Positions 1 through 64,000 of a stretch of 64,000 nucleotides of DNA are shown here, piece by piece. The notes under the pieces are model-generated. The model was given only the letters and a program-made list of their open reading frames with translations, had not been told where the DNA came from and did not search any database. The position numbers and the translations under genes were made by a program. Origin of the DNA: Acidobacteriota bacterium (lineage in GTDB: Bacteria > Acidobacteriota > Blastocatellia > UBA7656); contig JBBPIG010000001.1 in NCBI GenBank assembly GCA_038040445.1, forward strand, positions 407,126 to 471,125, in the 5' to 3' direction. The first letter of the stretch is position 1. Every line of letters begins with the position of its first letter.

Positions 1-299
1 CCCGCCCTTTTTGGGCATTGCCCCCCTTGGGCGGTTTGTGTAGGGTGGGTTGGCCCCCGTGTGCTCTCTCTGGAACAAACAGCGGGGGCAAGCCCACCTT
101 CCCGACCGCGAGCTTGACCAGTTTGCTGATCACCGACTCTACCGAAGCCTGCGATCGGCGGAACGCGACCTTTCCTATAGCTAGCGCGTGCTTTGGAGAC
201 CCTGGCTCCGAAGGACCGGCCCAAGGTATCGCAACGATTGCCTAGCCTCGGTTCGGCGCTTATACTCGTGCACTTCATCCAGCAAATCGAGGAGCATCA

Positions 300-1463
300 A
301 TGAACGTCACTCATCTCCACTGTTCAGCGTGCGGCACTACATATGAACCGAGAAAGCTTTACAACCTGTGCGAGTGCGGCAAGCCGCTGATGGTCGCCTA
401 CGACCTCGAGGCTGCAGCGCGAACTCTCACACGCGAATCGCTTGCCGGCCGCGAGCCGAACTTATGGCGCTACCGCGAGGTGTTGCCGCTCGAAGACGAT
501 CAGAACAAGCTCACGCTGGGCGAAGGGATGACGCCGCTGTTGAAGGCCGAACGATTGGGCGCGAAGCTCGGCTTGTCGAACCTCTTCATCAAGGACGAAG
601 GCGTAAACCCGACCGGTTCATTCAAAGCTCGGGGGATGGCGGTCGCGATCTCGATGGCGAAAGAACTCGGAGTCAAGCAGCTCGCCGTACCGTCGGCCGG
701 CAACGCGGCGGGAGCGCTTGCGGCTTATGCGGCGAAGGCCGGCATACCGGCTTTCATCTTCATGCCGCGCGATACTCCCAAGGCCAACATTATCGAGTGC
801 CAGCAGACCGGCGCTCACGTAACCTTAATCGATGGATTGATCACCGACTGTGGAAAGATCATCGCCGAAAGAAAGTCGGCGGAAGGCTGGTTCGACGTTT
901 CAACGTTGAAAGAACCTTATCGAGTCGAGGGCAAGAAGACGATGGGCTACGAGCTGGGGGAGCAATTCAACTGGGAGCTTCCCGATGTGATTTTTTACCC
1001 GACCGGCGGCGGCACAGGTTTGATAGGGATGTGGAAGGCGTTTGACGAGATGGAACGGATGGGCTGGATCGACTCACGGCGCCCGAGAATGGTTACGGTT
1101 CAAGCGGAAGGCTGCGCGCCTATCGTGAAGGCCTTCGCGGCAGGGGCAACCGAGGGCGTGGATGTTCCCGATGCTCATACCGTGGCATCCGGGTTGAGAG
1201 TCCCAAAAGCGGTCGGCGATTTCATCATGCTCGACATCTTACGTAGGAGCGGCGGCACAGCGGTGTCGGTGACTGATGAAGAGTTGATTGCGGCAGTGAA
1301 GGAAATCGGATCGGCCGAAGGAGTCTTCGCGGCGCCTGAAGGAGCAGCGTGCCTCCCTGCATTGAAGACGTTGCTCGAACGAGGTCTTGTCGATCGCAGT
1401 GAGAGGATCGTCTTGTTCAACACCGGCACAGGTGTAAAGTACCTCGAGGCGTTCCCTCAATGA
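300..1463 (+). CDS. thrC: Threonine synthase
   Basis: Fold-type II PLP enzyme that converts O-phosphohomoserine to threonine, the last step of threonine synthesis, in the cytoplasm. The 387-aa product begins with a small cysteine pair region (CSAC near residue 8, CEC near 24) like the zinc-ribbon leader of many archaeal-type threonine synthases. The PLP lysine lies in GSFKARG (Lys109), and the glycine-rich phosphate-binding loop [10 protein letters not shown] follows near residue 235. [12 protein letters not shown] at the C-terminus is also typical. The ATG at 300 is preceded by GAGGAGC about six bases upstream. The gene stands alone; the preceding 299 bases hold no recognisable gene. A related threonine dehydratase is possible, but the N-terminal Cys leader favours ThrC. 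Confidence 0.93.
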
Positions 1464-1668
1464 GCCCGCAATTCTTCGAACCGTCCCGGCACTCCACCTA
1501 AAAAGCGTAGACTCTTCTTGAGGAGCTTACGCAAGATTAACACTTCACCCCACGGGATTCTGAGAGCCGGCGAGCTGAGCGCGTCACCGGCTAACCTTAG
1601 CGAGCGAGTTTCGAAGCTCATCGCGCCGTGCGATAATCTCAAAGGACGCACAAAGGGGGGAATGGCTC

Positions 1669-2520
1669 ATGCTCTGGAGAGACCGACGACAAAGCGACAA
1701 CGTTGAGGATCGGCGAGGTGTTTCACGCGGAGGGATGGCCATCGGAGGCGGGCTCGGCGGTATCGTGGTCCTGGTGATCGCACTCCTGCTTGGCGCAGAC
1801 CCGCGGCAGTTGTTGGAACAAGCCCAAGGCGAAGATCCGGGCTCAGGCCCCGCGACCTCGCGCCCGGCGAACCCTGAGGAGGCGGAACTCCGAGGGTTTG
1901 TCGGGGCAGTACTCGCCGACACCGAGGACGTTTGGACTGACATCTTTCGCCAATCGGGCAAGCAATACAGGGTACCCAAGCTTGTTCTGTTCACCGACCA
2001 GGTCCGTTCCGGGTGTGGCGTCGCCGGCGCCGCGGTCGGTCCGTTCTACTGTCCGGGCGATCAGAAGGTTTACATTGACCTCGGATTCTACCGCGAGTTG
2101 AAAACGCGGTTTCGCGCTCCGGGAGACTTTGCGCAGGCGTACGTGATCGCACACGAAATCGGCCACCACATCCAACACCTCCTTGGTACGATGGAGAAGG
2201 TGAATAGCGCCCAGGGCGGCATGAGAAAAGAAGGGGCGAATCAGCTCTCGGTCAGACTCGAGCTTCAAGCTGATTTCCTCGCCGGGGTGTGGGCGCATTA
2301 CGCAAAAATACGAGGCATCGTCGAGCCCGGAGACATTGAGGAAGCGCTTGGGGCGGCAAGCGCCATCGGCGACGACCGGCTCCAGCGCGAATCTCAGGGG
2401 CGCGTTGTGCCTGACTCTTTCACCCACGGCACGTCCGAGCAACGCGTCCGCTGGTTTCGAAAGGGATTTGAGAGCGGTGACATTCGCCAGGGAGATACCT
2501 TCGGCGCTACGAGCCTTTAG
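1669..2520 (+). CDS. Neutral zinc metallopeptidase, YpfJ/KPN_02809 family
   Basis: 283-aa membrane-anchored protein of the YpfJ family, a putative neutral zinc metallopeptidase whose substrate is not known. The N-terminus WRDRRQSDNVEDRRG is the family hallmark, followed by one membrane helix (about residues 23-43, GGMAIGGGLGGIVVLVIALLL). The zinc-binding helix HEIGHH starts near residue 162, with a downstream ELQADFLAGVWAH segment supplying further conserved positions. The start at 1669 is supported by a G-rich Shine-Dalgarno stretch (GGGGGG, 8 bases upstream). The gene converges with the phosphomutase on the other strand. Family assignment is strong; biological role is unknown. Confidence 0.9.
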   Translation: MLWRDRRQSDNVEDRRGVSRGGMAIGGGLGGIVVLVIALLLGADPRQLLEQAQGEDPGSGPATSRPANPEEAELRGFVGAVLADTEDVWTDIFRQSGKQYRVPKLVLFTDQVRSGCGVAGAAVGPFYCPGDQKVYIDLGFYRELKTRFRAPGDFAQAYVIAHEIGHHIQHLLGTMEKVNSAQGGMRKEGANQLSVRLELQADFLAGVWAHYAKIRGIVEPGDIEEALGAASAIGDDRLQRESQGRVVPDSFTHGTSEQRVRWFRKGFESGDIRQGDTFGATSL

Positions 2521-2609
2521 GCGAAAGCGGAAGCGAGCCTGATTAATCCAGGCTCTGACGACGGAGTCAACGTCACGACGGCCTTTTACGGGACAACTCC
2601 AAATAGCCA

Positions 2610-3962
2610 TCAGTCGGGAATCAGCCGCTTAGCCGCCGATGAGACCAGTGTTTGAATCTGGTCAAGGTGTTCCTGGCTATCTGCCTCGAATCGCATCACG
2701 ATAACCGGCTGCGTGTTCGAAGCGCGCACCAATCCCCAACCGTGTTCGAACAGAATCCGCGCGCCGTCGAGGTCGATCACCTGATGAGTCTTCTTGAACT
2801 CTGCGGTTAGAACTCGAACCACTTCAAACTTCTTCTCGTCCGGGCAATCGACTCGAATCTCAGGCGTGGACACCATGCGCGGAAGATCAGCCAGAAGCGC
2901 CGAGAGCGGCCGCTCGGTGTTAGTTAGTATCTCGATCAATCTTGCTCCCGCGTAGATTCCATCGTCGTAGCCGAAATACCGGTCGGCAAAAAACAGATGC
3001 CCGCTCATCTCGCCTGCCATCGCGGCATTGGTCTCCTTCATCTTCGCTTTGATCAGCGAGTGGCCAACCTTCCACATGATCGGGTTGCCGCCGTGACGAG
3101 CGATGTCGTCGAACAACGTCTGCGAGCACTTCACCTCGGCGATGAACGTTGAGCCCGGACTTTTCTTCAGAATCTCGCGCGAGAAGATAACCATCAACTC
3201 ATCGCCCCAGACGATTCTTCCCGTTTCGTCCACGACTCCGATTCGATCGGCGTCGCCGTCGAACGCGATTGCCAGATCCGCCTTGTGCTCGCGCACAGCG
3301 TCGACGGCGAAGCGCATGTTCTCTACGACGGTGGGATCGGGGTGATGATTCGGGAATTGGCTGTCGGGTTCACAGAACAACTCGATGACCTCGCAACCCA
3401 GGTCTCGATAGAGCGGCGCGCCAATAAACCCGCCCATTCCGTTGCCTGCATCGACGACGACTGTTAGCGGCCGCGGTCCAACTTTTATGCTCGACCGGAG
3501 GTGTTCGCGATAGGCGGAGACGACGTCGCGATCTTGCATGGCGCCGCGGCCGCCAGCGAAGCTTCGCGACAAGGCGATGCGCTTGATCTCCGCGATCTGT
3601 TCGCCGAAGATGGTGCTCTTCCCCAAGCACACCTTGAAGCCGTTATTGTCGGCGGGATTGTGACTCCCGGTTATCATCACTCCTGCGTCCACTGGCTGGG
3701 TGAACAGCGTGAAGTAGAGCACCGGCGTGGGCACCATTCCAACGTCAAGCACGTCGCAGCCGGTCTCGAACAGCCCGCGAATCATGATGTCGCGAAAACG
3801 CGGAGAGCTTTCGCGCGCGTCGCGGCCGAGACTCACGTGAGTAGCGCCGTTCGCCCGGAAGAAGGTGCCGAATGCACGAGCCAGGTCGTACACTGTCTCA
3901 TCCGTGAGGTCCTTATCCACAACTCCCCTGATGTCATACTCGCGAAAGATGTGCTCGTTCAC
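2610..3962 (-). CDS. Phosphomannomutase/phosphoglucomutase
   Basis: 450-aa alpha-D-phosphohexomutase interconverting hexose 1- and 6-phosphates for polysaccharide precursor supply. All four family signatures are visible: FREYDIRG at the N-terminus, the phosphoserine loop TGSHNP (Ser100 from the chosen start), the metal loop FDGDADRIG near residue 232, the sugar loop GEMSGH near residue 320, and the C-terminal phosphate clamp RASNTQP. The reading frame is open further upstream, but the GTG at 3962 is chosen because GGGAGAAG lies just before it and family homology starts exactly at VNEHIFREYDIRG. Phosphomannomutase and phosphoglucomutase activities cannot be separated from sequence. Monocistronic in this window. 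Confidence 0.93.
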   Translation of the reverse strand: MNEHIFREYDIRGVVDKDLTDETVYDLARAFGTFFRANGATHVSLGRDARESSPRFRDIMIRGLFETGCDVLDVGMVPTPVLYFTLFTQPVDAGVMITGSHNPADNNGFKVCLGKSTIFGEQIAEIKRIALSRSFAGGRGAMQDRDVVSAYREHLRSSIKVGPRPLTVVVDAGNGMGGFIGAPLYRDLGCEVIELFCEPDSQFPNHHPDPTVVENMRFAVDAVREHKADLAIAFDGDADRIGVVDETGRIVWGDELMVIFSREILKKSPGSTFIAEVKCSQTLFDDIARHGGNPIMWKVGHSLIKAKMKETNAAMAGEMSGHLFFADRYFGYDDGIYAGARLIEILTNTERPLSALLADLPRMVSTPEIRVDCPDEKKFEVVRVLTAEFKKTHQVIDLDGARILFEHGWGLVRASNTQPVIVMRFEADSQEHLDQIQTLVSSAAKRLIPD

Positions 3963-4016
3963 CTGGTCTTCTCCCTTTTCGTCAATGATTCTTGCGCACC
4001 GGCGGGCAAAGGGCAA

Positions 4017-4144
4017 CGAAGCGGTTCAGGGTTTCGGGTTCAGGGTTCAGGGTTCGTGGTTCAGAGTTCTTGCTTCAAAGCGTGTTGCTCCCTAAGCGGA
4101 GAACCCGGAACTCTGAACGCGGAACCCTGAACTCGGAACCTTTT
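4017..4144. repeat. Word-type intergenic inverted repeat (GGTTCAGG family)
   Basis: The left arm is built from tandem copies of short words such as GGTTTCGGGTTCAGG and GGTTCGTGGTTCAGAG. The right arm (about 4097-4143) carries their reverse complement, GAACCCGGAACTCTGAAC then GGAACCCTGAAC. The whole could fold into a long imperfect hairpin just upstream of the leftward phosphomutase gene. A closely related element lies at 10573-10753. Function unknown. Confidence 0.75.
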
Positions 4145-4393
4145 TGTTGTTCGATTGTGGGCAATCCAATTCCCACAAGCGGAAAGCGCGAACCGTCTTC
4201 CGCGCTTCGGTAGCGATTAAGCCGCGCAATTTCGCCGCTAGTCTCGGCGTTTTCGAGTGGCACGTAACTTGGCTAGTATGATCTTTCGATTCGCTTGGAT
4301 TTCTTTGGCCGCAGCGTTGTTTCGTGTATCATCACCTTAATCGAACGCCACAAGATCCGGCGAGACCATGTTTGGAAATATAGGAGTTCAGCC

Positions 4394-5059
4394 ATGATCG
4401 CGTTACGCAACCTTGAGAAGTTTTTCGAATCAGGCGTGGGTAAGACATTCGTGCTTCGCCGCGTAAACATAGACATCAAGGCGGGCGAGTTTGTTTCGAT
4501 AATGGGGCCCTCGGGCGCCGGCAAATCTACACTGCTTCACATCCTTGGCATGCACGATAGTTCGTGGACCGGCGAGTTCAACTTTCTCGAACAACCGGTT
4601 CACAAACTGGGCAAGAAGGAGCGAGCCGACCTTCGCAACAAGAACATCGGCTTCGTGTTTCAGAGCTATCATCTGCTTGATCACATGACCGTCTACGAGA
4701 ATCTCGAGGTACCGTTGTCTTACCGGGACGTCAAAAAAGCAGAGCGCGAAAGCATCGTCTGCGACGTGCTCGACCGTTTTCAGATCGTCGGCAAGCGAAA
4801 TCTTTATCCGACTCAGTTATCAGGCGGCCAGCAACAGTTGGTCGGCGTCGCTCGCGCGGTCATAGCGAACCCAAAGGTGATTCTTGCAGACGAGCCGACC
4901 GGCAACCTGCATTCGGACCAGGGCAAAGAAATCATGGAATTGTTCAAGAGGCTCAACGAGTCAGGCACGACTATCATTCAGGTTACGCACTCTGAAGTGA
5001 ATGCCTCCTACGGACACCGGATCATCAAGCTGAGGGACGGTTGGGTGGTGAATGACTGA
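4394..5059 (+). CDS. ABC transporter ATP-binding protein (MacB/LolD type)
   Basis: 221-aa nucleotide-binding subunit of the LolD/MacB/FtsE group, which powers extrusion or lipoprotein-release type permeases. Walker A is GPSGAGKST (about residue 41), the Q-loop is [20 protein letters not shown], the signature is LSGGQQQ, Walker B is [11 protein letters not shown], and the switch histidine is in QVTHS. The residue after the signature is Leu rather than the usual Arg ([10 protein letters not shown]), an unusual change. The ATG at 4394 has AGGAG at 4382-4386, so the longer open frame from 4295 is rejected. It precedes a membrane-fusion gene and a second ATPase, so it probably belongs to the same export module. 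No permease is encoded nearby. Confidence 0.9.
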
Positions 5060-5180
5060 AGAAGGCAAAAGGACAAAGGCAAAAGGCAAAAGTAAGATGG
5101 CCATGTCATATTGCGGCGCCGGGCTCGGTGGAGCGCGAACTTTTTCCTTTTGCCTTTTTACTTTTGCCTTGTTTCCTTGT
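5056..5180. repeat. Word-type inverted repeat (AAAGGC / GCCTTT family)
   Basis: Left arm of repeated AAAGGCAAAAGG words (5063-5095) and right arm of CCTTTTGCCTTT and ACTTTTGCCTTG words (5146-5172), able to form a purine-rich hairpin immediately after the ATPase stop codon. Could act as a terminator-like structure, though no clean U-tract follows. Confidence 0.75.
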
Positions 5181-5288
5181 CCGCTTCTGAACACGGAGTT
5201 CCCAGAATTGAAAAGCCAGATGGCTTACGCGCAGCGTCGCGGTTGTGTTAAGATGAAGCACGCAACGAGTTAAGCCGGGCCGTCCCGA

Positions 5289-5304
5289 TGGCACGGAACT
5301 TCCT
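5289..5304 (+). promoter_or_regulatory. Possible sigma-54 type -24/-12 element
   Basis: TGGCACGGAACTTCCT matches the TGGCACG-N4-TTGCT consensus except for C in place of the -12 G. It lies just upstream of the membrane-fusion gene, and the downstream regulator gene encodes a sigma-54 activator. Against it, transcription would start at the Shine-Dalgarno itself, leaving almost no leader. Treat as a weak candidate. Confidence 0.25.
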
Positions 5305-5324
5305 TAGAAGTAGTTGGAGGAAGC

Positions 5325-6578
5325 ATGGACATACCGCGTAAATCTGCAGCCAAGAAGCGTCGAGTTCGAAGAATCCTGTACGCACTTACGGCGGTGGTCG
5401 CCGTAGCGCTGATAACCGTGGGCGTGTCGAAACTGAAGCCCGCCGCTCCCAGCGTTGACCGTGATACTCTGTGGAACGGCACAGTCGTGCGTGGATCGAT
5501 GCTTCGCCAGGTTCGTGGTTTGGGCACGCTGGTGCCTGAAGAGATTCGCTATGTTCCGGCTATCAGCACGGGCCGAATTGAGAAGAGACTCGTCCAGCCC
5601 GGCGCGCAGGTCAAAGCCGATACCGTTTTGTTCGATTTGACCAATCCCGAAATACAGCAGGCCTTTGTTGACGCGGAGTCTCAACTTCGCGGCGCGGCGG
5701 CGAACCTCACGACTTTGAAGGTCCAACTCGACAAGCAAATCCTCGATCAGGAGGCAACCCTCCTCCAGGCGAAATCCGACTTCAACAAAGCAAAGATGCA
5801 GTTTGAAGTGAACGACTCTTTAGGCAAGAAAGATTTGAAGTCAAGGCTGGAAGTGGATTTGTCGAGAATCACTGCGCAAGACGCCGAGAATCGCGTCGGG
5901 CTGGAAACCAAACGCCTGGCCGCCAGCCGCGAGGAGGCCAAAGCCAGGCTTGCCGCCGAAGATGAGAAAGTTCGCCAACTCAGGGACGCGGTGCAGCTCA
6001 AACGCAAACAGCTTGACGCGCTGAAGGTGCGGGCGGGAATCGACGGCGAACTACAGACAGTTGCAGTTCAAGTCGGCCAGCAGGTCACCCTCGGCCAGGA
6101 ACTGGCGAGAGTAGCAAACCCGAAAAAGCTTAAGGCAGAGTTGAAGATTGCTGAAACTCAAGCGAAGGACATTCAACTCGGCCAGCCGGTGGCGGTTGAC
6201 ACGCGCAACGGAATAATCGCCGGCCGGGTGATTCGGATCGACCCTTCAGTCCAGAACGGCACGCGCACGGTGGACGCATCGCTTGAAGGCGAGCTGCCAA
6301 AGGGCGCCGTCCCCGACTTGAGCGTCGACGGCACAATCCAACTAGAGAAGCTCGATAACATACTGTACGTCAATCGGCCCGTACACGGACAGGAGAACGC
6401 GACGGTCGGCATCTTCAAGGTCGACCCGGATAAGGCAGGTGCGGCCCGCGTTCAGGTCAAGCTGGGCCGCGGCTCCGTTACGACGATTGAAGTTCTTGAT
6501 GGCCTTAAAGAGGGTGATGTAGTGATCCTCTCGGACACGTCCCAGTGGGACAACTCAGATCGAATTCGTCTGAACTGA
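5325..6578 (+). CDS. Periplasmic membrane-fusion (HlyD/MacA-like) protein
   Basis: 417-aa adaptor linking an inner-membrane ABC exporter to an outer-membrane channel. A basic N-terminus (RKSAAKKRRVRR) leads into one membrane helix (about residues 18-37), then a first lipoyl-like half (RGLGTLVPEEIRYVPAISTGRIEKRLVQPGAQV). A long Lys/Arg/Glu-rich coiled coil follows (about 105-225), then the second lipoyl half (VRAGIDGELQTVAVQVGQQV) and beta-barrel domains. Length and order fit MacA-type adaptors. The start has GGAGGA four bases upstream. The second ATPase follows 34 bases later, forming one transcription unit, and the two-component genes come after it. Confidence 0.88.
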   Translation: MDIPRKSAAKKRRVRRILYALTAVVAVALITVGVSKLKPAAPSVDRDTLWNGTVVRGSMLRQVRGLGTLVPEEIRYVPAISTGRIEKRLVQPGAQVKADTVLFDLTNPEIQQAFVDAESQLRGAAANLTTLKVQLDKQILDQEATLLQAKSDFNKAKMQFEVNDSLGKKDLKSRLEVDLSRITAQDAENRVGLETKRLAASREEAKARLAAEDEKVRQLRDAVQLKRKQLDALKVRAGIDGELQTVAVQVGQQVTLGQELARVANPKKLKAELKIAETQAKDIQLGQPVAVDTRNGIIAGRVIRIDPSVQNGTRTVDASLEGELPKGAVPDLSVDGTIQLEKLDNILYVNRPVHGQENATVGIFKVDPDKAGAARVQVKLGRGSVTTIEVLDGLKEGDVVILSDTSQWDNSDRIRLN

Positions 6579-6612
6579 CAACCGACTAAACTCTTGGGAG
6601 GAACGAAACCAA

Positions 6613-7353
6613 ATGAGTGCTAGCGACCAACCGCTGCTTCGGCTCGACGGTGTAACTAAGGTATTTCTCACCGACGAGGTTGAGACCCACGCCCTTTCAG
6701 GCATTCACATGGAAATCAAGAAGGGCGAATACATCTCGATTGCCGGGCCCTCGGGCTGCGGCAAATCGACGTTGCTATCCATTCTCGGTTTGCTGGATTC
6801 GCCAACCGACGGAACCTACTCGCTGGCGGGCAAGCCGGTTTCGGACCTGCCGCTGTCTGAACGCGCGCGAGTTCGAAACCGTGAGATCGGTTTCATTTTT
6901 CAAAGTTTCAATCTGATCGGCGACCTCAATGTTTTCGAAAACGTCGAGTTGCCGTTGACCTATCGCGGCACCAAGGCCGCCGAACGCAAGAAGCGAGTGA
7001 TGGAAGCGCTCGAACGCGTTGGCATGGCTCACCGCGCCAAGCACCTTCCGAGTCAGCTCTCCGGCGGTCAGCAGCAGCGCGTCGCTGTCGCCCGAGCCGT
7101 GGCCGGCGATCCGTTGATACTGCTTGCGGACGAGCCTACCGGAAATCTCGACTCGACAAACGGCGAAGCGGTGATGGAATTGCTGCGCGAATTGCACGGG
7201 CAAGGCGCGACTGTCTGCATGGTCACCCACGATCCCCGATACGCGCGGCACGCGGACCGGCAAGTACATCTTTTCGACGGCCGCGTCGTGGACGAAGAGC
7301 ACGAACCCAAGGCTGAGCACGAGATGCAGGAAAGCGGCTTCGAGAAGGTCTAG
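6613..7353 (+). CDS. ABC transporter ATP-binding protein (MacB/LolD type), second copy
   Basis: 246-aa ATPase with Walker A GPSGCGKST (near residue 44), Q-loop IFQSFNLIGDLNVFENVELP, canonical signature LSGGQQQRVAVARA, Walker [14 protein letters not shown] and switch region MVTHD. It is clearly paralogous to the product of 4394-5059 but carries the standard Arg after the signature. GGGAGG lies about seven bases before the ATG. The C-terminal tail is Glu/His-rich (DEEHEPKAEHEMQESG). Its place directly after the adaptor gene says it energises the same exporter, but the permease must be elsewhere in the genome. Confidence 0.9.
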   Translation: MSASDQPLLRLDGVTKVFLTDEVETHALSGIHMEIKKGEYISIAGPSGCGKSTLLSILGLLDSPTDGTYSLAGKPVSDLPLSERARVRNREIGFIFQSFNLIGDLNVFENVELPLTYRGTKAAERKKRVMEALERVGMAHRAKHLPSQLSGGQQQRVAVARAVAGDPLILLADEPTGNLDSTNGEAVMELLRELHGQGATVCMVTHDPRYARHADRQVHLFDGRVVDEEHEPKAEHEMQESGFEKV

Positions 7354-7387
7354 TGGCGCAGGCCCGGTTTGCGTGACGTTTACTCGC

Positions 7388-7492
7388 CGGAAAATATTGA
7401 AAATTGAAAATTGCGAATTTCGTGACCTTAGCATCTTTTTCGGATCCCACAATTTTCATTTTTCGTTTTTCAGTTTTCAATTTTCAATGCGG
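7388..7492. repeat. Word-type inverted repeat (GAAAATT / AATTTTC family)
   Basis: ATTGAAAATTGAAAATTG around 7397-7414 pairs with TTTTCAATTTTCAAT around 7474-7488, with further AATTTTCATTTTTCG words between. It sits between the second ABC ATPase and the response regulator, in the otherwise empty stretch 7354-7656, and may separate the two transcription units. Confidence 0.7.
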
Positions 7493-7656
7493 TTGCCATT
7501 GCACAGGCTAGAGTCTGCGCCAGCAAATGCAGGCCTTCACACATATTGATCTCGCCCCCCGGCCCTACTTCCGACCAACCTGCGGAGCCGTAAAACGCGG
7601 CTAGTCTTAGACCAGTACTGAGGTTAGTATTTAAGCACGACTGTTGCGAATCACAT

Positions 7657-9027
7657 ATGAAAGCGCTCGACTCATTCACACCCAGAGTGTTGATTGCAGA
7701 CGATCAGCCGGACGTCCTGGAAGCGCTCCGTCTGCTCTTGAAGTCCGAACGATATCAGATTGAAACAGTCAAGAAGCCTGCCGACATTATCAGATCGATC
7801 GAGGAGCGAGACTTCGACGTTCTGTTGATGGACCTCAACTACACCCGCGACACGACGTCCGGGCAGGAAGGCCTGGACTTGCTTTCTCGGATTCAAAAGC
7901 TCGACAGCACTTTGCCGGTGGTTGTGATGACTGCTTGGAGCAGCGTCGACGTCGCGGTCGAAGCGATGCGACGCGGGGCGAGCGATTTCATTCAGAAGCC
8001 CTGGGACAACGCCAGGCTGCTGACCATTGTGCACACTCAGGCGGAACTCGGTCAGGCGCTGAGAAGGGGCCAGCGGCTCGAAGCCGAAAACCGCATACTT
8101 CGCGACGAAGGAAAACCGAAACTAATCGCCGAATCGCCGGCCATGCAACCGGTCCTTCAGATTATCGAACGCGTCGGCGCTTCTGACGCGAACGTTCTGA
8201 TCACCGGCGAGAACGGCACAGGCAAGGGAGTCGTCGCTCAGACGCTTCACGTCATGTCCAGCAGGACTTCCAAACCGATGGTCACCGCCAACGTAGGCGG
8301 ACTGTCCGAGGGCGTGTTTGAAAGCGAGATGTTTGGGCACGTCAAAGGCGCATTCACCGATGCGAAGGCAGATCGCGTTGGGCGATTCGAGATGGCTGAA
8401 GGCGGCACGCTGTTTCTGGACGAGATCGCCAACCTTCCAATAAAGCACCAGAACAAGCTTCTGCGCGTCCTCGAGACCGGCGAGTTTGAGCGCGTCGGCT
8501 CTTCAAAGACGCGGCGGTCTGACGTGAGAATAATCTCAGCAACCAACGCCGATCTCGGCGAAGAAGTCTCAGCCGGCCGCTTCCGCCAGGATTTGCTCTT
8601 CCGGCTCAACACAGTCGAGATCCATTTGCCGCCGCTTCGCGACCGCCGGGAAGATATTCCGCTAATGGCTATGCACTTTCTTCGCCAGCATGAACGGCAC
8701 TACCGCAAGAACGTCGAAGGTTTCCACCCCGCGGCGATGCAGGCGCTGTTGAAACACGCGTGGCCGGGCAACGTGCGCGAGCTTGACCACGCGGTCGAGC
8801 GTGCCGTGCTAATGGCCCTGGGCGCCAGTTTGGAGGCTCGCGATTTGGGCTTGCAGTCTGGGCGCGAGGTCTCGCGCCGGCTGGAGGACATGAGCCTGGA
8901 AGAGGTCGAGGGCTTCTTGATTCAGAGAACGCTTGCGCAGTGTGACGGCAATGTGAGCCGCGCGGCGGAGAAGCTCGGCCTCAGCCGCAGCGCTCTCTAC
9001 AGACGGCTCCAACGGTTCGGGCTATGA
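7657..9027 (+). CDS. Sigma-54-dependent response regulator, NtrC family
   Basis: 456-aa transcription activator. The receiver domain (about 1-125) has the acidic pair DD15-16, phospho-acceptor Asp59 in LLMDLNYTRD and the Lys of IQKPWD. The AAA+ domain (about 145-385) has Walker A TGENGTGKG, the sigma-54 contact loop as GAFTDA (usual consensus GAFTGA) and Walker B GGTLFLDEIANL. The C-terminal Fis-type helix-turn-helix reads NVSRAAEKLGLSRSALYRRLQR. The kinase gene starts inside its stop codon (ATGA overlap), so the two are translationally coupled. It probably controls the adjacent ABC export genes at sigma-54 promoters; that link is inferred from neighbourhood. Confidence 0.93.
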   Translation: MKALDSFTPRVLIADDQPDVLEALRLLLKSERYQIETVKKPADIIRSIEERDFDVLLMDLNYTRDTTSGQEGLDLLSRIQKLDSTLPVVVMTAWSSVDVAVEAMRRGASDFIQKPWDNARLLTIVHTQAELGQALRRGQRLEAENRILRDEGKPKLIAESPAMQPVLQIIERVGASDANVLITGENGTGKGVVAQTLHVMSSRTSKPMVTANVGGLSEGVFESEMFGHVKGAFTDAKADRVGRFEMAEGGTLFLDEIANLPIKHQNKLLRVLETGEFERVGSSKTRRSDVRIISATNADLGEEVSAGRFRQDLLFRLNTVEIHLPPLRDRREDIPLMAMHFLRQHERHYRKNVEGFHPAAMQALLKHAWPGNVRELDHAVERAVLMALGASLEARDLGLQSGREVSRRLEDMSLEEVEGFLIQRTLAQCDGNVSRAAEKLGLSRSALYRRLQRFGL

Positions 9028-10571
9028 AGAGCCTCAAGGTACGGCCCATGCAGACTGCCTCGTCGCCGGTCGTCCCTGGCGGCCTCAAGGATGAGCGGCC
9101 GGCTGACGAAGATCGCCCGGCTGCCGAGCACGTTGCCGAGGCACAATCGGAGAATTCATCTCCCAAATCCTCCAACGAAATTGCGGCGAATTCCAGGGCC
9201 CTGCGCACAGCGAAGGGTTCATCGAGCGCGAAATCGGCGCCGCGACCCTCACACCGCTACTTCACTGCCAAGCACGATCGCCGGATACTGCTTATGGCGC
9301 TTGCGGCAGGATTTCCGGCAGTGCTCATCGCGCTCATTCTGCTCTGGGACGGTGCATACCCGGCAAGGGTCCAGTGGACGCTTACTGTAGTGATCATCGG
9401 TTTTTGGTTTGGCTTCTCGCACGCGGTGCGCGAGCGCGTCGTGTTTCCGCTACAGACTCTTTCCAACTTGCTTGCCGCGCTGCGCGAAGGCGACTTTTCT
9501 ATTCGCGCGCGAGGTGCTGCTCGAGACGATGCTCTGGGCGAGGCGATGCTCGAGGTCAATTTCCTGGGGCAGATTTTGCGTGAGCAGCGGCTCGGCGCGT
9601 TGGAAGCCACCGCCCTTCTCAGGACTGTGATGGCCGAGATTGAAGTGGCGATCTTCGCATTCGACGGTGAGCAAAAGCTCAAACTGGTCAACCGCGCCGG
9701 TGAGCGACTTCTGGCTCAACCTGCCGAGCGGCTCGTGACAAAAAGCGCAAGTGATCTCGGGCTTGCCGATTGCTTGAGCGGCGAAAGCACCCGCACGCTT
9801 CAGATGTCGTTTCCTGGCGGCGCGGGGCGGTGGGAGGTCCATCGCAGCATCTTCCGCGAGCGAGGCGCGCCGCACCAGTTGCTTGTGCTGTCCGATCTCA
9901 GCCGCGCACTCCGCGAAGAAGAACGTGAGGCATGGCAGCGGTTGGTTAGAGTGCTCGGTCACGAGCTCAACAACTCGCTAGCTCCAATCAAGTCCATTGC
10001 CGGTAGCCTTGAAAGCCTGGTCGTTCGCGAGACACAGCCGGCTGACTGGAAGGAAGACATGCGCCGCGGTTTGGGAGTGATCGCCGCGAGAGCCGCATCG
10101 CTCAATCGATTCATGGAAGCTTACTCGAGACTGGCTCGGCTTCCCCTGCCAAGACTGCAACCGGTCGCCATCAGCGCGCTGATCAACCGAGTCGTAAGGC
10201 TGGAAACTCGGATGAACGTCGAGCTGACCGCCGGTCCTGAGATCACAATCCGCGCGGACGGCGATCAACTCGAGCAACTCCTGATAAACCTTTTGCGCAA
10301 CGCGGTCGATGCGTCACTCGAAACGGGAGGCCGCGTCAGAGTTGGGTGGCGGCGGATTCTCGGACGAATTGAAGTTTGGGTCGAAGATGAAGGACCTGGA
10401 CTCTCCAATACCAGCAATCTGTTTGTTCCGTTCTTCACCACAAAGCCGGGCGGCTCCGGAATCGGCCTGGTCTTGAGCCGCCAAATCGCAGAGGCGCATG
10501 GCGGGACGCTGACTCTTGAGAACACACGAAAGGGGCACGGCTGTGAAGCGCGACTCCGGCTTCCGATCTAA
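9024..10571 (+). CDS. Membrane sensor histidine kinase, NtrB-like
   Basis: 515-aa kinase partner of the preceding regulator. A disordered N-terminus (about 80 residues, rich in Ser, Glu, Ala) is followed by two membrane helices (about 88-108 and 114-134), a HAMP-like linker, and a PAS-like segment (about 185-290, VMAEIEVAIFAFDGEQKLKL). The H-box is VLGHELNNSLAPIKS (His312 approximately), the N-box INLLRNAVDAS, and the G-boxes EDEGPGLS and GGSGIGLVLSRQIAEAHGG. The periplasmic loop is very short, so sensing is likely in the membrane or cytoplasm. The four-base overlap with the regulator shows one operon. Confidence 0.92.
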   Translation: MKSLKVRPMQTASSPVVPGGLKDERPADEDRPAAEHVAEAQSENSSPKSSNEIAANSRALRTAKGSSSAKSAPRPSHRYFTAKHDRRILLMALAAGFPAVLIALILLWDGAYPARVQWTLTVVIIGFWFGFSHAVRERVVFPLQTLSNLLAALREGDFSIRARGAARDDALGEAMLEVNFLGQILREQRLGALEATALLRTVMAEIEVAIFAFDGEQKLKLVNRAGERLLAQPAERLVTKSASDLGLADCLSGESTRTLQMSFPGGAGRWEVHRSIFRERGAPHQLLVLSDLSRALREEEREAWQRLVRVLGHELNNSLAPIKSIAGSLESLVVRETQPADWKEDMRRGLGVIAARAASLNRFMEAYSRLARLPLPRLQPVAISALINRVVRLETRMNVELTAGPEITIRADGDQLEQLLINLLRNAVDASLETGGRVRVGWRRILGRIEVWVEDEGPGLSNTSNLFVPFFTTKPGGSGIGLVLSRQIAEAHGGTLTLENTRKGHGCEARLRLPI

Positions 10572-10572
10572 G

Positions 10573-10753
10573 GGCAGGGTTCCGGGTTTGTGGTTTCTGG
10601 TTTGTGGTTTCTGGCTCAGAGTTCCGGGTTCAGGGTTCAGGGTTCCGACTTGCAGGCTCCAAGAGACTCTGCACCCGAAACCACGATCTCGGACCCCTGA
10701 ACCCGGAACTACAAACCAGAAACCACAAACCCGGAACTCTGCACCCTGGGAAC
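10573..10753. repeat. Word-type inverted repeat (GGTTTCTGG / GGTTCAGG family)
   Basis: Left arm has repeated GTGGTTTCTG, GGTTTGTGG and TTCCGGGTTCAGGG words (10578-10645). Right arm has GAACCCGGAACTACAAACC and AGAAACCACAAACCCGGAAC (10698-10738). The arms are near-perfect complements and would form a long hairpin after the kinase gene. Same family as 4017-4144, but with additional TTTCTGG words. Confidence 0.8.
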
Positions 10754-10822
10754 CTGCTTTGTACAGCCGACTTGTATGACCTGAGAGACCTCAGTATATT
10801 CAGATTGGAAAGGAGAAGGCTG

Positions 10823-11041
10823 ATGGTTACTAGAGCAAAGATCGTCGAGGAAATCGAGAAAGTACCTGACGAGTACCTGGAAACACTTTACAGGATGATC
10901 AAGGCTCTTGAGGTGAACGGCACGGATGCCGAGTCTGCTGAAGGCGTGATGGCAAGACTGCGGAAGATTAGGATTTCGGCATCGCCAGACCTCTCGATCA
11001 AAGCGAACTTGTATGAGTTAGAGGGCGAGGATGCCAAATAG
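10823..11041 (+). CDS. Small antitoxin of a PIN toxin pair
   Basis: 72-aa protein whose stop overlaps the start of a PIN-domain toxin, so by arrangement it is the antitoxin that would neutralise it. It starts MVTRAKIVEEIEKVPDEYLETLYRMIKALE, a helical segment typical of short antitoxins with this arrangement, and has an acidic C-terminus. The ATG at 10823 follows AGGAGAAGG; the upstream in-frame extension runs through the intergenic repeat and is not genuine. Since the toxin is frameshifted, this antitoxin may now be an orphan. Confidence 0.75.
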   Translation: MVTRAKIVEEIEKVPDEYLETLYRMIKALEVNGTDAESAEGVMARLRKIRISASPDLSIKANLYELEGEDAK

Positions 11042-11442
11042 AATCTTCGTTGATACCTCATTCGTGATCGCTCTAATCAACGACAAGGATCAATATCACA
11101 GTCAGGCTCAGGCCCTCTCCTATCGATTTGAGAACTCACCACTCGTTACGACTGACGCTGTTCTCCTAGAGATCGGCAATGCCCTCGCGAAGGACTTTAG
11201 AGAAGAAGCTATCGAGACTATTAGAGTGCTCCGAAGTGGACAAGAACACTGAAATAGTCAAAATAAGCACAACTCTGTTTGAGAAGGGATTCGAAACATA
11301 TCAGAAGTATGACGACAAGGATTGGGGTTTGGTGGATTGCATCTCATTCGTTGTTATGTGGGAGGCAGGGGTAGTGGAGGCACTGACCTTCGATAGTGAT
11401 TTCAAACAGGCAGGCTTCACGATCTTGACTGAGCAAACCTGA
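11031..11442 (+). pseudogene. PIN-domain toxin (VapC-like), frameshifted
   Basis: The first part reads MPNRIFVDTSFVIALIND up to about 11215 and then runs into a stop at 11252. The PIN domain continues in another frame from about 11220 (ECSEVDKNTEIVKI) to 11442. The four acidic residues expected for the nuclease are present but split: Asp in FVDTSF and Glu in LLEIGNAL are in the first frame, Asp in GLVDCISF and Asp in TFDSDF are in the second. One indel explains this; a sequencing error is the alternative. The intact form would be an RNase toxin paired with the upstream antitoxin, whose end it overlaps by 11 bases. Confidence 0.8.
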
Positions 11443-11451
11443 TCCTCCGCG

Positions 11452-11497
11452 CTCCAGTCTGGTCTCTGACCTCTGACTTCTGACCTCTGACTCCTGT
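11452..11497. repeat. Direct-repeat word tract (CTCTGACCT family)
   Basis: Five degenerate copies of an 8-10 base word (TCTCTGACC, TCTGACTTC, TGACCTCTG, GACTCC) just after the PIN toxin remnant. Unlike neighbouring elements, only one arm is visible, so no hairpin is expected. Confidence 0.6.
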
Positions 11498-11509
11498 ATC
11501 ATTCATCCG

Positions 11510-12229
11510 ATGAAAGTTTTCGCAATCGGAGACCTACACCTCGCTGGCGGTACCGGAAAGACGATGGATCGCTACGGCGAGCACTGGCGTGACCACGATC
11601 AGAAAATATTCGATGCGTGGAAGCGAATGGTCAATGACGAGGATCTGGTGCTGATAGCCGGAGACACCAGTTGGGCGATGCGACTCGAGGAAGCGCTGCC
11701 TGATCTTGAACGTATCGGCCAGATGCCAGGGCTCAAGCTGATGGTCAAAGGCAATCACGACTATTGGTGGCAGAGCAAGGCGAAGATGAGCCGCGCGTTG
11801 CACCCATCGATCAGAATCATTCAGGCTGACTCGGTCATCGTCAATCGGATCGCGGTAGTTGGCACGCGAGGGTGGACCTGCCCTAACGACTCGCACTTCG
11901 AAGAAAAGGACGAGAGGATTTACGAGCGCGAACTGGGACGCTTGCGCTCGGCGCTCGGGACGCTCCGCGGTCACGAGAGCGAGTTCGACGTCTCGATAGT
12001 GCTGCTGCACTATCCTCCGACCAACGAAGCTCATCAGCCTTCTGGCTTCACGGAGGTGATTGACGAATACTGCGCAGACGTGTGTGTGTACGGGCATCTA
12101 CACGGCGACGACATCAGGACGGCTCTTACGGGAGTGCGTGTAAAAACAAACTACAAGTTGGTAAGTGCGGACGCGGTGAACTTCGCCCCTGCGGAGATCG
12201 AGATTCAGAGAGTCACTAAACACGAATAA
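11510..12229 (+). CDS. Calcineurin-like metallophosphoesterase (COG1768 type)
   Basis: 239-aa predicted dinuclear-metal phosphohydrolase. The five metal-binding blocks are in order: GDLHLAG (near 7), AGDTSWA (near 50), KGNHDYWW (near 82), LLHYPPT (near 165) and YGHLHGDD (near 190). Length and the unusual GDTSWAM and NHDYWWQSK wording match the uncharacterised COG1768 branch. The substrate is unknown. It follows the word tract, has no neighbour in an obvious operon, and is followed by about 200 bases without a gene before the sigma-factor gene. Confidence 0.88.
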   Translation: MKVFAIGDLHLAGGTGKTMDRYGEHWRDHDQKIFDAWKRMVNDEDLVLIAGDTSWAMRLEEALPDLERIGQMPGLKLMVKGNHDYWWQSKAKMSRALHPSIRIIQADSVIVNRIAVVGTRGWTCPNDSHFEEKDERIYERELGRLRSALGTLRGHESEFDVSIVLLHYPPTNEAHQPSGFTEVIDEYCADVCVYGHLHGDDIRTALTGVRVKTNYKLVSADAVNFAPAEIEIQRVTKHE

Positions 12230-12439
12230 CCGGTACTGCCGGCCTCATCGACTCCAAACCCGCGAGCATGTTGGCGAACAATACCCAGCTTTTATCACTG
12301 ATTTAACCTTTAGCCTACTGCTGTCCTTGTTGTATCATCGTAATCTGCGAACATAGTCTGAGGATAGCCGCGAGGAATGGAATTCACCGTGAATCCATTA
12401 GCGCTCGGGCTCGCGTAGACTTATTTGAGGGGAACAACA

Positions 12440-13039
12440 TTGGGGTCACCCCAAGACTCTAGAGAGCTCAGCACGCGAGATCAGGACTGGGCGGCGCTCA
12501 TCAAGAGAGTTGCCGATGGGGATCAGTTTGCCCTGACGACCCTGTACGACTCGACAAGCCGGCTGGTGTTCGGGCTGATCCTGCGCGTAGTGAGCGACAG
12601 GTCCAACGCAGAAGAGGTAGTGCTCGACGTCTACACACAGGTGTGGCGCCAGGCCTCGACGTATGACGCCAAGCGCGGCGCCCCGCTAGCCTGGCTGATG
12701 ACGATCGCTCGCACGCGCGGGATCGATCGGCTTCGCTTGGGCAAGCATGAGCACCAGAAAAAAGAGTCGCTTGAATCGATAGGCGAGGTCACCGCGACGA
12801 CCGCAAGCCCCGAGGCGGACACCGTCTCATCCGAGCGAAGGCGACTGGTCCGTTCGGCCCTCGAGGCGTTATCGGCTGAGCAGCGAGAGGTGATTGAGCT
12901 GGCCTATTATTCGGGCTTGAGCCACAGCGAGATCGCGCTTCAGCTAGGTCAGCCGCTCGGCACGGTGAAGACGCGAACGCGGCTCGGCATGATGAAACTG
13001 CGGGATATGCTTCGCCCAATGCTGGGGGGTCAGCTATGA
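12440..13039 (+). CDS. ECF RNA polymerase sigma factor (SigK-like)
   Basis: 199-aa sigma-70 family factor. Region 2 includes LTTLYDSTSRLVFGLILRVV and the core-binding AEEVVLDVYTQVWR; region 4 includes LSAEQREVIELAYYSGLSHSEIA and ends in the recognition helix LGTVKTRTRLGMMKLRDML. I choose the TTG at 12440 because GAGGGG precedes it at a good distance; a TTG at 12425 is the alternative. The gene overlaps the next one by four bases. Two anti-sigma genes follow, so this is a self-contained ECF regulon. The cupin in the first anti-sigma points to redox or metal stress, by analogy with ChrR. Confidence 0.9.
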   Translation: MGSPQDSRELSTRDQDWAALIKRVADGDQFALTTLYDSTSRLVFGLILRVVSDRSNAEEVVLDVYTQVWRQASTYDAKRGAPLAWLMTIARTRGIDRLRLGKHEHQKKESLESIGEVTATTASPEADTVSSERRRLVRSALEALSAEQREVIELAYYSGLSHSEIALQLGQPLGTVKTRTRLGMMKLRDMLRPMLGGQL

Positions 13040-13647
13040 CGGATCGTTTAGCCGCTCACGAGATGACGGATGTTGCAGCGCTGTACGCGCTGGGCGCGCT
13101 CTCTCAGCACGAGGCTCGATCCTTTGAAGAGCATCTTGCTGAAGGGTGTGACGCTTGCAGTGCGGAGCTTGAATCGTTCGCGGAGACTGTGAGGGCGTTG
13201 GCTTTCAGCGCACGCGATGAACAGCCACCAGCCAGAGTGCGAGCGGAGTTGTTAGCGAGGCTGGGCAAGTTCACCTCCGATCAGCCGGAAGAGTCAGCGA
13301 GAGCGGGCGATGCGAAGCAGTTCGTATCGGTCCTCGCTTCTGAAGGCGAGTGGCGCGAACTGCAGAATGGCGTCTTGTTGAAAAAGCTTTACGTGGATCA
13401 AGCGGTTGGAGTCGCAACTTCGCTCGTTAGAATGCAGCCGGGCACGGCGTTGCCCATTCATCAACACATTGGCGTCGAACAGTTCTTCATCATCGAGGGT
13501 GACTGTAATGTTGCCGGCCAGAGGCTTGGGCCGGGCGACTATCACCGTGCGGAAGCGGGCAGCATCCACCAGACGACCTATACGGTAGATGGCACTCTGT
13601 TTCTGCTAGTAGCTCCGGAACGCTATGAGGTGTTGGACGCGCGCTAA
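13036..13647 (+). CDS. ChrR-like anti-sigma factor with cupin domain
   Basis: 203-aa protein of two parts. Residues 1-80 are a zinc-type anti-sigma domain: DVAALYALGALSQHEARSFEEHLAEGCDAC, with a His and two Cys spaced HX4CX2C. Residues about 95-203 are a cupin with metal ligands HQH and E in IHQHIGVEQFF and a distal His in GSIHQTTY. The layout is that of ChrR, which holds its sigma factor until a cupin-sensed signal frees it. It overlaps the sigma gene by ATGA. Its N-terminal domain is strikingly close in wording to the next gene's, so the two arose by duplication. Confidence 0.85.
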   Translation: MTDRLAAHEMTDVAALYALGALSQHEARSFEEHLAEGCDACSAELESFAETVRALAFSARDEQPPARVRAELLARLGKFTSDQPEESARAGDAKQFVSVLASEGEWRELQNGVLLKKLYVDQAVGVATSLVRMQPGTALPIHQHIGVEQFFIIEGDCNVAGQRLGPGDYHRAEAGSIHQTTYTVDGTLFLLVAPERYEVLDAR

Positions 13648-13765
13648 GGTCTGGCGCAAGCTACCAGCTTTCGATACCTCAGAGACCCTGCTGGGCCGTA
13701 GCGCAAGCTGCCCGGCTCGCGGTAGCGGACTCGCACAAGCCGATTGACGCGAAGGATACATAAGT

Positions 13766-14647
13766 TTGGACCACCATCGCGTAACTAGAGAAGGCCAGGA
13801 GACTGCGGCGCTGTATGCGCTGGGCGCGCTATCGCAGCGTGAAGCCCGCGCATTCGACGTCCATCTGCGCGAGGGCTGTCCGGCGTGCGAGGTGGAATTG
13901 AGGCAGTTTCACCAGGTGGTCGGGGTCCTGGGCGTGGCCGCCGCACCGATTGCGCCCCCACCTTACCTGCGCGACCTGCTCGCGGTGCGCATCGAGAAAG
14001 AGATTGCAGAAGCGCCACCTGCGTCGGCGTCCGTGATTCCCTTCCCCGAACAAGCCGGCGCTGCTCAACGCAGGGCGGCTCCGGCGCGTTCGTCGTTCAG
14101 CCTCACACTCTTGCCGTGGGCCGTTGCCGCTGCGCTCCTGATCGCGTTCGTGTATGCCTTCACGATTTGGCGGACTGAACGCCCGCCCTTGCAGGCGGCG
14201 TTCGCAGACAAAGACGTCGCGGCTGCGCTCGAAGAGAATGCCAGACTCAAAGAGCAGCTCAACAAAGAGAGCGCGAAATCCATGGAGTTGGCCCAAATCA
14301 ACTCAGTGCTCAGCTCGCCTCAGTGGCGAATCATACCGCTCGAGGGACAGGAGCCGGCGCCGGATTCGTCTGCTCGAGTTTACTGGGACGTGCAAGCCAA
14401 ACGCTGGGTAGTAACGGCGGACTTGCCGCCCGCGCCCGAGGGAAAGGTTTATCAGGTGTGGTTCGTCACGCCTAAAGCAAAGATCAGTGCGGGTCTGATC
14501 AATCCCGATAACACCGGTCACGGTTTCATCGTTGCGCAGTTGCCTTCGAACGTCACCCAAATCGCCGCAGCGGCGATCACGCTCGAGCCTGAGGGCGGGT
14601 CCGAGCAACCAACTATGCCGATCTATGCCATGGGCAAGACTTCATAG
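13766..14647 (+). CDS. RskA-like membrane anti-sigma factor
   Basis: 293-aa protein with an N-terminal anti-sigma domain (ETAALYALGALSQREARAF, then HLREGCPAC), one membrane helix (about 114-133, LLPWAVAAALLIAFVYAF), a coiled coil (about 150-185) and a C-terminal extracytoplasmic RskA domain (about 205-290, VYWDVQAKRWVVTADLPP). This is the regulated-proteolysis type of anti-sigma factor. The start is a TTG at 13766 with GAAGGA nine bases upstream. Together with the cupin protein, the single sigma gene appears to have one soluble and one membrane inhibitor. The 118 bases between the two anti-sigma genes contain repeated GCGCAAGCT words. Confidence 0.85.
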   Translation: MDHHRVTREGQETAALYALGALSQREARAFDVHLREGCPACEVELRQFHQVVGVLGVAAAPIAPPPYLRDLLAVRIEKEIAEAPPASASVIPFPEQAGAAQRRAAPARSSFSLTLLPWAVAAALLIAFVYAFTIWRTERPPLQAAFADKDVAAALEENARLKEQLNKESAKSMELAQINSVLSSPQWRIIPLEGQEPAPDSSARVYWDVQAKRWVVTADLPPAPEGKVYQVWFVTPKAKISAGLINPDNTGHGFIVAQLPSNVTQIAAAAITLEPEGGSEQPTMPIYAMGKTS

Positions 14648-14700
14648 CTGAGCGGCGCCGCGTTGTCTTTTATTTCAACCCATCGTTTCAGCCTCTTGAA

Positions 14701-16242
14701 ATGGAAACTCGTTCGGCCGGTACAAAACCCCCAGACCCTCAAATGATCGGGCTACTTCTGGTGCATGGCATCGGCGCGCAGGAGAGCGGAGATACGACCT
14801 CCCAGTTTGTCGCAGGGATTCTCAGAGCTTTTCCTGAAGCTCACTTCAATAAAGACACTCGAACACTGTCGGTCGAATCACGCTTGATTCGGCTGTACGA
14901 GGTGTACTGGGCTGATCTGCTGAAGAAAGAGAACAAGGGTAGCTTTAACCAGGACCTAATGACCTCGGTGACGTGGCTCCCGTGGTTGCACTATCGGGCG
15001 GGTAGTTATTCGGCCGGCGATTATTCATTCGTCCTCGTCCTGTTCAGGACTCTAGTGCTCGTACCTGTCGGAGTGATTTTTCAGTTGATGTATCAGGGCG
15101 CAAGGCTCCTGGCTGCCATATGCCAGGCCATTCGAGACTCTGCTAAAACCGATTCCGGCAGTTCGGGCACGCGACCACCATCCGAGGCAGCACACTCATC
15201 CCGGTTTTCATGGCGCCGGATCAAAGCGACCGCGGACGAGGCGAAAGATAGAAGAACGGTTCTGGATGAGATACTGGATGAATACGCAGGCGATGTATTC
15301 ACCTATGTGGATTCGGCCGGAGGCGCCTGCCGAGAGGGTTCTCAATTCGTCCACACAGCTGGGCAGGTTCACGGCCGATTCTATGCAGCCTTAAATCAAG
15401 CCTCCGATGACGGCTGCTCAGAGATTCAGATAGTCGCGCACAGCCTGGGCACGGTTGTCACCCATCTTGCGCTGAGCGGTCATAATCTGACGCGATTCCG
15501 GCAAGAAGAGCAGCAACCTGAGACATCCTCCTTGGAGCCGCTCGCTCAACTCACTCGGCTTTATACAATCGGCAGCCCGCTCGAGAAGATTCGTTTTGTT
15601 TGGCCCAAGCTGATCACAACGGACCTGATCGGGCGCATGAGATTCGTTGGCGAACGCGCCGAGGTGTTGTCGACCACCAGCTTCCAGGCCGCCGCATACC
15701 GTATGAAGTGGGATAACTTTTATGATCCTTTTGATAAGATCTCGGGCAAGCTGAAGCGGTTCGATCATTGGGGTGGAGTGACCAACCACCGCCTGCTGGG
15801 CCTCGGCGGGCCCCTGCGCTCGCATGTCAACTATCAATCAAGCCGTGGATTCCTGACAGTCATCAGCGAAGGCCTGGCCGGGAAGAAGGTGACCGTTAAG
15901 AACAGTCTCCCCACCAGGGTTAGAAATGTTGTTCTCTCGCTGGGTGAGAACCTGCTGGTGTTGGTTGCTGTCCCCATTACCTTCTTGATCGGTCTCGCAA
16001 TGGTCCTGTTTCTTGCTGGCGGGATCGCTTACCTCCTTGGCTTGCTCGTTGGCCTATTCGCTTCCGAGCACGCTACGAACGTTTTCAAAGACGTGACGAT
16101 GCTTTTTCTTGCTGCCTCGCTTGTTCTTGCCTTCACGATAGGTGGGCGAGTGCGAGCCAGCGAAGCACGCAAAAAGTACTGGACGGTTCGCGGGCCGGAT
16201 GAGGCCGAACGCGCCGCCACTAGCATGGCAGCGCGCAACTGA
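14701..16242 (+). CDS. Membrane-associated alpha/beta-hydrolase, function unknown
   Basis: 513-aa protein. LLLVHGIGAQESGD near residue 19 is an oxyanion-hole strand and IVAHSLGTVVTHLALSG holds the nucleophile elbow (Ser about 247), so a serine hydrolase or lipase fold is likely. Hydrophobic segments occur near 107-140 and as two or three helices at about 415-490, so the protein is membrane-bound. A short cytoplasmic tail rich in Arg and Ala ends it. I see no close named family. No clear ribosome-binding site precedes the ATG. It is not obviously in an operon with the anti-sigma genes. Confidence 0.7.
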   Translation: METRSAGTKPPDPQMIGLLLVHGIGAQESGDTTSQFVAGILRAFPEAHFNKDTRTLSVESRLIRLYEVYWADLLKKENKGSFNQDLMTSVTWLPWLHYRAGSYSAGDYSFVLVLFRTLVLVPVGVIFQLMYQGARLLAAICQAIRDSAKTDSGSSGTRPPSEAAHSSRFSWRRIKATADEAKDRRTVLDEILDEYAGDVFTYVDSAGGACREGSQFVHTAGQVHGRFYAALNQASDDGCSEIQIVAHSLGTVVTHLALSGHNLTRFRQEEQQPETSSLEPLAQLTRLYTIGSPLEKIRFVWPKLITTDLIGRMRFVGERAEVLSTTSFQAAAYRMKWDNFYDPFDKISGKLKRFDHWGGVTNHRLLGLGGPLRSHVNYQSSRGFLTVISEGLAGKKVTVKNSLPTRVRNVVLSLGENLLVLVAVPITFLIGLAMVLFLAGGIAYLLGLLVGLFASEHATNVFKDVTMLFLAASLVLAFTIGGRVRASEARKKYWTVRGPDEAERAATSMAARN

Positions 16243-16370
16243 GGTGAGCCTGACTAACCTAAGGTACAGCCGACTAACTAAGCCGGCCAAAAAGGGGGGC
16301 GACTTATTAAGCAAGCCCTTATCACCGATGCCCCGATGTTAGCAGACTCGTTGCGAGTGCGTAGCTGGTG

Positions 16371-17120
16371 CTACAGCCTTTTATCCGGCCGGGACAATCT
16401 CGTTCTTAATTTGGCGTTGATACGATTCAGTATTGAGCCTATCCCGATTGGAGAGATATCAAGCCCGAGCGCCTTTCTGATCTCCTCGAGCGTCAACCCC
16501 TCATAGTAACGAAGCTTGAAAATCAGCGCATCCCGGTCTCGATGTCGTCGGCTGACCGAGCGTTTGAGCGCAGCCTCGACATCATCCATCGTGAGATTCA
16601 ATGTCGCGCCTATCATCGGCTTACCATTGATGCCGCTGATCGCGTTTTTTAAAATCCCTCCTTCGCCCACGTTCGCCAGCAGTTCGTCAAGCGAGAAGCT
16701 TAATTTCGGTCTCTTCTGCGCCTTTGCCTCTCTGAAGTGATCGCGCACAACGTTCATCGAGATGATACCCAGGTATCGGAATATTGAATTCTCGTGCTCG
16801 CCCGCAAAGCGGTTCAGCGCGCGGTTCCCTTCCTCGACCAACCGCACGTACACCACCTGCACCAGGTCTTCGATCAAATCATCGGGGAACTGTGCACGCC
16901 GTTCCGTTTCTTGACTTACCCTGAGCCGAAAGGTCTTCGCGACATTGGCACGGATCGCCGCGTGGTACCGATAGACAAATTCTTGCCAGGCATCCTCATC
17001 GGGCGGACGCTGTAGGCAACGCTTTAGTAGCTCGTAGACCGTCAGTTCAACAGCCACCCAGCTCCCATCCCCCATGCGGTTCCCTGCCGTGCAAAACGAA
17101 CTAGTCCGCTCCGCTTTCAC
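16371..17120 (-). CDS. Sigma-70-like factor, ECF group
   Basis: Up to 249 aa; a start at 17075 (MGDGSWVAVELTVYELL) is equally plausible because GCAGGGA lies just before it. Region 2 signals are AWQEFVYRYHAAIRANVA and LIEDLVQVVYVRLVEEG, and the region 4 end is DALIFKLRYYEGLTLEEIRKALGLDISPIGIGSILNRINAKLR. It is a divergent sigma factor with a long linker between the domains. No anti-sigma gene sits beside it. It lies downstream of thiD on the same strand with a gap of about 170 bases. Confidence 0.78.
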   Translation of the reverse strand: MKAERTSSFCTAGNRMGDGSWVAVELTVYELLKRCLQRPPDEDAWQEFVYRYHAAIRANVAKTFRLRVSQETERRAQFPDDLIEDLVQVVYVRLVEEGNRALNRFAGEHENSIFRYLGIISMNVVRDHFREAKAQKRPKLSFSLDELLANVGEGGILKNAISGINGKPMIGATLNLTMDDVEAALKRSVSRRHRDRDALIFKLRYYEGLTLEEIRKALGLDISPIGIGSILNRINAKLRTRLSRPDKRL

Positions 17121-17287
17121 ACTTCCGAGGCTGTCCCACTATGAAATGCTCTTTGGGCCGTTTCTATTTCTGAGGAAGCGCCACCTGCCAGGCGCGCCAG
17201 CGAGTATAGCAAATCACAGGTTGTCGCTCATAGCTTAATCTTCTCACGTTGATGTGGGGTAATTCTGAATTTCCCGGCTGTTTGAGG

Positions 17288-18103
17288 TCAGTTCTCGATT
17301 TCAAACCCTGCAGGAAAGTGGTTGAGTGGCCCGTTGCCGTGACCCAGGCCGGGTGCGCTGAGAATGCCGGCGTTGATGTATTGCTTGGCGATTGAAACCG
17401 ATTCACGCAACGACCGTCCGCGCGCCAGCAAACAGGCTATCGCAGAAGCCAGAGTGCAGCCTGTGCCGTGTGTGTGTTTAGACCTGATTCGTTTCGCGCT
17501 GTAGACAACGGCGCCTTGCGCATCAAGTAGAAGGTCCGCCGATAAATCCCCATTTGCATCGCCGCCAGTAATCAGCGCCGCGCGGGCGCCCATCTTTAGA
17601 ATGGCCTCAGCCGCGCGTTCCATTTCACGTTGATCTCTAATGTCCAGGCCTGTGATGCGTTTGGCCTCGGCAACATTAGGCGTTACCAGCGTCGCCAGCG
17701 GAAACAGAACACCGCTCAGCGCGTCAACAGCTCCTTCGTCGATCAGGTCAAAGCCGCTCGTGCTTCTCAAGACCGGATCGACAACCACCAAAGGTACTGC
17801 TCTAGCTTCGATCAGCGCGGCCACCTCTCGGATGACCTCAGCGCTCGGCAGCATTCCCGTCTTGATGGCTGAAACCTCAAAGTCATCGAATAGCGGCGCG
17901 ATTTGTCGCCGTACGGTCTCTCCGGTTTGATCGAGCGCTCCAAAGACCTGGAGCGTGTTCTGGAAGGTCACACTGGTGACTGCGGCAATTCCGTAGCATC
18001 CGAAGGCGCTGATCGTCTTGATGTCGCCAAGAATCCCGGCGCCCGCTGAAGGGTCGAGCCCGGCGATGGTCAGCACAACAGGCGGCCGGAGGGGTTTGAC
18101 CAT
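17288..18103 (-). CDS. thiD: Hydroxymethylpyrimidine/phosphomethylpyrimidine kinase
   Basis: 271-aa ribokinase-fold enzyme that phosphorylates HMP to HMP-PP for thiamine synthesis. The N-terminal TIAGLDPSAGAGILGDIKTISAFGCYG is the ThiD signature, VTSVTFQNT follows, DPVLRSTSG contacts substrate, and the catalytic loop is HTHGTGCTLASAIACLLARG with the catalytic aspartate position replaced in the usual GTGC context by family-typical spacing. It follows thiE with about 90 bases between and runs in the same direction as the rest of the thiamine genes further upstream. Confidence 0.92.
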   Translation of the reverse strand: MVKPLRPPVVLTIAGLDPSAGAGILGDIKTISAFGCYGIAAVTSVTFQNTLQVFGALDQTGETVRRQIAPLFDDFEVSAIKTGMLPSAEVIREVAALIEARAVPLVVVDPVLRSTSGFDLIDEGAVDALSGVLFPLATLVTPNVAEAKRITGLDIRDQREMERAAEAILKMGARAALITGGDANGDLSADLLLDAQGAVVYSAKRIRSKHTHGTGCTLASAIACLLARGRSLRESVSIAKQYINAGILSAPGLGHGNGPLNHFPAGFEIEN

Positions 18104-18191
18104 GATGAATTAGATCGCGTCAGACTATCGTATTCGGGTAATTCGCGAGCTTACCAACCGGCGGGTCGCAGACGATCCATGCTACTGAAGT

Positions 18192-18851
18192 CTACGCTGC
18201 GCCGTGAGCCTTTATCGTAGCCACCAGTCTACTGAGATCGTGCGCTTCGGTAAACATCGATATGCCAGCCACGCCCGCGGCGCCGGCGTCGAGCGCTTCG
18301 CGAAAGTTGGAAGCCTTAATGCCTCCGAGCGCCAGAACCGGAATGGTCAAACTCGTCGCGACCCGGCGCAATACTTCGAGTCCAACCGGCTCGCCATACT
18401 GCTTCTTACTCGCCGTTTCGAAAACGGGACCGAAGACAATGAAGTCGGCGCCGCCGTGTTGAGCCGCACTTGCTTCCTCGAATGAGTGGGTTGATGCTCC
18501 GATGAGCATATCCGGGCCGAACGCGCCGCGCAGCACTTCGGGGGTCAACGATCGAGTTGTAAGATGTACCCCGGATGCAGTGCAGGCAGCAATGTCGGCA
18601 CGATCGTTGATCAGGACCGCGGCGCCCGCCCTCCGAGCCGACTCTCCGATGGTTTCAGTCGCAGAAAACAGATCGCGAATCGAGAGGTCGGGTTCGCGAA
18701 TCTGAACCATATCTACCCCGGCGGCTACGGCTCGATCTGCAAACTCAATCAGTAGGGTCAGGTCCGGGACGCTCGTCTGGTCCGGCAGCAATCGGCGGTC
18801 GGTTATCAGGTATACCAGCGGCGTCAAGCGATCTCGAATAAGTCTCCTCAC
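18192..18851 (-). CDS. thiE: Thiamine-phosphate synthase
   Basis: 219-aa TIM-barrel enzyme coupling HMP-PP with thiazole phosphate. Motifs: LVYLITDRRLLP at the start, VDMVQIREPDLS, VLINDRADIA, GVHLTTRSL, IGASTHSFEEA, DFIVFGPVFETASK and the phosphate loop ALGGIKASNFREALDAGAAGVAGISM. The GTG start overlaps the end of the upstream membrane-protein gene by 107 bases, which is unusually long; a later in-frame TTG (LTPLVYLITD) would shorten the overlap slightly. The family motifs all lie in this frame, so the enzyme call is secure. Confidence 0.93.
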   Translation of the reverse strand: MRRLIRDRLTPLVYLITDRRLLPDQTSVPDLTLLIEFADRAVAAGVDMVQIREPDLSIRDLFSATETIGESARRAGAAVLINDRADIAACTASGVHLTTRSLTPEVLRGAFGPDMLIGASTHSFEEASAAQHGGADFIVFGPVFETASKKQYGEPVGLEVLRRVATSLTIPVLALGGIKASNFREALDAGAAGVAGISMFTEAHDLSRLVATIKAHGAA

Positions 18852-19167
18852 CTTGCCATTCCGTTTGGAAGGCGCGAGCAGTCTTCTTGAAGTTGATGAT
18901 CTCCCACACGCCCAGCAGTATGTTTAGCAGACCCAGGCCAGTCACCGCGCCCCGCGCGTACCCGCTCTTCATCGCAAGCGCCAACCACGGCCAGTGAATC
19001 TTGTCGGCGGCAAGCACCAGCAGATAGTTCTCGTTCCAGGACGGACTTGGGACCCACGGAAGGATAACGAGAAGAATACCTATCTCAAAACAGATTAAGA
19101 TGAAGAAGACGATTGTGAGCTTGACTGACATATACGTTGCATAGGTGTGTCGCGGATCAAAGGCCAC
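18745..19167 (-). CDS. Small membrane protein, unknown function
   Basis: 140-aa protein with two clear hydrophobic segments (about residues 15-37 and 72-92) and a hydrophilic, Pro/Asp-rich tail. The start is uncertain: GTG at 19167 or ATG at 19131 (MSVKLTIVFFILICFEIG), neither with a strong ribosome-binding site. The last 35 residues are encoded in the frame overlapping thiE. It lies 22 bases after the TPR gene and probably shares its transcript. I do not recognise the family. Confidence 0.65.
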   Translation of the reverse strand: MAFDPRHTYATYMSVKLTIVFFILICFEIGILLVILPWVPSPSWNENYLLVLAADKIHWPWLALAMKSGYARGAVTGLGLLNILLGVWEIINFKKTARAFQTEWQGEETYSRSLDAAGIPDNRPPIAAGPDERPGPDPTD

Positions 19168-19189
19168 AACCCACGGCCTAAAGTCTATG

Positions 19190-22100
19190 CTACGTCTTTG
19201 CGGCCCGCAACTGCTTTATCTTTTCGCCCACCTTGCGGTAATTCACATCGATTCCATATACCTCTGTGAACGCTTCAATGGCCCTATCGGTCTCGCCCAT
19301 CTCCTCGTAGCAGATCCCGATCTCAAACCTCAGAGCCTGATACTCGTCCTCGAGTCTATTACGTATCTTGAGTCCGCGCTCGAACCACATTATCGCGACC
19401 TTGAGCATTTGCTTCCGCTTGAAGCACACCCCAAGCATATTGCAGCAATGAATGCAGTCGCCCTCGAGGTCTTCGATCCCGGCCGTTCTGAACGCCATCT
19501 GGAATTCTGAGATCGCTTCGTCAAGCAGGTCCATGTCCTTGTACGCGAGCCCGAGGCTGTAGTGTGTTTCAAAGTCGATGAGTGGCTTCAAGTCGCCAGT
19601 CTGTTCCCTGAGCTCTTCGAAGATCTCTTGTAACTCATCGCGCGCGGACCTGGCCTCGATCGAGTCGTGGACGCTTGTGACCGCGTCGCCGATATCCAGC
19701 GAGCTTGCCTCCGTAGGCGCCTCATCGATAGGAGATGAGGCGTACACCCGCGGAGTGTCGATGGGAGACTCATCTCTCTCGGTAAAAGTCGGGCCAGGCT
19801 CGTGGATGGCGTCGAAAGAGGTATCTATGCTTGATACGATTGACTCTAGGAGATCTGCCGTGCCCACGCGCTGCTCCGCGGACGGTTGGCCGGCTACCGG
19901 TCGCGCTGCATCGAATGACGGTTGGTTCTTCAGCTCGCTGGTGTTTAACTGAACAAGCAGGTCTGGATACAAAGGACCCGACTCTTTCTGTATGAAGAAT
20001 GGCTTGTCATAGTCGTGAGCTTCGCTCGACTCCGGCACTACCCCTTCGATTTGCTCGTAGACGGAGGCTCCGGTCTCTTCGTCACCGACGGTGATCTCAA
20101 GCTCTGGAGCCAACATTTCGCCGGTCTCGTCCTCTACGAGCGCGGTTTGAGGCTCGGGCATCAAGACAACATCATCAGCTTCCTCGGCGGGCTCAACCAA
20201 AAGCGGCCCTATCGATTCCGGCTCTGCAGATTCAAAGACAGGTACGTTCAAGCTCCCACCCAGGCGTTTGTACCGGACCAGTATCTCCGGGTGATCGCCG
20301 TTTTCGGCTCGCAATCTGTCCAATGTGTCGCGCGCGATCTCGACATAACCCTGGGCAATATAGAAGTCGATTCCTTCCAGTTCGTCGCGGAGGACTCGCG
20401 GCATCGTGTCCGACGGCAACAAGCTCGCCGAGTTGAAAACCATCTCCGCTACCGGAGCGCGATCGCGCTCGCCGGGATCGCCGATAAGCGTATCGCTATA
20501 ACGGAACCCGTTGGTTCCTTGAGGGTGAGATTCGTGGCTTGATCCGTTGTCGGTGCCCAGCCCATTTCCGGAGACGGACATCTCCTCAGGCACGGTCACG
20601 AAGCCGCTGTCAATCAGCGCGCCGGTCTGATATCGACTCCAGTCAAGTCCCGACGAATCACGTATCTCAAAGCCGCTATCGCCGTTGCTCGACTGGCCCA
20701 TCGCCTCCGGAGCCGCTTCACTGAGAGACCCGGCCGGGTCGTGTAACCATTGGCCCGGGTCAGTCGAAGACGCAGGCGGCGCCGAATCGATTAGCGGATT
20801 GAGTTGGTGCGCTTCTACGGTGTAGTCACTGGCGCGAGCCGATTCTCCCCTGCCCTCGTGTATTCGCGCGAGATGAAGGCATTCCTGCGAAGCCTTGTCC
20901 ATGATCCCTGCTCGAAGATAAATGTCCTTCAGCTTCATGTGAACCTGAACATTCTCCGGCGCGTGAACCAGAATCTCCGTCAGTATCTCGACCGCGTGAT
21001 CTACCTGTCCGTGGCCAGCCAATATCTCGGCCTCTGAGATTTGCCGGATCACGAATGTATCGTCAAAGGCAGCCGACTGAAAGTCGAGCGGTCCGGTTGC
21101 GCGAACTACGTCGGGCGAGCCCGCTTCGACTATGTCCTGCACACCGAGGTTGTACAGGCGCTGAAGATGAAGAGGCTCGTCGGGCTCAAGTCGAGCGAGC
21201 TCACTAAGCGCCGCGATAGCCTCCTGATCGTCCCCCTTGCGCATCGCCGCTTCGACAAGGGAATTGAGCGTCGCGATAAGGTTGTGGTCTTCGCGGATGC
21301 GCAGGAAGACTTGCGCCAGCCGCTTTAGCGCACCAATATGATTCATCTCCTTGTCCAGAACCCGCCGGAGAAAGTCTATCGCTTTGTCTTCTTCACGCTT
21401 GGCGATCAACACATCGATGCAGCCGTCGATTTGCTCGGCTGCACGGTCCAGATCGCCGATTTGCAAGAACCTTCGTCCGACCTCCAGCAAGTAGTGATAT
21501 CGGTTCTTATCCAGCTCGACGAGGCTGAGAAACGTTTGCTCCGCGTCGTCCATCATTCCCGCCGACAAGTAGGTGCGGCCCAGTATGGTCAGCAACTCGA
21601 CATCGCCCGGATTCCTTTCGAAGGCTTCGCAAAGGATGTTTATGGCGCGATCGGTCTGGCCTTGCTGAGTGTAGATTGTAGCAATCGCGGTCAGCGCCTG
21701 GCGGCTATCGGGATTGATGACGATCGCTTTGAGATTGGCGTTGAGCGCTTGCTCGCTGTCGCCTTTGCGCAGGAACTCGGCCCCGGCAATTATGAACGCT
21801 TCGTGCGACTGTTCGGTAAGACCCTCACGCGAATATATCTCCCCCAGCTTCATTCGTACGGATGTGTTGGAAGGGTCAAGATCGGCTATCTTTTGATACG
21901 CGTCGAGCGCCTTGCGTGTCTGTCCGGCGCGAGCGTAGGCGTCCGCGACTCGCAAGTACTGTTGTCGAGCTTCAACCAGTAGGCCTTGTTGCGAATAAAG
22001 ATTCGCAAGCTTCATAGCGGTCTCGACATTCGTCGGGTCGAGCTTCGATATCTTCTTCAGCATCGCGATGGCTTTTAGAGTGAAGCCGCCCTCGCGATAG

Positions 22101-22303
22101 CTGTCGGCGATGCGCGAAAAGTTGGAGATGGCGTCCTGAATCCGACCGGCGCGAACGTAGAGGTCCCCGAGCGTGTTGATTGTCGTGAGGTCACCCGGGT
22201 CGGCGCTTACCACTTTGCGGTACTCGTCTATCGCCGCGGGTATCTTGCCCTGCAGCACGTACTTCTCGGCGGTACGCAGAGCCTTAGACTTGTTTAGTGA
22301 CAT
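19190..22303 (-). CDS. Large tetratricopeptide-repeat protein
   Basis: 1037-aa protein dominated by TPR helices. About twelve TPR-like units fill residues 5-480 (for example KIPAAIDEYRKVVSADPGD, GRIQDAISNFSRIADSY). A low-complexity acidic linker covers about 500-860, and four more TPR units close the C-terminus (YSLGLAYKDMDLLDEAISEF). The ATG at 22303 follows GGGAGGGG; the open frame upstream overlaps rnhB and is not used. No signal peptide is seen, so it is probably cytoplasmic and a scaffold for protein-protein contacts. The layout recalls TPR proteins associated with gliding or type IV pili, but nothing here proves that. Confidence 0.85.
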   Translation of the reverse strand: MSLNKSKALRTAEKYVLQGKIPAAIDEYRKVVSADPGDLTTINTLGDLYVRAGRIQDAISNFSRIADSYREGGFTLKAIAMLKKISKLDPTNVETAMKLANLYSQQGLLVEARQQYLRVADAYARAGQTRKALDAYQKIADLDPSNTSVRMKLGEIYSREGLTEQSHEAFIIAGAEFLRKGDSEQALNANLKAIVINPDSRQALTAIATIYTQQGQTDRAINILCEAFERNPGDVELLTILGRTYLSAGMMDDAEQTFLSLVELDKNRYHYLLEVGRRFLQIGDLDRAAEQIDGCIDVLIAKREEDKAIDFLRRVLDKEMNHIGALKRLAQVFLRIREDHNLIATLNSLVEAAMRKGDDQEAIAALSELARLEPDEPLHLQRLYNLGVQDIVEAGSPDVVRATGPLDFQSAAFDDTFVIRQISEAEILAGHGQVDHAVEILTEILVHAPENVQVHMKLKDIYLRAGIMDKASQECLHLARIHEGRGESARASDYTVEAHQLNPLIDSAPPASSTDPGQWLHDPAGSLSEAAPEAMGQSSNGDSGFEIRDSSGLDWSRYQTGALIDSGFVTVPEEMSVSGNGLGTDNGSSHESHPQGTNGFRYSDTLIGDPGERDRAPVAEMVFNSASLLPSDTMPRVLRDELEGIDFYIAQGYVEIARDTLDRLRAENGDHPEILVRYKRLGGSLNVPVFESAEPESIGPLLVEPAEEADDVVLMPEPQTALVEDETGEMLAPELEITVGDEETGASVYEQIEGVVPESSEAHDYDKPFFIQKESGPLYPDLLVQLNTSELKNQPSFDAARPVAGQPSAEQRVGTADLLESIVSSIDTSFDAIHEPGPTFTERDESPIDTPRVYASSPIDEAPTEASSLDIGDAVTSVHDSIEARSARDELQEIFEELREQTGDLKPLIDFETHYSLGLAYKDMDLLDEAISEFQMAFRTAGIEDLEGDCIHCCNMLGVCFKRKQMLKVAIMWFERGLKIRNRLEDEYQALRFEIGICYEEMGETDRAIEAFTEVYGIDVNYRKVGEKIKQLRAAKT

Positions 22304-22364
22304 AACCCCTCCCGAGGCGAACGCCTCCGAAAATCCTTTCTGCTCGTTCAGGGGCGGGGTGCTT

Positions 22365-23039
22365 TTAGTCCGAGTGTGGAAGCGATGACAGGGCCGGCTG
22401 CTCGTCTTCGCCGCCGCTGAAGCTAAAAGCGGCTTGCGAAAAGAGTACGCCACGAAAAGTCAGGCGGTGAATCGCCGAGGGCCCGAGCCGCGCAATGGCT
22501 TCTTGATGCATGCGAGTGTTGTATCCGGCGTGTGAAGCGAAACCGTACCCGGGATACTGCTCGTCATACTCTCTCATCCATTGGTCGCGCGTTACCTTCG
22601 CCAATATTGACGCGGCGGCAACCGAAACTGAGAGGCAATCACCTTTGATTATTGTCGACTGAGGGCAGTCTAGATCGGGAACCTGTTGATGCCCGTCTAT
22701 TAAAACATAGTCAGGAAACGGTCGCAATGCTTTTATTGCGAGCCCCATCGCGCGCAAAGAGGCCTTTAGAATGTTGATTTGATCGATCTCGTAGTGCTCG
22801 ATTCGGGCGATTGAAAAGGCAAGGGCTCGCTCCTGGATTTCTGCGGCTAACTCCTCGCGCTGACGCCTCGTTAGCTGCTTCGAGTCGTTGATTCCTTTGG
22901 GTACGCGCTTGTGGTTTAAGATGACCGCCGCTGCTACAACCGGACCAGCAAGCGACCCTCGCCCGACCTCGTCGGACCCTGCGATAATCTGGTAGCCGCT
23001 TCTGACAAGCTTGCGCTCGAACTTGAGGTTACACGCCAT
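22365..23039 (-). CDS. rnhB: Ribonuclease HII
   Basis: 224-aa enzyme that removes RNA from RNA-DNA hybrids and single ribonucleotides. The active-site block is GSDEVGRGSLAGPVVAAAVIL (the DE pair near residues 22-23), with the third acidic residue in DYVLIDG and the fourth region in SVSVAAASILAKVTRDQWM. GYGFASHAGYNT supplies the downstream conserved segment. The stop is 61 bases before the TPR start, on the same strand. The start at 23039 has GAGAGCGACG upstream. Confidence 0.93.
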   Translation of the reverse strand: MACNLKFERKLVRSGYQIIAGSDEVGRGSLAGPVVAAAVILNHKRVPKGINDSKQLTRRQREELAAEIQERALAFSIARIEHYEIDQINILKASLRAMGLAIKALRPFPDYVLIDGHQQVPDLDCPQSTIIKGDCLSVSVAAASILAKVTRDQWMREYDEQYPGYGFASHAGYNTRMHQEAIARLGPSAIHRLTFRGVLFSQAAFSFSGGEDEQPALSSLPHSD

Positions 23040-23306
23040 GATAAGCGTCGCTCTCTCGGATGAACGTTGTCACCATTAGTCTAACGAGACGGTTCCTCCG
23101 CCTGGGCTTGCAGATCAAGCACGGCGCGCACGGAGCACGTGATCAAACGTCTTGGAGACAGCCCTATTTGGAATTATCAGCAGAGATTGTTCAACCAGAC
23201 AATTCTGCGCTGCTGCTTACAAAACTACCTGGGAAGAACGTAAGAAAGCGATTCGCAGCTTTTCGCAGATGCCAAACCAATCTGACCCGGCCCAATGCGC
23301 CAATTG

Positions 23307-24083
23307 TTACTTCGACAATCCTTCAATCGGGCTCGACGCCGAAGCGTAAAGTTTTCTCGGTATCCGCCCGGCGAGGAACGCAAGCCTGCCTGCCCGCACC
23401 GCCAGGTTCATCGCTTCGGCCATCGCAACCGGATCGGAAGCGCCCGCGATGCCGGTATTCATAAGAACTCCGTCAACGCCTAGCTCCATCGCTAACGCGG
23501 CGTCAGAAGCTGTCCCGACTCCGGCGTCGACGATCAGTGGAACTTCATGTATTTGCTCGCGCAAGATCCTGAGGTTGGTGAGGTTCTGAATCCCAAGTCC
23601 CGAACCGATTGGCGCAGCAAGCGGCATAACCGCGGCTGCGCCGGCGTCGATCAGTCGTCGAGCCACGATCAAATCATCATTGAAGTACGGCAATACGACG
23701 AAGCCTTCTTTCACCAGTTCACGCGTCGCCTCCAACAATCCCTGATTATCCGGGAACAAGGTCTTCTCGTCACCAATCACTTCAAGCTTAATCCAATTGT
23801 TGTCGAGCACTTCTCGCGCCAGCATCGCCGTGCGTACTGCCTCCTCCGCCGAATAACACCCGGCAGTATTTGGGAGGATATGATACTTCTTCGTATCGAT
23901 GTGATCGAGCAGCGACTCGTTCGCGCGATCAGTCAGGTTAACCCGCCTGACTGCAACGGTCACCATATCGGTGCCCGATACCTCCAGTGCTTTCACCATG
24001 AGATCGAAGCTTGCGTACTTCCCCGAGCCTAGAATCAAGCGCGACCGAAACTCGCGACCTGCGATGACGAGTGAATCTGCCAT
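23307..24083 (-). CDS. thiG: Thiazole synthase
   Basis: 258-aa TIM-barrel enzyme forming the thiazole ring from deoxyxylulose phosphate, dehydroglycine and ThiS-thiocarboxylate. Motifs: [16 protein letters not shown], the pairs TVAVRRVNL and [22 protein letters not shown], the Schiff-base lysine in WIKLEVIGD, and phosphate loops [12 protein letters not shown] and [23 protein letters not shown]. The ATG at 24083 matches the family start; the longer frame runs through an intergenic repeat. It lies downstream of thiS, separated by the repeat tract at 24085-24172. Confidence 0.93.
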
Positions 24084-24084
24084 G

Positions 24085-24172
24085 TTTAGTCCGATTTTAA
24101 GGGTGATATCTGATCCGTGATTCGTGATGCGTGATCCGTCTATTCGGGAAAGCACGAGCCCACGGTCGCGCA
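24085..24172. repeat. Word-type repeat tract between thiS and thiG (GATCACG family)
   Basis: On the minus strand the words GGATCACGCATCACGAATC and ACGGATCAGATATCACCC stand beside the thiG start, and related GTGATGCGCGACC wording touches the thiS stop. Similar in style to the other word elements in this window but shorter. It occupies all of the thiS-thiG spacer. Confidence 0.65.
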
Positions 24173-24418
24173 TCACGCCTCACAAGTCCCTTGCCCTCCC
24201 CCTACAAAATGCACGATTTCTACTCTGTCACCTTCGCGGATCGTTGTCGAGCCCCAGGCGGCGCGGCGAACGATCGTTTTATTCAATTCAACGGCTACTC
24301 GTTCCGGGTTCAGGCCAAGAGACTTGATTAGCTCACCGATGCCGGAGCCTTCAGCCATAGCGGTTTGATTTCCATTAACGATGACGGTCAACTGAACCTT
24401 CCGGCGGCGCGCATTCAC
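24173..24418 (-). CDS. thiS: Thiamine sulfur carrier protein with a C-terminal extension
   Basis: 81-aa beta-grasp carrier that delivers sulfur to ThiG as a C-terminal thiocarboxylate. [28 protein letters not shown] and [14 protein letters not shown] match ThiS over its whole length. Normally the protein ends at the Gly-Gly; here six residues, QGTCEA, follow before the stop, so the diglycine is not terminal. Either the tail is removed by a protease, as described for QbsE-like carriers, or the gene has been altered by the adjoining repeat. The start overlaps the upstream gene by four bases. No thiF was seen. Confidence 0.88.
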
Positions 24419-25275
24419 GCTCTTCGAATCAAGTTCTTGAGCTCCCCGCGGCTAGCGCCGGCCTGCGCCTCAATCACTATCGCCGCTGTTCCCGCAGTGA
24501 AGGCGGGGAGAGTCAGGCTGAAACTAGCAACGCCATCCCCGCCTACGCGCCCGATGAACACTTGTGGCTTGAAGGCCGTACCTATGATCTTCACAGTTAC
24601 GGTAGCATCAAAGTTGGGCCTTGCCTCCTGAGTAACCTGAACTCTAAGACCGATGTTTTTGCCTGCTATGAAAACCTCTGGCGTCAGCACCTTTACATCG
24701 AGTTTCGCCTGACCGGCGCCGCGCTTCACGTAATCCTCGAGAACCTGGTCGAGGTTCAACCCGGCGGTGTCGCCGCGGCCTGAACTCGCAGGAGCGTTAG
24801 CTTGCAGCCTGCCCGCGATTTGCGCCGGCGTTCGATCATGCGGCGATGGCTCAATCGACGCCGCGGCCAGCGGCACCGCCGCGTCGTTTGTGCGGATTCG
24901 CTTCGAGGGATCTGACAGGCGATCAGGCTGATCATCCGCCGGCTTCCGGGCCGGTTGTTTCTCATTGGACTCGCTACGCGCTTGTTGCTTTCGCGTATGC
25001 TGAACCAGGTCCTCAATTCTTCCAGCCTTGATGGCCGCGATGATCAACTGATGTTGGCGCTTGAGCAACGAAGCAATCGCTTCCTGGTCGGCGCCTTCGT
25101 CCAATCTTTGAGTGTAAGGAGTCAGCTTCGTTGCGACGATTGTACCGCCAATGTAGATCAGCGACTCAAGAATTGGATTATCTGTACCGCGATCCTCCGT
25201 CTGAACATGATAGACGTGCCCTTCGTGCCGAACGTCAGTGTTGAAGCCCGTTATCATCTTCGTCGAAACTAACAT
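24415..25275 (-). CDS. Conserved hypothetical protein with C-terminal Ig-like domain
   Basis: 286 aa, or 280 if the ATG at 25257 (MITGFNTDVRHEG) is used. The N-terminus FNTDVRHEGHVYHVQTEDRG and SLIYIGGTIVATK are well-formed and look conserved. A charged linker (about 95-170) leads to a beta-rich C-terminal domain (about 185-285) resembling an Ig or CARDB-like fold (LRVQVTQEARPNFDATVTVKI). It is translationally coupled to thiS by ATGA, but nothing suggests a role in thiamine synthesis. I do not recognise the family. Confidence 0.7.
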   Translation of the reverse strand: MLVSTKMITGFNTDVRHEGHVYHVQTEDRGTDNPILESLIYIGGTIVATKLTPYTQRLDEGADQEAIASLLKRQHQLIIAAIKAGRIEDLVQHTRKQQARSESNEKQPARKPADDQPDRLSDPSKRIRTNDAAVPLAAASIEPSPHDRTPAQIAGRLQANAPASSGRGDTAGLNLDQVLEDYVKRGAGQAKLDVKVLTPEVFIAGKNIGLRVQVTQEARPNFDATVTVKIIGTAFKPQVFIGRVGGDGVASFSLTLPAFTAGTAAIVIEAQAGASRGELKNLIRRA

Positions 25276-25321
25276 AGCACATTTTTACAGTCAATAATCC
25301 CGCCTGCCCGGTACTGTCCCA

Positions 25322-26058
25322 ATGTGTGTTGCTGCCGTCGATGGGGCCAATTCCGAAAGGAGAGCGGCGGTGTCCTATCATAGTGTTGCTGGTTTGGTTG
25401 CTCCTTTACACGGTCTACCGTTAGGCTGTAGCGGCGATGAACCGTCTATTAGGCTGAAGGAGCCGCCGTTGACCGTTATAGCAGCAATGTTCGAGGGTGA
25501 GCACTCGATTTTGATGGGAGCCGATAGCGAATCGACCAGTTCGGCGTTACAGCTTCGCTTTCAGCTCGACAAGAAGATTGCTACTCATCCAAGTGCGCCC
25601 CTGGCTTGGGGCGTTGCGGGGAACGGAACGATAGCTGACCGTTTAGGCGAATGGTTGCCGGGCTACAGATGGCCACCTAAAGACCTGATCACGTTTCAAG
25701 ATGAAGTTAGCCACAAAGCTTGCGGAATTAAACAGAGAGCAAAAGAGCGCGAGTTGAATTATCAGGAAGCTCACCGACGGATGACGATGTTGGCACAGCG
25801 CTAGTGGCCTGTTGGCTAGACGCGCCGTGTTTGTTTTTTGTAAACGATCGGGGCATACCTAGCACGATCTACAAGGAATACCGTTTCCAAGCTATCGGCA
25901 GCGGCGCTAAGATTGCCGAGATTGCCTTTGTAGCCATAAGCGTCGCCTTCGCTAATGCGAAAATAGCAATCCCGGACCTGAGATTGTTTTCCAACGTGCT
26001 CTTTATTAGCGCATCAATGGCGCTAGGATGTGCGCCCACGAGTTCGCGGCGTCTATAG
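25322..26058 (+). pseudogene. Proteasome-like Ntn-hydrolase, frameshifted remnant
   Basis: From about 25465 the first frame reads PPLTVIAAMFEGEHSILMG then ADSESTSS and KKIATHPSAPLAWGVAGNG, the beta-sheet wording of proteasome/HslV-like Ntn hydrolases. It ends at 25804. The continuation GTALVACWLDAPCLFFVND and YKEYRFQAIGSGAKIAEIAF, also typical of this fold, is in another frame (about 25780-26058). The catalytic N-terminal Thr in LTVIAA is preceded by coding-like sequence rather than a clean start. A decayed gene is the simplest reading; the exact family is uncertain. Confidence 0.5.
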
Positions 26059-26469
26059 GAAGGATTGTGCTCACGGCACCCAGGACCGGGCTACGATTAG
26101 GACAATTAGTACCGGGCCAATAATATTGCAACCGGGTAATGTAGTCAACAAACAAATACTGCGTAGGAAGAAAAGTTTCCCCTTGAGGTCAGCTGCTGAT
26201 CGCTCAAGCCGACTTGAGAAGCCTCCTGACTGAAGGCAGAAGGCTTGATGATCCAGGCCCTGATTATCCCAGGCGTAAATGCGCTGGGCTAGGGGAAAAG
26301 GCTTTTCAGCATAGGAGTTCGCCAACCTTTCGCGTCAGACCGTCCGAAGTGCCCCGCTTTGACGAAGGGCGGTGCGGGTGACAGGTACCCATGCGCGGCA
26401 CACCCAGTCCGCCGTGCTGGTCAGTCCACGTCAACAGTCATTGCGTCGACGTGTTACAATTCCAGCATT
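26059..26469. other. No recognisable gene
   Basis: About 400 bases with only short open frames on either strand that match nothing I know. The left part may hold further remnants of the broken Ntn-hydrolase gene. The right end must contain the promoter of the LON-domain gene, but no element could be picked out with confidence. Confidence 0.5.
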
Positions 26470-27159
26470 GTGCCGGAGAGTCTCGAAGAACTTGAATCAA
26501 TAGCCGTCTTTCCGCTTGCGACGGTCCTGTTTCCCGGAGCGCTTCTGCCCTTGCACATCTTCGAGGACCGCTACCTTAAGATGTTCCGCTACGCAATCGA
26601 GAACGGCGGAGTGTTTGGGCTGTCCTACCGCAGCGACTCCGCGATCGGGCGCGAGACTCCTCCGGACACGGGCAGCGTGGGATGTGTTGCGAAGATCAAC
26701 GCCGTCGTCCCGCTTGAGGGAGGCAGGATGAACATCATCTCCACAGGCCTGGTCCGCTATAGAGTCCTGGGATTGCTACAGTCAACGCCCTTCATCATCG
26801 CGAGGATTGAGCCGGTCACCGATGATCTCGAACCTGGTGAAGACTTGAATCGGATTTTCGACGACATCGTGGAAATCTGCAGGAAATTCCTGGTGGCGGC
26901 TCAGGCGCTCGACGAACCGAATGCTCCGGGCAATCAGGAGCTACCCGAAGGGCCCGAAGCCTTCTCTTTGTTGGTGGCGTCAGCTTTGCCAATCGACAAC
27001 GATGCAAAGCAGACATTCCTTGAAATGACCTCTACGAGACTACGTCTCAGCCGGCTGAGGCCTTACGTAACCTCTGCATTTGCAGATTACCGCGATCGAA
27101 TAGAGGTTCAGCAAATGGCGAAAGGAAATGGGCACGGACGAATGCGCAGCGAGCATTGA
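26470..27159 (+). CDS. LON substrate-binding domain protein
   Basis: 229-aa stand-alone Lon N-terminal (LAN) domain protein lacking the ATPase and protease parts. The signature is IAVFPLATVLFPGALLPLHIFEDRYLKMF, followed by GSVGCVAKINAVVPLEGGRMNIISTGLVRYRVL. A helical C-terminal half (about 125-215) follows. The GTG at 26470 is chosen because homology begins right there; no strong ribosome-binding site is visible. Such proteins are widespread but their role is undefined. Convergent with the M28 peptidase gene, seven bases apart. Confidence 0.85.
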   Translation: MPESLEELESIAVFPLATVLFPGALLPLHIFEDRYLKMFRYAIENGGVFGLSYRSDSAIGRETPPDTGSVGCVAKINAVVPLEGGRMNIISTGLVRYRVLGLLQSTPFIIARIEPVTDDLEPGEDLNRIFDDIVEICRKFLVAAQALDEPNAPGNQELPEGPEAFSLLVASALPIDNDAKQTFLEMTSTRLRLSRLRPYVTSAFADYRDRIEVQQMAKGNGHGRMRSEH

Positions 27160-27165
27160 ACGTCG

Positions 27166-28170
27166 CTAGTTGGGGACGGGCTTCGCCGCTGAGATGGGAG
27201 GCTTCTTCAGGTGTCTGAAGATCTCAGGAAGTGCTCGGATGACCGCATCGCCGACGACTTTTATGCTATCGCCGCTGATCTTATCGAGCGTATCAAGATT
27301 GGTGTGCCAGTAAGAATGCCCCGGGCCATAGTTGAAATCAATCAGGTCAATGACCGGAACGCCGGCGTCCTTAAAGGGCAGGTGATCGTCCGAAATGTAC
27401 TGCTCGCTATTCAGGAATTGTTTTTGATAGCCAAGTGCGTGGGCTGCCTTCCAGACCGCGTCAACCATCCACGGAGTTGACTCGCCCTCTCGCTTGATGT
27501 CGAGATCCTTGTCGCCGATCATATCAAACAGCACAAGCGCCTTGACCAGGCTTAGCGTGCCATCAGCTTTTAACTTTGATGCAAGATGGCGGCTGCCGTA
27601 TGTGTTGTCTTTGCCGTCCATCGCGCTCCAATCAACCACTGCTTCCTCGCCGTCGAACAGGACGAACCACAACGTGTATTCAGGGGTCGTCTTTGACAAC
27701 ACACGGGCGGTTTCGAGGACCGCTGCGGCGCTGGAGCCACCATCGTTAGCACCGACAAAACCGCTTTGTAGTTTCGTATCGTAGTGCCCGGTGATCAAAA
27801 CGAGGTCCGGTTTTTGCCCGCGCAGCTCGCCGATGATGTTCTTCATCGCCACCGTACCGCGCGGCGTTTCGGCAGTGAAGTTGTCTTCGCTAACTTTCAG
27901 GCCGAAGCTCTTCAGTTCTTTCTCGACATAATCCTGAGCCTTCTTGATGGCCTCTGATCCAGAGGGACGAGGACCAATCGCCACCAGCCTCTTGACATGT
28001 TCATACGCGCGACCTGCGTCGAAGTCAGCGTCCTTATCCGGCCTCGATCGAACAACGTCGGGCCCGGCAGTCTTGCTTGATTGAGAAAGGCAACCGATTG
28101 GAGCAGTGAAAACCAGGGCCAAAGAAATCGCGGTAGCGGTTATTCCACTAACTCGTGAGCTGTTGAGCAT
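27166..28170 (-). CDS. M28-family metalloprotein, glutaminyl-cyclase-like, exported
   Basis: 334 aa. An N-terminal hydrophobic signal (about 9-27) ends in APIGC, so a lipoprotein is likely. The M28 zinc ligands are visible: His in ITGHYDTK, Asp in GANDGGSS, Glu-Glu in FDGEEA, a later Asp in SDDHLPF and His in YWHTNLDT. The wording DNTYGSRHLA, DDHLPFKDAGVPVIDLI and WHTNLDTLDKIS is that of glutaminyl-peptide cyclotransferases rather than aminopeptidases, suggesting it may form N-terminal pyroglutamate on exported proteins. An aminopeptidase role cannot be excluded. Confidence 0.85.
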   Translation of the reverse strand: MLNSSRVSGITATAISLALVFTAPIGCLSQSSKTAGPDVVRSRPDKDADFDAGRAYEHVKRLVAIGPRPSGSEAIKKAQDYVEKELKSFGLKVSEDNFTAETPRGTVAMKNIIGELRGQKPDLVLITGHYDTKLQSGFVGANDGGSSAAAVLETARVLSKTTPEYTLWFVLFDGEEAVVDWSAMDGKDNTYGSRHLASKLKADGTLSLVKALVLFDMIGDKDLDIKREGESTPWMVDAVWKAAHALGYQKQFLNSEQYISDDHLPFKDAGVPVIDLIDFNYGPGHSYWHTNLDTLDKISGDSIKVVGDAVIRALPEIFRHLKKPPISAAKPVPN

Positions 28171-28199
28171 CAGTTTGCTCCGATTCGCGCGGGCAGAAG

Positions 28200-28535
28200 C
28201 TAGATGAATTTGAGTTGAGCCAGGTTCTTCGGCAATCTGTCGTCCGAACCTGATAGTCCGGCTGACCTAATTCCTATTCGGTGCTCTGCAGCCAGTTGCT
28301 CAAGGGTCACACGTTCAGACTTGATGAACGTAACATCCCGCAAATTCACCACAGTTATTTCGTTGCACACGCTGGGATTCTGGCAGGAGAACGAACTTAT
28401 CACCGCGTACTTTGTTTCTGGAGCGATGACCCGCGAATCTAAAGGATCGGCCATCACTTGCTGCAGCGTCTCACCATTGGTGAATCGAACAATGAGCCTG
28501 AAGAGCGGGTCACGCAGTTGTAAACTTTCACTCAT
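28200..28535 (-). CDS. Conserved hypothetical protein
   Basis: 111-aa cytoplasmic-looking protein. The first half (LFRLIVRFTNGETLQQVMADPLD) is strand-rich and reminiscent of small regulatory beta domains; SCQNPSVCNE holds two Cys. GAGGG stands just upstream of the ATG at 28535. It is in line with the following 92-aa gene upstream and may share its transcript. Not recognised. Confidence 0.65.
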   Translation of the reverse strand: MSESLQLRDPLFRLIVRFTNGETLQQVMADPLDSRVIAPETKYAVISSFSCQNPSVCNEITVVNLRDVTFIKSERVTLEQLAAEHRIGIRSAGLSGSDDRLPKNLAQLKFI

Positions 28536-28568
28536 AGGACACCCTCACATAGCTGGTTTATGAACAAG

Positions 28569-28847
28569 TCAACTCGTAGTGGTGCTCCCACCTGCGCCCG
28601 CCGTTGCTGAAGCGGACGGCTCAGAGCGCGCGCAACTCCTGGCTAACTCATCCACTGCGTTCGATGCCGCGCTGACAACGCTGTCGACTACATCCCCAAG
28701 CATATCGAGTTCGATTCGGATTAGCGTCGAAAACTTCTCCTCAAAAGGCAACGCGGAGAATGCTTGCCTGATATCATCAGCCGCGTTGCGCGCGTTGGCT
28801 CCGGAGCCCGGTACGCTCTCTCCACTCTCATTTTTAGATCCGGCCAT
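28569..28847 (-). CDS. Small hypothetical protein, helical core with low-complexity ends
   Basis: 92-aa protein. A Gly/Ser/Asn-rich start is followed by an amphipathic helical core (DDIRQAFSALPFEEKFSTLI, then LDMLGDVVDSVVSAASNAVDELA) and a Ser/Thr/Gly/Ala tail. GGAGG lies eight bases before the ATG, so translation is likely. No family recognised. The 180 bases between it and the next rightward gene must hold divergent promoters. Confidence 0.65.
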   Translation of the reverse strand: MAGSKNESGESVPGSGANARNAADDIRQAFSALPFEEKFSTLIRIELDMLGDVVDSVVSAASNAVDELARSCARSEPSASATAGAGGSTTTS

Positions 28848-29026
28848 GCTTGTTTACCTCCGACAAGAGCTTCACCGCCACAGCAAGGATGCGGTTGGGC
28901 AGTGATTTCAGGCTACAACAAAGGAATATGCGGGTCAAGCTTGACGCCTCACCCCGATTGAAGCGTTGGATCACAGGTTTGATGTCGCGCAAGATAGAGA
29001 TGCTCAACATGAGACGGCATTGATTT

Positions 29027-30814
29027 GTGGCTCTACCGCGTCATAAAATGTGGCCTTCTCCTACTGTTGATTTGCCTGTTTGCTATGAATGCCACTGCCG
29101 AGGTTCAAGAGTCTTGTTAGAAAACACCGCTGACGGCCCGCAGTTTCAAAACAGCCAGCGAGTTCCCGGTCCTTCTAAACGCCTCTTTGGAAGCTTAGTC
29201 GGCGCGTTGAAAAGCAACCTGGTTTCTGACGCATCGCCGCGCGGCCGGCGGGTCTTTGTCATCACTCAATGGGTGATCTCGCTTTCGTTGGTGATGTACG
29301 CGATATTCGCTCCTCACTCGATTGCGGTCACTCAGGGCGCTTATCTTCTCGGACTGGCAGCGTGGGGCGTTCAACTCTTCGCAACTCGAAACCTGAGCCA
29401 TAGGAGAACGCGCGTTGACATCGCGCTGTTTGGATTCTTCGCCTGCTGCGTTGTCTCGTCTTTCTTATCCTATGATCCACTGGTGAGCATCAAGGGTTTG
29501 AAGAGCCCGGCGTTCTTCCTGGCGTTCTATTTCGTAAGCAGCAACGTCAAGAGCATCCGCTTCGCCAGTTTCCTCGCTCTGGCAATGATAGTGTCGTGCC
29601 TGGTGAACGTCGGGTACAGCGGCGTGAAGCTGGGGATCGGGCGCGGGCTTCAAATCGACAGTATCCAACCTGATAGTCCGTTTGCCAATGAGACCATTAA
29701 CGTCGGAGACGTAATACTCGAGGCCGATGACAAGGCGATCAACTCGCAAGAGGATCTGACCCGGATCATTGACTCACAGCGCGGCCGCTTGCGAATCAAG
29801 CTTCAAAGAAAGGAAGCGATAGCCCAAACCGTGATTCCGAGACAAGCGATAAAGGAATCCAGGGGCGAGGGCTTCGAGCGGCTGGGTATAACCACGTCGC
29901 CCGGCAGAAATTTTCGCATCGCGGGATTCTACAGCCACTATGAGACTTACGCCGAAGTGCTCCAGCTCATCGCGGCGCTCGCCATAGGCCTGCTGATCGC
30001 AACTCCGAACAAGAGATCCGGAACGGCATTGTTTCTGAGCACTGTGATCCCGCTCCTTGCGGTCACTCTGATACTCACCTCAACGCGCGCGACACTGGCA
30101 GGATTGTCGATTGGCGTCGCAGTTATGGCGCTGGCTAGCAGCAGCCGTCGTGTTGTCGTTATGGCGATCGCGAGCGTTGTCATCATACTTCCATTGGCCC
30201 TCGTTGCTGTCGAGCATGCGCGGGGCATATCCGTGTTCGATCCGGAAGAAGGAAGCACCGCTTATAGGCTGGAAGTCTGGCGCGAAGCGTTTGGTATTAT
30301 CAAGGACAATCCACTGGTCGGCATAGGCAAGGGTAGCGAGGCTAAGCTCAAGGAGAGCCTGGGGCTCTACGACGACGGCAAATTGCCGCCAGGTCACTTT
30401 CACTCGACACCGGTTCAAATAGCGGTGTGGTGGGGTCTGCTTGGACTCATTCTCTATTGCGCAGTCATGACTATTTTTGTTCGGGAGCTTTGGCGGTTGA
30501 TCAAGATGGTCAAACGGGACTCGCGATGGCAACTCCGCGGAATCGCCTTGGGAGGACTAGGCGCCGTGGCGGCGTTCAGTGTAAGTTCGCTGGCGCACTT
30601 CAATTTTGGAGACGGGGAAGTTGTTATGGCATTCTGGCTCATGACAGGGCTTGCGTTTGCGGTTCGCCGGATTGCGCTCGAAGTGCGCGATGCCGAGACA
30701 CCAGTGCATACACCAGCGCCGTCACTAGCAGACAGTTCACAAAGAAGTCGAACCCGAGAACAAGCAGCAGCCTTTGAACCGAGCGTCCGGGCAGCAAGGG
30801 CAAAACAGAATTGA
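29027..30814 (+). CDS. O-antigen-ligase-type membrane protein with inserted PDZ domain
   Basis: About 595 aa; the GTG at 29027 is tentative and the first 70 residues are weakly supported. Around ten hydrophobic segments run from about 80 to 550. The large periplasmic loop before the last helices (RLEVWREAFGIIKDNPLVGIGKGS, with HFHSTPVQIAVWWG following) is the Wzy_C loop of O-antigen ligases and related exporters. Between helices, about residues 200-285 form a PDZ-like domain: IDSIQPDSPFANETINVGDVIL and QEDLTRIIDSQRGRLRIKLQR. This insertion is unusual for the family. The C-terminal tail overlaps the opposing glycosyltransferase gene by 176 bases. Confidence 0.8.
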   Translation: MALPRHKMWPSPTVDLPVCYECHCRGSRVLLENTADGPQFQNSQRVPGPSKRLFGSLVGALKSNLVSDASPRGRRVFVITQWVISLSLVMYAIFAPHSIAVTQGAYLLGLAAWGVQLFATRNLSHRRTRVDIALFGFFACCVVSSFLSYDPLVSIKGLKSPAFFLAFYFVSSNVKSIRFASFLALAMIVSCLVNVGYSGVKLGIGRGLQIDSIQPDSPFANETINVGDVILEADDKAINSQEDLTRIIDSQRGRLRIKLQRKEAIAQTVIPRQAIKESRGEGFERLGITTSPGRNFRIAGFYSHYETYAEVLQLIAALAIGLLIATPNKRSGTALFLSTVIPLLAVTLILTSTRATLAGLSIGVAVMALASSSRRVVVMAIASVVIILPLALVAVEHARGISVFDPEEGSTAYRLEVWREAFGIIKDNPLVGIGKGSEAKLKESLGLYDDGKLPPGHFHSTPVQIAVWWGLLGLILYCAVMTIFVRELWRLIKMVKRDSRWQLRGIALGGLGAVAAFSVSSLAHFNFGDGEVVMAFWLMTGLAFAVRRIALEVRDAETPVHTPAPSLADSSQRSRTREQAAAFEPSVRAARAKQN

Positions 30815-31943
30815 TGAACGCCACGACGAGCAGAGTCCGCATTGCGAATCTACCCTCGCGGGCATTGCGGTCAACGGCCAGGCTCGCCAGACATGCAACC
30901 GGCCAAAGCAACCCGATGAAATAGATCTTCGACGTAAGCGGACCTGCCAATAACATCAAGCAAATCATCACCGCTAATTCTTGAGATAAGAGTCCGCTTT
31001 GCATAGCCGGCTCAGAATCGTCACGATGGACGCCAGGAGTTGAAATACGCGATTCACGCCACACCAGAAGAAGAACCCCGGCGAATAATCCGGCGGCGAT
31101 GACCGCCCAGGCTACATCTACCTTGTCTCGAGGCAGTGATGCGAAGTTGATAGCCGGATACTGAGCGTCGAAATCCACTCTCTGCGAATAGTCCACTGTC
31201 GACAGATAACGCCGCAGTTGCCCCTTCAACGAAAGGTTTATCGGCCCGTTGTCCTCATGAAACTCCTGGCTGGCGACAACATGGTGGTACCAAGACCTGA
31301 GCAACTCAGTATTGCCACGAAAGCCAAAGTACAGGGATGGCGCTACATTGATCGCTATTAAGAACACGCCAACAGCGGCGAGCAGCTTCCAGCGCCGCTT
31401 CACGGCGAAGTACGGCAGGAGCAGGACCGGCGTTAGCTTGATGGTAATGGCCAATGCCATCAGCGCCGCGGCCGCCACATCCTTCTTCCGAAGAAAACAA
31501 TACAGCGACGCGAACAAGAAAAACGTTGCCAGCAAATGCGCATTCCCATAGTGCAGCGCCATCACAAAGTGCTGACTCACAGCGAGCGCCACGACGAGCC
31601 ATAACATCTTTGACAGGCGAAGCGCCGGAAACGTTCGGCTGATTATCAGGACGCACCCGGCGATCTCCAACACTGAAAGCACGTACCAGATGTACGCGGC
31701 GACTGAGTATGGAAGGACCCACAGAGGCGCCAGCGCGACGAGGAAAAACGGGGGATACCTGTAGTCCATCACCCGGCCCAGCGCGAAGTCGGGCGAGTAA
31801 AGATCGGCACGACCGTTAAGGAGTGAGCGGCCCGCAGCGTAGTAGACCGGAAAATCTATCAAGTTGCGCACAAAGAGAAAGCCTAGAAGCGCGATCACAA
31901 CTGAGCACGCCAGCATGAGAAGAATGCGTGAGGCCTTTGTCAT
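30639..31943 (-). CDS. GT87-like polyprenol-phosphate-mannose-dependent mannosyltransferase
   Basis: 434-aa polytopic membrane protein of the DUF2029/GT-C type. Roughly ten helices are visible, with the first extracytoplasmic loop carrying the family motif region FPVYYAAGRSLLNGRADLYSP, then DYRYPPFFLVALAPLW and KLTPVLLLPYFAVKRRWK. GT87 enzymes use a lipid-linked sugar to build glycans outside the membrane, which fits the adjacent O-antigen-ligase-like gene. The last helix lies inside the 176-base overlap with that gene, so the overlap involves real coding sequence on this strand. Confidence 0.85.
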   Translation of the reverse strand: MTKASRILLMLACSVVIALLGFLFVRNLIDFPVYYAAGRSLLNGRADLYSPDFALGRVMDYRYPPFFLVALAPLWVLPYSVAAYIWYVLSVLEIAGCVLIISRTFPALRLSKMLWLVVALAVSQHFVMALHYGNAHLLATFFLFASLYCFLRKKDVAAAALMALAITIKLTPVLLLPYFAVKRRWKLLAAVGVFLIAINVAPSLYFGFRGNTELLRSWYHHVVASQEFHEDNGPINLSLKGQLRRYLSTVDYSQRVDFDAQYPAINFASLPRDKVDVAWAVIAAGLFAGVLLLVWRESRISTPGVHRDDSEPAMQSGLLSQELAVMICLMLLAGPLTSKIYFIGLLWPVACLASLAVDRNAREGRFAMRTLLVVAFINSVLPLLPGRSVQRLLLVLGFDFFVNCLLVTALVYALVSRHRALRAQSGEPQTQALS

Positions 31944-32131
31944 TCCCGAGTCAGGATATCTACTGCGCCAGCAGTAGTAAAGTTGCCTGAGCCGGTTCCC
32001 CCGAACCGCAAAGCTTTCGCATGCGGAAACACGATCTGCCCGGTACTGTCTTAGGTTCAGACTCCCAGCGTCTAAGTACCCTATGATGCCCGGGTATTAT
32101 TGCGCGCGTCAGGTTTTCGCGCATCACCTCT

Positions 32132-32219
32132 GACCGAGACTAGCGGGACTCGAACCCGCACGGCCTTTTGGGCCAGAGGATTTCAAGTCCTCTGGCGCCT
32201 GCCATTCCGCCACCCCGGC
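32132..32219 (-). tRNA. tRNA-Leu-like gene with UGA (Ser) anticodon, odd acceptor
   Basis: Read on the minus strand, the 5' end GCCGGGGTGGCGGAATGGCA is a tRNA-Leu body. The anticodon loop is CTTGAAA, anticodon UGA (serine), on a long perfect stem. The variable arm GGCCCAAAAGGCC and T-arm GCGGGTTCGAGTCCCGC match the true tRNA-Leu(UAA) at 63140. After the T-stem there are three extra bases (TAG) before an acceptor strand TCTCGGT that pairs only with several G-U pairs, and position 73 would be C, wrong for both Leu and Ser. It may be a tRNA pseudogene, a diverged tRNA-Ser, or an integration scar. Confidence 0.55.
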
Positions 32220-32359
32220 GTATCTTTGTCGTGAACAAGTTACATGATGCTTTTCAGCAATCGCCGCTGGTAGTGTGGCGGATACTGAGCGGGTAGGCTC
32301 CGTTTTTGCTGCTGTTTCCGCGTTAAGGTCCTGCGTAAGCGCGCCCAGCGCCCTCTTGT

Positions 32360-32893
32360 TCAGTTTGCTTGTTTTCCAAACAAACGCATGAATGAGCGCA
32401 CGACCACCGCCCATAAGGCGCGTAGTGCGAGCGGGACCGCGCTTACAGCTTCGGTTTCAGTGCGAGGTTCTTCGACAGCTTGGGGTTCCTCGGTAACCTC
32501 GAGGTGTTGTTTGACACACGCCGCGAATTGACGGAACAGTTGTCTGGAGACCTCCTCGATCATTCCCCGTCCGAACTGAACGATCTTTCCGACGATGTCC
32601 ACTTCGGCTTCGACAATCACCTGCGAAGCTCCATTTGATAGAGATGTGATCTTGCTTAGCATCGTGAGCTTTGCCGAACCTCCCCCACTTGCTTCGCGGC
32701 CCTCACCGACAAGACGAACCACCCGAGCCTGTTCGTCCAGCTCGGTGAACTTCACAACGCCCTTGTATGACATCGCGACGGGGCCGACCTTCACTTTCAC
32801 AGCGCCAAGATATGATTGATCGTCGCGCGATTCCAGCAACTCAGCTCCTGGCAAACAGACCGCCACTCTCGCCGGGATGCACCGTGTTCGCAA
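32360..32893 (-). pseudogene. coxG: CO dehydrogenase subunit G (CoxG), 5'-truncated
   Basis: CoxG is an SRPBCC-type protein that helps anchor CO dehydrogenase to the membrane. The conserved body is present: PARVAVCLPGAELLE, YLGAVKVKVGPVAMSYKG and the C-terminal helical tail with a hydrophobic end (ALRALWAVVVRSFMRLFG). Roughly 25-30 N-terminal residues normally found before the CLPGAELL block are missing. Upstream of Pro-Ala-Arg the sequence becomes the antisense of coxS, at about 32,875. A TTG could start a shortened product, but loss of function is likely. It should be the head-to-head partner of coxS. Confidence 0.8.
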
Positions 32894-33177
32894 TCCAAGC
32901 CGACGGCCGTGAGCTGCTCACAGTCGAGGGGCTCGAGCAGGACGGCAAACTCCATCCTCTTCAAGAAGGATTCTTTCAAGAGCACGGTTTGCAGTGCGGC
33001 TTCTGCACGCCCGGGATGCTGATGACCGGCTATGCGTTTCTCAAGAGCAGTACCGATCCGACAGAAGACGAGATTCGCCACGCAATCTCCGGAAATCTTT
33101 GCCGATGTACCGGGTACGTCAACATCGTGAAGGCATATCAACACGCGGCGCAGAAGATGCGAGAAGGAGGTGCATAA
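32878..33177 (+). pseudogene. coxS: CO dehydrogenase small [2Fe-2S] subunit, 5'-truncated
   Basis: The recognisable protein starts at CTVFAIQADGRELLTVEGLE and continues with the second cluster motifs CGFCTPGM and CRCTGYVNIV to the stop at 33177. Missing is the whole N-terminal plant-ferredoxin-like domain (about 50 residues, with the CX4CX2C cluster), so one of the two [2Fe-2S] centres is absent. Any start codon would lie in sequence antisense to coxG. The stop overlaps the coxL start (TAATG), and AGGAGG lies just before it, so coxL translation can proceed. A deletion or an assembly error would explain the structure. Confidence 0.85.
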
Positions 33178-35543
33178 TGGAGCCAAGGACTTCACCAGAA
33201 ATCGGCGGGATGGGCCATTCGGTCAAACGGAAGGAGGACCCGCGATTCATTCGAGGCCAGGGGACCTATGTCGACGATGTTGTGCTGCCCGATATGCTTT
33301 ACCTGGACATCGTCCGCAGTCCATACGCGCACGCGACCATCAAGAGCATCGACACGTCAAAGGCGCTGGCGATCCCGGGCGTGGTGGCGGTTATTACGGG
33401 CAAGGATCTCGCGCAGTACAACCTCCACTGGATGCCAACACTGATGTCCGATACGCAGATGGTTCTGCCTGTGGACAAGGTGATGTATCAGGCTCAAGAA
33501 GTCGCGGCGGTGCTCGCGACGACCCGGTACATCGCGGCCGACGGAATTGATGCCGTCGAAGTTGACTATGATCCTCTGCCGGTCGTCGTCGATCCAAAGA
33601 AAGCGCTCCTGCCTGATGCGCCTGTTCTTCGAACCGACAAGGAGGGCAAGAAAGATAATCACATCTGGCATTGGGAGTGGGGCGACAGGGCTGCGACCGA
33701 CAAGACGTTTCAAGACGCCGAAGTGACGGTAAAAGAAGATATCTACATCCCGCGGATTCACGTCTCGTCGATCGAGACCTGCGGCTGCGTCGCGCATTTC
33801 AACAAGGTGACCGGCAAGCTGGTCGTCTGGATGACGACCCAAGCGCCACACGCGATTCGCACCGTGTTTGCTCTGGTCGCCGGGCACGTCGGACTTGCCG
33901 AGCACAAGATTCAAATCATCTCGCCGGACATCGGCGGCGGGTTCGGCGGCAAGGTCCCGGTGTACCCCGGCTACGTGATTGCCGTCGCCGCGTCAGTGCT
34001 CACCGGCAAGCCGGTCAAATGGATCGAGGACCGGATGGAGAATCTGCAGGCAGATTCGTTCGCGCGTGACTATCATATAACCGCCGAGCTGGCCGGTAAG
34101 AAAGACGGCACGATGACCGGGATTCGAATCAAAACCATCGCCGATCACGGTTACACCGACGCGGCGGCAAACCCCTCGAAGTTTCCGGCGGGGCTGTTTC
34201 ACATCTGCACCGGCTCCTACGACCTGAAAGCCGCGCACGTTGAAGTCGATGGCGTGTACACCAACAAGCCGCCGGGTGGCATCGCTTACCGGTGCTCGTT
34301 CCGGGTCACCGAAGCCGTGCACACCATCGAGCGCATGGCCGACATCATGGCTCACCAGATCGGGATGGATCCCGCCGAGTTCCGCTTGAAGAATTTCATC
34401 AAACCGGAACAGTTCCCTTACAAGTCCGCGCTCGGCTGGGAGTACGACAGCGGGAACTACGCCGGCGCTTTGAAGCTCGCGATGGAGAGAGTTGGATACG
34501 ACGATCTCCGAAAAGAACAAACCGAGAAACGCGCGCGCGGCGAGTTGATGGGAATTGGCATTTCGAGCTTCACCGAGATCGTCGGGGCAGGTCCGTCGAA
34601 GGACTTCGACATTCTCGGGATAAAGATGTTCGACAGCGCCGAGATTCGCATCCATCCTACGGGCAAGGTGATCGCGCGATTCGGCACCAAGTCGCAGGGG
34701 CAGGGACACGAGACGACCTACGCGCAGATCGTCGCTGAGGAGCTTGGCATTCCAGTCGCCGACATCGCGGTCGAAGAGGGCGACACCGACACGGCGCCTT
34801 ACGGGCTTGGCACTTATGCGAGCCGCAGCACGCCTGTTGCCGGCGCAGCTTGCGCAATGGCGGCGCGCAAAATCAGAGACAAAGCGAAAAAGATCGCAGC
34901 GTATTTGCTCGAGGCTCATGAGGATGACCTCGAGTGGGAGCCGGGCAAGTTCTCTGTCAAAGGCTCGCCCGATCGCGCAAAGACGATTCAGGAGATTTCG
35001 CTTGCGGCTTACACGAATCATCCCCCGGGAATGGAGGCGGGACTCGAGGCCGTCGATTACTACGACCCACCGAATCTCACCTATCCGTTCGGGAGCTACA
35101 TCTGTGTGGTGGACATCGATAAGGGAACCGGCGAAGTGAAGGTGCGCCGTTTCATGGCAGTGGACGACTGCGGCAACATCATCAATCCGATGATCGTGGA
35201 GGGGCAGATTCACGGCGGACTAACGATGGGCCTGGCGCCGGCGATGTACGAAGAGATTCAGTACGACGAGAGCGGCAACAATTTGAACGGCAGCTTTATG
35301 AATTATCTGGTGCCGACTGCAGTTGAGACGCCCAATTGGGAAACGGGTAAGACCTGCACTCCGTCGCCGCATCATCCACTCGGCGCGAAGGGCGTCGGCG
35401 AGTCAGCAACCGCCGGGGCTCCCCCAGCGATCGTGAATGCGGTGGTTGACGCGTTGTGGCATCTGGGTGTGAGGCACATCGATATTCCGATAACTCCGGC
35501 AAAGGTGTGGAAGCTTTTGAGGGAGAAGGGTGTGACGGAGTAA
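33177..35543 (+). CDS. coxL: Aerobic carbon-monoxide dehydrogenase large subunit, form I
   Basis: 788-aa molybdenum-copper subunit that oxidises CO to CO2. The form I active-site loop AYRCSFR is present at residues 370-376 (Cys373 would bind Cu), which separates it from form II and other xanthine-dehydrogenase-like enzymes. Other cofactor segments are GGGFGGKVPVYPG (about 245), GQGHETTYAQI, YGLGTYASRSTPVAG and the C-terminal GAKGVGESATAGAPPAIVNA, holding the base Glu. The ATG at 33177 has a perfect GGAGG. The medium FAD subunit (coxM) is not in the window. Downstream maturation genes belong with it. Confidence 0.95.
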   Translation: MEPRTSPEIGGMGHSVKRKEDPRFIRGQGTYVDDVVLPDMLYLDIVRSPYAHATIKSIDTSKALAIPGVVAVITGKDLAQYNLHWMPTLMSDTQMVLPVDKVMYQAQEVAAVLATTRYIAADGIDAVEVDYDPLPVVVDPKKALLPDAPVLRTDKEGKKDNHIWHWEWGDRAATDKTFQDAEVTVKEDIYIPRIHVSSIETCGCVAHFNKVTGKLVVWMTTQAPHAIRTVFALVAGHVGLAEHKIQIISPDIGGGFGGKVPVYPGYVIAVAASVLTGKPVKWIEDRMENLQADSFARDYHITAELAGKKDGTMTGIRIKTIADHGYTDAAANPSKFPAGLFHICTGSYDLKAAHVEVDGVYTNKPPGGIAYRCSFRVTEAVHTIERMADIMAHQIGMDPAEFRLKNFIKPEQFPYKSALGWEYDSGNYAGALKLAMERVGYDDLRKEQTEKRARGELMGIGISSFTEIVGAGPSKDFDILGIKMFDSAEIRIHPTGKVIARFGTKSQGQGHETTYAQIVAEELGIPVADIAVEEGDTDTAPYGLGTYASRSTPVAGAACAMAARKIRDKAKKIAAYLLEAHEDDLEWEPGKFSVKGSPDRAKTIQEISLAAYTNHPPGMEAGLEAVDYYDPPNLTYPFGSYICVVDIDKGTGEVKVRRFMAVDDCGNIINPMIVEGQIHGGLTMGLAPAMYEEIQYDESGNNLNGSFMNYLVPTAVETPNWETGKTCTPSPHHPLGAKGVGESATAGAPPAIVNAVVDALWHLGVRHIDIPITPAKVWKLLREKGVTE

Positions 35544-35591
35544 GATCAGTGAGAGACGGCAAAGAAGCTTAGCGTAAGGGGAGCAAGTTGT

Positions 35592-36176
35592 ATGGTTGAT
35601 ATTGTTACGCTTGTCAACGCGACAAACATTTCCAAAGCGATAAACCTGCTCAAGTGGATGGACAAGGATCGAGTTGCGCGCTGCGGAGAAGAACCGGCGA
35701 GGTTGCTAGACAATGGGCCCGCGGAGCCGCTGTGGTTGAACGGCGACTCGCGTTACGAGTACCAAAGACCAGACGTCGATACCCTCTGTGAACTCGACTT
35801 TCTTCGGCGTGAGATCAAGGAAGGAGAGTTTGTTACTGAGATTAAGTTGACTGACAAGGCTGATCGTCTCGTAGAAGCACTTTATGCGAGGGAGGCCGAC
35901 AAGGCTGATCTAGCCGGACACCGACTCGATTGGATCGTGGTGGCGCACGAGCAGGTTTTCATGGACGAGGGTGCAACTCCTCCAAATCTCAGGGCTCTGA
36001 TGGGTGAGGAATGGAATGCCGGAGATAGGATCGTCATCACCTGTCACAGTCCGGAACATGCTCTAGTTTGTCGTCTTCCGCTCGCCTTGGCGGAGAACGA
36101 CCCAATGTTCGTCGCTGATCTGGAGGAAGTAAAGGAGGATTTCAAGTATGCCGACGCGGAGGTGGACGCGCAGTGA
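35592..36176 (+). CDS. Hypothetical protein, possible partner of a MazF-like toxin
   Basis: 194-aa protein, acidic, without obvious membrane segments. It overlaps the MazF-like toxin gene by four bases (GTGA) and is therefore likely its cognate antitoxin, but it is far longer than usual MazE proteins and shows no AbrB or ribbon-helix-helix signature. The start at 35592 has AGGGGAGC about ten bases upstream. It lies 48 bases after coxL, inside the cox locus, so the toxin pair may be transcribed with it. Not recognised. Confidence 0.65.
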   Translation: MVDIVTLVNATNISKAINLLKWMDKDRVARCGEEPARLLDNGPAEPLWLNGDSRYEYQRPDVDTLCELDFLRREIKEGEFVTEIKLTDKADRLVEALYAREADKADLAGHRLDWIVVAHEQVFMDEGATPPNLRALMGEEWNAGDRIVITCHSPEHALVCRLPLALAENDPMFVADLEEVKEDFKYADAEVDAQ

Positions 36177-36325
36177 GTGTCGAACGATGGAGTATCTGGA
36201 AGGCGAATCTGGATCCGGTCATCGGCTCGGAGCAAGGTCGAGTTCGCCCAGTGCTAGTAATTAGCGAAACTATGAATAATGATCTTCTGCGTGTGGTGAA
36301 CGTTCTTCCGATAACCTCTCGCAAG
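36173..36325 (+). pseudogene. mazF: MazF-like toxin, 5' part (split by transposon)
   Basis: The first 51 codons encode VERWSIWKANLDPVIGSEQG then GRVRPVLVISETMNN and VVNVLPITSRK, the beta-barrel core of PemK/MazF endoribonucleases (the G-R-V-R-P-V-L-V-I segment is typical). The frame stops at 36361 inside the transposon. The rest of the gene, in the same frame after removal of the element and one copy of the duplication, is at 39961-40163. Confidence 0.9.
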
Positions 36326-36348
36326 GGTGATAATATATTTGACTCAGT
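36326..36348. repeat. Left terminal inverted repeat of the IS1595-type transposon
   Basis: Starts GGTGATAATATATTTGAC and continues TCAGT. It pairs with 39938-39960. Mismatches at positions 4, 13 and 19. Confidence 0.93.
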
Positions 36349-36373
36349 TTACGCCCCGTGATAGGCTCGGGGA

Positions 36374-37438
36374 ATGTCGGTCGAACCTCGCCAGTCCCAG
36401 CAGAGCCTATCACAAAAGCTATCAAGGCTTGCAGACAGCAACCTCTTTTGGGGCGGAGGTGTGGCTGTGGCTCTAGCGGGTTACGCTTTTGAGTTAGGTT
36501 CTGCGCCAAAAGCCTCCGTGGTCTTGTTGGTGCTTGCTTGGCTGATGATCACAATATCGGTTTGCAGACATGATTTCTTTGAGGGGAAGCAGAAGCCTCT
36601 AAAGCTGGTGGGCAACAGTTTTCTTTCGGGACTACTGGCGGCTGTGCTAGCGGTTGCTTGGATAGCGTTACGTGCGCAAGGCCAATCCGAGAGCCTGCTA
36701 GAAAAGTACATCGGGACAGTTTGGCCGTATCTAGAATGGGTCGCAGTCCGATCATATCAATACCTAATTGGATTCCTGATTGCATTTCTTTCAATCGGCG
36801 TTGTAAGACTGTGGAAACGTCGCAAGCGGCGACAAGAAGCAAACGTAGTCAGGCGACTTAGTGCGCTAGGATCACAAGCAAAGGGCTGGCTTGACCATGC
36901 CAGAGATCGCGAAATTGCACGCCAGCGATATAGCATTCTCGCGGGTAAGATAGGCAACGAAATAGGGTCAATAGCAAGGACCGCAGACGCTGCCGCTAAA
37001 AGCTTCGGTCGCGCTAAAGATGTTCCCGGCATGGATAGGGCCGCGTCTGAAGCCGCAACGCGCTTGCATAAACACGCCGATAAACTAGAAAGTACCGCGC
37101 AAGAGTTTGAAAGTATTACAAGCCTGTGGATTGATAGTAATGCGGAGTTTGTTAAGTGGTCCACGGGTGCGGGGCGGTCCGCAGATTCAATTGCGCTTGA
37201 ACGCAATCAATATGCTGAGATGCTCACCAGGACGGATGCGTCTCTCGCTTCGCTCAAGACCTTTCGCAATACACAAATCGGAATACAGGGCATCTCGCAA
37301 GAACTCAACGCAGCGGCTGGTAGGCTGATCGTGACCTTAGATAAGATTGACGGTCTTATGACAAAAAGCCGAGATCATTGGCAGCGAGCTATTGAGATAT
37401 TGAATGCTGCTACGCCGACAGATGAGACGAAGCAATAA
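36374..37438 (+). CDS. Transposon passenger: membrane protein with helical C-terminal domain
   Basis: 354 aa. Four hydrophobic helices (about 26-46, 48-64, 82-98, 130-148) are followed by a basic stretch (RLWKRRKRRQ) and a long alpha-helical cytoplasmic domain (about 170-345, for example IGNEIGSIARTADAAAKSF). It begins 13 bases after the transposon's left inverted repeat, so its promoter may lie within the terminus itself (TTGACTCAG lies there). No family recognised. A role in host interaction or immunity is possible but only a guess from its position as cargo. Confidence 0.65.
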   Translation: MSVEPRQSQQSLSQKLSRLADSNLFWGGGVAVALAGYAFELGSAPKASVVLLVLAWLMITISVCRHDFFEGKQKPLKLVGNSFLSGLLAAVLAVAWIALRAQGQSESLLEKYIGTVWPYLEWVAVRSYQYLIGFLIAFLSIGVVRLWKRRKRRQEANVVRRLSALGSQAKGWLDHARDREIARQRYSILAGKIGNEIGSIARTADAAAKSFGRAKDVPGMDRAASEAATRLHKHADKLESTAQEFESITSLWIDSNAEFVKWSTGAGRSADSIALERNQYAEMLTRTDASLASLKTFRNTQIGIQGISQELNAAAGRLIVTLDKIDGLMTKSRDHWQRAIEILNAATPTDETKQ

Positions 37439-37453
37439 GCCGGGTCGAGAATC

Positions 37454-37642
37454 TTATCCTTTGGATGGCTTGGTCCGTATCGGTCTTAACGCCGCTTTCC
37501 GTTCCGCAATTCGCTTCTTATGATACTCAGCTTGTTTCTGATCGATCTCTTCTTTAGGAACGTTCACAAGTTTACGGGCGAAGTCTACGAAGCGTTCGGC
37601 TTCGGATTGACCATCTGAACTGGCGTCGGCCTTTTGTTTCAT
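37454..37642 (-). CDS. Transposon passenger: small charged protein
   Basis: 62-aa hydrophilic, Lys/Glu-rich protein (EAERFVDFARKLVNVPKEEI, then QKQAEYHKKRIAERKAALRP). It is the family of short, unnamed proteins often seen beside mobile elements. It converges with the membrane-protein gene, 15 bases apart. Function unknown. Confidence 0.55.
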   Translation of the reverse strand: MKQKADASSDGQSEAERFVDFARKLVNVPKEEIDQKQAEYHKKRIAERKAALRPIRTKPSKG

Positions 37643-37672
37643 TAGAATGGTTCCTTACTTCCTCACTCAATG

Positions 37673-38149
37673 TTAGAAGGGTTCTTTTTGGGCTTTGGCC
37701 AATTCAACCGCATGTGCAAAGGCCGCTTTCATTCGCTCGCCCATCTGTTTATCGACAAATAGAAGATAGAATTCGTCTGTCTCGTAGACATCTACGCTTG
37801 GTCGGCTAACGCCTAAATGAAGCGTAAATTTTCGTTTGGTATGTAATAAAACTTTCCACTTAGGATGTTTACTGTCTGGGGGATTCAAGGTCACGGTTTC
37901 AACGTCCTTTAATGGAATCGTGCCAAACGAGGACATAGTAATATCGCTGCCAGAAATCTCAATCAGATTCCAAGCTGCGTAAACATTTAGACCGTCAAAC
38001 TTGATTCTAGCCTTTGGATTGTGAATGTCGCAGGTTTTCGTAATCCAGTCGGTTGTCTCGGCTAGAGTCGGCTCTGGGGGCTTCTCTTGCGCGATTGCAG
38101 CAACGGCAAACATGCAGCAGCAAACAGCGGAAACCAGATAGCGGTTCAT
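37673..38149 (-). CDS. Transposon passenger: exported protein, unknown function
   Basis: 158-aa protein with a clear signal peptide (NRYLVSAVCCCMFAVAAIAQ, cleavage after AIA). The mature part is strand-rich (GLNVYAAWNLIEISGSDITM, HTKRKFTLHLGVSRP) with a helical end. Starts at 38149 or at 38179 (MKTECKTQRN) are both possible. It may be transcribed together with the small gene downstream of it on the minus strand. Not recognised. Confidence 0.6.
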   Translation of the reverse strand: MNRYLVSAVCCCMFAVAAIAQEKPPEPTLAETTDWITKTCDIHNPKARIKFDGLNVYAAWNLIEISGSDITMSSFGTIPLKDVETVTLNPPDSKHPKWKVLLHTKRKFTLHLGVSRPSVDVYETDEFYLLFVDKQMGERMKAAFAHAVELAKAQKEPF

Positions 38150-38266
38150 ATTGCGTTGCGTTTTGCACTCGGTTTTCATGGTCTGATTGTACCACAGAGG
38201 ACGGTCTGCAAAGAGAACAACCGGCGCGCGAAAATCCAATTAGGACACACAGGATAAAGAAGCGAC

Positions 38267-38476
38267 ATGGACAGGCCGCAGTATCCAGCATATCAAGAGG
38301 GCGAATGGATTGCGCCTAAACGCCGTGGCTACCGGCTTGGCTGCTGTGACTGTGGCCTTGTGCATCGCATTAACTTTCGCCTAGTAAGAGACGGTCGCGG
38401 CACGACGATTATATTTCAGGCTTTCCGCGATGGTAAAGCAACGGGTGCGCTGCGGAGAAAGTTAAGTGCAAGATAA
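38267..38476 (+). CDS. Transposon passenger: small zinc-ribbon-like protein
   Basis: 69-aa protein with LGCCDCGLVHRINFRLVRDG, where a Cys pair and a His suggest a small metal site. Similar short proteins occur in phage genomes. It is divergent from the exported-protein gene. Function unknown. Confidence 0.6.
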   Translation: MDRPQYPAYQEGEWIAPKRRGYRLGCCDCGLVHRINFRLVRDGRGTTIIFQAFRDGKATGALRRKLSAR

Positions 38477-38530
38477 TTCAGATGCGACTGGTCGTGTGGG
38501 GCGGATTGGTTACCGCCCCTCTAGAAGTTA

Positions 38531-38650
38531 TCACCTGCCGATTCTTACGCGTTCCTTTTCGGTGGTCTTCTTGTGTTTCAGCGCATACGCTTTCGTGCAG
38601 AGCCGTCCATTATCTGAACGGCGGTAGATGATCTTCATTTTCACTGCCAT
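38531..38650 (-). CDS. Transposon passenger: 39-aa basic protein
   Basis: Short open frame with an excellent ribosome-binding site (AGGAGAACTCC before the ATG). The product MAVKMKIIYRRSDNG then RLCTKAYALKHKKTTEKE is strongly basic and resembles tiny proteins common on phages and mobile elements. Too short for standard gene callers. Function unknown. Confidence 0.55.
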   Translation of the reverse strand: MAVKMKIIYRRSDNGRLCTKAYALKHKKTTEKERVRIGR

Positions 38651-38960
38651 TGGAGTTCTCCTGGTGGGACCGCGTGAAAGGAGTGGACGTTCGGGTTGGC
38701 CTTATGCTACGATGCCGTTGCATCGAAACATAACACCGGGGCCGCAAAGATTCTTTCCCGCGATCACCAATCACAGAATGAATCTAGCGGCCCTTCCCCT
38801 TTTCTACAACAAGGCCATTTTTATCACAAACTTAGCCCGGTTACAATATTGTTTTCGGAGCGAACCGAAAATTCCTCGAAAGTTTGGACACAGCGAAACC
38901 GCTACTAATAGTGTTTGGATTGGGAAACGGAAGGCAAAACCGCAAGAGCCAAATAGATTA

Positions 38961-39911
38961 TTACCCTAACTTCCCGGTCAACTGTTTGTAGGTCAGTCTG
39001 CGGCCAACAATCAAGCGAGAGATGGCTAAGAATCGAATTTGGTCCGTCACCTTGCGATTGTTGAATCTGAATGATTGCTCATCGAGGTAGCGAAACAAAT
39101 GGAACGGCTCGATACTGATATACGTGCCCTTGATGCACCGCTTCAAAAGACACCAGAAGTTCTCAAGACCGTTTGTATGAATTTGACCATCAACATATTT
39201 TTCGGCATGGTCAACGACCTGATGAATGTATTCGTCCATTCCTTCGTAGGAACCAAGCGCGTCCGTGAATAGGAAGGAGCCTTGTTCAACGTCGTCTCTG
39301 ACTGCTTTCTGAATCGTTTCCTTGCGGCGGCTTGGAATTACCTTGCATCGCACGTCGCCGCCGTGTCTCTCAAGCAATCCCATGACCGCGACCTTACCGA
39401 CGAATCCGGTCTTGGTTCCGATCTTCTCCGCTCGCTTGTGCTTGTGCATGAATCTGGCCGCGCCGCCGATGAACGTCTCATCAGCTTCAACCTGTTGGCC
39501 TTCGCCGCCCAACTTCTCAAAGGTTCCCGTTTGCATCGCGAGTCTAATTCTGTGCATCAAGAACCAAGCGGACTTCTGAGTTATGCCAAGGCCGCGATGG
39601 ATTTCATAAGAGCTAATGCCGTTCTTTGCGCCGCCGATCATCCAGATAGCGGCCATCCACTTGTCGAGGCCGATGGGCGAATCTTCCATCAAGGTTCCGA
39701 GCTTGACCGTGAACATTTTCTTGCAGGCTTTGCACTGCCACGTCCGGCGGGTAGAAATGAACGTGTAGGCGTCACACGCGCAACGCGGGCACGTGATGCC
39801 GTTCGGCCATCGCAGAGTGATCATGAAGTTCAGCGCGTTGTCTGGATTCGCAAAGTAAACGATTGCTTGCTGAAGCGTTTTTGGGAAGGCATTCTGTGTC
39901 TGTGTTTCCAT
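38961..39911 (-). CDS. IS1595-family (ISXO2-like) transposase
   Basis: 316 aa. N-terminal zinc ribbon with CPRCACDAYTF and WQCKACKKMFTVKLGT, then the helix-turn-helix-like GISSYEIHRGLGITQKSAWFL. The catalytic core shows Asp in VEADETFIGG, Asp in FLFTDALGSYEGM and the Asn/Glu site HTNGLENFWCLLKR followed by YISIEPFHLFRYLDEQSFRFN. It is full length and looks intact. The start codon lies 49 bases from the right terminus of the element. Confidence 0.93.
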   Translation of the reverse strand: METQTQNAFPKTLQQAIVYFANPDNALNFMITLRWPNGITCPRCACDAYTFISTRRTWQCKACKKMFTVKLGTLMEDSPIGLDKWMAAIWMIGGAKNGISSYEIHRGLGITQKSAWFLMHRIRLAMQTGTFEKLGGEGQQVEADETFIGGAARFMHKHKRAEKIGTKTGFVGKVAVMGLLERHGGDVRCKVIPSRRKETIQKAVRDDVEQGSFLFTDALGSYEGMDEYIHQVVDHAEKYVDGQIHTNGLENFWCLLKRCIKGTYISIEPFHLFRYLDEQSFRFNNRKVTDQIRFLAISRLIVGRRLTYKQLTGKLG

Positions 39912-39937
39912 ACTCAGGATTGTCTCACAGATGGCTT

Positions 39938-39960
39938 ACTGTGTCAAGTATATTATTACC
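39938..39960. repeat. Right terminal inverted repeat of the IS1595-type transposon
   Basis: Reads, as reverse complement, GGTAATAATATACTTGAC and ACAGT. Pairs with 36326-36348. Confidence 0.93.
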
Positions 39961-40163
39961 CTCGCAAGGCGGCCCGCCGTATTCATCCGAACGAATCGTT
40001 GATCCCAAGCGGCGCGGGTGGCTTAACAGTAGACTCAGTTGTTCTGTGCTATCAGATCAAGACGCTCGATAGACAACGACTGGCTCGAATGTATGGCACG
40101 CTCAACGATACGGCGCGGCGCGACGAGGTTCTGAAGGCGCTGCGTTATCAGCTAGGAATTTGA
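39961..40163 (+). pseudogene. mazF: MazF-like toxin, 3' part (split by transposon)
   Basis: Begins with the second copy of CTCGCAAG. In the frame of 36173-36325 it continues as ARRIHPNESLIPSGAGG then LTVDSVVLCYQIKTLDRQRL and ends KALRYQLGI, the conserved C-terminal half of MazF with the catalytic-core S/T-V-D-S-V and QIKTLD motifs. No stop or frameshift has accumulated, so the insertion seems recent. Confidence 0.9.
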
Positions 40164-40205
40164 CCGGCTGTCGATCGCCGGTCTTCACGTAGAAAACTGG
40201 CGCAA

Positions 40206-41243
40206 ATGAAGACGATGTGGAAAGACATCCTCGATCAGGCTACCCGGTTGCGCGCTGAAGAAGAGCCGTTCGTCATCGCCACCGTCGTAGCTTACAAGAG
40301 CCCTCAGTCGGCGAGGCCCGGATCGAAGGCCATCATACTTCCTGACGGCTCGATCAACGGCTGGATCGGCGGCGGGTGCGTTCAGCCCATCGTCATTCGC
40401 GAAGCTCTGAAGGCTCTGCACACAGGCGAGCCAAAGCTCGTAAGTATCAGCCCCGACTCTGCGCACGATGACTGGAAAGGAGTCGAATCACATCAGATGA
40501 CTTGTCACGGTGGCGGCTCGCTCGAGATCTACCTGGAACCTGTGCTTCCCAAACCCGCGCTTCTGATCGTCGGCAATTCACCAATTGCGCAGATTCTTTC
40601 CGGACTCGGCAAGCTGCTCGACTTCAAGGTGTCTGTCGCTGATCCCGACGCGACTCACGAGCGATTCCCGGAGGCTGACCTCGTACTGACGGATCTCAGT
40701 GCGGCAAGGAACCGCCTAGATTCAGCCAGCTACGTAGTGGTCGCGACGATGGGAACCGGCGACGAGGAGGGTCTTGAAGCAGTCGCCGGCACAACTCCGA
40801 AATACCTCGGTCTCGTCGCAAGCGCAAAGAAAGCAAAAGCGCTGTTTCAATATCTTCAAGACAAAGGTGTGCCCGCCAAAGATCTCGACCGGGTAAGGTG
40901 CCCGGCCGGGCTCAGTCTGGGAAGCGAGACGCTGCCCGAGATCGCGCTCAGCGTTATGGCGGAGATAGTTCAGTTGCGAAGGGCCGTTACGCAGCCGGCG
41001 GCTCAACCGGGCAAGCCAGGGTTGAATCTGCCGGTCATGATTAGCACAACGTCGGCTGAGGCGTCGCCAGAGCCAACCTCTGAAGCGCGCGATCCTGTGT
41101 GTGGGATGACCGTCGATCCGGCGAGCGCGAAATACAAGTCACACGTCGAGGACGCGACCGTTTACTTCTGCTGCATTCGATGTAAGGAATCGTTTGACCG
41201 GTCGCCCGAATCCTATCGGACACAAAGCGTTGGTGGGCTATGA
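40206..41243 (+). CDS. XdhC/CoxI-family maturation protein with C-terminal YHS domain
   Basis: 345-aa protein of the XdhC/CoxF group that helps insert or sulfurate the molybdenum cofactor of CO dehydrogenase-type enzymes. N-terminal XdhC_CoxI block: EEPFVIATVVAYKSPQSARPGSK and GGGCVQPIVIREAL. A Rossmann part follows (PALLIVGNSPIAQILSGLGK, about 115). The last 50 residues form a YHS metal-binding domain (DPVCGMTVDPASAKYK with later YFCCIRCKESF), not always present in this family. The next gene overlaps by four bases, so it heads the five-gene maturation operon. Confidence 0.9.
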   Translation: MKTMWKDILDQATRLRAEEEPFVIATVVAYKSPQSARPGSKAIILPDGSINGWIGGGCVQPIVIREALKALHTGEPKLVSISPDSAHDDWKGVESHQMTCHGGGSLEIYLEPVLPKPALLIVGNSPIAQILSGLGKLLDFKVSVADPDATHERFPEADLVLTDLSAARNRLDSASYVVVATMGTGDEEGLEAVAGTTPKYLGLVASAKKAKALFQYLQDKGVPAKDLDRVRCPAGLSLGSETLPEIALSVMAEIVQLRRAVTQPAAQPGKPGLNLPVMISTTSAEASPEPTSEARDPVCGMTVDPASAKYKSHVEDATVYFCCIRCKESFDRSPESYRTQSVGGL

Positions 41244-41833
41244 GGAAATTCATTTCCGGGCTGGTTCTAGGCGCTGGAGCGTCAACCCGCCTCGGGCAGC
41301 CTAAGCAGCTTCTGCCATACCGAGGGACAACCTTGCTCGAATGGGTTGTCGGGCAGGCTCGGCGAGCCCCCGCGCTTGATGAGGTTGTCGTTGTCCTTGG
41401 CCGAGCGGCTGAGGAAGTCCGCAAGCAGGTGGACTTCGGCGGCGCAAAGGTCGTCGACAATCCAGTGTTCGGCGAAGGGTGCGCTTCTTCGTACCGCGCC
41501 GGCATAGGGGCAATCGACGCGAAGTCAGACGCCATAATGATCCTTCTCGGCGATCAACCCGGAGTTAGTGCCGAAATAATAGACCGAGTGGCTGAAGTCT
41601 ACAGGCAACGCGTCAATCAGATTGTGCTGGCTTCTTATCGCGGACGAAAAGGTCACCCGATGCTTTTTGCGCAGCCGTTGTTTGACAAGTTGGTTGAGTT
41701 GCACGGGGACAAGGCAGCGTGGAAGCTCGTTGACGCGAACCCCGGCCTGGCCGGCGCAGCGGAGTTCGATCTTCCCTTCCCTGAAGACATCAACACGCGC
41801 GAGGACTTCGAGCGTTTATCCGAAGCGAGGTAG
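41240..41833 (+). CDS. MobA/MocA-like molybdenum-cofactor nucleotidyltransferase
   Basis: 197-aa NTP transferase that adds CMP or GMP to molybdopterin; CO dehydrogenase uses the cytosine dinucleotide form, so a MocA role fits. The nucleotide-binding loop is LVLGAGASTRLGQPKQLLPY, the metal Asp sits in ILLGDQPGVS, and GHPMLFAQPLFDKL is the conserved C-terminal segment. Overlaps both neighbours or lies within two bases of them, in one operon with the XdhC and CoxD genes. Confidence 0.9.
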   Translation: MRKFISGLVLGAGASTRLGQPKQLLPYRGTTLLEWVVGQARRAPALDEVVVVLGRAAEEVRKQVDFGGAKVVDNPVFGEGCASSYRAGIGAIDAKSDAIMILLGDQPGVSAEIIDRVAEVYRQRVNQIVLASYRGRKGHPMLFAQPLFDKLVELHGDKAAWKLVDANPGLAGAAEFDLPFPEDINTREDFERLSEAR

Positions 41834-41835
41834 CT

Positions 41836-42723
41836 TTGAGAGAAGAGGTTCGGCAGATCCAGGAGTTGCTCGAGCAACAAGCCTACGTTACGGACGCCGC
41901 CGTCGCCACATCGTTGTACCTTGCGATGGCGCTCGGCAAGCCGTTGTTGATTGAAGGCCCCGCGGGCGTTGGCAAGACCGAGATCGCGAAGGTGCTCGCC
42001 AGCGCGCTGGACACGCAATTGATAAGGCTTCAGTGCTACGAAGGCTTGGACGCCAACACCGCGCTTTATGAATGGAACTACCCCAAGCAGATGCTTCATA
42101 TCAAGCTGCAGGAGTCTACACCGGGTGCCGCGGCTGAAAAAGAAGCGTCGATCTTCAGCGAGCCATTCCTTCTGAAGCGTCCGTTGCTCCAGGCAATAAC
42201 CGATCCGGTTCGCTCTCCTGTACTGTTGATTGACGAAGTAGATCGCAGCGATGAGGAATTCGAGGCCTTCTTGCTGGAGGTACTCTCGGAGTTTCAGGTC
42301 ACCATTCCCGAGATCGGCTCGATTGCGGCGACGCATCGGCCGCACGTCGTGCTTACGTCGAATCGCTCGCGCGAGCTTTCCGATGCGTTGAAACGCAGAT
42401 GCCTTTATCTTTGGATTGACTACCCGTCGTTCGACAAGGAGTTGCAGATCGTCCGCAGCAAAGTGCCCGCAATCAGCGAGGCGCTTTCTTCCGAGCTGAC
42501 GCGCGTGATCCAGGCCGCTAGAGCGCTCAATCTGTCTAAGGTTCCCGGCGTCGCGGAGACGCTCGACTGGGCGGCCTCTCTCGTTGCATTAAACACGACG
42601 CACCTCGATCGGGAAGTAGTCAGCGAGACGATGGGTTGCTTCCTCAAGGACGAGGCAGACCTGCGCAAGTTTGAAACTGAGGCCGGCCATCGCCTCGATG
42701 AAATGATGAGTCCCGGGTCATGA
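41836..42723 (+). CDS. coxD: MoxR-type AAA+ ATPase, CoxD
   Basis: 295-aa AAA+ chaperone implicated in assembling the copper-sulfur-molybdenum centre of CO dehydrogenase. Walker A EGPAGVGKTEIAK (about 44), Walker B VLLIDEVDRSD, sensor 1 VVLTSNRSRELSDALKRRC. The start is a TTG at 41836 after GCGAGG, overlapping the intergenic two bases after the preceding stop. Ends by overlapping coxE by four bases. The CoxD-CoxE pair is the usual MoxR/VWA chaperone couple. Confidence 0.9.
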   Translation: MREEVRQIQELLEQQAYVTDAAVATSLYLAMALGKPLLIEGPAGVGKTEIAKVLASALDTQLIRLQCYEGLDANTALYEWNYPKQMLHIKLQESTPGAAAEKEASIFSEPFLLKRPLLQAITDPVRSPVLLIDEVDRSDEEFEAFLLEVLSEFQVTIPEIGSIAATHRPHVVLTSNRSRELSDALKRRCLYLWIDYPSFDKELQIVRSKVPAISEALSSELTRVIQAARALNLSKVPGVAETLDWAASLVALNTTHLDREVVSETMGCFLKDEADLRKFETEAGHRLDEMMSPGS

Positions 42724-43874
42724 ATGAACCAGCGAGCGAGTCTGTTCTCACCAACACCGTCCTATTCTGTCGCGCGTTGAGGGAGCGGGGCATCGCGGTA
42801 ACGCCGGCTTCAGCAGTGGCCGCAGCCAAAACCTTGAGCCTGATCGACCTGGACGACCGCCAGGAAACCTTCTTGAGTTTGAGAAGCGTGCTTACATCGC
42901 GTGTCGAGGAGTTCGAGGTTTTTGCGGAGATCTTTGAACAGTTCTGGAGTGGACTTGGTCACAATGCGCAGCCGCAAAAGATCGTCGAGCGCGAAACTCA
43001 TTCCAGTATTGACCGCCGAGTTCGGCCTTCTTCGCTTGAGTATGCGCAGAAGGGGTTGTCTTTCTTCCTCGAGAACTGGGGCGCCTCGTCGAATGATTCC
43101 GAGCATATCAACATGCCTGCCGCGAGCAACCTCGACGCCGGCACGGAAAAGGACTTCAGCCTGTTTGGCGCGGACGAGCTTCAAGAGATCGCCCGTCTGG
43201 CGAGGAGAATCGTCAGGAAGCTCGCTTCGAAACCGAGCCGCCGGTGGAAGCCGGTCCGAAAGGGATCGAGAGTCAATCTGCGTGGGTCATTTCGGGCGTC
43301 TCTGAGGACTGGCGGGGAGTTAGTGGAGCTCTCGTTCAAGCAACGCAAACAGAAGAAGACCAAACTGGTAGTGATATGCGATGTGTCCGGGTCGATGGAT
43401 TTGTACAGCCGGCTGCTTCTTCAATTCGTCCACGCGCTCCAAAACAGTCTTGCGCGGGTCGAAACGTTTGTGTTCAGCACGTCACTCGAACGGATAACCG
43501 GACACTTGAAGAACAAGGACTACGAGCGAGCGCTTGAGTCGCTGAGCAAGACGCGTGGGTGGTCCGGTGGCACTCTCATCGGTCCGAGCCTCGCCGCCTT
43601 CGATTCCGGCTGGCCGAGACTGGTTGATAAGCGGACCATAGTAATTATCTTGAGCGACGGGTGGGACACTGGGGAACCGGAACACCTTGCCGCGTCGCTT
43701 GCAAGCTTGAAGAGACGTGCAGGAAGGCTGATCTGGCTGAACCCGCTGCTGGCTAGTCCTGACTACAGACCGCTGACTCGCGGAATGCAGGCCGCGCTTC
43801 CGTATCTGGATCTGTTTGCGCCGCTACATAACCTGCAGAGCTTGCGGGCGCTGGAGCGACACCTCGTTTTGTGA
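42720..43874 (+). CDS. coxE: VWA-domain protein, CoxE
   Basis: 384-aa von Willebrand A domain protein that works with the MoxR ATPase in enzyme maturation. The MIDAS motif is CDVSGSMDLYS (DXSXS, about residue 222), with the second metal-contact region SGGTLIGPSL and Asp in ILSDGWDTGEPEHL. The N-terminal 200 residues are the helical CoxE domain. Translationally coupled with coxD. The stop is eight bases before the following ATG. Confidence 0.9.
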   Translation: MNEPASESVLTNTVLFCRALRERGIAVTPASAVAAAKTLSLIDLDDRQETFLSLRSVLTSRVEEFEVFAEIFEQFWSGLGHNAQPQKIVERETHSSIDRRVRPSSLEYAQKGLSFFLENWGASSNDSEHINMPAASNLDAGTEKDFSLFGADELQEIARLARRIVRKLASKPSRRWKPVRKGSRVNLRGSFRASLRTGGELVELSFKQRKQKKTKLVVICDVSGSMDLYSRLLLQFVHALQNSLARVETFVFSTSLERITGHLKNKDYERALESLSKTRGWSGGTLIGPSLAAFDSGWPRLVDKRTIVIILSDGWDTGEPEHLAASLASLKRRAGRLIWLNPLLASPDYRPLTRGMQAALPYLDLFAPLHNLQSLRALERHLVL

Positions 43875-43881
43875 ACCGAAT

Positions 43882-44961
43882 ATGGAAGACGTGTTCGATC
43901 AGATTGAGAACCTCGCCAAGATCGATAAGCGAGTTGCGATGGTCACGCTGGTCGCGACCCGCGGCACGAGCCCCAAAAAAGAGGGAGCCAAGATGTGGGT
44001 TGGTGAAAAGGGCCACCTGTTGGGCTCGGTGACCATGGGCGGGTGCGTGGACGCGCGGGTGATCGAGGCGTCAGAACAGACCATCGCTTCCTTCGAACCG
44101 CGGATGCTGTCCATGAACCTCGGCGAAGAGGACGCATGGGAGGGCGGGTTCACATGCGCGGGAACCATAGACATAATGATCGAACCTGTGGATCTTGCGA
44201 ACCCCGAAGACCATCTGCGCAACCTCTACCGGGCAGTTCGTGGTGAGGTTGAAAAGGGAAGGTGCGTAGTGGTGGCTACGCCGCTGGACCGGCCGGCGTC
44301 CAAGTTCATCGTGTATGACGACGGACGAGCAGCCGGCACTCTCGGGAGTCCCGAGCTTGATCGGGAGGCTCGGGAGATCGCGCTCGATCTGATTCAGAGG
44401 CGCGCTTCTCGCACCGTCGCGCTCGATTCGACTCGAGCTTCGACTGACGTATTCTTCGAGGTGCACGGCCCGTCGCCGACGCTGATCGTATTTGGCGCGG
44501 GGCACGTTTCGATGCCGTTGGTAAGCCTGGCAAAGAACCTCGGGCTGAAAACGATTGTCGTGGATGGCCGGCCCCGCTTTGCAACGAGGGAACGGTTCCC
44601 CGACGCGGATGAGTTGCTGGTCGGAATCCCATCCGAGATTGCTCGCGCGCTGCGCTACACTTCATCAACTCTTGTCGTCCTTGCTGCGCACGATTACAAG
44701 TACGATATTCCGGTGCTGAAGATTGTCTTGAGCACCGAGGCTCCCTACATAGGAATGTTGAGCAGCAAGCGAAGGGGCGAGGCTATCTTGAAGTTCCTCA
44801 GGGAAAGCGGCGTGGGTGCGCAAGCGCTCGATCGCGTGCGTGTGCCTACAGGTCTGGATATCGGAGCGGCGACCGCGAGCGAGATAGCTTTGAGCATCCT
44901 GGCTGAAGCGGTGGCCGTTAGGTCAGGCAGGCCGGGAACGCCCTTGAGAAATAGAGATTGA
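43882..44961 (+). CDS. XdhC/CoxF-family maturation protein, second copy
   Basis: 359 aa. N-terminal XdhC block RVAMVTLVATRGTSPKKEGAK, with GSVTMGGCVDARVIE and the Cys of GFTCAGTIDIMIEP; Rossmann block TLIVFGAGHVSMPLVSLAKNLG (about 205) with VVDGRPRFATRERFPDADELL. It lacks the YHS tail of the first copy. The ATG at 43882 is chosen over an open frame overlapping coxE. The following scaffold gene begins nine bases after its stop or overlaps it if the TTG at 44958 is used. Confidence 0.9.
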   Translation: MEDVFDQIENLAKIDKRVAMVTLVATRGTSPKKEGAKMWVGEKGHLLGSVTMGGCVDARVIEASEQTIASFEPRMLSMNLGEEDAWEGGFTCAGTIDIMIEPVDLANPEDHLRNLYRAVRGEVEKGRCVVVATPLDRPASKFIVYDDGRAAGTLGSPELDREAREIALDLIQRRASRTVALDSTRASTDVFFEVHGPSPTLIVFGAGHVSMPLVSLAKNLGLKTIVVDGRPRFATRERFPDADELLVGIPSEIARALRYTSSTLVVLAAHDYKYDIPVLKIVLSTEAPYIGMLSSKRRGEAILKFLRESGVGAQALDRVRVPTGLDIGAATASEIALSILAEAVAVRSGRPGTPLRNRD

Positions 44962-44969
44962 GAGAAACT

Positions 44970-45377
44970 ATGGCCGCGCTCTACAGCGAGGTGATCCTCG
45001 ACCACTTCCGGAACCCTCGCAATTACGGCAGCCTGCCGTGTCCGGACATAACTCACGAAGGTCTCAATCCACTGTGCGGCGACCGGATCAGGATTGAATT
45101 GAAGCTGCGAGACGGCGTAATAACAACGGTCCGGTTCCAGGGGGACGGCTGTGCAATCAGCCTCGCAGCGGCTTCGCTGCTCACTGAGTTGATTGTGGAT
45201 GCGGACATAGACACCGGGGAGGTAGTCTCAAACGCCACGCTGCTTTCATCGTTAAAGAGCGACATCAAGCCTGCCCGAATGAAGTGCGCGCTGCTACCAC
45301 TCGAAGTGCTTCGGGAAGGGGTCAAGATTCACAGGCAACGCCGGGAATACCCCCAACTTCAGTTGGGGGATCGTTAA
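44970..45377 (+). CDS. SufU/IscU-like iron-sulfur scaffold
   Basis: About 135-aa Fe-S assembly scaffold. Ligand region 1 is HEGLNPLCGDRIRIEL, region 2 GDGCAISLAAASLLTEL and the third Cys ARMKCALLPLEVL. ALYSEVILDHFRNPRNYGSL is the family start. It is the last gene of the cox maturation operon and may supply [2Fe-2S] clusters for CoxS. Its final codons run into the left palindrome of the REP-like element at 45348, so the C-terminus (QLQLGDR) is encoded by that repeat. Confidence 0.88.
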   Translation: MAALYSEVILDHFRNPRNYGSLPCPDITHEGLNPLCGDRIRIELKLRDGVITTVRFQGDGCAISLAAASLLTELIVDADIDTGEVVSNATLLSSLKSDIKPARMKCALLPLEVLREGVKIHRQRREYPQLQLGDR

Positions 45378-45550
45378 GTCCAGCCTACGGGAGCACGGCG
45401 CTTCTCCTCTCCGCCGATGTTTAGCTCCTCTCCCGCGGCGCCACTCGCGGCGCGAGTGGCGCCGCGGGAGAGGACCGGGACAATCGTCATCCACAACGCG
45501 TAGGCCGAACCTAAAGATCCCCCAACTGAAGTTGGGGGTATTTTCCGGGA
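45341..45550. repeat. REPIN-like element: two inverted palindromes around a strong hairpin
   Basis: The 20-base palindrome CCCCCAACTTCAGTTGGGGG (45350-45369) recurs inverted at 45519-45538. With flanks TAC and ATC, 25 bases match exactly in reverse complement. The CCGGGAATA wording outside is also mirrored. Between them is a 23-bp hairpin. This is the layout of a REP doublet, normally mobilised by a RAYT transposase. None is in the window. Confidence 0.8.
45426..45474. terminator. Perfect 23-bp hairpin, possible transcription terminator
   Basis: Arms 45426-45448 and 45452-45474 are perfect reverse complements with a three-base GGC loop, containing CCGCGGCGCCACTCGC. Downstream there is no T-tract, so intrinsic termination is unproven. 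It lies inside the REPIN-like element after the cox operon. Confidence 0.6.
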
Positions 45551-45656
45551 ATTTTCACACGATCTATGAAGTTGGTGCTTTGACAGTCTTTCAGCAGCCT
45601 GCCAGGTGGAAGCTCGCTTGAGTTCGCCGCTCTATGTTGGATTGCTTGTTCCGCTC

Positions 45657-45836
45657 TTATGGATACCTGGACTGAACCTGTCCCCACGCGTCAGATACGT
45701 CAGCCTTATGAATGGCTTGATAGAGGGCGGAATTGTCACCGGCTGGAGAACTGCACGACACACCGGGCAGGAGCGAAAGAAGGAGTATGAGTATGGAATA
45801 CCTCGCTAGATTTGGCCGTGTGTTTGTGAGTGTCAT
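45657..45836 (-). pseudogene. Ankyrin lipoprotein gene, truncated copy 1
   Basis: Encodes 59 residues starting MTLTNTRPNLARYSILILLL with a lipoprotein-like signal ending near PGVSC and then SPAGDNSALYQAIHKADV, after which homology stops and a stop codon follows. The 5' region including GGTTCTGGAAATTTATGAC is shared with copy 3 at 48818-49069. The best-preserved copy is at 47122-47640. Confidence 0.75.
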
Positions 45837-45897
45837 AAATTTCCAGAACCAACGTGAAGCTCCTGACGACAGCGAGGTAGCCGACGGGCTGGGCGCT

Positions 45898-46032
45898 CTA
45901 CTCTGACTCGAACCCGTGACTCGTGAACCTCAGCGTTCGGCTATTCTCAGTAACGGTCCGTACCACAGGCTCGGGCGCGCCGCCGGGCAGTTCAAGCGCC
46001 TCGCCGACGCGTTCGTGATTGCTGACGGTCAT
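45898..46032 (-). pseudogene. Remnant of a Swt1-HEPN/DUF499-type defence gene
   Basis: A 44-codon frame begins MTVSNHERVGEALEL after AGGAGTAAGC. SNHERVGxALEL is the start of Swt1-type HEPN and DUF499 proteins found in defence islands. Homology ends after about 15 residues and the rest looks random before the stop, so it is a decayed stump. Confidence 0.5.
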
Positions 46033-46135
46033 TGCTTACTCCTGCTCTAGATTATCCAATCAGAATCCGAGGCATTTGTTTGCGCGCGACCCGCTTAGTT
46101 GAGCGGTCGATGGGATTGTTGCCTCGAGCTTCAAT

Positions 46136-46588
46136 CTACGGCGCGAGTTGCGGATGATTCTCCTTCAGCCAGTCGGTGACGTATTCACGAAACGCTTTGA
46201 CGAATGTGATCAATTCAAGCGCATCTTGATCGGTCGCCACGCCAGCCATATCGTATTCCGCGGTGTTCCGCTTTCTGCGGCAAGTCTCCAGGTAGTCAGC
46301 ATCATCTTTTCGTTCGTCACCCAGGATCAACGGTAAGGCGGCGATCGCTCTGTAGTGTTGCAGCGTTCTCTCAGCACGGAAACCTGAAGCGTGAAGCAAG
46401 ATCATGCACAGCTTGAGCGCGCCGTTGTAAGCGATGCCGAAACGCCAGTCCGCCGAAATGTCGCCTTCAGCATCGGCAAGGTCGCGCTCCACGATCGCCA
46501 TCAAGCCAGCGATTTCTTGCCTGCTGGGATTGTGGGGCCGCAACCAACCGTTATCGGCCCATTGCTTCAAGCTCATCTTCGTTTCCAA
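46136..46588 (-). CDS. HEPN-domain protein (toxin-like partner of MNT)
   Basis: 150-aa helical protein of the HEPN superfamily, paired with the nucleotidyltransferase upstream. The signature position reads RKRNTAEYDMAG, where the usual R-X4-H RNase motif has Tyr in place of His. This would suit an AMPylation-controlled or non-catalytic HEPN. It overlaps the MNT gene by 38 bases. HEPN/MNT pairs act as toxin-antitoxin systems; which residue is modified here cannot be told from sequence. Confidence 0.8.
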   Translation of the reverse strand: METKMSLKQWADNGWLRPHNPSRQEIAGLMAIVERDLADAEGDISADWRFGIAYNGALKLCMILLHASGFRAERTLQHYRAIAALPLILGDERKDDADYLETCRRKRNTAEYDMAGVATDQDALELITFVKAFREYVTDWLKENHPQLAP

Positions 46589-47138
46589 TCACAAACAACC
46601 GCGGTGCGCTCAGCACCGAGGTTAGGAAATGATCGCGGGCCTTTCTCCGGCGGGCAACCTCCTGCGTGGTCATCACGTGAGGGTTGATTTCGCGCCCGAG
46701 TTTGGTGGCGACGCCCGAAAGCAGCTTGCCCAACTGCCGGAGACTGACGTTACCTATGACCATCAGATCCACGTCGCTCTGTGCTTTTTCCGTTCCGCCG
46801 GCAAGCGAGCCAAATACGAAGGCGAGCACGATTCCTCGGTCTTCCAGGGCTGCGCGCAGAACGTCTACAAGCCCGCTGGTCTTGAGCACCAGATTGTGAA
46901 TGTCCGGATAGAGGGGGTGCTCGTTGTTCGCACGATAGTAAAGACGATTCCCATCTCGGCTCGCCCGGACCACGCCGATGCGAGTGAGTCTCTTGAGTTC
47001 CTGCCGCACGGTTGCATCGTTGAGCGCCGCCTGTCGTCCGATCTCGCGCACGTGAAGCTCGCGGCCTTCAGTTGCGAAGAGCAACCGAAAGATCTCGGCC
47101 TTGACCCGCGAGGAGAGCAGTTCAACCAACGTATCCAT
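46551..47138 (-). CDS. MNT nucleotidyltransferase with N-terminal winged helix
   Basis: 195 aa. Residues 1-75 form a winged-helix DNA-binding domain (VREIGRQAALNDATVRQELKR). Residues about 90-190 are a minimal nucleotidyltransferase with the active site FVFGSLAGGTEKAQSDVDLMVIG (GS-X-DVD). Such enzymes act as antitoxins that modify the partner HEPN protein; the DNA-binding domain probably lets it autoregulate the pair. The stop lies inside the HEPN gene. Confidence 0.85.
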   Translation of the reverse strand: MDTLVELLSSRVKAEIFRLLFATEGRELHVREIGRQAALNDATVRQELKRLTRIGVVRASRDGNRLYYRANNEHPLYPDIHNLVLKTSGLVDVLRAALEDRGIVLAFVFGSLAGGTEKAQSDVDLMVIGNVSLRQLGKLLSGVATKLGREINPHVMTTQEVARRRKARDHFLTSVLSAPRLFVIGNEDELEAMGR

Positions 47139-47640
47139 AATGCGTGTTCATACCACGCAACTGCGTGGTTATACCACTCAACATATTGGCACACCACTGA
47201 GTGCCGGTAGCCGGATTCAAGCGGCTAGCCCCGCTTTCAAGCAGGGCTCCGATGATTTCGGGATTGCCTTCCGACATCGCGTGCTCCAAAGGCGTAAACC
47301 CGGCATCATCTTTGAAGTTGACCTTCGCTCCTTTTTCTAAGAGGACTCTTACTATCTCTGGTTGTTTCTCGACGATTGCCACTACCAGAGGCGCCGGTGG
47401 GGTTTTCGAGCTGTAACTAGTAGGTCGCTCCAGGATGCCCGGCCTTATGAGGTTCGAGTCAGGGTTAGCGCCTTGATCCAGCAGTCTGCGCACGGTTGCA
47501 ACATCAGCCTTGTGAATAGCTTGATAGAGAGCGGAATTGTCACCGGCCGTCGTACAGCACAACATTCCCGGCAGGAGCGAAAAAAGGAGTATGAGTATGG
47601 AATACTCCGCTAGATTTGGCCGTGTATTTGTCAGTGTCAA
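47122..47640 (-). CDS. Ankyrin-repeat lipoprotein, best-preserved copy
   Basis: 172 aa from a TTG at 47640, aligned with the ATG starts of the other two copies. A signal segment (YSILILLFSLLPGMLC) with a Cys near residue 26 suggests lipidation. Ankyrin repeats follow: NSALYQAIHKADVATVRRLL, DQGANPDSNLIRPG, PLVVAIVEKQPEIVRVLLEK, GFTPLEHAMSEGNPEIIGAL. An extra 23 codons could be added upstream but run into the tRNA fragment's flank. It overlaps the MNT start by 17 bases. The function of such proteins is unknown. Confidence 0.7.
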   Translation of the reverse strand: MTLTNTRPNLAEYSILILLFSLLPGMLCCTTAGDNSALYQAIHKADVATVRRLLDQGANPDSNLIRPGILERPTSYSSKTPPAPLVVAIVEKQPEIVRVLLEKGAKVNFKDDAGFTPLEHAMSEGNPEIIGALLESGASRLNPATGTQWCANMLSGITTQLRGMNTHYGYVG

Positions 47641-47713
47641 ACAAAAGTCCCCACTGCGATTTCCGGCCGTCCACGTAAGACCATCTGATCTCCGGGCCTT
47701 GGATTTCATTGTA

Positions 47714-47770
47714 TGCCGAGGGCGGGACTCGAACCCGCACGGGCGTTGCCGCCCAGAGGATTCTAAGTCC
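47714..47770 (-). tRNA. tRNA-Leu 3' fragment (putative attachment-site half)
   Basis: Minus strand GACTTAGAATCC (anticodon-loop region, UAG), a variable arm GGGCGGCAACGCCC, T-arm GCGGGTTCGAGTCCCGC and acceptor CCTCGGC. The 5' half (acceptor, D-arm and one side of the anticodon stem) is missing. The acceptor end, T-arm and about 15 downstream bases (GATTTCATTGTATGCCGAGG on the plus strand) match the intact tRNA-Leu at 63140-63223. Confidence 0.75.
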
Positions 47771-47775
47771 CGTCG

Positions 47776-48224
47776 TTATCGGTTCGAGCTGACCGATTCG
47801 GGCTCGGTTGGAGGATGGTCGCCTGTCGCGAACAGTACGCGCCGCATGTTGATCAATCCTTCTCGGTTCAGCTTGAGCGCCGCTACGGTTGCTCTCTCCC
47901 AGTCGTGCCTTGCACTCTTGTGTAGTCTCCGCTCCACGCGAAGTGATCACTCCAACTCTCTTCTCGTGGATTGAACAACGAAGCCGGAAAGCCCGTCGCC
48001 GGATCACGGGCGACAGTCTTGATTGCCTTGTGACTGTTGCAGCCTTGGCACGCCAATACCAGATTCGATTCGACGGTCGGCCCACCAGTGTAGCGTGGCG
48101 AGATGTGTTCGACCGAAAACGATTGGGGCGAAAACCTTGATTGACTGCGGCAATACTCGCAGCACCCTCTGGCTCGATCCGCCACCAGCCGAGTCACGCT
48201 GACCGGAATGTACTCGCTAGGCAT
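47776..48224 (-). pseudogene. HNH endonuclease, frameshifted
   Basis: The first part reads RGCCEYCRSQSRFSPQSFSVEHISP, with Cys pairs (CEYC, CQGC) and the His of VEHI, then SNLVLACQGCNSHKA, and stops at 47883. The expected end, GRATVAALKLNREGLINMRRVLFATGDH in part, continues in another frame after a GAGAGAG run near 47,895; a two-base expansion there explains the break. The gene terminates right beside the tRNA-Leu fragment. Its upstream partner is also broken. Confidence 0.75.
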
Positions 48225-48604
48225 TCTCCGGGAACCTGATACCCAATTGATCCATCAGCGCCGTCAAGGTTGTACCACGCAGCTTGGCTAGATCGGCCAG
48301 CGCCTCAAGTCTCTCAGCGTGCAACTGCTCGGCTCGATCAGACAGAGTTAAAAGTTCTTCTGCTTCTGCTTCGGACAGCGAGCTGTTATCCCGCTTCGCT
48401 TCCAACTCGCAAAGCCGAGCCATCAATTCCGCGGGAAGAGCCTCGTTAATTCGCTCCAACAGTTTCGATTCCTCAGGCTCGAGATGAGGCGCCCTTCGCG
48501 CGGCCCCAAAGCGCTATCACGTGAGGCACAAGCTTCTCCAGCTCCGCGGGGCTTAGTTGCTTCATCGCTGAAAGTATCTGCTCGCTTGAAAGACTACCAG
48601 CCAT
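48217..48604 (-). pseudogene. HNH-associated small protein, frameshifted
   Basis: Two frames together give one protein: SSEQILSAMKQLSPAELEKL then VIALWGR from the ATG at 48604, and APHLEPEESKLLERINEALP, ELLTLSDRAEQLHAERLEAL from about 48500 to 48217. The break is near 48,495-48,510. It is the short helical protein often encoded just before this HNH type. It overlaps the HNH gene by eight bases. Confidence 0.65.
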
Positions 48605-48737
48605 CGATTTACCCACTGCCTCCACATCCGGGCCCTGGGATCTAAGGACCGGCCCGAGCCCAGCCTCGATAAGAACTACCTCTTTTTACCACCAACTACC
48701 GAGCACAAACAACTGACCACTGACCACCGCTGACGCC

Positions 48738-48839
48738 TCAGGGCTTCCACTCTCTGATCCCCTCAATCGTCTTGCCCATCGAGCGCGCCTCCTCCTCGAT
48801 AAAGCTCTTGAAGAAGTCTACCATTCGCTGGTTGTAGTG
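48738..48839 (-). pseudogene. Fragment of an unidentified gene (C-terminal end)
   Basis: Reads YNQRMVDFFKSFIEEEARSM then GKTIEGIREWKP and a stop, looking like a genuine protein C-terminus. Its upstream part has been replaced by the truncated ankyrin copy. Just downstream (48680-48720) is a short AACTGACCACTGACC word tract. Identity unknown. Confidence 0.45.
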
Positions 48840-49069
48840 CGGATGACCTCGTTATGCCACTGCGAGCCCGGTCTTATGATTGTCGAGTTAGGGTTGGCGC
48901 CTTGATCGAGTAATTTGCGCACGGCTGCAACGTCATTTTTCTGAATGGCTTGATAGAGGGCGGAGTTATCACCGGCTGGAGAACTGCACGACGAACCGGG
49001 CAGGAGCGAAAGTAAGAGTATGAGTATGTAATAAGCCGCTAGCTTTGGCCGTGTGTTTCTCAGGGTCAT
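48818..49069 (-). pseudogene. Ankyrin lipoprotein gene, truncated copy 3
   Basis: 83 codons: MTLRNTRPKLAAYYILILLL, a signal ending near PGSSC, then AGDNSALYQAIQKNDVAAV and DQGANPNSTIIRPGS, after which it fuses to unrelated sequence. Shares its 5' leader with copy 1. Only one ankyrin unit remains. Confidence 0.7.
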
Positions 49070-49132
49070 AAATTTCCAGAACCAAGTCTAGAGAACTTTC
49101 CTGAAAGCGAAGATCAATAAACCCGATCCCGT

Positions 49133-49171
49133 ACTCGAATGCAAGGCTTCGATCTTAACTTGCATTCGAGT
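49133..49171. promoter_or_regulatory. 13-bp perfect inverted repeat upstream of the helicase operon
   Basis: ACTCGAATGCAAG (49133-49145) and CTTGCATTCGAGT (49159-49171) are exact complements separated by 13 bases, followed by AAGGAGG. It could be a repressor operator or an mRNA hairpin about 140 bases before the helicase start. No T-tract follows, which makes a terminator less likely. Confidence 0.5.
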
Positions 49172-49308
49172 AAGGAGGCTAAACTCTCTCCGCCTTGCGA
49201 AGGCAAGCGCTAGTTGGTTTTGGGATGGGGTGGTATCATCCTTCGTCACCACAGCGTTTCTGCCGAGACCGGCGTGCCAGATTGTTCTCTCTGAATCTAA
49301 GAGCAGCC

Positions 49309-52300
49309 ATGCCCAAACGCACCAGCCTCACAGGCAGCGAACTTTTCATCGTGGATAACAGCGACCACGACTGGAAGGCAATGCGCTACCTGCACGACTG
49401 GTGTCAGCTCTCCGAGCGCATCGACATCGCGACAGGCTACTTCGAGATTGGCGCGCTCTTGGGACTGAAGGACGAATGGCAGAAGGTAGATCTGATTCGC
49501 GTGCTGATGGGCGACGAAGTCTCGCTTCGCACCCGGCATACATTTCAACAAGGTCTTCAGCGGGTGACGGCCCGGCTCGATGAGAGCCTTGAGACCGAGA
49601 AGGAGAAGAACGACTTTCTCTCTGGTGTCCCGGCAATCGTTGAAGGAATCCGTTCAGGCAAGATCATATGCAAGGTCTACCGCAAAGATAAGTTTCACGC
49701 GAAGGCTTACATCACACACGCGCGCCTGGAAGTCGTTGGCTCATCTGCATTGGTCGGTTCGTCGAATTTCACGTATCCCGGTCTCACTGAGAACATCGAG
49801 CTCAATGTTCAGATCACTGGTGCGCAGGTGAATGTGCTTCAGGAGTGGTACGACGAGCATTGGAACGCAGCGGAAGATGTGACGGCGGAGATCCTTCGAG
49901 TTCTCGAACGGCAGATTCACGAATACTCGCCGTTCGAAGTCTACGCAAAGTCCTTGCAAGAATACTTTCGCGGTCACGAGATGTCCGTCGAAGAGTGGGA
50001 GATTGGCGATCCTAACAAGGGTGGGTCGCGCCTCTACAAGAAGCTCGACCAGTATCAGCAGGAAGGCTATCAGTCGCTGATGAAGATCGCGCGAAAGTAT
50101 CGCGGCGCTTTCCTCTGCGATGGCGTCGGACTCGGAAAGACATTCATCGGCATGATGGTGATCGAGCGTCTGGTCGAAAAGGATCGCAAGCGCGTCGCCT
50201 TGTTCGTGCCAAAGTCCGCGCGCAAGCCGGTTTGGGAAAAAGCGCTTCGCCGCTACCTTCCAAACTTGAGCGGCGACTTCTCGAACCTCGTGATCTTCAA
50301 TCACACGGACCTCAATCGCGGTGGCGAGACCGCAGAGCGGCTTGATCGAATAAGAGAGATGGCCGATGTCGTAGTAATAGACGAAGCTCATCATTTCCGA
50401 AACCCCGGCATCGAGGGCCGGGGCGCCAAGCGGCCTTCCCGCTACCGCAAGCTCTTTGAGATCCTTGAAGGCAAAGACCTCTATCTACTTACCGCTACGC
50501 CGATCAACAATCGCCTGGTCGATCTGCAGCACATGATGGAACTCTTTTCGCGGCGCGAGGCTGATTATTTCAAGGTCGCTCCCTTGGGCATTCACTCTTT
50601 GCCCGGCCACTTCCGAACGATGGAGAAACAGCTCGAACGAATGTTGGCGCAGCGTGACGGCGACGAAGCCATTGAGACGAATCAGGTCGAAGCTGAGCAA
50701 ATCCTATCTAACGACACACTCTTCAGAGAATTGGTAGTGCAGCGCAGCCGCGCCTACGTCAAGGCCAGCCAGGTCCAGCAAGGCGTGCCACTGACCATGT
50801 TCCCCGTCCGTGAAGACCCGCAGGTTGCGGCATACTCGGTAAAGAAAACGTATGGGCGGCTGCTTTCAATGATGGACAAGGCCTTTGCCAAAACAAAGCC
50901 TTTGTTCTCCCTTGCGATGTACGATCCCCTAGCGTTCTTGAAGGTGTCTGATGAAGAACTCGATCCGCTGGAGGTAGGACGCCAGAAGCAAGTCGTTGCG
51001 CTGATCCGCACTCAGTTTCTCAAACGCTTCGAGAGTTCCGCTTACTCATTCAACCAGTCATGCGAGATGTTGCTCGGTAAGCTGCTTGCCTTCGTGATGA
51101 AGTATGGCACTCCCAGCGAAAAGTCGCGGCTCGAGCGCTGGAAGGCCCAGCACTCCGATCGAATGGGCTTCATACGCACTGGTCAGCCCGATCTCTTCAC
51201 AGACCAGCTCGACCTTGGCGAGCAGCCGGATCAGGACAGCTTCGACGACCTCGTTACCGAAGAGATGCTGGAGGAGTTGGAAGACCTGCCTCGCGAGAAA
51301 TACAGAGTCGCAGACATGATCGGTGAGACCTTTCTCGATCTCGACCAGATTATTGAGTTTCTCGAGGAGCTCAAGAAGTTCAAGCCGTCGAACGACGATA
51401 AGCTGCTTGCCTTGATCAAACTTCTAAAGTCCGAGTCGGTCCTGAAGAAGCACAAGGTTCTGATCTTTACCGAATACCGAGACACCGCGCGCTACTTGCT
51501 AGAACAACTCGAAGCCAACGGCATCGCTGGCGTTGAGGAGATTGACAGCGGAACAAAAGAAGATCGCGGCCAGCTCATTCAACGGTTCTCGCCATACTAC
51601 AACGAATCATCGAGCAGCGAGTTGGCGGAAAGCGGACAGGAAGAGATACGAATCCTGATCTCCACCGACGTTCTATCGGAAGGCTTGAACCTTCAAGACG
51701 CCACACGCTTGATCAACTACGACCTGCACTGGAATCCCGTGCGACTAATGCAGCGCATCGGGCGCGTTGATCGGCGAATGAACGAAGAAACCGAAGGCCG
51801 CATCCTCGCGGATCATCCCGACCAGAAGAGCATTCGCGGAACAGTCGCCTTCTGGAATTTCCTTCCGCCCGATGAACTGGATGACCTATTACGCCTCTAC
51901 AGCAAAGTCAGCCACAAGACGCTGCGAATCTCTCGAACCTTTGGCATCGAAGGCAAGAAGCTGCTCAAGCCCGACGACGACTTCGAGGCGCTCCGTGATT
52001 TCATCCATGCGCACGAAGGCGAGACGACGCCAATCGAGACGATGCACCTTGAGTATCAGAAGCTCTTACAAGACTATCCCGAACTGGCATCGCGGTTAGA
52101 TAACCTTCCTGGCCGGGTGTTCAGCGGGAAGGAGCATCCCTCACCGGGCACGAAGGCTGTCTTCTTCTGCTACACGCTGCCGGCTCCGCGCGCGGGCCTT
52201 ACTGAAGCCGAGAACGCCAATGTCGGCGAATGGACCGAAGAGGCCGGGCGCACTGCCTGGTACCTTTACGATCTCGCGAGCGGCGCAGTCGTCGAAGAGC

Positions 52301-52485
52301 CAACAGAAATCGTTGGCGTTATTCGCAGCACTCCTGAAACACCGCGCCGCCGCACCATCGAACACGCGACGCTCGCTGAGATCCGAACGAAGATCGAGAA
52401 GCACATTAAGAACAGCTATCTCAAAAAAGTTCAAGCGCCGGTTGGCGTGAAGCCGGTGCTGAAGGCCTGGATGGAGGTGTCCTGA
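49309..52485 (+). CDS. PLD-nuclease/SNF2-family helicase fusion, defence-associated
   Basis: 1058 aa. Residues about 20-190 resemble a phospholipase D-type nuclease: FHAKAYITH with the later GSSNFTYPGL, although the Asp of the HKD motif is not in the usual place. The SNF2/SF2 helicase follows: Walker A CDGVGLGKTFIG (about 271), DEAH box VVIDEAHHFRNP (about 357), motif III LLTATPINN, motif V ISTDVLSEGLNLQ and motif VI QRIGRVDRR (about 814). The ATG at 49309 is chosen where homology starts. Architecture suggests a DNA translocase coupled to a nuclease in a restriction-like system with the methyltransferase downstream. Confidence 0.9.
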   Translation: MPKRTSLTGSELFIVDNSDHDWKAMRYLHDWCQLSERIDIATGYFEIGALLGLKDEWQKVDLIRVLMGDEVSLRTRHTFQQGLQRVTARLDESLETEKEKNDFLSGVPAIVEGIRSGKIICKVYRKDKFHAKAYITHARLEVVGSSALVGSSNFTYPGLTENIELNVQITGAQVNVLQEWYDEHWNAAEDVTAEILRVLERQIHEYSPFEVYAKSLQEYFRGHEMSVEEWEIGDPNKGGSRLYKKLDQYQQEGYQSLMKIARKYRGAFLCDGVGLGKTFIGMMVIERLVEKDRKRVALFVPKSARKPVWEKALRRYLPNLSGDFSNLVIFNHTDLNRGGETAERLDRIREMADVVVIDEAHHFRNPGIEGRGAKRPSRYRKLFEILEGKDLYLLTATPINNRLVDLQHMMELFSRREADYFKVAPLGIHSLPGHFRTMEKQLERMLAQRDGDEAIETNQVEAEQILSNDTLFRELVVQRSRAYVKASQVQQGVPLTMFPVREDPQVAAYSVKKTYGRLLSMMDKAFAKTKPLFSLAMYDPLAFLKVSDEELDPLEVGRQKQVVALIRTQFLKRFESSAYSFNQSCEMLLGKLLAFVMKYGTPSEKSRLERWKAQHSDRMGFIRTGQPDLFTDQLDLGEQPDQDSFDDLVTEEMLEELEDLPREKYRVADMIGETFLDLDQIIEFLEELKKFKPSNDDKLLALIKLLKSESVLKKHKVLIFTEYRDTARYLLEQLEANGIAGVEEIDSGTKEDRGQLIQRFSPYYNESSSSELAESGQEEIRILISTDVLSEGLNLQDATRLINYDLHWNPVRLMQRIGRVDRRMNEETEGRILADHPDQKSIRGTVAFWNFLPPDELDDLLRLYSKVSHKTLRISRTFGIEGKKLLKPDDDFEALRDFIHAHEGETTPIETMHLEYQKLLQDYPELASRLDNLPGRVFSGKEHPSPGTKAVFFCYTLPAPRAGLTEAENANVGEWTEEAGRTAWYLYDLASGAVVEEPTEIVGVIRSTPETPRRRTIEHATLAEIRTKIEKHIKNSYLKKVQAPVGVKPVLKAWMEVS

Positions 52486-52537
52486 TTCGCTATTGCGCGT
52501 GCTAGAATTGCGGAACGAGGAGCAAGAAAGAGATCCT

Positions 52538-52735
52538 ATGAAAACCACAATTCAAACCGAACTACCGGATGAGCTAGTCTCTCAAGCCCGCTCCTTGGTC
52601 GATCAGGGGTGGGCCGGAGACTTCGACGAACTGCTGACAGACGCCCTCCGTCGTTATCTGGAATCGCACTCTTCGGAGCTGTCTGAATCGTTCATCCGAC
52701 AGGATGTCGCCTGGGGCTTGAGCGGCCATGAGTGA
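52538..52735 (+). CDS. Ribbon-helix-helix (ParD/CopG-like) antitoxin
   Basis: 65 aa. KTTIQTELPDELVSQARSLV is the ribbon and first helix, followed by GWAGDFDELLTDALRRYLES. The ATG at 52538 follows AAGAAAGAG. Its stop overlaps the start of a short PIN-like remnant, so its toxin has been lost and it is probably an orphan antitoxin between the helicase and hicBA. Confidence 0.75.
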   Translation: MKTTIQTELPDELVSQARSLVDQGWAGDFDELLTDALRRYLESHSSELSESFIRQDVAWGLSGHE

Positions 52736-52811
52736 TGACGCTCCGCCGGTGGTTGTCCCCGACACGGGACTCACGCGAAGGATAACTTGCTTTAGAAGTT
52801 TCAAACGATAG
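52728..52811 (+). pseudogene. Toxin remnant after the RHH antitoxin
   Basis: A 27-codon frame, MSDDAPPVVVPDTG, then unrelated residues and a stop. VVVPDT is what a PIN-domain toxin start would look like (first catalytic Asp). The rest of the toxin is missing. It overlaps the antitoxin by eight bases, the usual arrangement of such pairs. Confidence 0.45.
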
Positions 52812-52822
52812 GGAGCCGACAG

Positions 52823-53050
52823 ATGCCACAAACCCTTCAACTCACCGCAGTCATTCAACGCGAAGATGATGCCTACGTAGCACTGTGCCCAGAACTTGAT
52901 ATCGCGAGCCAGGGCGACACGGTCGAAGAAGCACGCGAGAATGTCATTGAAGCCATCGAACTTTTCCTGGAGAGCGCTGACTCGTCAGAGATTAAGCGGC
53001 GATTGCACCCAGAAGTATACGTCACGCGTTTGGAGGTCGCCGTTGGGTAA
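52823..53050 (+). CDS. hicB: HicB antitoxin
   Basis: 75-aa partial-RNase-H-fold antitoxin: LQLTAVIQREDDAYVALCPE then LDIASQGDTVEEARENVIEA, the HicB signature. The usual C-terminal DNA-binding part is absent, so it is a short HicB. GGGAGCC lies before the ATG. The order hicB-hicA and the eight-base overlap with hicA are typical. It sits between the helicase and methyltransferase genes. Confidence 0.9.
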   Translation: MPQTLQLTAVIQREDDAYVALCPELDIASQGDTVEEARENVIEAIELFLESADSSEIKRRLHPEVYVTRLEVAVG

Positions 53051-53270
53051 GCTGCGCGCGCTTTCTGGAAGAGATGTATGCGCGATTCTCACCCGTCACG
53101 GCTTCGTGGAAGTACGTCAGCGAGGCAGCCACGTAGTCATGCAACGGCGGACTGAGGACTCAACCATTACCGTCCCGGTTCCTCGACACGCTTCGCTCAA
53201 ACCAGGGACACTGAAATCAATAATCCGTCAGTCAGAGTTGCCACGCTCTCTATTTGAGACCGAGCAGTAA
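53043..53270 (+). CDS. hicA: HicA toxin (mRNA interferase)
   Basis: 75 aa with the dsRBD-like fold: LSGRDVCAILTRHGFVEVRQ, then RGSHVVMQRR with the catalytic His in GSHV, and TVPVPRHASLKPGTLKSIIR. The start is a TTG at 53043 overlapping the hicB stop. It appears complete. The pair might stabilise the island or guard the adjacent system. Confidence 0.9.
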   Translation: MGKLRALSGRDVCAILTRHGFVEVRQRGSHVVMQRRTEDSTITVPVPRHASLKPGTLKSIIRQSELPRSLFETEQ

Positions 53271-53305
53271 AAGAAAAAGAGAGATTCCATCTTTCAAGGA
53301 CGCGA

Positions 53306-56300
53306 ATGACCGACAACGGATTGGACCTGAGAGCGGTTAAGACCTTCCCTTCACTTGTAAAGTATCTTCGCGATGAACTCGATTGGCCCATCGAATCCGA
53401 TGATGTTGAAGACCTGACCTTTGACTACGAACCGGAAGAACTCGGACTCGATGCCAAGACCGCCGTTAAGATCAAAGAGATTAAACAACTCCGTCCGCTG
53501 GCCAGCAATCAGCCGTGGGGGATCTTCTTCATCAACTTCGAGCCGAAGCAGTTGCCCATCGTCGCATTGCGGCGGATTCTGCGTGCTCTCGTCTTCAAGA
53601 AGCGCGTGTCAGGTAGTCGAGCCCAACAAAAGACATGGCAGCTCAACGACCTGTTGTTCATCTCTTCTTACGGCGACTCATCCGAGCGAGCGATCACGTT
53701 GGCGCACTTTTCTGAGGACTCACGATATGGCGACTTGCCGACTCTTCGCGTGCTCGGGTGGGATGCACAGGACACAGTACTGCATCTTGAAGACGCCGAG
53801 CAGACCCTGAAAGCAAAACTGCACTGGCCCGACAACGCAGCCGACGTTGAGTCGTGGCGGTCAACCTGGGCATCCGCTTTCACCTTGCGTCCTCGCGAGG
53901 TCGTCAGAACCTCCAGGGAACTCGCGGTCAAGCTCGCAGACCTCGCCACCGTAATTCGCGAGCGTGCAAACAAAGTCCTCGCGATCGAATCGGCTTCGGG
54001 ACCGTTTCGAAAACTTCACCAGGCGTTTCAGGAAGCGCTGATCCACGATCTGAGCCAGGACGACTTCGCGGACATGTACGCGCAGACCATCGCTTACGGG
54101 CTCTTGACCGCTCACGTGTCACGGCCTGCCGGTCTTGTGGCTGAGAACATCGTTGACATAGTGCCGAACACCAACCCGTTCCTGAAGGAACTGCTAGGCA
54201 CGTTCCTCCGTGTTGGCGGACGCAAGGGAAAGATTGATTTCGATGAGCTTGGCATCAACGAGGTCGTGGAGCTTCTGCGCAACGCAGACATGGATGCGGT
54301 GCTGCGCGACTTCGGCGACCGCAACCCGAACGAAGACCCGGTCATTCACTTCTATGAGCTGTTCCTGAAAGAGTACGATCCCGTGAAGCGAATGAAGCGC
54401 GGTGTCTTCTATACCCCTCGTCCCGTTGTCAGCTTCATCGTTCGTAGCGTGGACGAAATACTGCGCACTGAGTTCGGGCTCGAAGACGGACTCGCCGACG
54501 TCACGACGTGGGGCGATATGGCGGAACGTAACGCTGAATTGCTAATACCGGAAGGTGTTTCGCCAGAAGCGCCGTTCGTCCAGATTCTCGATCCCGCGAC
54601 AGGCACAGGAACTTTTCTGGTGGAGGTTATCGAAGTCATTCACAAGACGATGGTCGAGAAGTGGCGCAAGCAGGGTGTCGGCGTGTACGACGTACGCCTA
54701 AAGTGGGATGACTACGTTCAGAGAGATCTGTTGCCGCGTTTGTACGGCTTCGAGTTGATGATGGCGCCTTATGCCATCGCCCACATGAAGATTGGTCTGA
54801 AGCTGAGAGAGACGGGCTATAGTTTTCTCTCCAGCGAACGCGCCCGGGTCTACTTAACCAACACGCTCGAAGAGCCGAAGGATTTCTCGGATTACTTCGA
54901 GCAGATGGCGCCCGCGCTAGCGCATGAGGCGTATGCTGCAAACAAGATCAAGCGACGCAACTCTACGACCGTTATCATAGGCAATCCTCCATATGCTGGT
55001 CACTCGACGAACACCGGGCAGTGGATTAACGACTTGTTGAGGGGCAAGGACACGCTGAGCGGCGAGAAGACTGGCAACTACTTTGAAGTCGATGGCAAGC
55101 GGCTTGATGAACGAAATCCTAAGTGGCTCAACGACGACTACGTCAAGTTCATGCGTTATGGTCAGCGGCGAATTGAACAGTCAAGGCTAGGAGTGCTCGC
55201 TTTCATCACAAATCATGGCTACTTCGATAATCCCACGTTTCGTGGCATGAGGCAGAGTCTCTTGTCGACGTTCTCGGCTGGCTACGTTCTGGATCTTCAC
55301 GGGAACGTAAAGAAAGGACTACGCGCTATAGTCGATCAGAACGTGTTCGACATCCAGCAGGGCGTCGGGATTGGGATATGGGTGACGTCGGGAGCTACCA
55401 AGGCTGGACATCGCGTTAGCCATTCTGAGGTGACCGGAGATCGGGTGGAGAAATATCAGTGGCTTCAGGACCGCACGGTACTGTTGAACCAGTATTCAAA
55501 GGTCGAGCCAAGCGCCCCCTTTTACGTGTTCGTACCTCAGGAAAAGACGATTCGTGAGGAGTTTGCGAGAGGCACTAGCCTGGTAGACGTCTTTAGAGCC
55601 AGTACAATGGGAGTAACGACCGGCAGAGACCAGCTTTGCATAAGCTTCACGTCGCAGGAGTCACTGGAAAAGCTGGCTGACTTTACTTCCGACTTACCAG
55701 AGATTGAACTAGCTAACCGCTATGGTCTGTCTAACAAGTCCGGATGGAACATCGCAAAGGCCCGACGCGCGATTAGATCTGCTGGTTTTTCGAAGCGCGG
55801 TTGCCAGGCATTTGCCTACAGACCGTTTGATGTCCGCGTCTTGTATCTGGACTCGTCAATCGTAGGCAGACCGCGACTTGAAGTGATGAAACAGATGCTG
55901 GAGCCGGACAATCTTGGGCTTTGCACAACACGCCAAGTGAATGGCGAGTTCCGGCACGTTTTCTGCGCACGCTGTCCGACGAATGATTGCCTAGTTTCCC
56001 TTGCCTCGGGCGAGCGGACATATTTGTTTCCACTTTACTCAGGGGGAGGTCGGCATGGAATGCTGGGGCACCTCAACCGGGAATCAAATCTAATTCCGAC
56101 ATTCGTCAAACACTTTGCGAGGCATCTCGGGATCCAACAAGAGGCTGAGGAGGGTGCACTAAGCCGCGACATCTTTTGTTACTTCTACGCTTTGCTTTAC
56201 AGTCCGGCGTATCGCAGGAGGTACTCTGAATTTCTGAAAATAGAATTCCCGCGCGTGCCGCTGACCACTAGCGTCGATCTGTTCCGAGCTTTAGCTTGCC

Positions 56301-56710
56301 TCGGCGCCGAACTCGTCTCCCTGCACCTGCTGGAGTCCCCGAAGCTTGGCCGACCACTCACGACCTACACAGGTCCCTCGCATTCCGAGGTCGAGAAAGT
56401 CTCTTATGCAGGCCACACTGTGTGGCTCGACAAGGCGCAGACGCGAGGCTTCAAGGGTGTTCCAGAATCTGTATGGAGCTTTCACGTGGGCGGCTATCAA
56501 GTCTGCGAGAAGTGGCTCAGGGACCGGCGTGGACGCACGCTCTCCGACGAAGACATCACGCACTACCAGCGCGTCGTTGTTGCGCTCAACGAGACCATCC
56601 GCCTGATGGGAGAGATCGACACGGTGATAGAAGAGCACGGCGGCTGGCCGCTCGTCGGCAGTCAGGATGTGCCCAAGCCATCAGAACCCGATCAACTCCC
56701 TTTCTCGTGA
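53306..56710 (+). CDS. Type ISP-like N6-adenine DNA methyltransferase with target-recognition domain
   Basis: 1134 aa. A helical N-terminal part (about 1-330) leads to the gamma-class methyltransferase: motif I ILDPATGTGTFLVEVIEV (about 427), motif IV IIGNPPYAGHS (about 559), with GVFYTPRPVVSFIVRSVDE just upstream. The C-terminal region (about 830-1100, AFAYRPFDVRVLYLDSSIVG) resembles the specificity domain of type ISP restriction enzymes such as LlaGI/LlaBIII. In those enzymes helicase and nuclease are on the same chain; here they are encoded separately upstream. No frameshift is seen. The next gene overlaps by four bases. Confidence 0.9.
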   Translation: MTDNGLDLRAVKTFPSLVKYLRDELDWPIESDDVEDLTFDYEPEELGLDAKTAVKIKEIKQLRPLASNQPWGIFFINFEPKQLPIVALRRILRALVFKKRVSGSRAQQKTWQLNDLLFISSYGDSSERAITLAHFSEDSRYGDLPTLRVLGWDAQDTVLHLEDAEQTLKAKLHWPDNAADVESWRSTWASAFTLRPREVVRTSRELAVKLADLATVIRERANKVLAIESASGPFRKLHQAFQEALIHDLSQDDFADMYAQTIAYGLLTAHVSRPAGLVAENIVDIVPNTNPFLKELLGTFLRVGGRKGKIDFDELGINEVVELLRNADMDAVLRDFGDRNPNEDPVIHFYELFLKEYDPVKRMKRGVFYTPRPVVSFIVRSVDEILRTEFGLEDGLADVTTWGDMAERNAELLIPEGVSPEAPFVQILDPATGTGTFLVEVIEVIHKTMVEKWRKQGVGVYDVRLKWDDYVQRDLLPRLYGFELMMAPYAIAHMKIGLKLRETGYSFLSSERARVYLTNTLEEPKDFSDYFEQMAPALAHEAYAANKIKRRNSTTVIIGNPPYAGHSTNTGQWINDLLRGKDTLSGEKTGNYFEVDGKRLDERNPKWLNDDYVKFMRYGQRRIEQSRLGVLAFITNHGYFDNPTFRGMRQSLLSTFSAGYVLDLHGNVKKGLRAIVDQNVFDIQQGVGIGIWVTSGATKAGHRVSHSEVTGDRVEKYQWLQDRTVLLNQYSKVEPSAPFYVFVPQEKTIREEFARGTSLVDVFRASTMGVTTGRDQLCISFTSQESLEKLADFTSDLPEIELANRYGLSNKSGWNIAKARRAIRSAGFSKRGCQAFAYRPFDVRVLYLDSSIVGRPRLEVMKQMLEPDNLGLCTTRQVNGEFRHVFCARCPTNDCLVSLASGERTYLFPLYSGGGRHGMLGHLNRESNLIPTFVKHFARHLGIQQEAEEGALSRDIFCYFYALLYSPAYRRRYSEFLKIEFPRVPLTTSVDLFRALACLGAELVSLHLLESPKLGRPLTTYTGPSHSEVEKVSYAGHTVWLDKAQTRGFKGVPESVWSFHVGGYQVCEKWLRDRRGRTLSDEDITHYQRVVVALNETIRLMGEIDTVIEEHGGWPLVGSQDVPKPSEPDQLPFS

Positions 56711-57258
56711 CGGCTTCACCGGAAGATCTCGGTGAAGCCGAAGCTGACACAAAAGAAAAACCAAAGAAGGTCGCGCGCCCAAAACCGGAGAAGCCAACCG
56801 CTTCATCACCCACATTGGATGACTTCGACCGCGACGCGTTGATCGCCGCAATCCGAGAAGTCTTCTCTCAGAACTCCGAGCTTGACCGCGACTCAGCGAT
56901 TCGCGAAGTCGCTCACGCGCTTGGGTTCGGGCGTACCGGATCAAAAATCGCAGAGGCCATCGACTCCGCGCTGATCGCAGCCGCCAAGCGCGGAGTGATT
57001 CAGAACAACCGCGGCTACTTGTCGTTGTTGACGCGAAGCATCGGCGACTACTCGCGAGGCGAGATGATCAACACTTTGCTTTCGGTGATGGGAGTCGTCT
57101 GGTGGGAACGTGAAGAAGCGATCCGCGCCGCCGCCCGTCATCTTGGCTTCAAGCGAACCGGTTCGTTGATTAGAGACGCATTCAAATCAGCAATCAACGG
57201 GGCCATCCGCCGCGGCCTGCTCGAATCCACTGGTTCAATGATTCGCAAGTGTAGGTAG
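56707..57258 (+). CDS. Small duplicated winged-helix-like protein of the methylase operon
   Basis: 183 aa from a GTG that overlaps the methyltransferase stop. After a Lys/Pro-rich linker (about 10-40) there are two similar units: DRDSAIREVAHALGFGRTGS then KIAEAIDSAL, and EREEAIRAAARHLGFKRTGS then LIRDAFKSAI. Such tandem units are also seen at the C-termini of large defence helicases, where they may bind DNA or partner proteins. As a separate gene it may bridge the methyltransferase and the downstream ATPase. Function not established. Confidence 0.75.
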   Translation: MTASPEDLGEAEADTKEKPKKVARPKPEKPTASSPTLDDFDRDALIAAIREVFSQNSELDRDSAIREVAHALGFGRTGSKIAEAIDSALIAAAKRGVIQNNRGYLSLLTRSIGDYSRGEMINTLLSVMGVVWWEREEAIRAAARHLGFKRTGSLIRDAFKSAINGAIRRGLLESTGSMIRKCR

Positions 57259-57291
57259 CCACGAGAGTCATAAGAGGAGGTGTCTCGAGGG

Positions 57292-60200
57292 ATGAGTAGC
57301 CAATCCAATCAGAACTATCCGCTTCGCCATATTTCCATCCGTGTTCCTTGGCACGATGACGGATGGCGCGGAACCGTATGCAAGGCCCCCAAGCTGAACA
57401 CAGCCTGTCTTAAGCTGCCGCGCATCGCGGAAACAAAGAATGAGGAGGCTGAAGACGCAGTCGCCGGACAGTCGATCAAGATTCTCGAACGAACAGACTG
57501 GCCCTGTTGCGTCAGTGAACGGGCGACGTTCATGGCGGACTTCCCGATCGTCCGAATGGCTGCGCACCCATATATAGAGACCTCGCCTAAGACCCACGGG
57601 CATTTCGGGCCAACTGAATGCCGTCAGCCCCCTTATTCGGCTCCGGCTTTGCCGTTCTTGTGGATGCGCAAGGACCAGTCCGAACGTTACACCAGAGAGT
57701 ACGATCTCGACGTAGACGAGGAGAGAGAGCCGGACCTTGGGTTTTCGACAGGATGGATGCAAGACTTGAGGAACCAGCGCCCGTTGTTGGACTGCTTCTT
57801 TGGCCATATTCGGCCTGAACAGTCACTCTGCTTCTTCTACGCGAAACAGGTCCCTTTCGTAGAGGAGTTCGGCCGAATCATCGTCGGCGTGGGAAGGGTC
57901 AGGAAGATCGGGCCGGCAATCGAGCACGCCCACACAAAGAAAGGCGACCTGCGAAGCTCAGTATGGGACAGAGCCATTGAACACTCGATCCGCCCCGACT
58001 TCAAAGATGGGTTCATTCTGCCGTACCACGCAGCTATCGAATTGGCGGAAAGAAACTCTGATTTCAACCCTGCCGAGATCGCTGCGTTCGCGCCCGCCGA
58101 TCGCATAGCGGAGTTCTCATACGCATCTGAGCATGTGAGCCACGACGGAGCGATTGCCGGGTTGCTTGCATGCGCTGCTTCGCTAAACAAGGCCAAGGAA
58201 TCTATTGAGGGTCCCTGGGAAAAGTGTTTGAAGTGGATCGATGATCGCCTGGGCGAGCTTTGGAAGATGCGAGGTCCTTGCCCGGGTCTCGGCGCGGCGT
58301 TGGTCGCTTTCGGGATTGAGTTGGGGACCTTTGTCGCAAGAGAGCTCGCTGCACAAGTGGGTGACAATGAAGATCCGTGGCCACTCGTGGACAAGATGTT
58401 CAAGGAACCGAAATCGGTACTACCCGCGCAGCTCACGAAGCAGATTGGAACAACTCTCCGGGATACATGGAAGGCGCTGAAGAAAGACCGCCTCGCGTTA
58501 CTTCAGCTCATTAGCCGGTTCGACATCACTCCTGAGCAAGCATCGGCGTTGTATGTTCGCGAAGAGCGGGAAAAACAAGGCATTGACTGCGAGGATAGCC
58601 AGATACTTAAGGACCCATACCAGGTTTATGAAATGACCCGGTTGACCGCGCTACCTGTTAGCCTCTGGACCGTGGATCGCGGGGTCTTCCCGGTGCCGGT
58701 AGTGCGAGATAAGCATCCGTTGCCCGAGCCAAGTGCTCTTGACAGCGGGACTGACCGGCGACGCATTAGGGCGCTGACAGTGGAGGTCCTGGAGAAGGCT
58801 GCGGGTACTGGACACACGCTTCTATCGCAGAGCGACATCGTGACTAAGATTCGTGAGCAACAGATCGAACCAAAATGCATGGTGAACGAGGACGTGATGG
58901 CGGTCGCCGAGTTCGATTTCGCTGGCAGCCTTACGGTGACCGAGATGAACGGCGGAAAGGTCGCCTATCAATTGGCTCGACTGACGGAAGTCGGCGAGGT
59001 GATTCGCAACGCTGTCACTAAGAGAATGAGTGGCAAGCGGATCAAGGTCGAAGCGAATTGGCCCGCCATTCTTGACAAGGTCCTCGGGCCTCTGCCAGAG
59101 GAGGAGTCTGAACTGGAGTCTGAACTGAAGGCGCGAAAAGAAAAGGTCAGCGCCTTGAAGGAACTGGCTGAGTCACGATTCTCTGTGCTCATAGGACCCG
59201 CTGGTTCTGGCAAGACCAGGGCCTTGACGGCACTCTGCTCGCATAAGGACATAGCCGACGGCGGGGTACTATTACTCGCCCCAACCGGTAAAGCTCGCGT
59301 GAGGATGGAGGAGGCGGCGAAGGAGCTAAAGGTAAAGGCTAAGACGCTGGCGCAATTCCTGAGCCCACACCGGTACGACTGGCAGACTCAGTCTTATCAC
59401 TTGTCCGATCAGCCAGCGGAGGACCAGGCGAAGACTGTGATAGTTGATGAAGCATCGATGCTGACCGAAGAGATGCTCGCTGCGCTCATCGAAGCTTTGA
59501 AGGGTGTTCATCGTTTGATCCTGGTGGGTGATCCGAGTCAGTTACCGCCGATTGGAGCGGGACGACCTTTTGTAGACATCGTTAGCAAACTTAAGCCGGA
59601 CAACGTCGAGAGTCGACCCCTGCGAATCGATGCCGGATACGCTGAGCTTACGATCAGGCGCAGACAGACCGGCGACGAAAGAAAAGACCTTCAGCTTGCG
59701 GAATGGTTCAGTGGCAGACCGTTGGCGCCGGGAGAAGACGAGATATTCGACGAAGTAGCGAAGACAGGAGATTCAAAGCATCTGCGGTTCGTGCGTTGGG
59801 ATGAAGATGACACTTTCCAGTCGCTGTTGCTCAAGATCCTGGCGGAAGAGCTGGAGCTCAAGAATATAGATGATATCCGGGGCTTTGATCTTTCGCTTGG
59901 AGCGAACGCGTTCGGGTACTTCACCTATTTCAACACCGGCTGTGCTGAGAAGGCTGAGTCCTGGCAGATTCTCTCACCGGTGCGAGCGATGACTCACGGT
60001 GTTGCCGAAGTGAATCGGCTGGTACACAAACAGTTTCGATCGCAGATGGTTCAGTTCGCAAAGAAGCGATTCTACGAGCGAAAAATCCCGTCGCCTATGG
60101 GCAATGAAGAGATCGTCTACGGCGATAAGGTAATGAACCTGGCGAACCACAGGAGAGACAAAGACCGGAAAGGAGGAAGCCTGGTTTATCCTCGAGAAGG

Positions 60201-61533
60201 CGCTGTCTGCTACATCGCAAACGGTGAAATCGGAATGGTCACAGGTCAGTTCAAGACGAAGAAGATGAACTGGCTGCCGAACCGTCTGAAGGTCGAGTTC
60301 TCGTCGCAGAAGAAGTTTCAATACGACTTTCGAGAATGGGAGTTTGGCGAAGTGAAGCCGGCGCCACTGGAACTTGCTTATGCGCTTACCGTCCACAAGG
60401 CACAGGGTAGCGAGTTCGGTAAAGTGATGTTGGTACTCCCTAACCCCTGTCGTCTCCTTTCGCGAGAGCTTCTGTACACAGCCTTGACTCGGCAACGCGA
60501 CCGCATGATTCTTCTTCATCAAGGCAGCATGCAGGACCTGCGAAAGTATGCGTCCGATACCAGGTCTGAAATAGCCGGGCGGATCACGAATCTCTTCGCT
60601 AAACCCAATCTTGTCGAGGTTCAGGGCCGCTTTATGGAGTCACGACTGATCCATTGCACTTGCGACGGCACGCCGGTTCGATCGAAATCCGAAGTGATCA
60701 TTTACGATCAACTGGTCAAACACCGAATCACACCCTCATACGAGAAGGAGCTCGTAATCAACGGTGTTGAGAAGCTACCGGATTTCACAATCGAGGATGA
60801 TGAAAGCGGCGTCACCTACTACTGGGAACATCTCGGTCTGTTGTCTGACCCCGGCTATCGAGCTCGATGGGAGGCAAAGTTAGCCTGGTATCGAGCAAGT
60901 GATATTCTGCCCCACGATGAAGGAGGTGGCGATCGTGGCACTCTCATCTTGAGCCGGGACAGCGAGGAGGGGGGCATTTCGTCTCAGGACATCTCTCGAA
61001 TCATAGATGAGGCGCTCGGTTCGCTGGTGCCTAAGTCAGAGGAAGATTCAATTGCCTCGTTGATAGCAAAAGGCGAGAGCCACCTTTTGGAGTTCAAGTC
61101 ATCGGCTCGATGGGACATTCGCCAGAAGAAAGCTAGCAAAGAAATTGAAGCGGTGGTAGTCAAAACAGTCGCGTCATTCCTGAACTCAGAGGCCGGAGGC
61201 ACGCTCTTAGTCGGGGTCGACGACGGCGGAGCAATCCTCGGGTTAGAGCATGATTATAAGACACTGGGTAAGAGGCAAACCCGGGACGGGTTCGAGAACT
61301 TCCTGACGACTCTGCTGCTAGATGCTTACGGCAAGGAGTCCAGCCCTCTCATAGGCATCACTTTTCATGAAGTCGAAGGAAAGGACGTATGCCGCGTAGC
61401 AACGAAGTCCTCGCCGAACCCGGTGTTCGTCAGGGATGACAAAGGCGAGCATATGTATATTCGAGCCGGCAACTCAACGCGACTGCTCTCAACACGCGAA
61501 GCTATCGAGTACTGCAAGATGAGATGGAAGTGA
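57292..61533 (+). CDS. RecD-type helicase / PD-(D/E)xK-like / Schlafen AlbA_2 fusion
   Basis: 1413 aa. Residues 1-600 match no domain I know. The SF1 helicase has Walker A IGPAGSGKTRALTAL (about 633), DEAS box VIVDEASML (about 716), GDPSQLPPIG and the C-terminal VHKAQGSEFGKVML (about 1034). Residues about 1120-1205 look like a PD-(D/E)xK nuclease: SKSEVIIYDQL, LPDFTIEDDES, YYWEHLGL and RWEAKLAWY. Residues about 1258-1403 are an AlbA_2/Schlafen domain (HLLEFKSSARWD, NSEAGGTLLVGVDDGG). The start at 57292 has AGGAGG 11 bases upstream. Likely the effector or loader of the preceding methylase-helicase system. Confidence 0.88.
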   Translation: MSSQSNQNYPLRHISIRVPWHDDGWRGTVCKAPKLNTACLKLPRIAETKNEEAEDAVAGQSIKILERTDWPCCVSERATFMADFPIVRMAAHPYIETSPKTHGHFGPTECRQPPYSAPALPFLWMRKDQSERYTREYDLDVDEEREPDLGFSTGWMQDLRNQRPLLDCFFGHIRPEQSLCFFYAKQVPFVEEFGRIIVGVGRVRKIGPAIEHAHTKKGDLRSSVWDRAIEHSIRPDFKDGFILPYHAAIELAERNSDFNPAEIAAFAPADRIAEFSYASEHVSHDGAIAGLLACAASLNKAKESIEGPWEKCLKWIDDRLGELWKMRGPCPGLGAALVAFGIELGTFVARELAAQVGDNEDPWPLVDKMFKEPKSVLPAQLTKQIGTTLRDTWKALKKDRLALLQLISRFDITPEQASALYVREEREKQGIDCEDSQILKDPYQVYEMTRLTALPVSLWTVDRGVFPVPVVRDKHPLPEPSALDSGTDRRRIRALTVEVLEKAAGTGHTLLSQSDIVTKIREQQIEPKCMVNEDVMAVAEFDFAGSLTVTEMNGGKVAYQLARLTEVGEVIRNAVTKRMSGKRIKVEANWPAILDKVLGPLPEEESELESELKARKEKVSALKELAESRFSVLIGPAGSGKTRALTALCSHKDIADGGVLLLAPTGKARVRMEEAAKELKVKAKTLAQFLSPHRYDWQTQSYHLSDQPAEDQAKTVIVDEASMLTEEMLAALIEALKGVHRLILVGDPSQLPPIGAGRPFVDIVSKLKPDNVESRPLRIDAGYAELTIRRRQTGDERKDLQLAEWFSGRPLAPGEDEIFDEVAKTGDSKHLRFVRWDEDDTFQSLLLKILAEELELKNIDDIRGFDLSLGANAFGYFTYFNTGCAEKAESWQILSPVRAMTHGVAEVNRLVHKQFRSQMVQFAKKRFYERKIPSPMGNEEIVYGDKVMNLANHRRDKDRKGGSLVYPREGAVCYIANGEIGMVTGQFKTKKMNWLPNRLKVEFSSQKKFQYDFREWEFGEVKPAPLELAYALTVHKAQGSEFGKVMLVLPNPCRLLSRELLYTALTRQRDRMILLHQGSMQDLRKYASDTRSEIAGRITNLFAKPNLVEVQGRFMESRLIHCTCDGTPVRSKSEVIIYDQLVKHRITPSYEKELVINGVEKLPDFTIEDDESGVTYYWEHLGLLSDPGYRARWEAKLAWYRASDILPHDEGGGDRGTLILSRDSEEGGISSQDISRIIDEALGSLVPKSEEDSIASLIAKGESHLLEFKSSARWDIRQKKASKEIEAVVVKTVASFLNSEAGGTLLVGVDDGGAILGLEHDYKTLGKRQTRDGFENFLTTLLLDAYGKESSPLIGITFHEVEGKDVCRVATKSSPNPVFVRDDKGEHMYIRAGNSTRLLSTREAIEYCKMRWK

Positions 61534-61560
61534 CCTTCCAGCGCCTCGCTACACTGAATC

Positions 61561-61785
61561 AAAGTCATCGTTGACACAAACGAAACCACCCGCGCCGGCG
61601 AGATCGAACGACTCGGTTTCACCGGCTTTGATGCTTTGCATCTGGCGTGCGCCGAAAGCGGAGACGCCGATGTCTTTCTAACCACAGACGACAAACTAAT
61701 GAAACGCGCCGCTCGGGTGTCAACAAAGCTCGATGTGAGGGTCGCCAATCCGCTACAATGGGCGCAGGAGAATCTCATCGTATGA
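61561..61785 (+). pseudogene. PIN-domain toxin with internal deletion
   Basis: The frame reads KVIVDTN, jumps to [40 protein letters not shown] and ends QWAQENLIV. The C-terminal half of the PIN fold is well preserved (Asp in GFDALHLA and TTDDKL), but about 50 residues between the first Asp and RAGEIE are missing and there is no clear start codon. It overlaps the next gene by four bases. Confidence 0.7.
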
Positions 61786-61988
61786 ACATCCAGGAGCTCA
61801 CTCAAGAACAGATTCGCGTAATCGGATTAGAAGTCTTAGCGCGGGAACTCGGCCCGACTGGCTTGGTCCGTTTTCTACAGCTCTACGAGCAAGGAAGCGG
61901 CGATTATACGCGCCAGCGCCCTGACCTCTTACCGCCGCTAAACGCCGCCCAAATAGCGGAGAAGATACGCGAGAACCGTGATAAGTAG
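61782..61988 (+). CDS. Antitoxin-like partner of the deleted PIN toxin
   Basis: 68-aa protein: [40 protein letters not shown], then [12 protein letters not shown]. This short family usually accompanies PIN toxins. Starts ATG 61782 inside the toxin remnant's stop, toxin first. With the toxin broken it is probably an orphan. Confidence 0.7.
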
Positions 61989-62029
61989 TGCCGCCGTTGC
62001 CTACGAGGTTCGACACCGTCTCCCTAGAA

Positions 62030-63079
62030 TCAGAGCATCTGAAGAAACTTGCGCGTGTCTCTTAGCAGTTCCATATCATCAGGAGAGATTCCATCCGGAT
62101 GAAAGTGCATCACGTCGTTTCGAATCCTGCCCACCTCTCGTAGCCGCTTTGTACATTCTGCACGTGACAGGTCGTAGCCAAGTCGATCCCAATTGACTGG
62201 CTTGTCGAGAAGACGAACATACTCCCCAAACGTCAGGTTCGCTACGTTCTCTATTTTTCGGTTCGCGTCATTCGGATCGGGATTGGCTTTTAGGTCTTCG
62301 AGAGAGAATTTGCCATCAATCAATCGACGCAGATGGTTCTCAATCTCCGAGAGCAACAGAAAAGGTTCTGAGAGATCACTGAACTGACGGCTAATATCGT
62401 AGGTAGTAACAAGTCCGGTGATCTTATTCTCGTTGTTCCTGACGAGGACGACATCCCTTTCCGCTATCTTCCCAATCGCTTCGAAGAGATGAGTCTCGGA
62501 GCTTACGACGTCGGCTTCCTCGATACAGTCGCGAACATACTTGCATGGATTGCCACTTCTCACTCTTGCTCGACCGATTGATCTCCAGCTTACAAGGCCT
62601 TGCACAGTTCGTTCGCCCTGCATTACGGGCAATTGCGAGTAGTTATTCAAGAGCATCTTGGCAATCGCATCGGTGAGTTCCGTATCGCGGGTGACGGAAA
62701 GTGGTGGCGTATTCGCCGCCTTGAGCATGCCAATTCGCGGGGCAGGATCAGGAACGCTCCCGCCGCTCACCGCTGCCGAGGACGCATCAGTCTCGGTCCC
62801 GGGTTCCTCAACAACGATTGTTTTGGAAGCCACAGGTTTCTTGTCCGGGCGTTGTAGCGGCTTTAGCTTGATGCGTTGGTCAATATAAGCAACTTCGAAA
62901 TCAGGGACAGTAACCAGCTTGGCTTTCCTCAGAGCCGATCTAATTTCGCGCACGACGAGAAGCCCGCGACGCTGCGCGTCAAACCACGATAGTAGTTCTT
63001 TTACCCTTACTACTTTTGGCTTGCCATCTTGATGGATCTTCTCGGCGGCTTCCTCAAGCTGTGGAGGTATCTTGGCCAT
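62030..63079 (-). CDS. CBS-pair protein with C-terminal HEPN-like domain
   Basis: 349 aa. An N-terminal helical/winged segment (about 1-75) leads through a linker to a CBS pair (about 120-240; LSVTRDTELTDAIAKMLLNN and VLVRNNENKITGLVTTYDIS). The C-terminal 110 residues are helical and contain RIRNDVMHFHPDGISPDD, where R-N-X3-H is the HEPN RNase motif (in Swt1-like proteins). CBS pairs bind adenine nucleotides, so a nucleotide-gated RNase is a reasonable inference. A short direct copy of the HPDGISPDD coding segment lies upstream at 63085-63118. It is the last gene before tRNA-Leu. Confidence 0.78.
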   Translation of the reverse strand: MAKIPPQLEEAAEKIHQDGKPKVVRVKELLSWFDAQRRGLLVVREIRSALRKAKLVTVPDFEVAYIDQRIKLKPLQRPDKKPVASKTIVVEEPGTETDASSAAVSGGSVPDPAPRIGMLKAANTPPLSVTRDTELTDAIAKMLLNNYSQLPVMQGERTVQGLVSWRSIGRARVRSGNPCKYVRDCIEEADVVSSETHLFEAIGKIAERDVVLVRNNENKITGLVTTYDISRQFSDLSEPFLLLSEIENHLRRLIDGKFSLEDLKANPDPNDANRKIENVANLTFGEYVRLLDKPVNWDRLGYDLSRAECTKRLREVGRIRNDVMHFHPDGISPDDMELLRDTRKFLQML

Positions 63080-63139
63080 TGAGAGATATCGTCAGGAGAG
63101 ACTCCGTCTGGATCCCTACAAACTTTGATTTCATTTGTA

Positions 63140-63223
<84 letters not shown>

Positions 63224-63229
63224 TTTTCA

Positions 63230-63355
63230 AACGCAAACCCTATGACAATCCAACCCGTGAGCTTACTCGAACGCAAGCGATAACAATCCAACCTGTGAGC
63301 CCTACTAAATTCAAACGCAAGCTATCACAATCCAAACCGTGAGCTACTTAAAAAC
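63230..63355. repeat. Three tandem degenerate repeats of about 41-44 bp
   Basis: Each unit contains AAACGCAAGC, then ATCACAATCCAAACCGTGAG or a close variant, at about 63230, 63270 and 63313. The unit spacing is 41-44 bases with several substitutions. It lies between tRNA-Leu and the partial gene at the window end. It is not a CRISPR because there are no distinct spacers. Confidence 0.8.
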
Positions 63356-63361
63356 GAGCTA

Positions 63362-64000
63362 CTAACGAGCGACATTCTTTAGCTGGTTTATCCTATCCCG
63401 AATCGCACTGGTGAAGCAGTTCACCTCCTCACTCGTTGCCCCACTCGCGCCGAGCCCCGCCCGAATCTGCTCATCAGTGATTCGCCCAATGAAGCCGAGC
63501 AACCATTTGACGTCACTCACTCTGATGCCGTCTCTTATGTCGTGTTCACGCTTCCCATCGTAGCCAAAACGCACCCTGCCGCCTTCGACTCCGTTGATGA
63601 ACTTTCGCGTCTGACTCGTGTAGCCGTCGCAGTCCCACTTCTCCCGCGATAACGCCCCTCCCCACTTTCCCATAGTCGCACCCCAGTCGCTCAACAGGTA
63701 GCTGACTTCGCCGGTCTTTTTTCTGGTGTATATCGCGGTATTGGACGACGATTCTCGCTGGTCCTTGGGGTCCCAGTTCGATGTCAGCATCACGATTATC
63801 TTCAGACCGTTCAGTTCCTGCGTCCCGACAAAAGGGTTCTTGTCCCACGACCAGCTCTCCTTATCCGTTCGTTTGCTGATTCCCTTCTCTTTCAACTCGA
63901 ACCTGGCGTTGGTGAAGCGACCGTCGGACCCGACGTACTTCTTTGCCCGACTGAGCCGTTTGACGCCTTCAATCTTTCCGGATTTGACGAAGTGCGTCGC
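63362..64000 (-). CDS. Hypothetical protein, partial at window end
   Basis: The frame is open to the edge of the window, so the N-terminus is missing. The visible 212 residues include SRAKKYVGSDGRFTNARFEL, then WSWDKNPFVGTQELNGLKII and SSNTAIYTRKKTGEVSYLLS. A helical C-terminus (LLGFIGRITDEQIRAGLGAS) follows. I do not recognise the family. It reads toward the tRNA-Leu and tandem repeats. Confidence 0.6.
   Translation of the reverse strand, partial: ATHFVKSGKIEGVKRLSRAKKYVGSDGRFTNARFELKEKGISKRTDKESWSWDKNPFVGTQELNGLKIIVMLTSNWDPKDQRESSSNTAIYTRKKTGEVSYLLSDWGATMGKWGGALSREKWDCDGYTSQTRKFINGVEGGRVRFGYDGKREHDIRDGIRVSDVKWLLGFIGRITDEQIRAGLGASGATSEEVNCFTSAIRDRINQLKNVAR

Follow-up and report, generated by a model that had tools for sequence, protein, structure and literature searches.

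A predicted WaaL-like Wzy_C ligase of the Blastocatellia with a permuted PDZ domain adjoining its first active-site motif

The stretch of DNA analysed here (the window, 64,000 nucleotides from a genome of the Blastocatellia) carries on its forward strand an open frame of 595 codons at 29027-30814, with no stop inside, and, converging on it, a GT87-type glycosyltransferase gene. The Blastocatellia are a class of the Acidobacteriota that live in soil and hot springs. A sequence-only reading had described the 595-residue product as an O-antigen-ligase-like membrane protein with a PDZ-like segment between two of its helices, and both parts of that description are borne out below. The features of the locus, with residues numbered from the listed start, are as follows.

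29027..30814, + strand: ORF of the PDZ-inserted Wzy_C ligase, 595 aa, GTG start as listed
29246..29638, + strand: N-terminal membrane part, TM1-TM5 (residues 74-204), from the secondary structure of the model
29639..29902, + strand: predicted circularly permuted PDZ domain (residues 205-292) in the TM5-TM6 periplasmic loop, from Pfam, AlphaFold2 models of the whole protein and of the domain alone, and structural matches
29879..29890, + strand: RLGI (residues 285-288), putative carboxylate-binding loop of the PDZ domain, from conservation in 110 orthologues and the model
29915..29956, + strand: first active-site motif RIAGFYSHYETYAE (residues 297-310), from conservation
30053..30460, + strand: Wzy_C domain (residues 343-478) with the large periplasmic loop 400-460, from Pfam and the match to 7tpg_B
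30086..30088, + strand: R354, invariant, aligned with position 191 of Cupriavidus (C.) metallidurans WaaL
30266..30268, + strand: R414 (in YRLEVW), invariant, aligned with position 265 of C. metallidurans WaaL
30395..30403, + strand: H457-F-H459 (in GHFHS), both histidines invariant, aligned with HAHN of WaaL
30602..30619, + strand: NFGDGE (residues 526-531) in the periplasmic TM11-TM12 loop, from conservation; common to the PDZ-less relatives of the phylum
30639..31943, - strand: GT87-type glycosyltransferase gene, convergent, its 3' end overlapping the ligase gene by 176 nt

The true start codon of the ligase probably lies downstream of 29027, because residues 1-41 are disordered by prediction (AlphaFold2 pLDDT <50) and most relatives start near residue 45-70. 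By Pfam, residues 343-478 match Wzy_C (PF04932; E 2.5e-20, 73.2 bits against a cut-off of 31.7) and residues 207-252 match PDZ_2 (E 2e-7, above the curated cut-off). A search for other Wzy_C proteins with the same insertion found it throughout the class, in 141 of 162 Blastocatellia genomes and eight of nine families (match E <= 1e-50). Among 38 aligned orthologues, Wzy_C was matched by all, PDZ_6 by 33 and PDZ_2 by 32 (Pfam, E <= 0.01), and the APHSIA motif between TM1 and TM2 is conserved. The sequence-only reading had allowed that the PDZ segment might be the product of a frameshift; this, like a fusion artefact, is ruled out, the whole architecture being a single open frame in the 38 orthologues and in a wider non-redundant set of 110. 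The HExxH zinc motif of site-2 proteases is absent from the 595-residue sequence on direct reading.

An AlphaFold2 model built on the 38-row orthologue alignment (mean pLDDT 87.7, pTM 0.84; 90-97 within the PDZ domain) predicts that the ORF encodes a 12-helix Wzy_C enzyme of the WaaL/PglL superfamily carrying a PDZ domain in the periplasmic loop between TM5 and TM6. The scaffold matches the cryo-EM structure of WaaL (7tpg_B) with Z 32.8 and an rmsd of 3.9 over 370 residues, followed by FtsW and RodA (Z 12-17). With the C. metallidurans WaaL (GT121; 7TPG/7TPJ) the predicted ligase shares the 12-helix GT-C scaffold, a large periplasmic loop near the C-terminus and a motif of two arginines and a histidine (PMC10920833). 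The two proteins are only 15-16% identical in structural alignments, and 7TPG has neither the 88-residue PDZ domain between helices 5 and 6 nor the acidic NFGDxE motif that the Blastocatellia ligase carries between TM11 and TM12.

The residues that serve catalysis in WaaL are retained. Nineteen positions were noted as invariant across the 38 orthologues (R297, T307, Y308, Q313, R354, R399, R414, P429, G432, G434, H457, H459, Q464, G470, F517, N526, G528, D529 and E531), and R297 is invariant in all 110 of the wider set. In a profile alignment R354, R414, H457 and H459 fall on R191, R265, H311 and H313 of the 7tpg sequence. Matching by motif, not by alignment, we take R354 to be the counterpart of R215, and R414 that of R288, in Escherichia coli WaaL. 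R215, R288 and H338 are functional residues of the E. coli enzyme and are conserved in PglL (PMC3643930); in WaaL the two arginines bind the phosphates of undecaprenyl pyrophosphate (Und-PP) and the histidine is proposed to activate the acceptor (PMC10920833). By alignment, H459 is the likely acceptor-activating base of the Blastocatellia ligase.

The PDZ fold was predicted both from the whole protein and from the segment folded alone, with the same elements in each case. The domain begins directly at the end of the TM5 helix, and its strands follow in the order 208-213, 229-233, 254-261, 264-271 and 288-292, so that the PDZ-like segment placed by the sequence-only reading at residues 200-285 is real as a domain, with its limits redrawn to residue 205 and about residue 292. 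Its structural matches included the first PDZ domain of RseP (Z 12.0/11.7) and that of GRASP65 (Z 11.6) for the whole model, with Z 11-12 for the domain alone; NCBIfam places the insert near the PDZ domains of HtrA, SpoIVB and RseP. Alignments with the RseP and GRASP55/65 domains span residues 205-297, the full length of the domain, whereas for most HtrA-type PDZ domains the alignment stops at residues 271-281 and leaves out the last strand. Because of this difference, and because strand 288-292 follows the LGI of residues 286-288, the model assigns the domain to the circularly permuted type of RseP and GRASP, in which the peptide-binding strand and the carboxylate loop lie at the C-terminal end. 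The PDZ domains of RseP are circularly permuted, according to the title of a work cited in PMC7728848. KLGIGRG, just after TM5, had been a candidate for an HtrA-type carboxylate loop and was rejected, since in the model, as in the structural alignments, the strand that would hold a peptide comes at the C-terminal end. Strand 288-292 ends five residues before R297, the start of the first active-site motif (R297-x-x-G-F-Y-x-H-Y-x-T-Y-A-E).

What the domain might do there depends on how its binding loop is read. Over the 110 orthologues the best-kept PDZ positions include G205 (110), G207 (105) and the GD motif, G227 (106) and D228 (109), together with the glycine and hydrophobic residues of the carboxylate loop: position 286 is hydrophobic in every sequence (Leu 101, Phe 7, Val 1, Ile 1) and Gly287 is kept in 102 and replaced in 8. 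Such an x-hydrophobic-Gly-hydrophobic loop fits a carboxylate-binding PDZ domain, and a purely structural cause can also account for it. Since the catalytic Arg/Arg/His set and the carboxylate-loop motif are both conserved, the catalytic part and the PDZ domain are probably both active. Peptide or protein binding, which the sequence-only reading had proposed, is thus plausible from alignment and model, with the domain on the periplasmic side, its loop sequence kept and the active site adjoining.

The main mechanistic rival to docking or gating by a bound peptide is a pure size filter, in which the PDZ domain, without a peptide ligand, makes the way into the active site narrower or steadies the loop, thereby selecting acceptors by size. 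The fold is that of RseP, whose PDZ tandem acts as a size-exclusion filter (PMC7728848), and apart from a handful of core positions the domain varies widely in sequence, as would suit a structural role. The domain as a whole is less conserved than the catalytic part (mean column identity 32%, against 41%), which, like the replacement of Gly287 in 8 of 110 sequences, counts against docking or gating by a peptide. The RseP filter, however, uses two PDZ domains where the ligase has one, and the carboxylate-loop residues are among those best kept; we consider a ligand-free gate unlikely. The likeness to RseP, a site-2 protease, lies in a permuted PDZ domain that a membrane enzyme carries on a periplasmic loop, close to its buried active site (PMC7728848). 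It ends there, RseP being a protease with PDZ-N and PDZ-C in tandem and the ligase a predicted glycosyltransferase with one PDZ domain, and the catalytic parts being unrelated.

To place the insertion within the phylum we used a sample of 396 genomes, 47 from the Blastocatellia and 349 from other Acidobacteriota classes. The profile search gave two peaks: 44 Blastocatellia genomes matched over the full length, their best matches reaching E 1e-125 or lower. Among the 349 genomes outside the class, the 83 with a match scored at most 178 bits, and all their matches began at profile position 230 or later, past the PDZ domain. The spacing between residues 176 and 297 tells the same two groups apart, at 116-143 residues in 38 of 38 class members against 29-51 in 20 full homologues from outside, which have no PDZ domain and share the motifs R...GxxxHYMT, LTxTRxxW, HLHN and EYNFGDSE. 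In the same loop, 38-54 residues were counted in seven Wzy_C paralogues from the window's own genome and in those taken from other members of the class. Of the eight Wzy_C proteins in the window's own genome, some have additional parts and are 600-770 residues long, and the PDZ domain is found only in the one described here.

In a maximum-likelihood tree computed without the PDZ columns, 41 PDZ-bearing proteins form one clade (bootstrap 91) whose branches largely follow the families, and the PDZ-less homologues of other Acidobacteriota classes, as a group, lie nearest to it. One clade, family-following branches and the absence of the PDZ domain from the homologues sampled outside the class together make a single insertion before the Blastocatellia diversified, with vertical inheritance since, the most likely history. 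In a scan of public contigs, 79 of the best 80 of 154 loci had titles naming Acidobacteriota lineages and one was titled only 'Bacterium HR08'; a search of plasmids for a PDZ-bearing homologue gave no match. Some Pyrinomonadaceae genera have a second PDZ-bearing copy. Two divergent second copies from this family (L179, G053:C11; L180, G016:C16) sit in the tree beside proteins of another family, f6, a position suggestive of either an ancient duplication or a transfer from one family to another.

This pattern of inheritance also bears on whether the enzyme is a ligase at all. Wzy_C does not tell polymerases from ligases, and with eight such proteins in one genome the product could be a Wzy-like polymerase or another Und-PP-glycan transferase that the PDZ domain holds in a synthesis complex. 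Against this, the GT-C scaffold and the Arg/Arg/His set are those of WaaL, which is also the only solved protein that the catalytic part matches by sequence, and vertical inheritance with near-universal presence in the class is unlike that of repeat-unit-specific polymerases. For a gene inherited vertically and mostly in single copy, a core envelope function is a better fit than the role of a strain-variable polymerase, and we regard a polymerase as very improbable.

The surroundings of the gene change from family to family, and no conserved partner gene was found among contexts that include an ECF sigma/anti-sigma pair, a DUF58 gene with a SurA-like PPIase, a sugar-transferase operon and nearby ParA/ParB genes. 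The GT87 gene, which the sequence-only reading had put forward for comparison across genomes, is kept next to the ligase only within the window's own family (seven genomes), where the 3' overlap is conserved too (176 nt at 30639-30814 in the window and about 176-197 nt in the own-family genomes checked); being convergent and limited to that family, it is ruled out as a general functional partner. In Pyrinomonas (L040) the ligase gene is preceded by genes for a GT2 protein, a GH88-like protein, DUF354, a Bac_transf sugar transferase and a methyltransferase, and DUF354 and Bac_transf lie upstream of it in two further genomes. In Chloracidobacterium-like genomes it stands beside the DUF58 and SurA-like PPIase genes. 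In family f6 an ECF sigma factor and a zf-HC2 anti-sigma factor precede the ligase on the same strand in eight of nine genomes, and the three genes are possibly an envelope-stress operon. At eight f6 loci (L053, L054, L055, L057, L058, L059, L062 and L067) the sigma/anti-sigma genes are followed by the ligase, sometimes with a DUF4097-like gene between.

Two further observations concern the window downstream of the ligase. A CoxG-like gene (- strand) and a small [2Fe-2S] CoxS-like gene (+ strand) lie head to head and overlap at 32360-33177; judging by their translations and by what we take to be the usual form of these families, the two appear to be truncated at the N-terminus, as though their starts had been lost in a rearrangement or at an assembly joint. 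An IS1595-type transposase gene, identified by sequence, lies at 38961-39911, about 8 kb downstream of the ligase.

As to the acceptor, LpxC was present in 19 of 19 genomes checked, so that a lipid A acceptor can be made. Three of these 19 lack the ligase: the nearly complete genomes G032, G039 and G057 of genus g11 in the Pyrinomonadaceae, natural knock-outs that keep LpxC and three or four other Wzy_C matches, from which it follows that the ligase is not essential for lipid A. Lipid A-core is our first choice of acceptor, with protein as the alternative.

Under the alternative, the enzyme would be a protein O-oligosaccharyltransferase. Its PDZ domain would hold the acceptor protein by the C-terminus or by an exposed strand and offer the Ser/Thr of that protein to the active site, in line with the earlier suggestion of glycan transfer to protein. 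PDZ domains bind peptides, the carboxylate loop is conserved and the PDZ strand leads into the active-site motif. PglL, PglS and TfpM belong to the same superfamily, and by spacing P429, G432, G434 and possibly E531 correspond to P313, G316, G318 and E404 of PglL (PMC3643930). Placed by position, the invariant E531 and D529 would occupy the site of PglL E404 and PglS E379, whose roles are described in PMC3643930 and PMC12800693, and C. metallidurans WaaL has no acid there. PglS, too, has an extra periplasmic domain over its cleft, although that domain is C-terminal and not a PDZ domain between TM5 and TM6 (PMC12800693).

Simple sequence comparison cannot split lipid from protein ligases in this superfamily, but the Pfam model PglL_A separates the PglL protein ligases from WaaL (PMC3643930). 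PglL_A (PF15864) was matched by none of the 38 orthologues (E <= 0.01), and a search of whole genomes with it gave no match, a result of little weight because the control genomes gave none either. NCBIfam puts the catalytic part near three families, with scores that fall far under their equivalog cut-offs, at 15.5 against 600 bits for TfpM (NF058641; E 0.0066), 49 against 188 for PEP_O_lig_1 (TIGR03097) and 51 against 366 for IctB (TIGR00947). The NFGDxE motif occurs in the PDZ-less relatives as well and hence is not tied to the PDZ domain, and the 30 neighbour proteins annotated, a part of all the neighbours, included no pilin and nothing else that would be an obvious acceptor. Transfer to protein is the less well supported part of the earlier suggestion, and we hold it to be rather improbable, if less so than a ligand-free gate.

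The reading we prefer is that of an Und-PP-glycan ligase in which a protein partner bound to the PDZ domain docks the acceptor or gates its entry, and here our confidence and our doubt are evenly balanced. The ligase would take a finished glycan from undecaprenyl pyrophosphate and join it to an acceptor on the periplasmic side; the donor is suggested by homology and by one gene context, beside a gene of the undecaprenyl-phosphate sugar transferase family. A PDZ domain of the RseP/GRASP type would have entered the TM5-TM6 loop in the ancestor of the Blastocatellia. It may bind a stretch of peptide in some periplasmic or membrane protein. This binding would bring the acceptor, or a partner carrying it, to the active site, or would open the way in for the acceptor, similar to the control that RseP exerts through its PDZ tandem over access to its buried active site. 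Because the domain is predicted to be permuted, its peptide-binding strand comes last and would run within about five residues into the active-site motif. Docking or gating by peptide appears the most likely role, since the binding loop is conserved and physically continuous with that motif. The models and alignments support the fold, position and permutation of the domain, the conservation of the catalytic and carboxylate-loop residues, and inheritance across the class.

Additions to such ligases have been described before, in WadA (PMC9938171) and in the C-terminal domain of PglS (PMC12800693). WadA of Brucella is likewise an O-antigen ligase with a domain added to its 12-helix part, but there the addition is an N-terminal cytoplasmic glycosyltransferase, not a periplasmic PDZ domain (PMC9938171). 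A search of the open-access literature by title and abstract found no paper on a PDZ domain in a Wzy_C enzyme or O-antigen ligase, and provisionally we regard the combination as unreported.

Acceptor choice and delivery are little understood in ligases of the WaaL/PglL type. In the Blastocatellia a predicted protein-binding domain stands a few residues from an active-site motif and has been kept, with its binding-loop motif, across the class, which suggests that sugar transfer by this ligase is steered or gated by protein. More tentatively, and with less than even confidence, a protein C-terminus on the permuted PDZ domain might switch or direct Und-PP-glycan transfer, coupling surface-glycan ligation (or protein glycosylation) to a protein signal class-wide; such a signal might be, for example, envelope-protein assembly or stress, which the ECF sigma/zinc-finger anti-sigma pair upstream in one family would fit. 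The ligase would also be a second case, after RseP, of a permuted PDZ domain guarding the active site of a membrane enzyme, and in an unrelated enzyme. As one small domain that can be removed or mutated, the PDZ domain would open the question of the acceptor to experiment through the lipopolysaccharide and glycoproteins of these bacteria.

What the first reader, a model, noticed from the sequence alone, without database searches (positions are those of the whole stretch)
36318..39968. Complete IS1595-type transposon with passenger genes, splitting a mazF-like toxin
23-bp inverted ends, an exact 8-bp duplication CTCGCAAG and an intact transposase delimit a 3,635-bp element with five non-transposase genes, one of them a 354-aa membrane protein. 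Removing the element and one duplication copy rejoins a perfectly open mazF frame (ITSRK then AARRIHPNES). Passenger genes in IS1595 elements are known, but this cargo is not recognised and the insertion looks recent.
Basis: seen in the sequence. Interest (0 to 1): 0.75.

Follow-up and report, generated by a model that had tools for sequence, protein, structure and literature searches.

The report
Cargo-carrying IS1595 transposon inside toxin gene
A small jumping gene of the IS1595 family, carrying several extra genes, has landed in the toxin gene of a bacterial toxin-antitoxin pair; it belongs to a widespread lineage whose members carry a swappable cargo slot, often filled with defence-type genes, plus one conserved tiny protein for which no described family was found.

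Summary
Confirmed: a single-copy, structurally complete IS1595-family transposon (36326-39960, 3,635 bp; ends match 20/23; exact 8-bp duplication; 316-aa transposase) splits a PemK/MazF-type toxin gene in an acidobacterial genome. It is of a known kind, the 'transporter IS' with passenger genes, but comparison shows more. I delimited 109 elements of this lineage (one is the window's); none is a plain IS: all are 1.6-8.5 kb. 90 of 109 encode a small basic two-helix protein (the window's 62-aa ORF) that is almost absent from flanking DNA (2 hits in 1.14 Mb), has no Pfam/NCBIfam model and co-varies with the transposase. The remaining cargo does not follow the transposase tree: DUF3800, an unnamed family, GmrSD, RloB, AIPR, MmeI, PemK, RelA/SpoT, methylases. 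The N-terminal part of the window's 354-aa membrane protein recurs inside a 1,075-bp transposase-less element with its own ends and duplication, and beside an IS1595 relic. An end-like sequence at the transposase stop codon suggests the window element is a fusion of a transposase unit and a cargo-only unit. What the window's own cargo does is not shown.

The parts
36318..36325 (.). left copy of the 8-bp target duplication CTCGCAAG
   Evidence: fits the palindromic C-W-W-W-W-W-W-G-like preference of 65 relatives
36326..36348 (+). left terminal inverted repeat
36374..37438 (+). 354-aa passenger: three predicted membrane segments (46-64, 83-101, 129-147), then a long helical part; no Pfam, NCBIfam, PHROGs or PADLOC match
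   Evidence: relatives
37454..37642 (-). 62-aa basic two-helix protein of the family found in 57 of 68 delimited elements
37673..38239 (-). passenger ORF of 188 aa from TTG; more likely start ATG at 38149 giving 158 aa with a signal-peptide-like N-terminus
   Evidence: no relatives in other elements
38267..38476 (+). 69-aa ORF with CxxC-type motif; partial relatives in two phages
38531..38650 (-). 39-aa basic ORF with an AGGAG-type ribosome site; one relative in class
38945..38967 (-). internal end-like sequence GGTAATAATCTATTTGGCTCTTG whose first bases supply the transposase stop codon; with the left end it would bracket a 2,642-bp cargo-only unit
38961..39911 (-). IS1595 transposase, 316 aa, zinc ribbon plus DDE domain
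39938..39960 (-). right terminal inverted repeat
39961..39968 (.). right copy of the target duplication
36173..36325 (+). 5' part of the interrupted PemK/MazF-type toxin gene
   Evidence: PF02452 6.1e-12, profile 1-47
39969..40163 (+). 3' part of the interrupted toxin gene
   Evidence: PF02452 4.7e-8, profile 50-108
35592..36176 (+). 194-aa upstream gene overlapping the toxin start by 4 bp; probable antitoxin

Best explanation
An autonomous IS1595-family transposon of the passenger-carrying ('transporter IS') type. The transposase recognises the two ends and inserts the whole 3.6-kb unit into 8-bp palindromic, A/T-rich sites, duplicating them; here the site lay in a PemK/MazF-type toxin gene, which was disrupted while the probable antitoxin upstream stayed intact. 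The backbone of the lineage is transposase, ends and a conserved small basic two-helix protein; the rest is an exchangeable cargo slot, filled in relatives mostly by DUF3800 and other restriction, abortive-infection or toxin-antitoxin type genes. In the window the slot holds a membrane protein with a long helical part, a secreted-type protein and two small ORFs. Shown by sequence: ends, duplication, family, single copy, passengers in all delimited relatives, small-protein linkage, lack of fit between cargo and transposase tree. Inferred: that it is mobile, that the small protein helps transposition or maintenance, that the membrane protein is a defence- or addiction-type effector, and that the element arose by fusion of a transposase unit with a cargo-only unit at 38967.
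For: Anatomy and family. Relatives delimited by exact duplication plus ends: 55 of 80 named loci, class loci, 41 of 60 viral-contig loci; lengths 1.6-8.5 kb, no plain IS; among the 25 named loci not delimited, every right end found lies 0.97-2.6 kb past the transposase. Small protein in 57/68 elements against 1 hit in 690 kb of flanks and 33/41 against 1 in 450 kb; coding-type codon pattern; co-variation with the transposase, 0 of 2000 permutations. Cargo labels scattered on the transposase tree as in shuffles. Cargo families. Membrane-protein relative in a transposase-less element. Internal end.
Against: No second copy, empty-site strain or excision product was seen, so mobility is inferred. 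The 354-aa protein has no defence-library match and its model is poor. Two of 109 elements lack an exact duplication (L054, L055), and two viral-set elements (L244, L254) show no ORF of 90 aa or more besides the transposase. The defence enrichment rests on tallies without a full statistical control. The internal end is a single case.
Confidence: 0.85

Rival explanations
1. A plain IS1595 element whose ends happen to enclose unrelated neighbouring genes at this one locus; the passengers are by-standers without function.
For: Most of the window's cargo has no recognised family, and the 69-, 39- and 158-188-aa ORFs have no relatives in other elements.
Against: 109 of 109 delimited elements carry extra DNA between transposase and far end, and most carry the same small-protein family. 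The whole unit sits between exact duplications inside a gene, so it arrived as one piece.
Confidence: 0.06
2. The conserved small protein is not a transposon helper but a partner (antitoxin or regulator) of the cargo, carried because the cargo is toxic.
For: In 23 of 57 elements it lies just downstream of a cargo gene on the same strand, often overlapping or within a few bases; its two-helix, basic-tail shape is compatible with an antitoxin.
Against: It is present with very different cargo, and its divergence follows the transposase although the cargo does not follow the transposase tree; in 40 of 57 elements it lies within 300 bp of the transposase end.
Confidence: 0.3
3. The internal end-like sequence at 38945-38967 is a chance match, and the element never was a fusion of two units.
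For: It departs from the terminal repeats at several positions, no matching duplication flanks it, and no other element has such a copy.
Against: At 17/20 or better only one other match turned up in about 840 kb of elements and flanks (L132, itself end-like), it sits exactly at the transposase stop codon, and the transposase tail is shorter than in most relatives.
Confidence: 0.4

Closest known systems
IS1595 family, passenger-carrying 'transporter IS' type (Siguier, Gagnevin and Chandler 2009, as cited in PMC3129680)
   Same: Transposase family, 8-bp duplication, short ends beginning with GG, passenger genes unrelated to transposition between transposase and far end
   Different: Conserved small two-helix protein in most elements and cargo exchange across a clade were not found described in the open papers searched; ISfinder itself could not be consulted, so the subgroup (from memory possibly ISNwi1-like, by its ends) is untested
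Mobile insertion cassettes (transposase-less units with passenger genes and IS ends, e.g. MIC231 of Bacillus cereus, cited in PMC3129680)
   Same: L039 in a class relative is such a unit: 1,075 bp, ends, duplication ATAACTTT, one gene related to the window's 354-aa protein, no transposase; the window's inner unit 36326-38967 resembles one
   Different: The window element as a whole carries its own transposase
PemK/MazF type II toxin gene (PF02452)
   Same: The target gene: profile match in both parts, 4-bp overlap with the upstream gene, intact homologue pair in L189
   Different: Interrupted here; the upstream probable antitoxin is unusually long (194 aa)

Membership tests
IS1595 family | ISXO2-like DDE transposase domain and IS1595 zinc ribbon | tested here: met
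   PF12762 4.7e-34, PF12760 1.3e-14; NF033547 162.9 bits, cut-off 75
IS1595 family | 8-bp target duplication and matching terminal inverted repeats | tested here: met
   same in relatives
IS1595 family | assignment to an ISfinder subgroup | not testable with these tools
   ISfinder not available
transporter IS (tIS) | passenger genes unrelated to transposition inside IS ends | tested here: met
mobile insertion cassette | no transposase gene between the ends | tested here: not met
   transposase present in the window element; met by L039
composite transposon | two flanking IS copies | tested here: not met
   one transposase and one pair of ends in the genome
known anti-phage defence system (window cargo) | match of the 354-aa protein to a defence model | tested here: not met
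   PADLOC: 0 families
PemK/MazF toxin (target gene) | PF02452 domain | tested here: met
   both parts separately above the curated cut-off
PemK/MazF toxin (target gene) | endoribonuclease activity | not testable with these tools
   needs bench work on a natural intact homologue

The most novel reading that the evidence does not exclude
This IS1595 lineage is a dedicated cargo-carrying transposon chassis: transposase, ends and a previously undescribed two-helix basic protein stay together across many phyla, while the cargo, rich in defence-type genes, is exchanged so often that it keeps no phylogenetic signal; exchange runs through transposase-less cargo units that fuse with transposase units, and the window element shows such a junction at its transposase stop codon.
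Probability: 0.45. Interest if true: 0.75.

Novelty: new variant of a known kind. Interest (0 to 1): 0.6.

Why it matters
Defence and toxin-antitoxin genes move between bacteria, but the vehicle of small single modules is often unknown. A lineage of simple transposons with a cargo slot and a conserved helper-like protein, found in chromosomes of many phyla and on contigs classed as viral, would be such a vehicle, and reading what sits in the slot is a way to find new defence candidates. It also makes the small protein's role in transposition directly testable.

Tried and rejected
Structure of the 354-aa protein: mean pLDDT 55, too poor for a fold search. Small protein: two helices, mean pLDDT 82, too small for a meaningful fold search. 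Relatives of the 354-aa protein in plasmids, phages and viral contigs: none. Rfam on nine loci including DUF3800 elements: only two tRNAs, outside the elements. Window small protein in plasmids: none. 'Plain IS' for loci without a clean duplication: rejected. 'Membrane proteins are the typical cargo': rejected, 8 of 68 elements have a cargo protein with two or more membrane segments. PADLOC tallies include generic ATPase models, so no enrichment statistic is claimed; the flank control shows housekeeping families and no DUF3800 among its 25 commonest of 154. One search counted bases in 20-nt site strings that included, unprinted, the window's own target site; that was redone without the window and without joining flanks, and only the redone result is used.

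Full report
1. Observation. The element is real and at the stated coordinates. The ends (36326-36348, 39938-39960) match at 20 of 23 positions, the flanking 8-mer CTCGCAAG is repeated exactly, and the transposase (38961-39911, minus strand) is an uninterrupted IS1595 enzyme. In the 6.7-Mb genome the element, the transposase and the end pattern occur once.

2. Target. Each part of the interrupted gene matches PemK_toxin on its own, at consecutive profile positions, and the phases agree by coordinates. The parts were not joined. The gene overlaps an upstream 194-aa ORF whose last ~25 residues match short proteins in other genomes; in L189 such a protein overlaps an intact 116-aa PemK gene in the same way. 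So the insertion disables a toxin gene and leaves its probable antitoxin.

3. Relatives. Transposases about 60% identical were found in the class, in named genomes of many phyla (Acidobacteriota, Verrucomicrobiota, Planctomycetota, Chloroflexota, Myxococcota, Nitrospirota, Actinomycetota, Cyanobacteriota and others) and on contigs classed as viral. Elements were delimited without regard to cargo, by an exact 8-bp duplication plus matching ends: 55 of 80 named loci, class loci including the window (L054 and L055 lack an exact duplication and were set by their ends, and L018 belongs to a more distant clade), and 41 of 60 viral loci. All 109 are 1.6-8.5 kb long. Two viral-set elements (L244, L254) have no ORF of 90 aa or more besides the transposase. 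Among the 25 named loci without a clean duplication, every right end found lay 0.97-2.6 kb beyond the transposase. No plain IS was seen. A more distant clade (about 40% identity) also carries cargo, including Vsr plus a cytosine methylase and a HicAB pair.

4. Small protein. A profile from 11 class members, the window's 62-aa ORF among them, hits 57 of 68 elements with one hit in 690 kb of flanks, and 33 of 41 viral-set elements with one hit in 450 kb. In the class, 17 of 26 genome hits lie beside an IS1595 transposase, and most of the rest lie near an end-like sequence. It has no Pfam or NCBIfam model, is predicted as helix, V-P-K turn, helix, basic tail, and shows a third-position excess typical of coding sequence. 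Its divergence correlates with that of the transposase (Spearman 0.21, 0 of 2000 permutations as high); part of this may reflect host relatedness.

5. Cargo. ORFs of at least 110 aa from 68 elements include a DUF3800 cluster in 20 elements, an unnamed family in 10, and single or double cases of GmrSD, AriA-like AAA, RloB, AIPR, MmeI, PemK, RelA/SpoT, D12 methylase, DUF4411 with an IrrE-type regulator, HEPN and RhuM. DUF3800 is predicted to have an RNase H fold and occurs beside Cas12a2 (PMC10910872). On a tree of 67 transposases the cargo labels are as scattered as shuffled ones, and pairs 79-85% identical in transposase carry different cargo. Enrichment in defence-type genes is a strong impression; a fair statistical control was not possible with tallies limited to 25 families.

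6. The window's cargo. The 354-aa protein has three predicted membrane segments and a long helical part (the model is poor). Its N-terminal part recurs in three other class genomes: inside a 1,075-bp transposase-less element with ends and duplication (L039), convergent with a decayed IS1595 transposase (L041), and without visible ends near a contig end (L040). The C-terminal parts differ. A membrane-anchored effector or sensor with exchangeable output part is the likeliest role; this is inference.

7. Origin. At 38945-38967 lies an end-like sequence in the orientation of the right end; its first bases supply the transposase stop codon, and the transposase tail is shorter than in most relatives. 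The stretch 36326-38967 therefore looks like a cargo-only unit with two ends fused to a transposase unit, which would also explain how cargo is exchanged. This rests on one case.

8. Verdict. The element is a new member of the passenger-carrying IS1595 type (PMC3129680); the lineage, with its conserved small protein and exchangeable cargo, is a new variant of that known kind as far as the open papers searched show. The function of the window's own passengers remains open.

Noticed in passing
window 35592-36176: The probable antitoxin is 194 aa: residues 40-169 are 53% identical to a protein upstream of a PIN-like gene in another genome of the family (L187), while the last ~25 residues match tails of short PemK partners (L188, L189, L191). 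It looks like a modular antitoxin.
   Followed up: partly
L063:3764-4708(-) and nine other elements: An unnamed ~300-aa protein family without Pfam match recurs as cargo in 10 of 68 elements.
   Followed up: partly
L197-L274: IS1595 elements of this lineage occur on many contigs that IMG/VR classes as viral, so phages or prophages may carry them.
   Followed up: partly
65 target duplications of relatives: Target sites are palindromic and A/T-rich with C at the first and G at the last position; mean palindromic positions 4.1 of 8 against 2.1 for random 8-mers.
   Followed up: yes
L171, L172, L183: Further IS1595 elements carry Vsr plus a DNA cytosine methylase, a HicAB pair, and a Schlafen/AlbA-type protein.
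   Followed up: partly
window 38267-38476: The 69-aa passenger has partial relatives in two phages.
   Followed up: no
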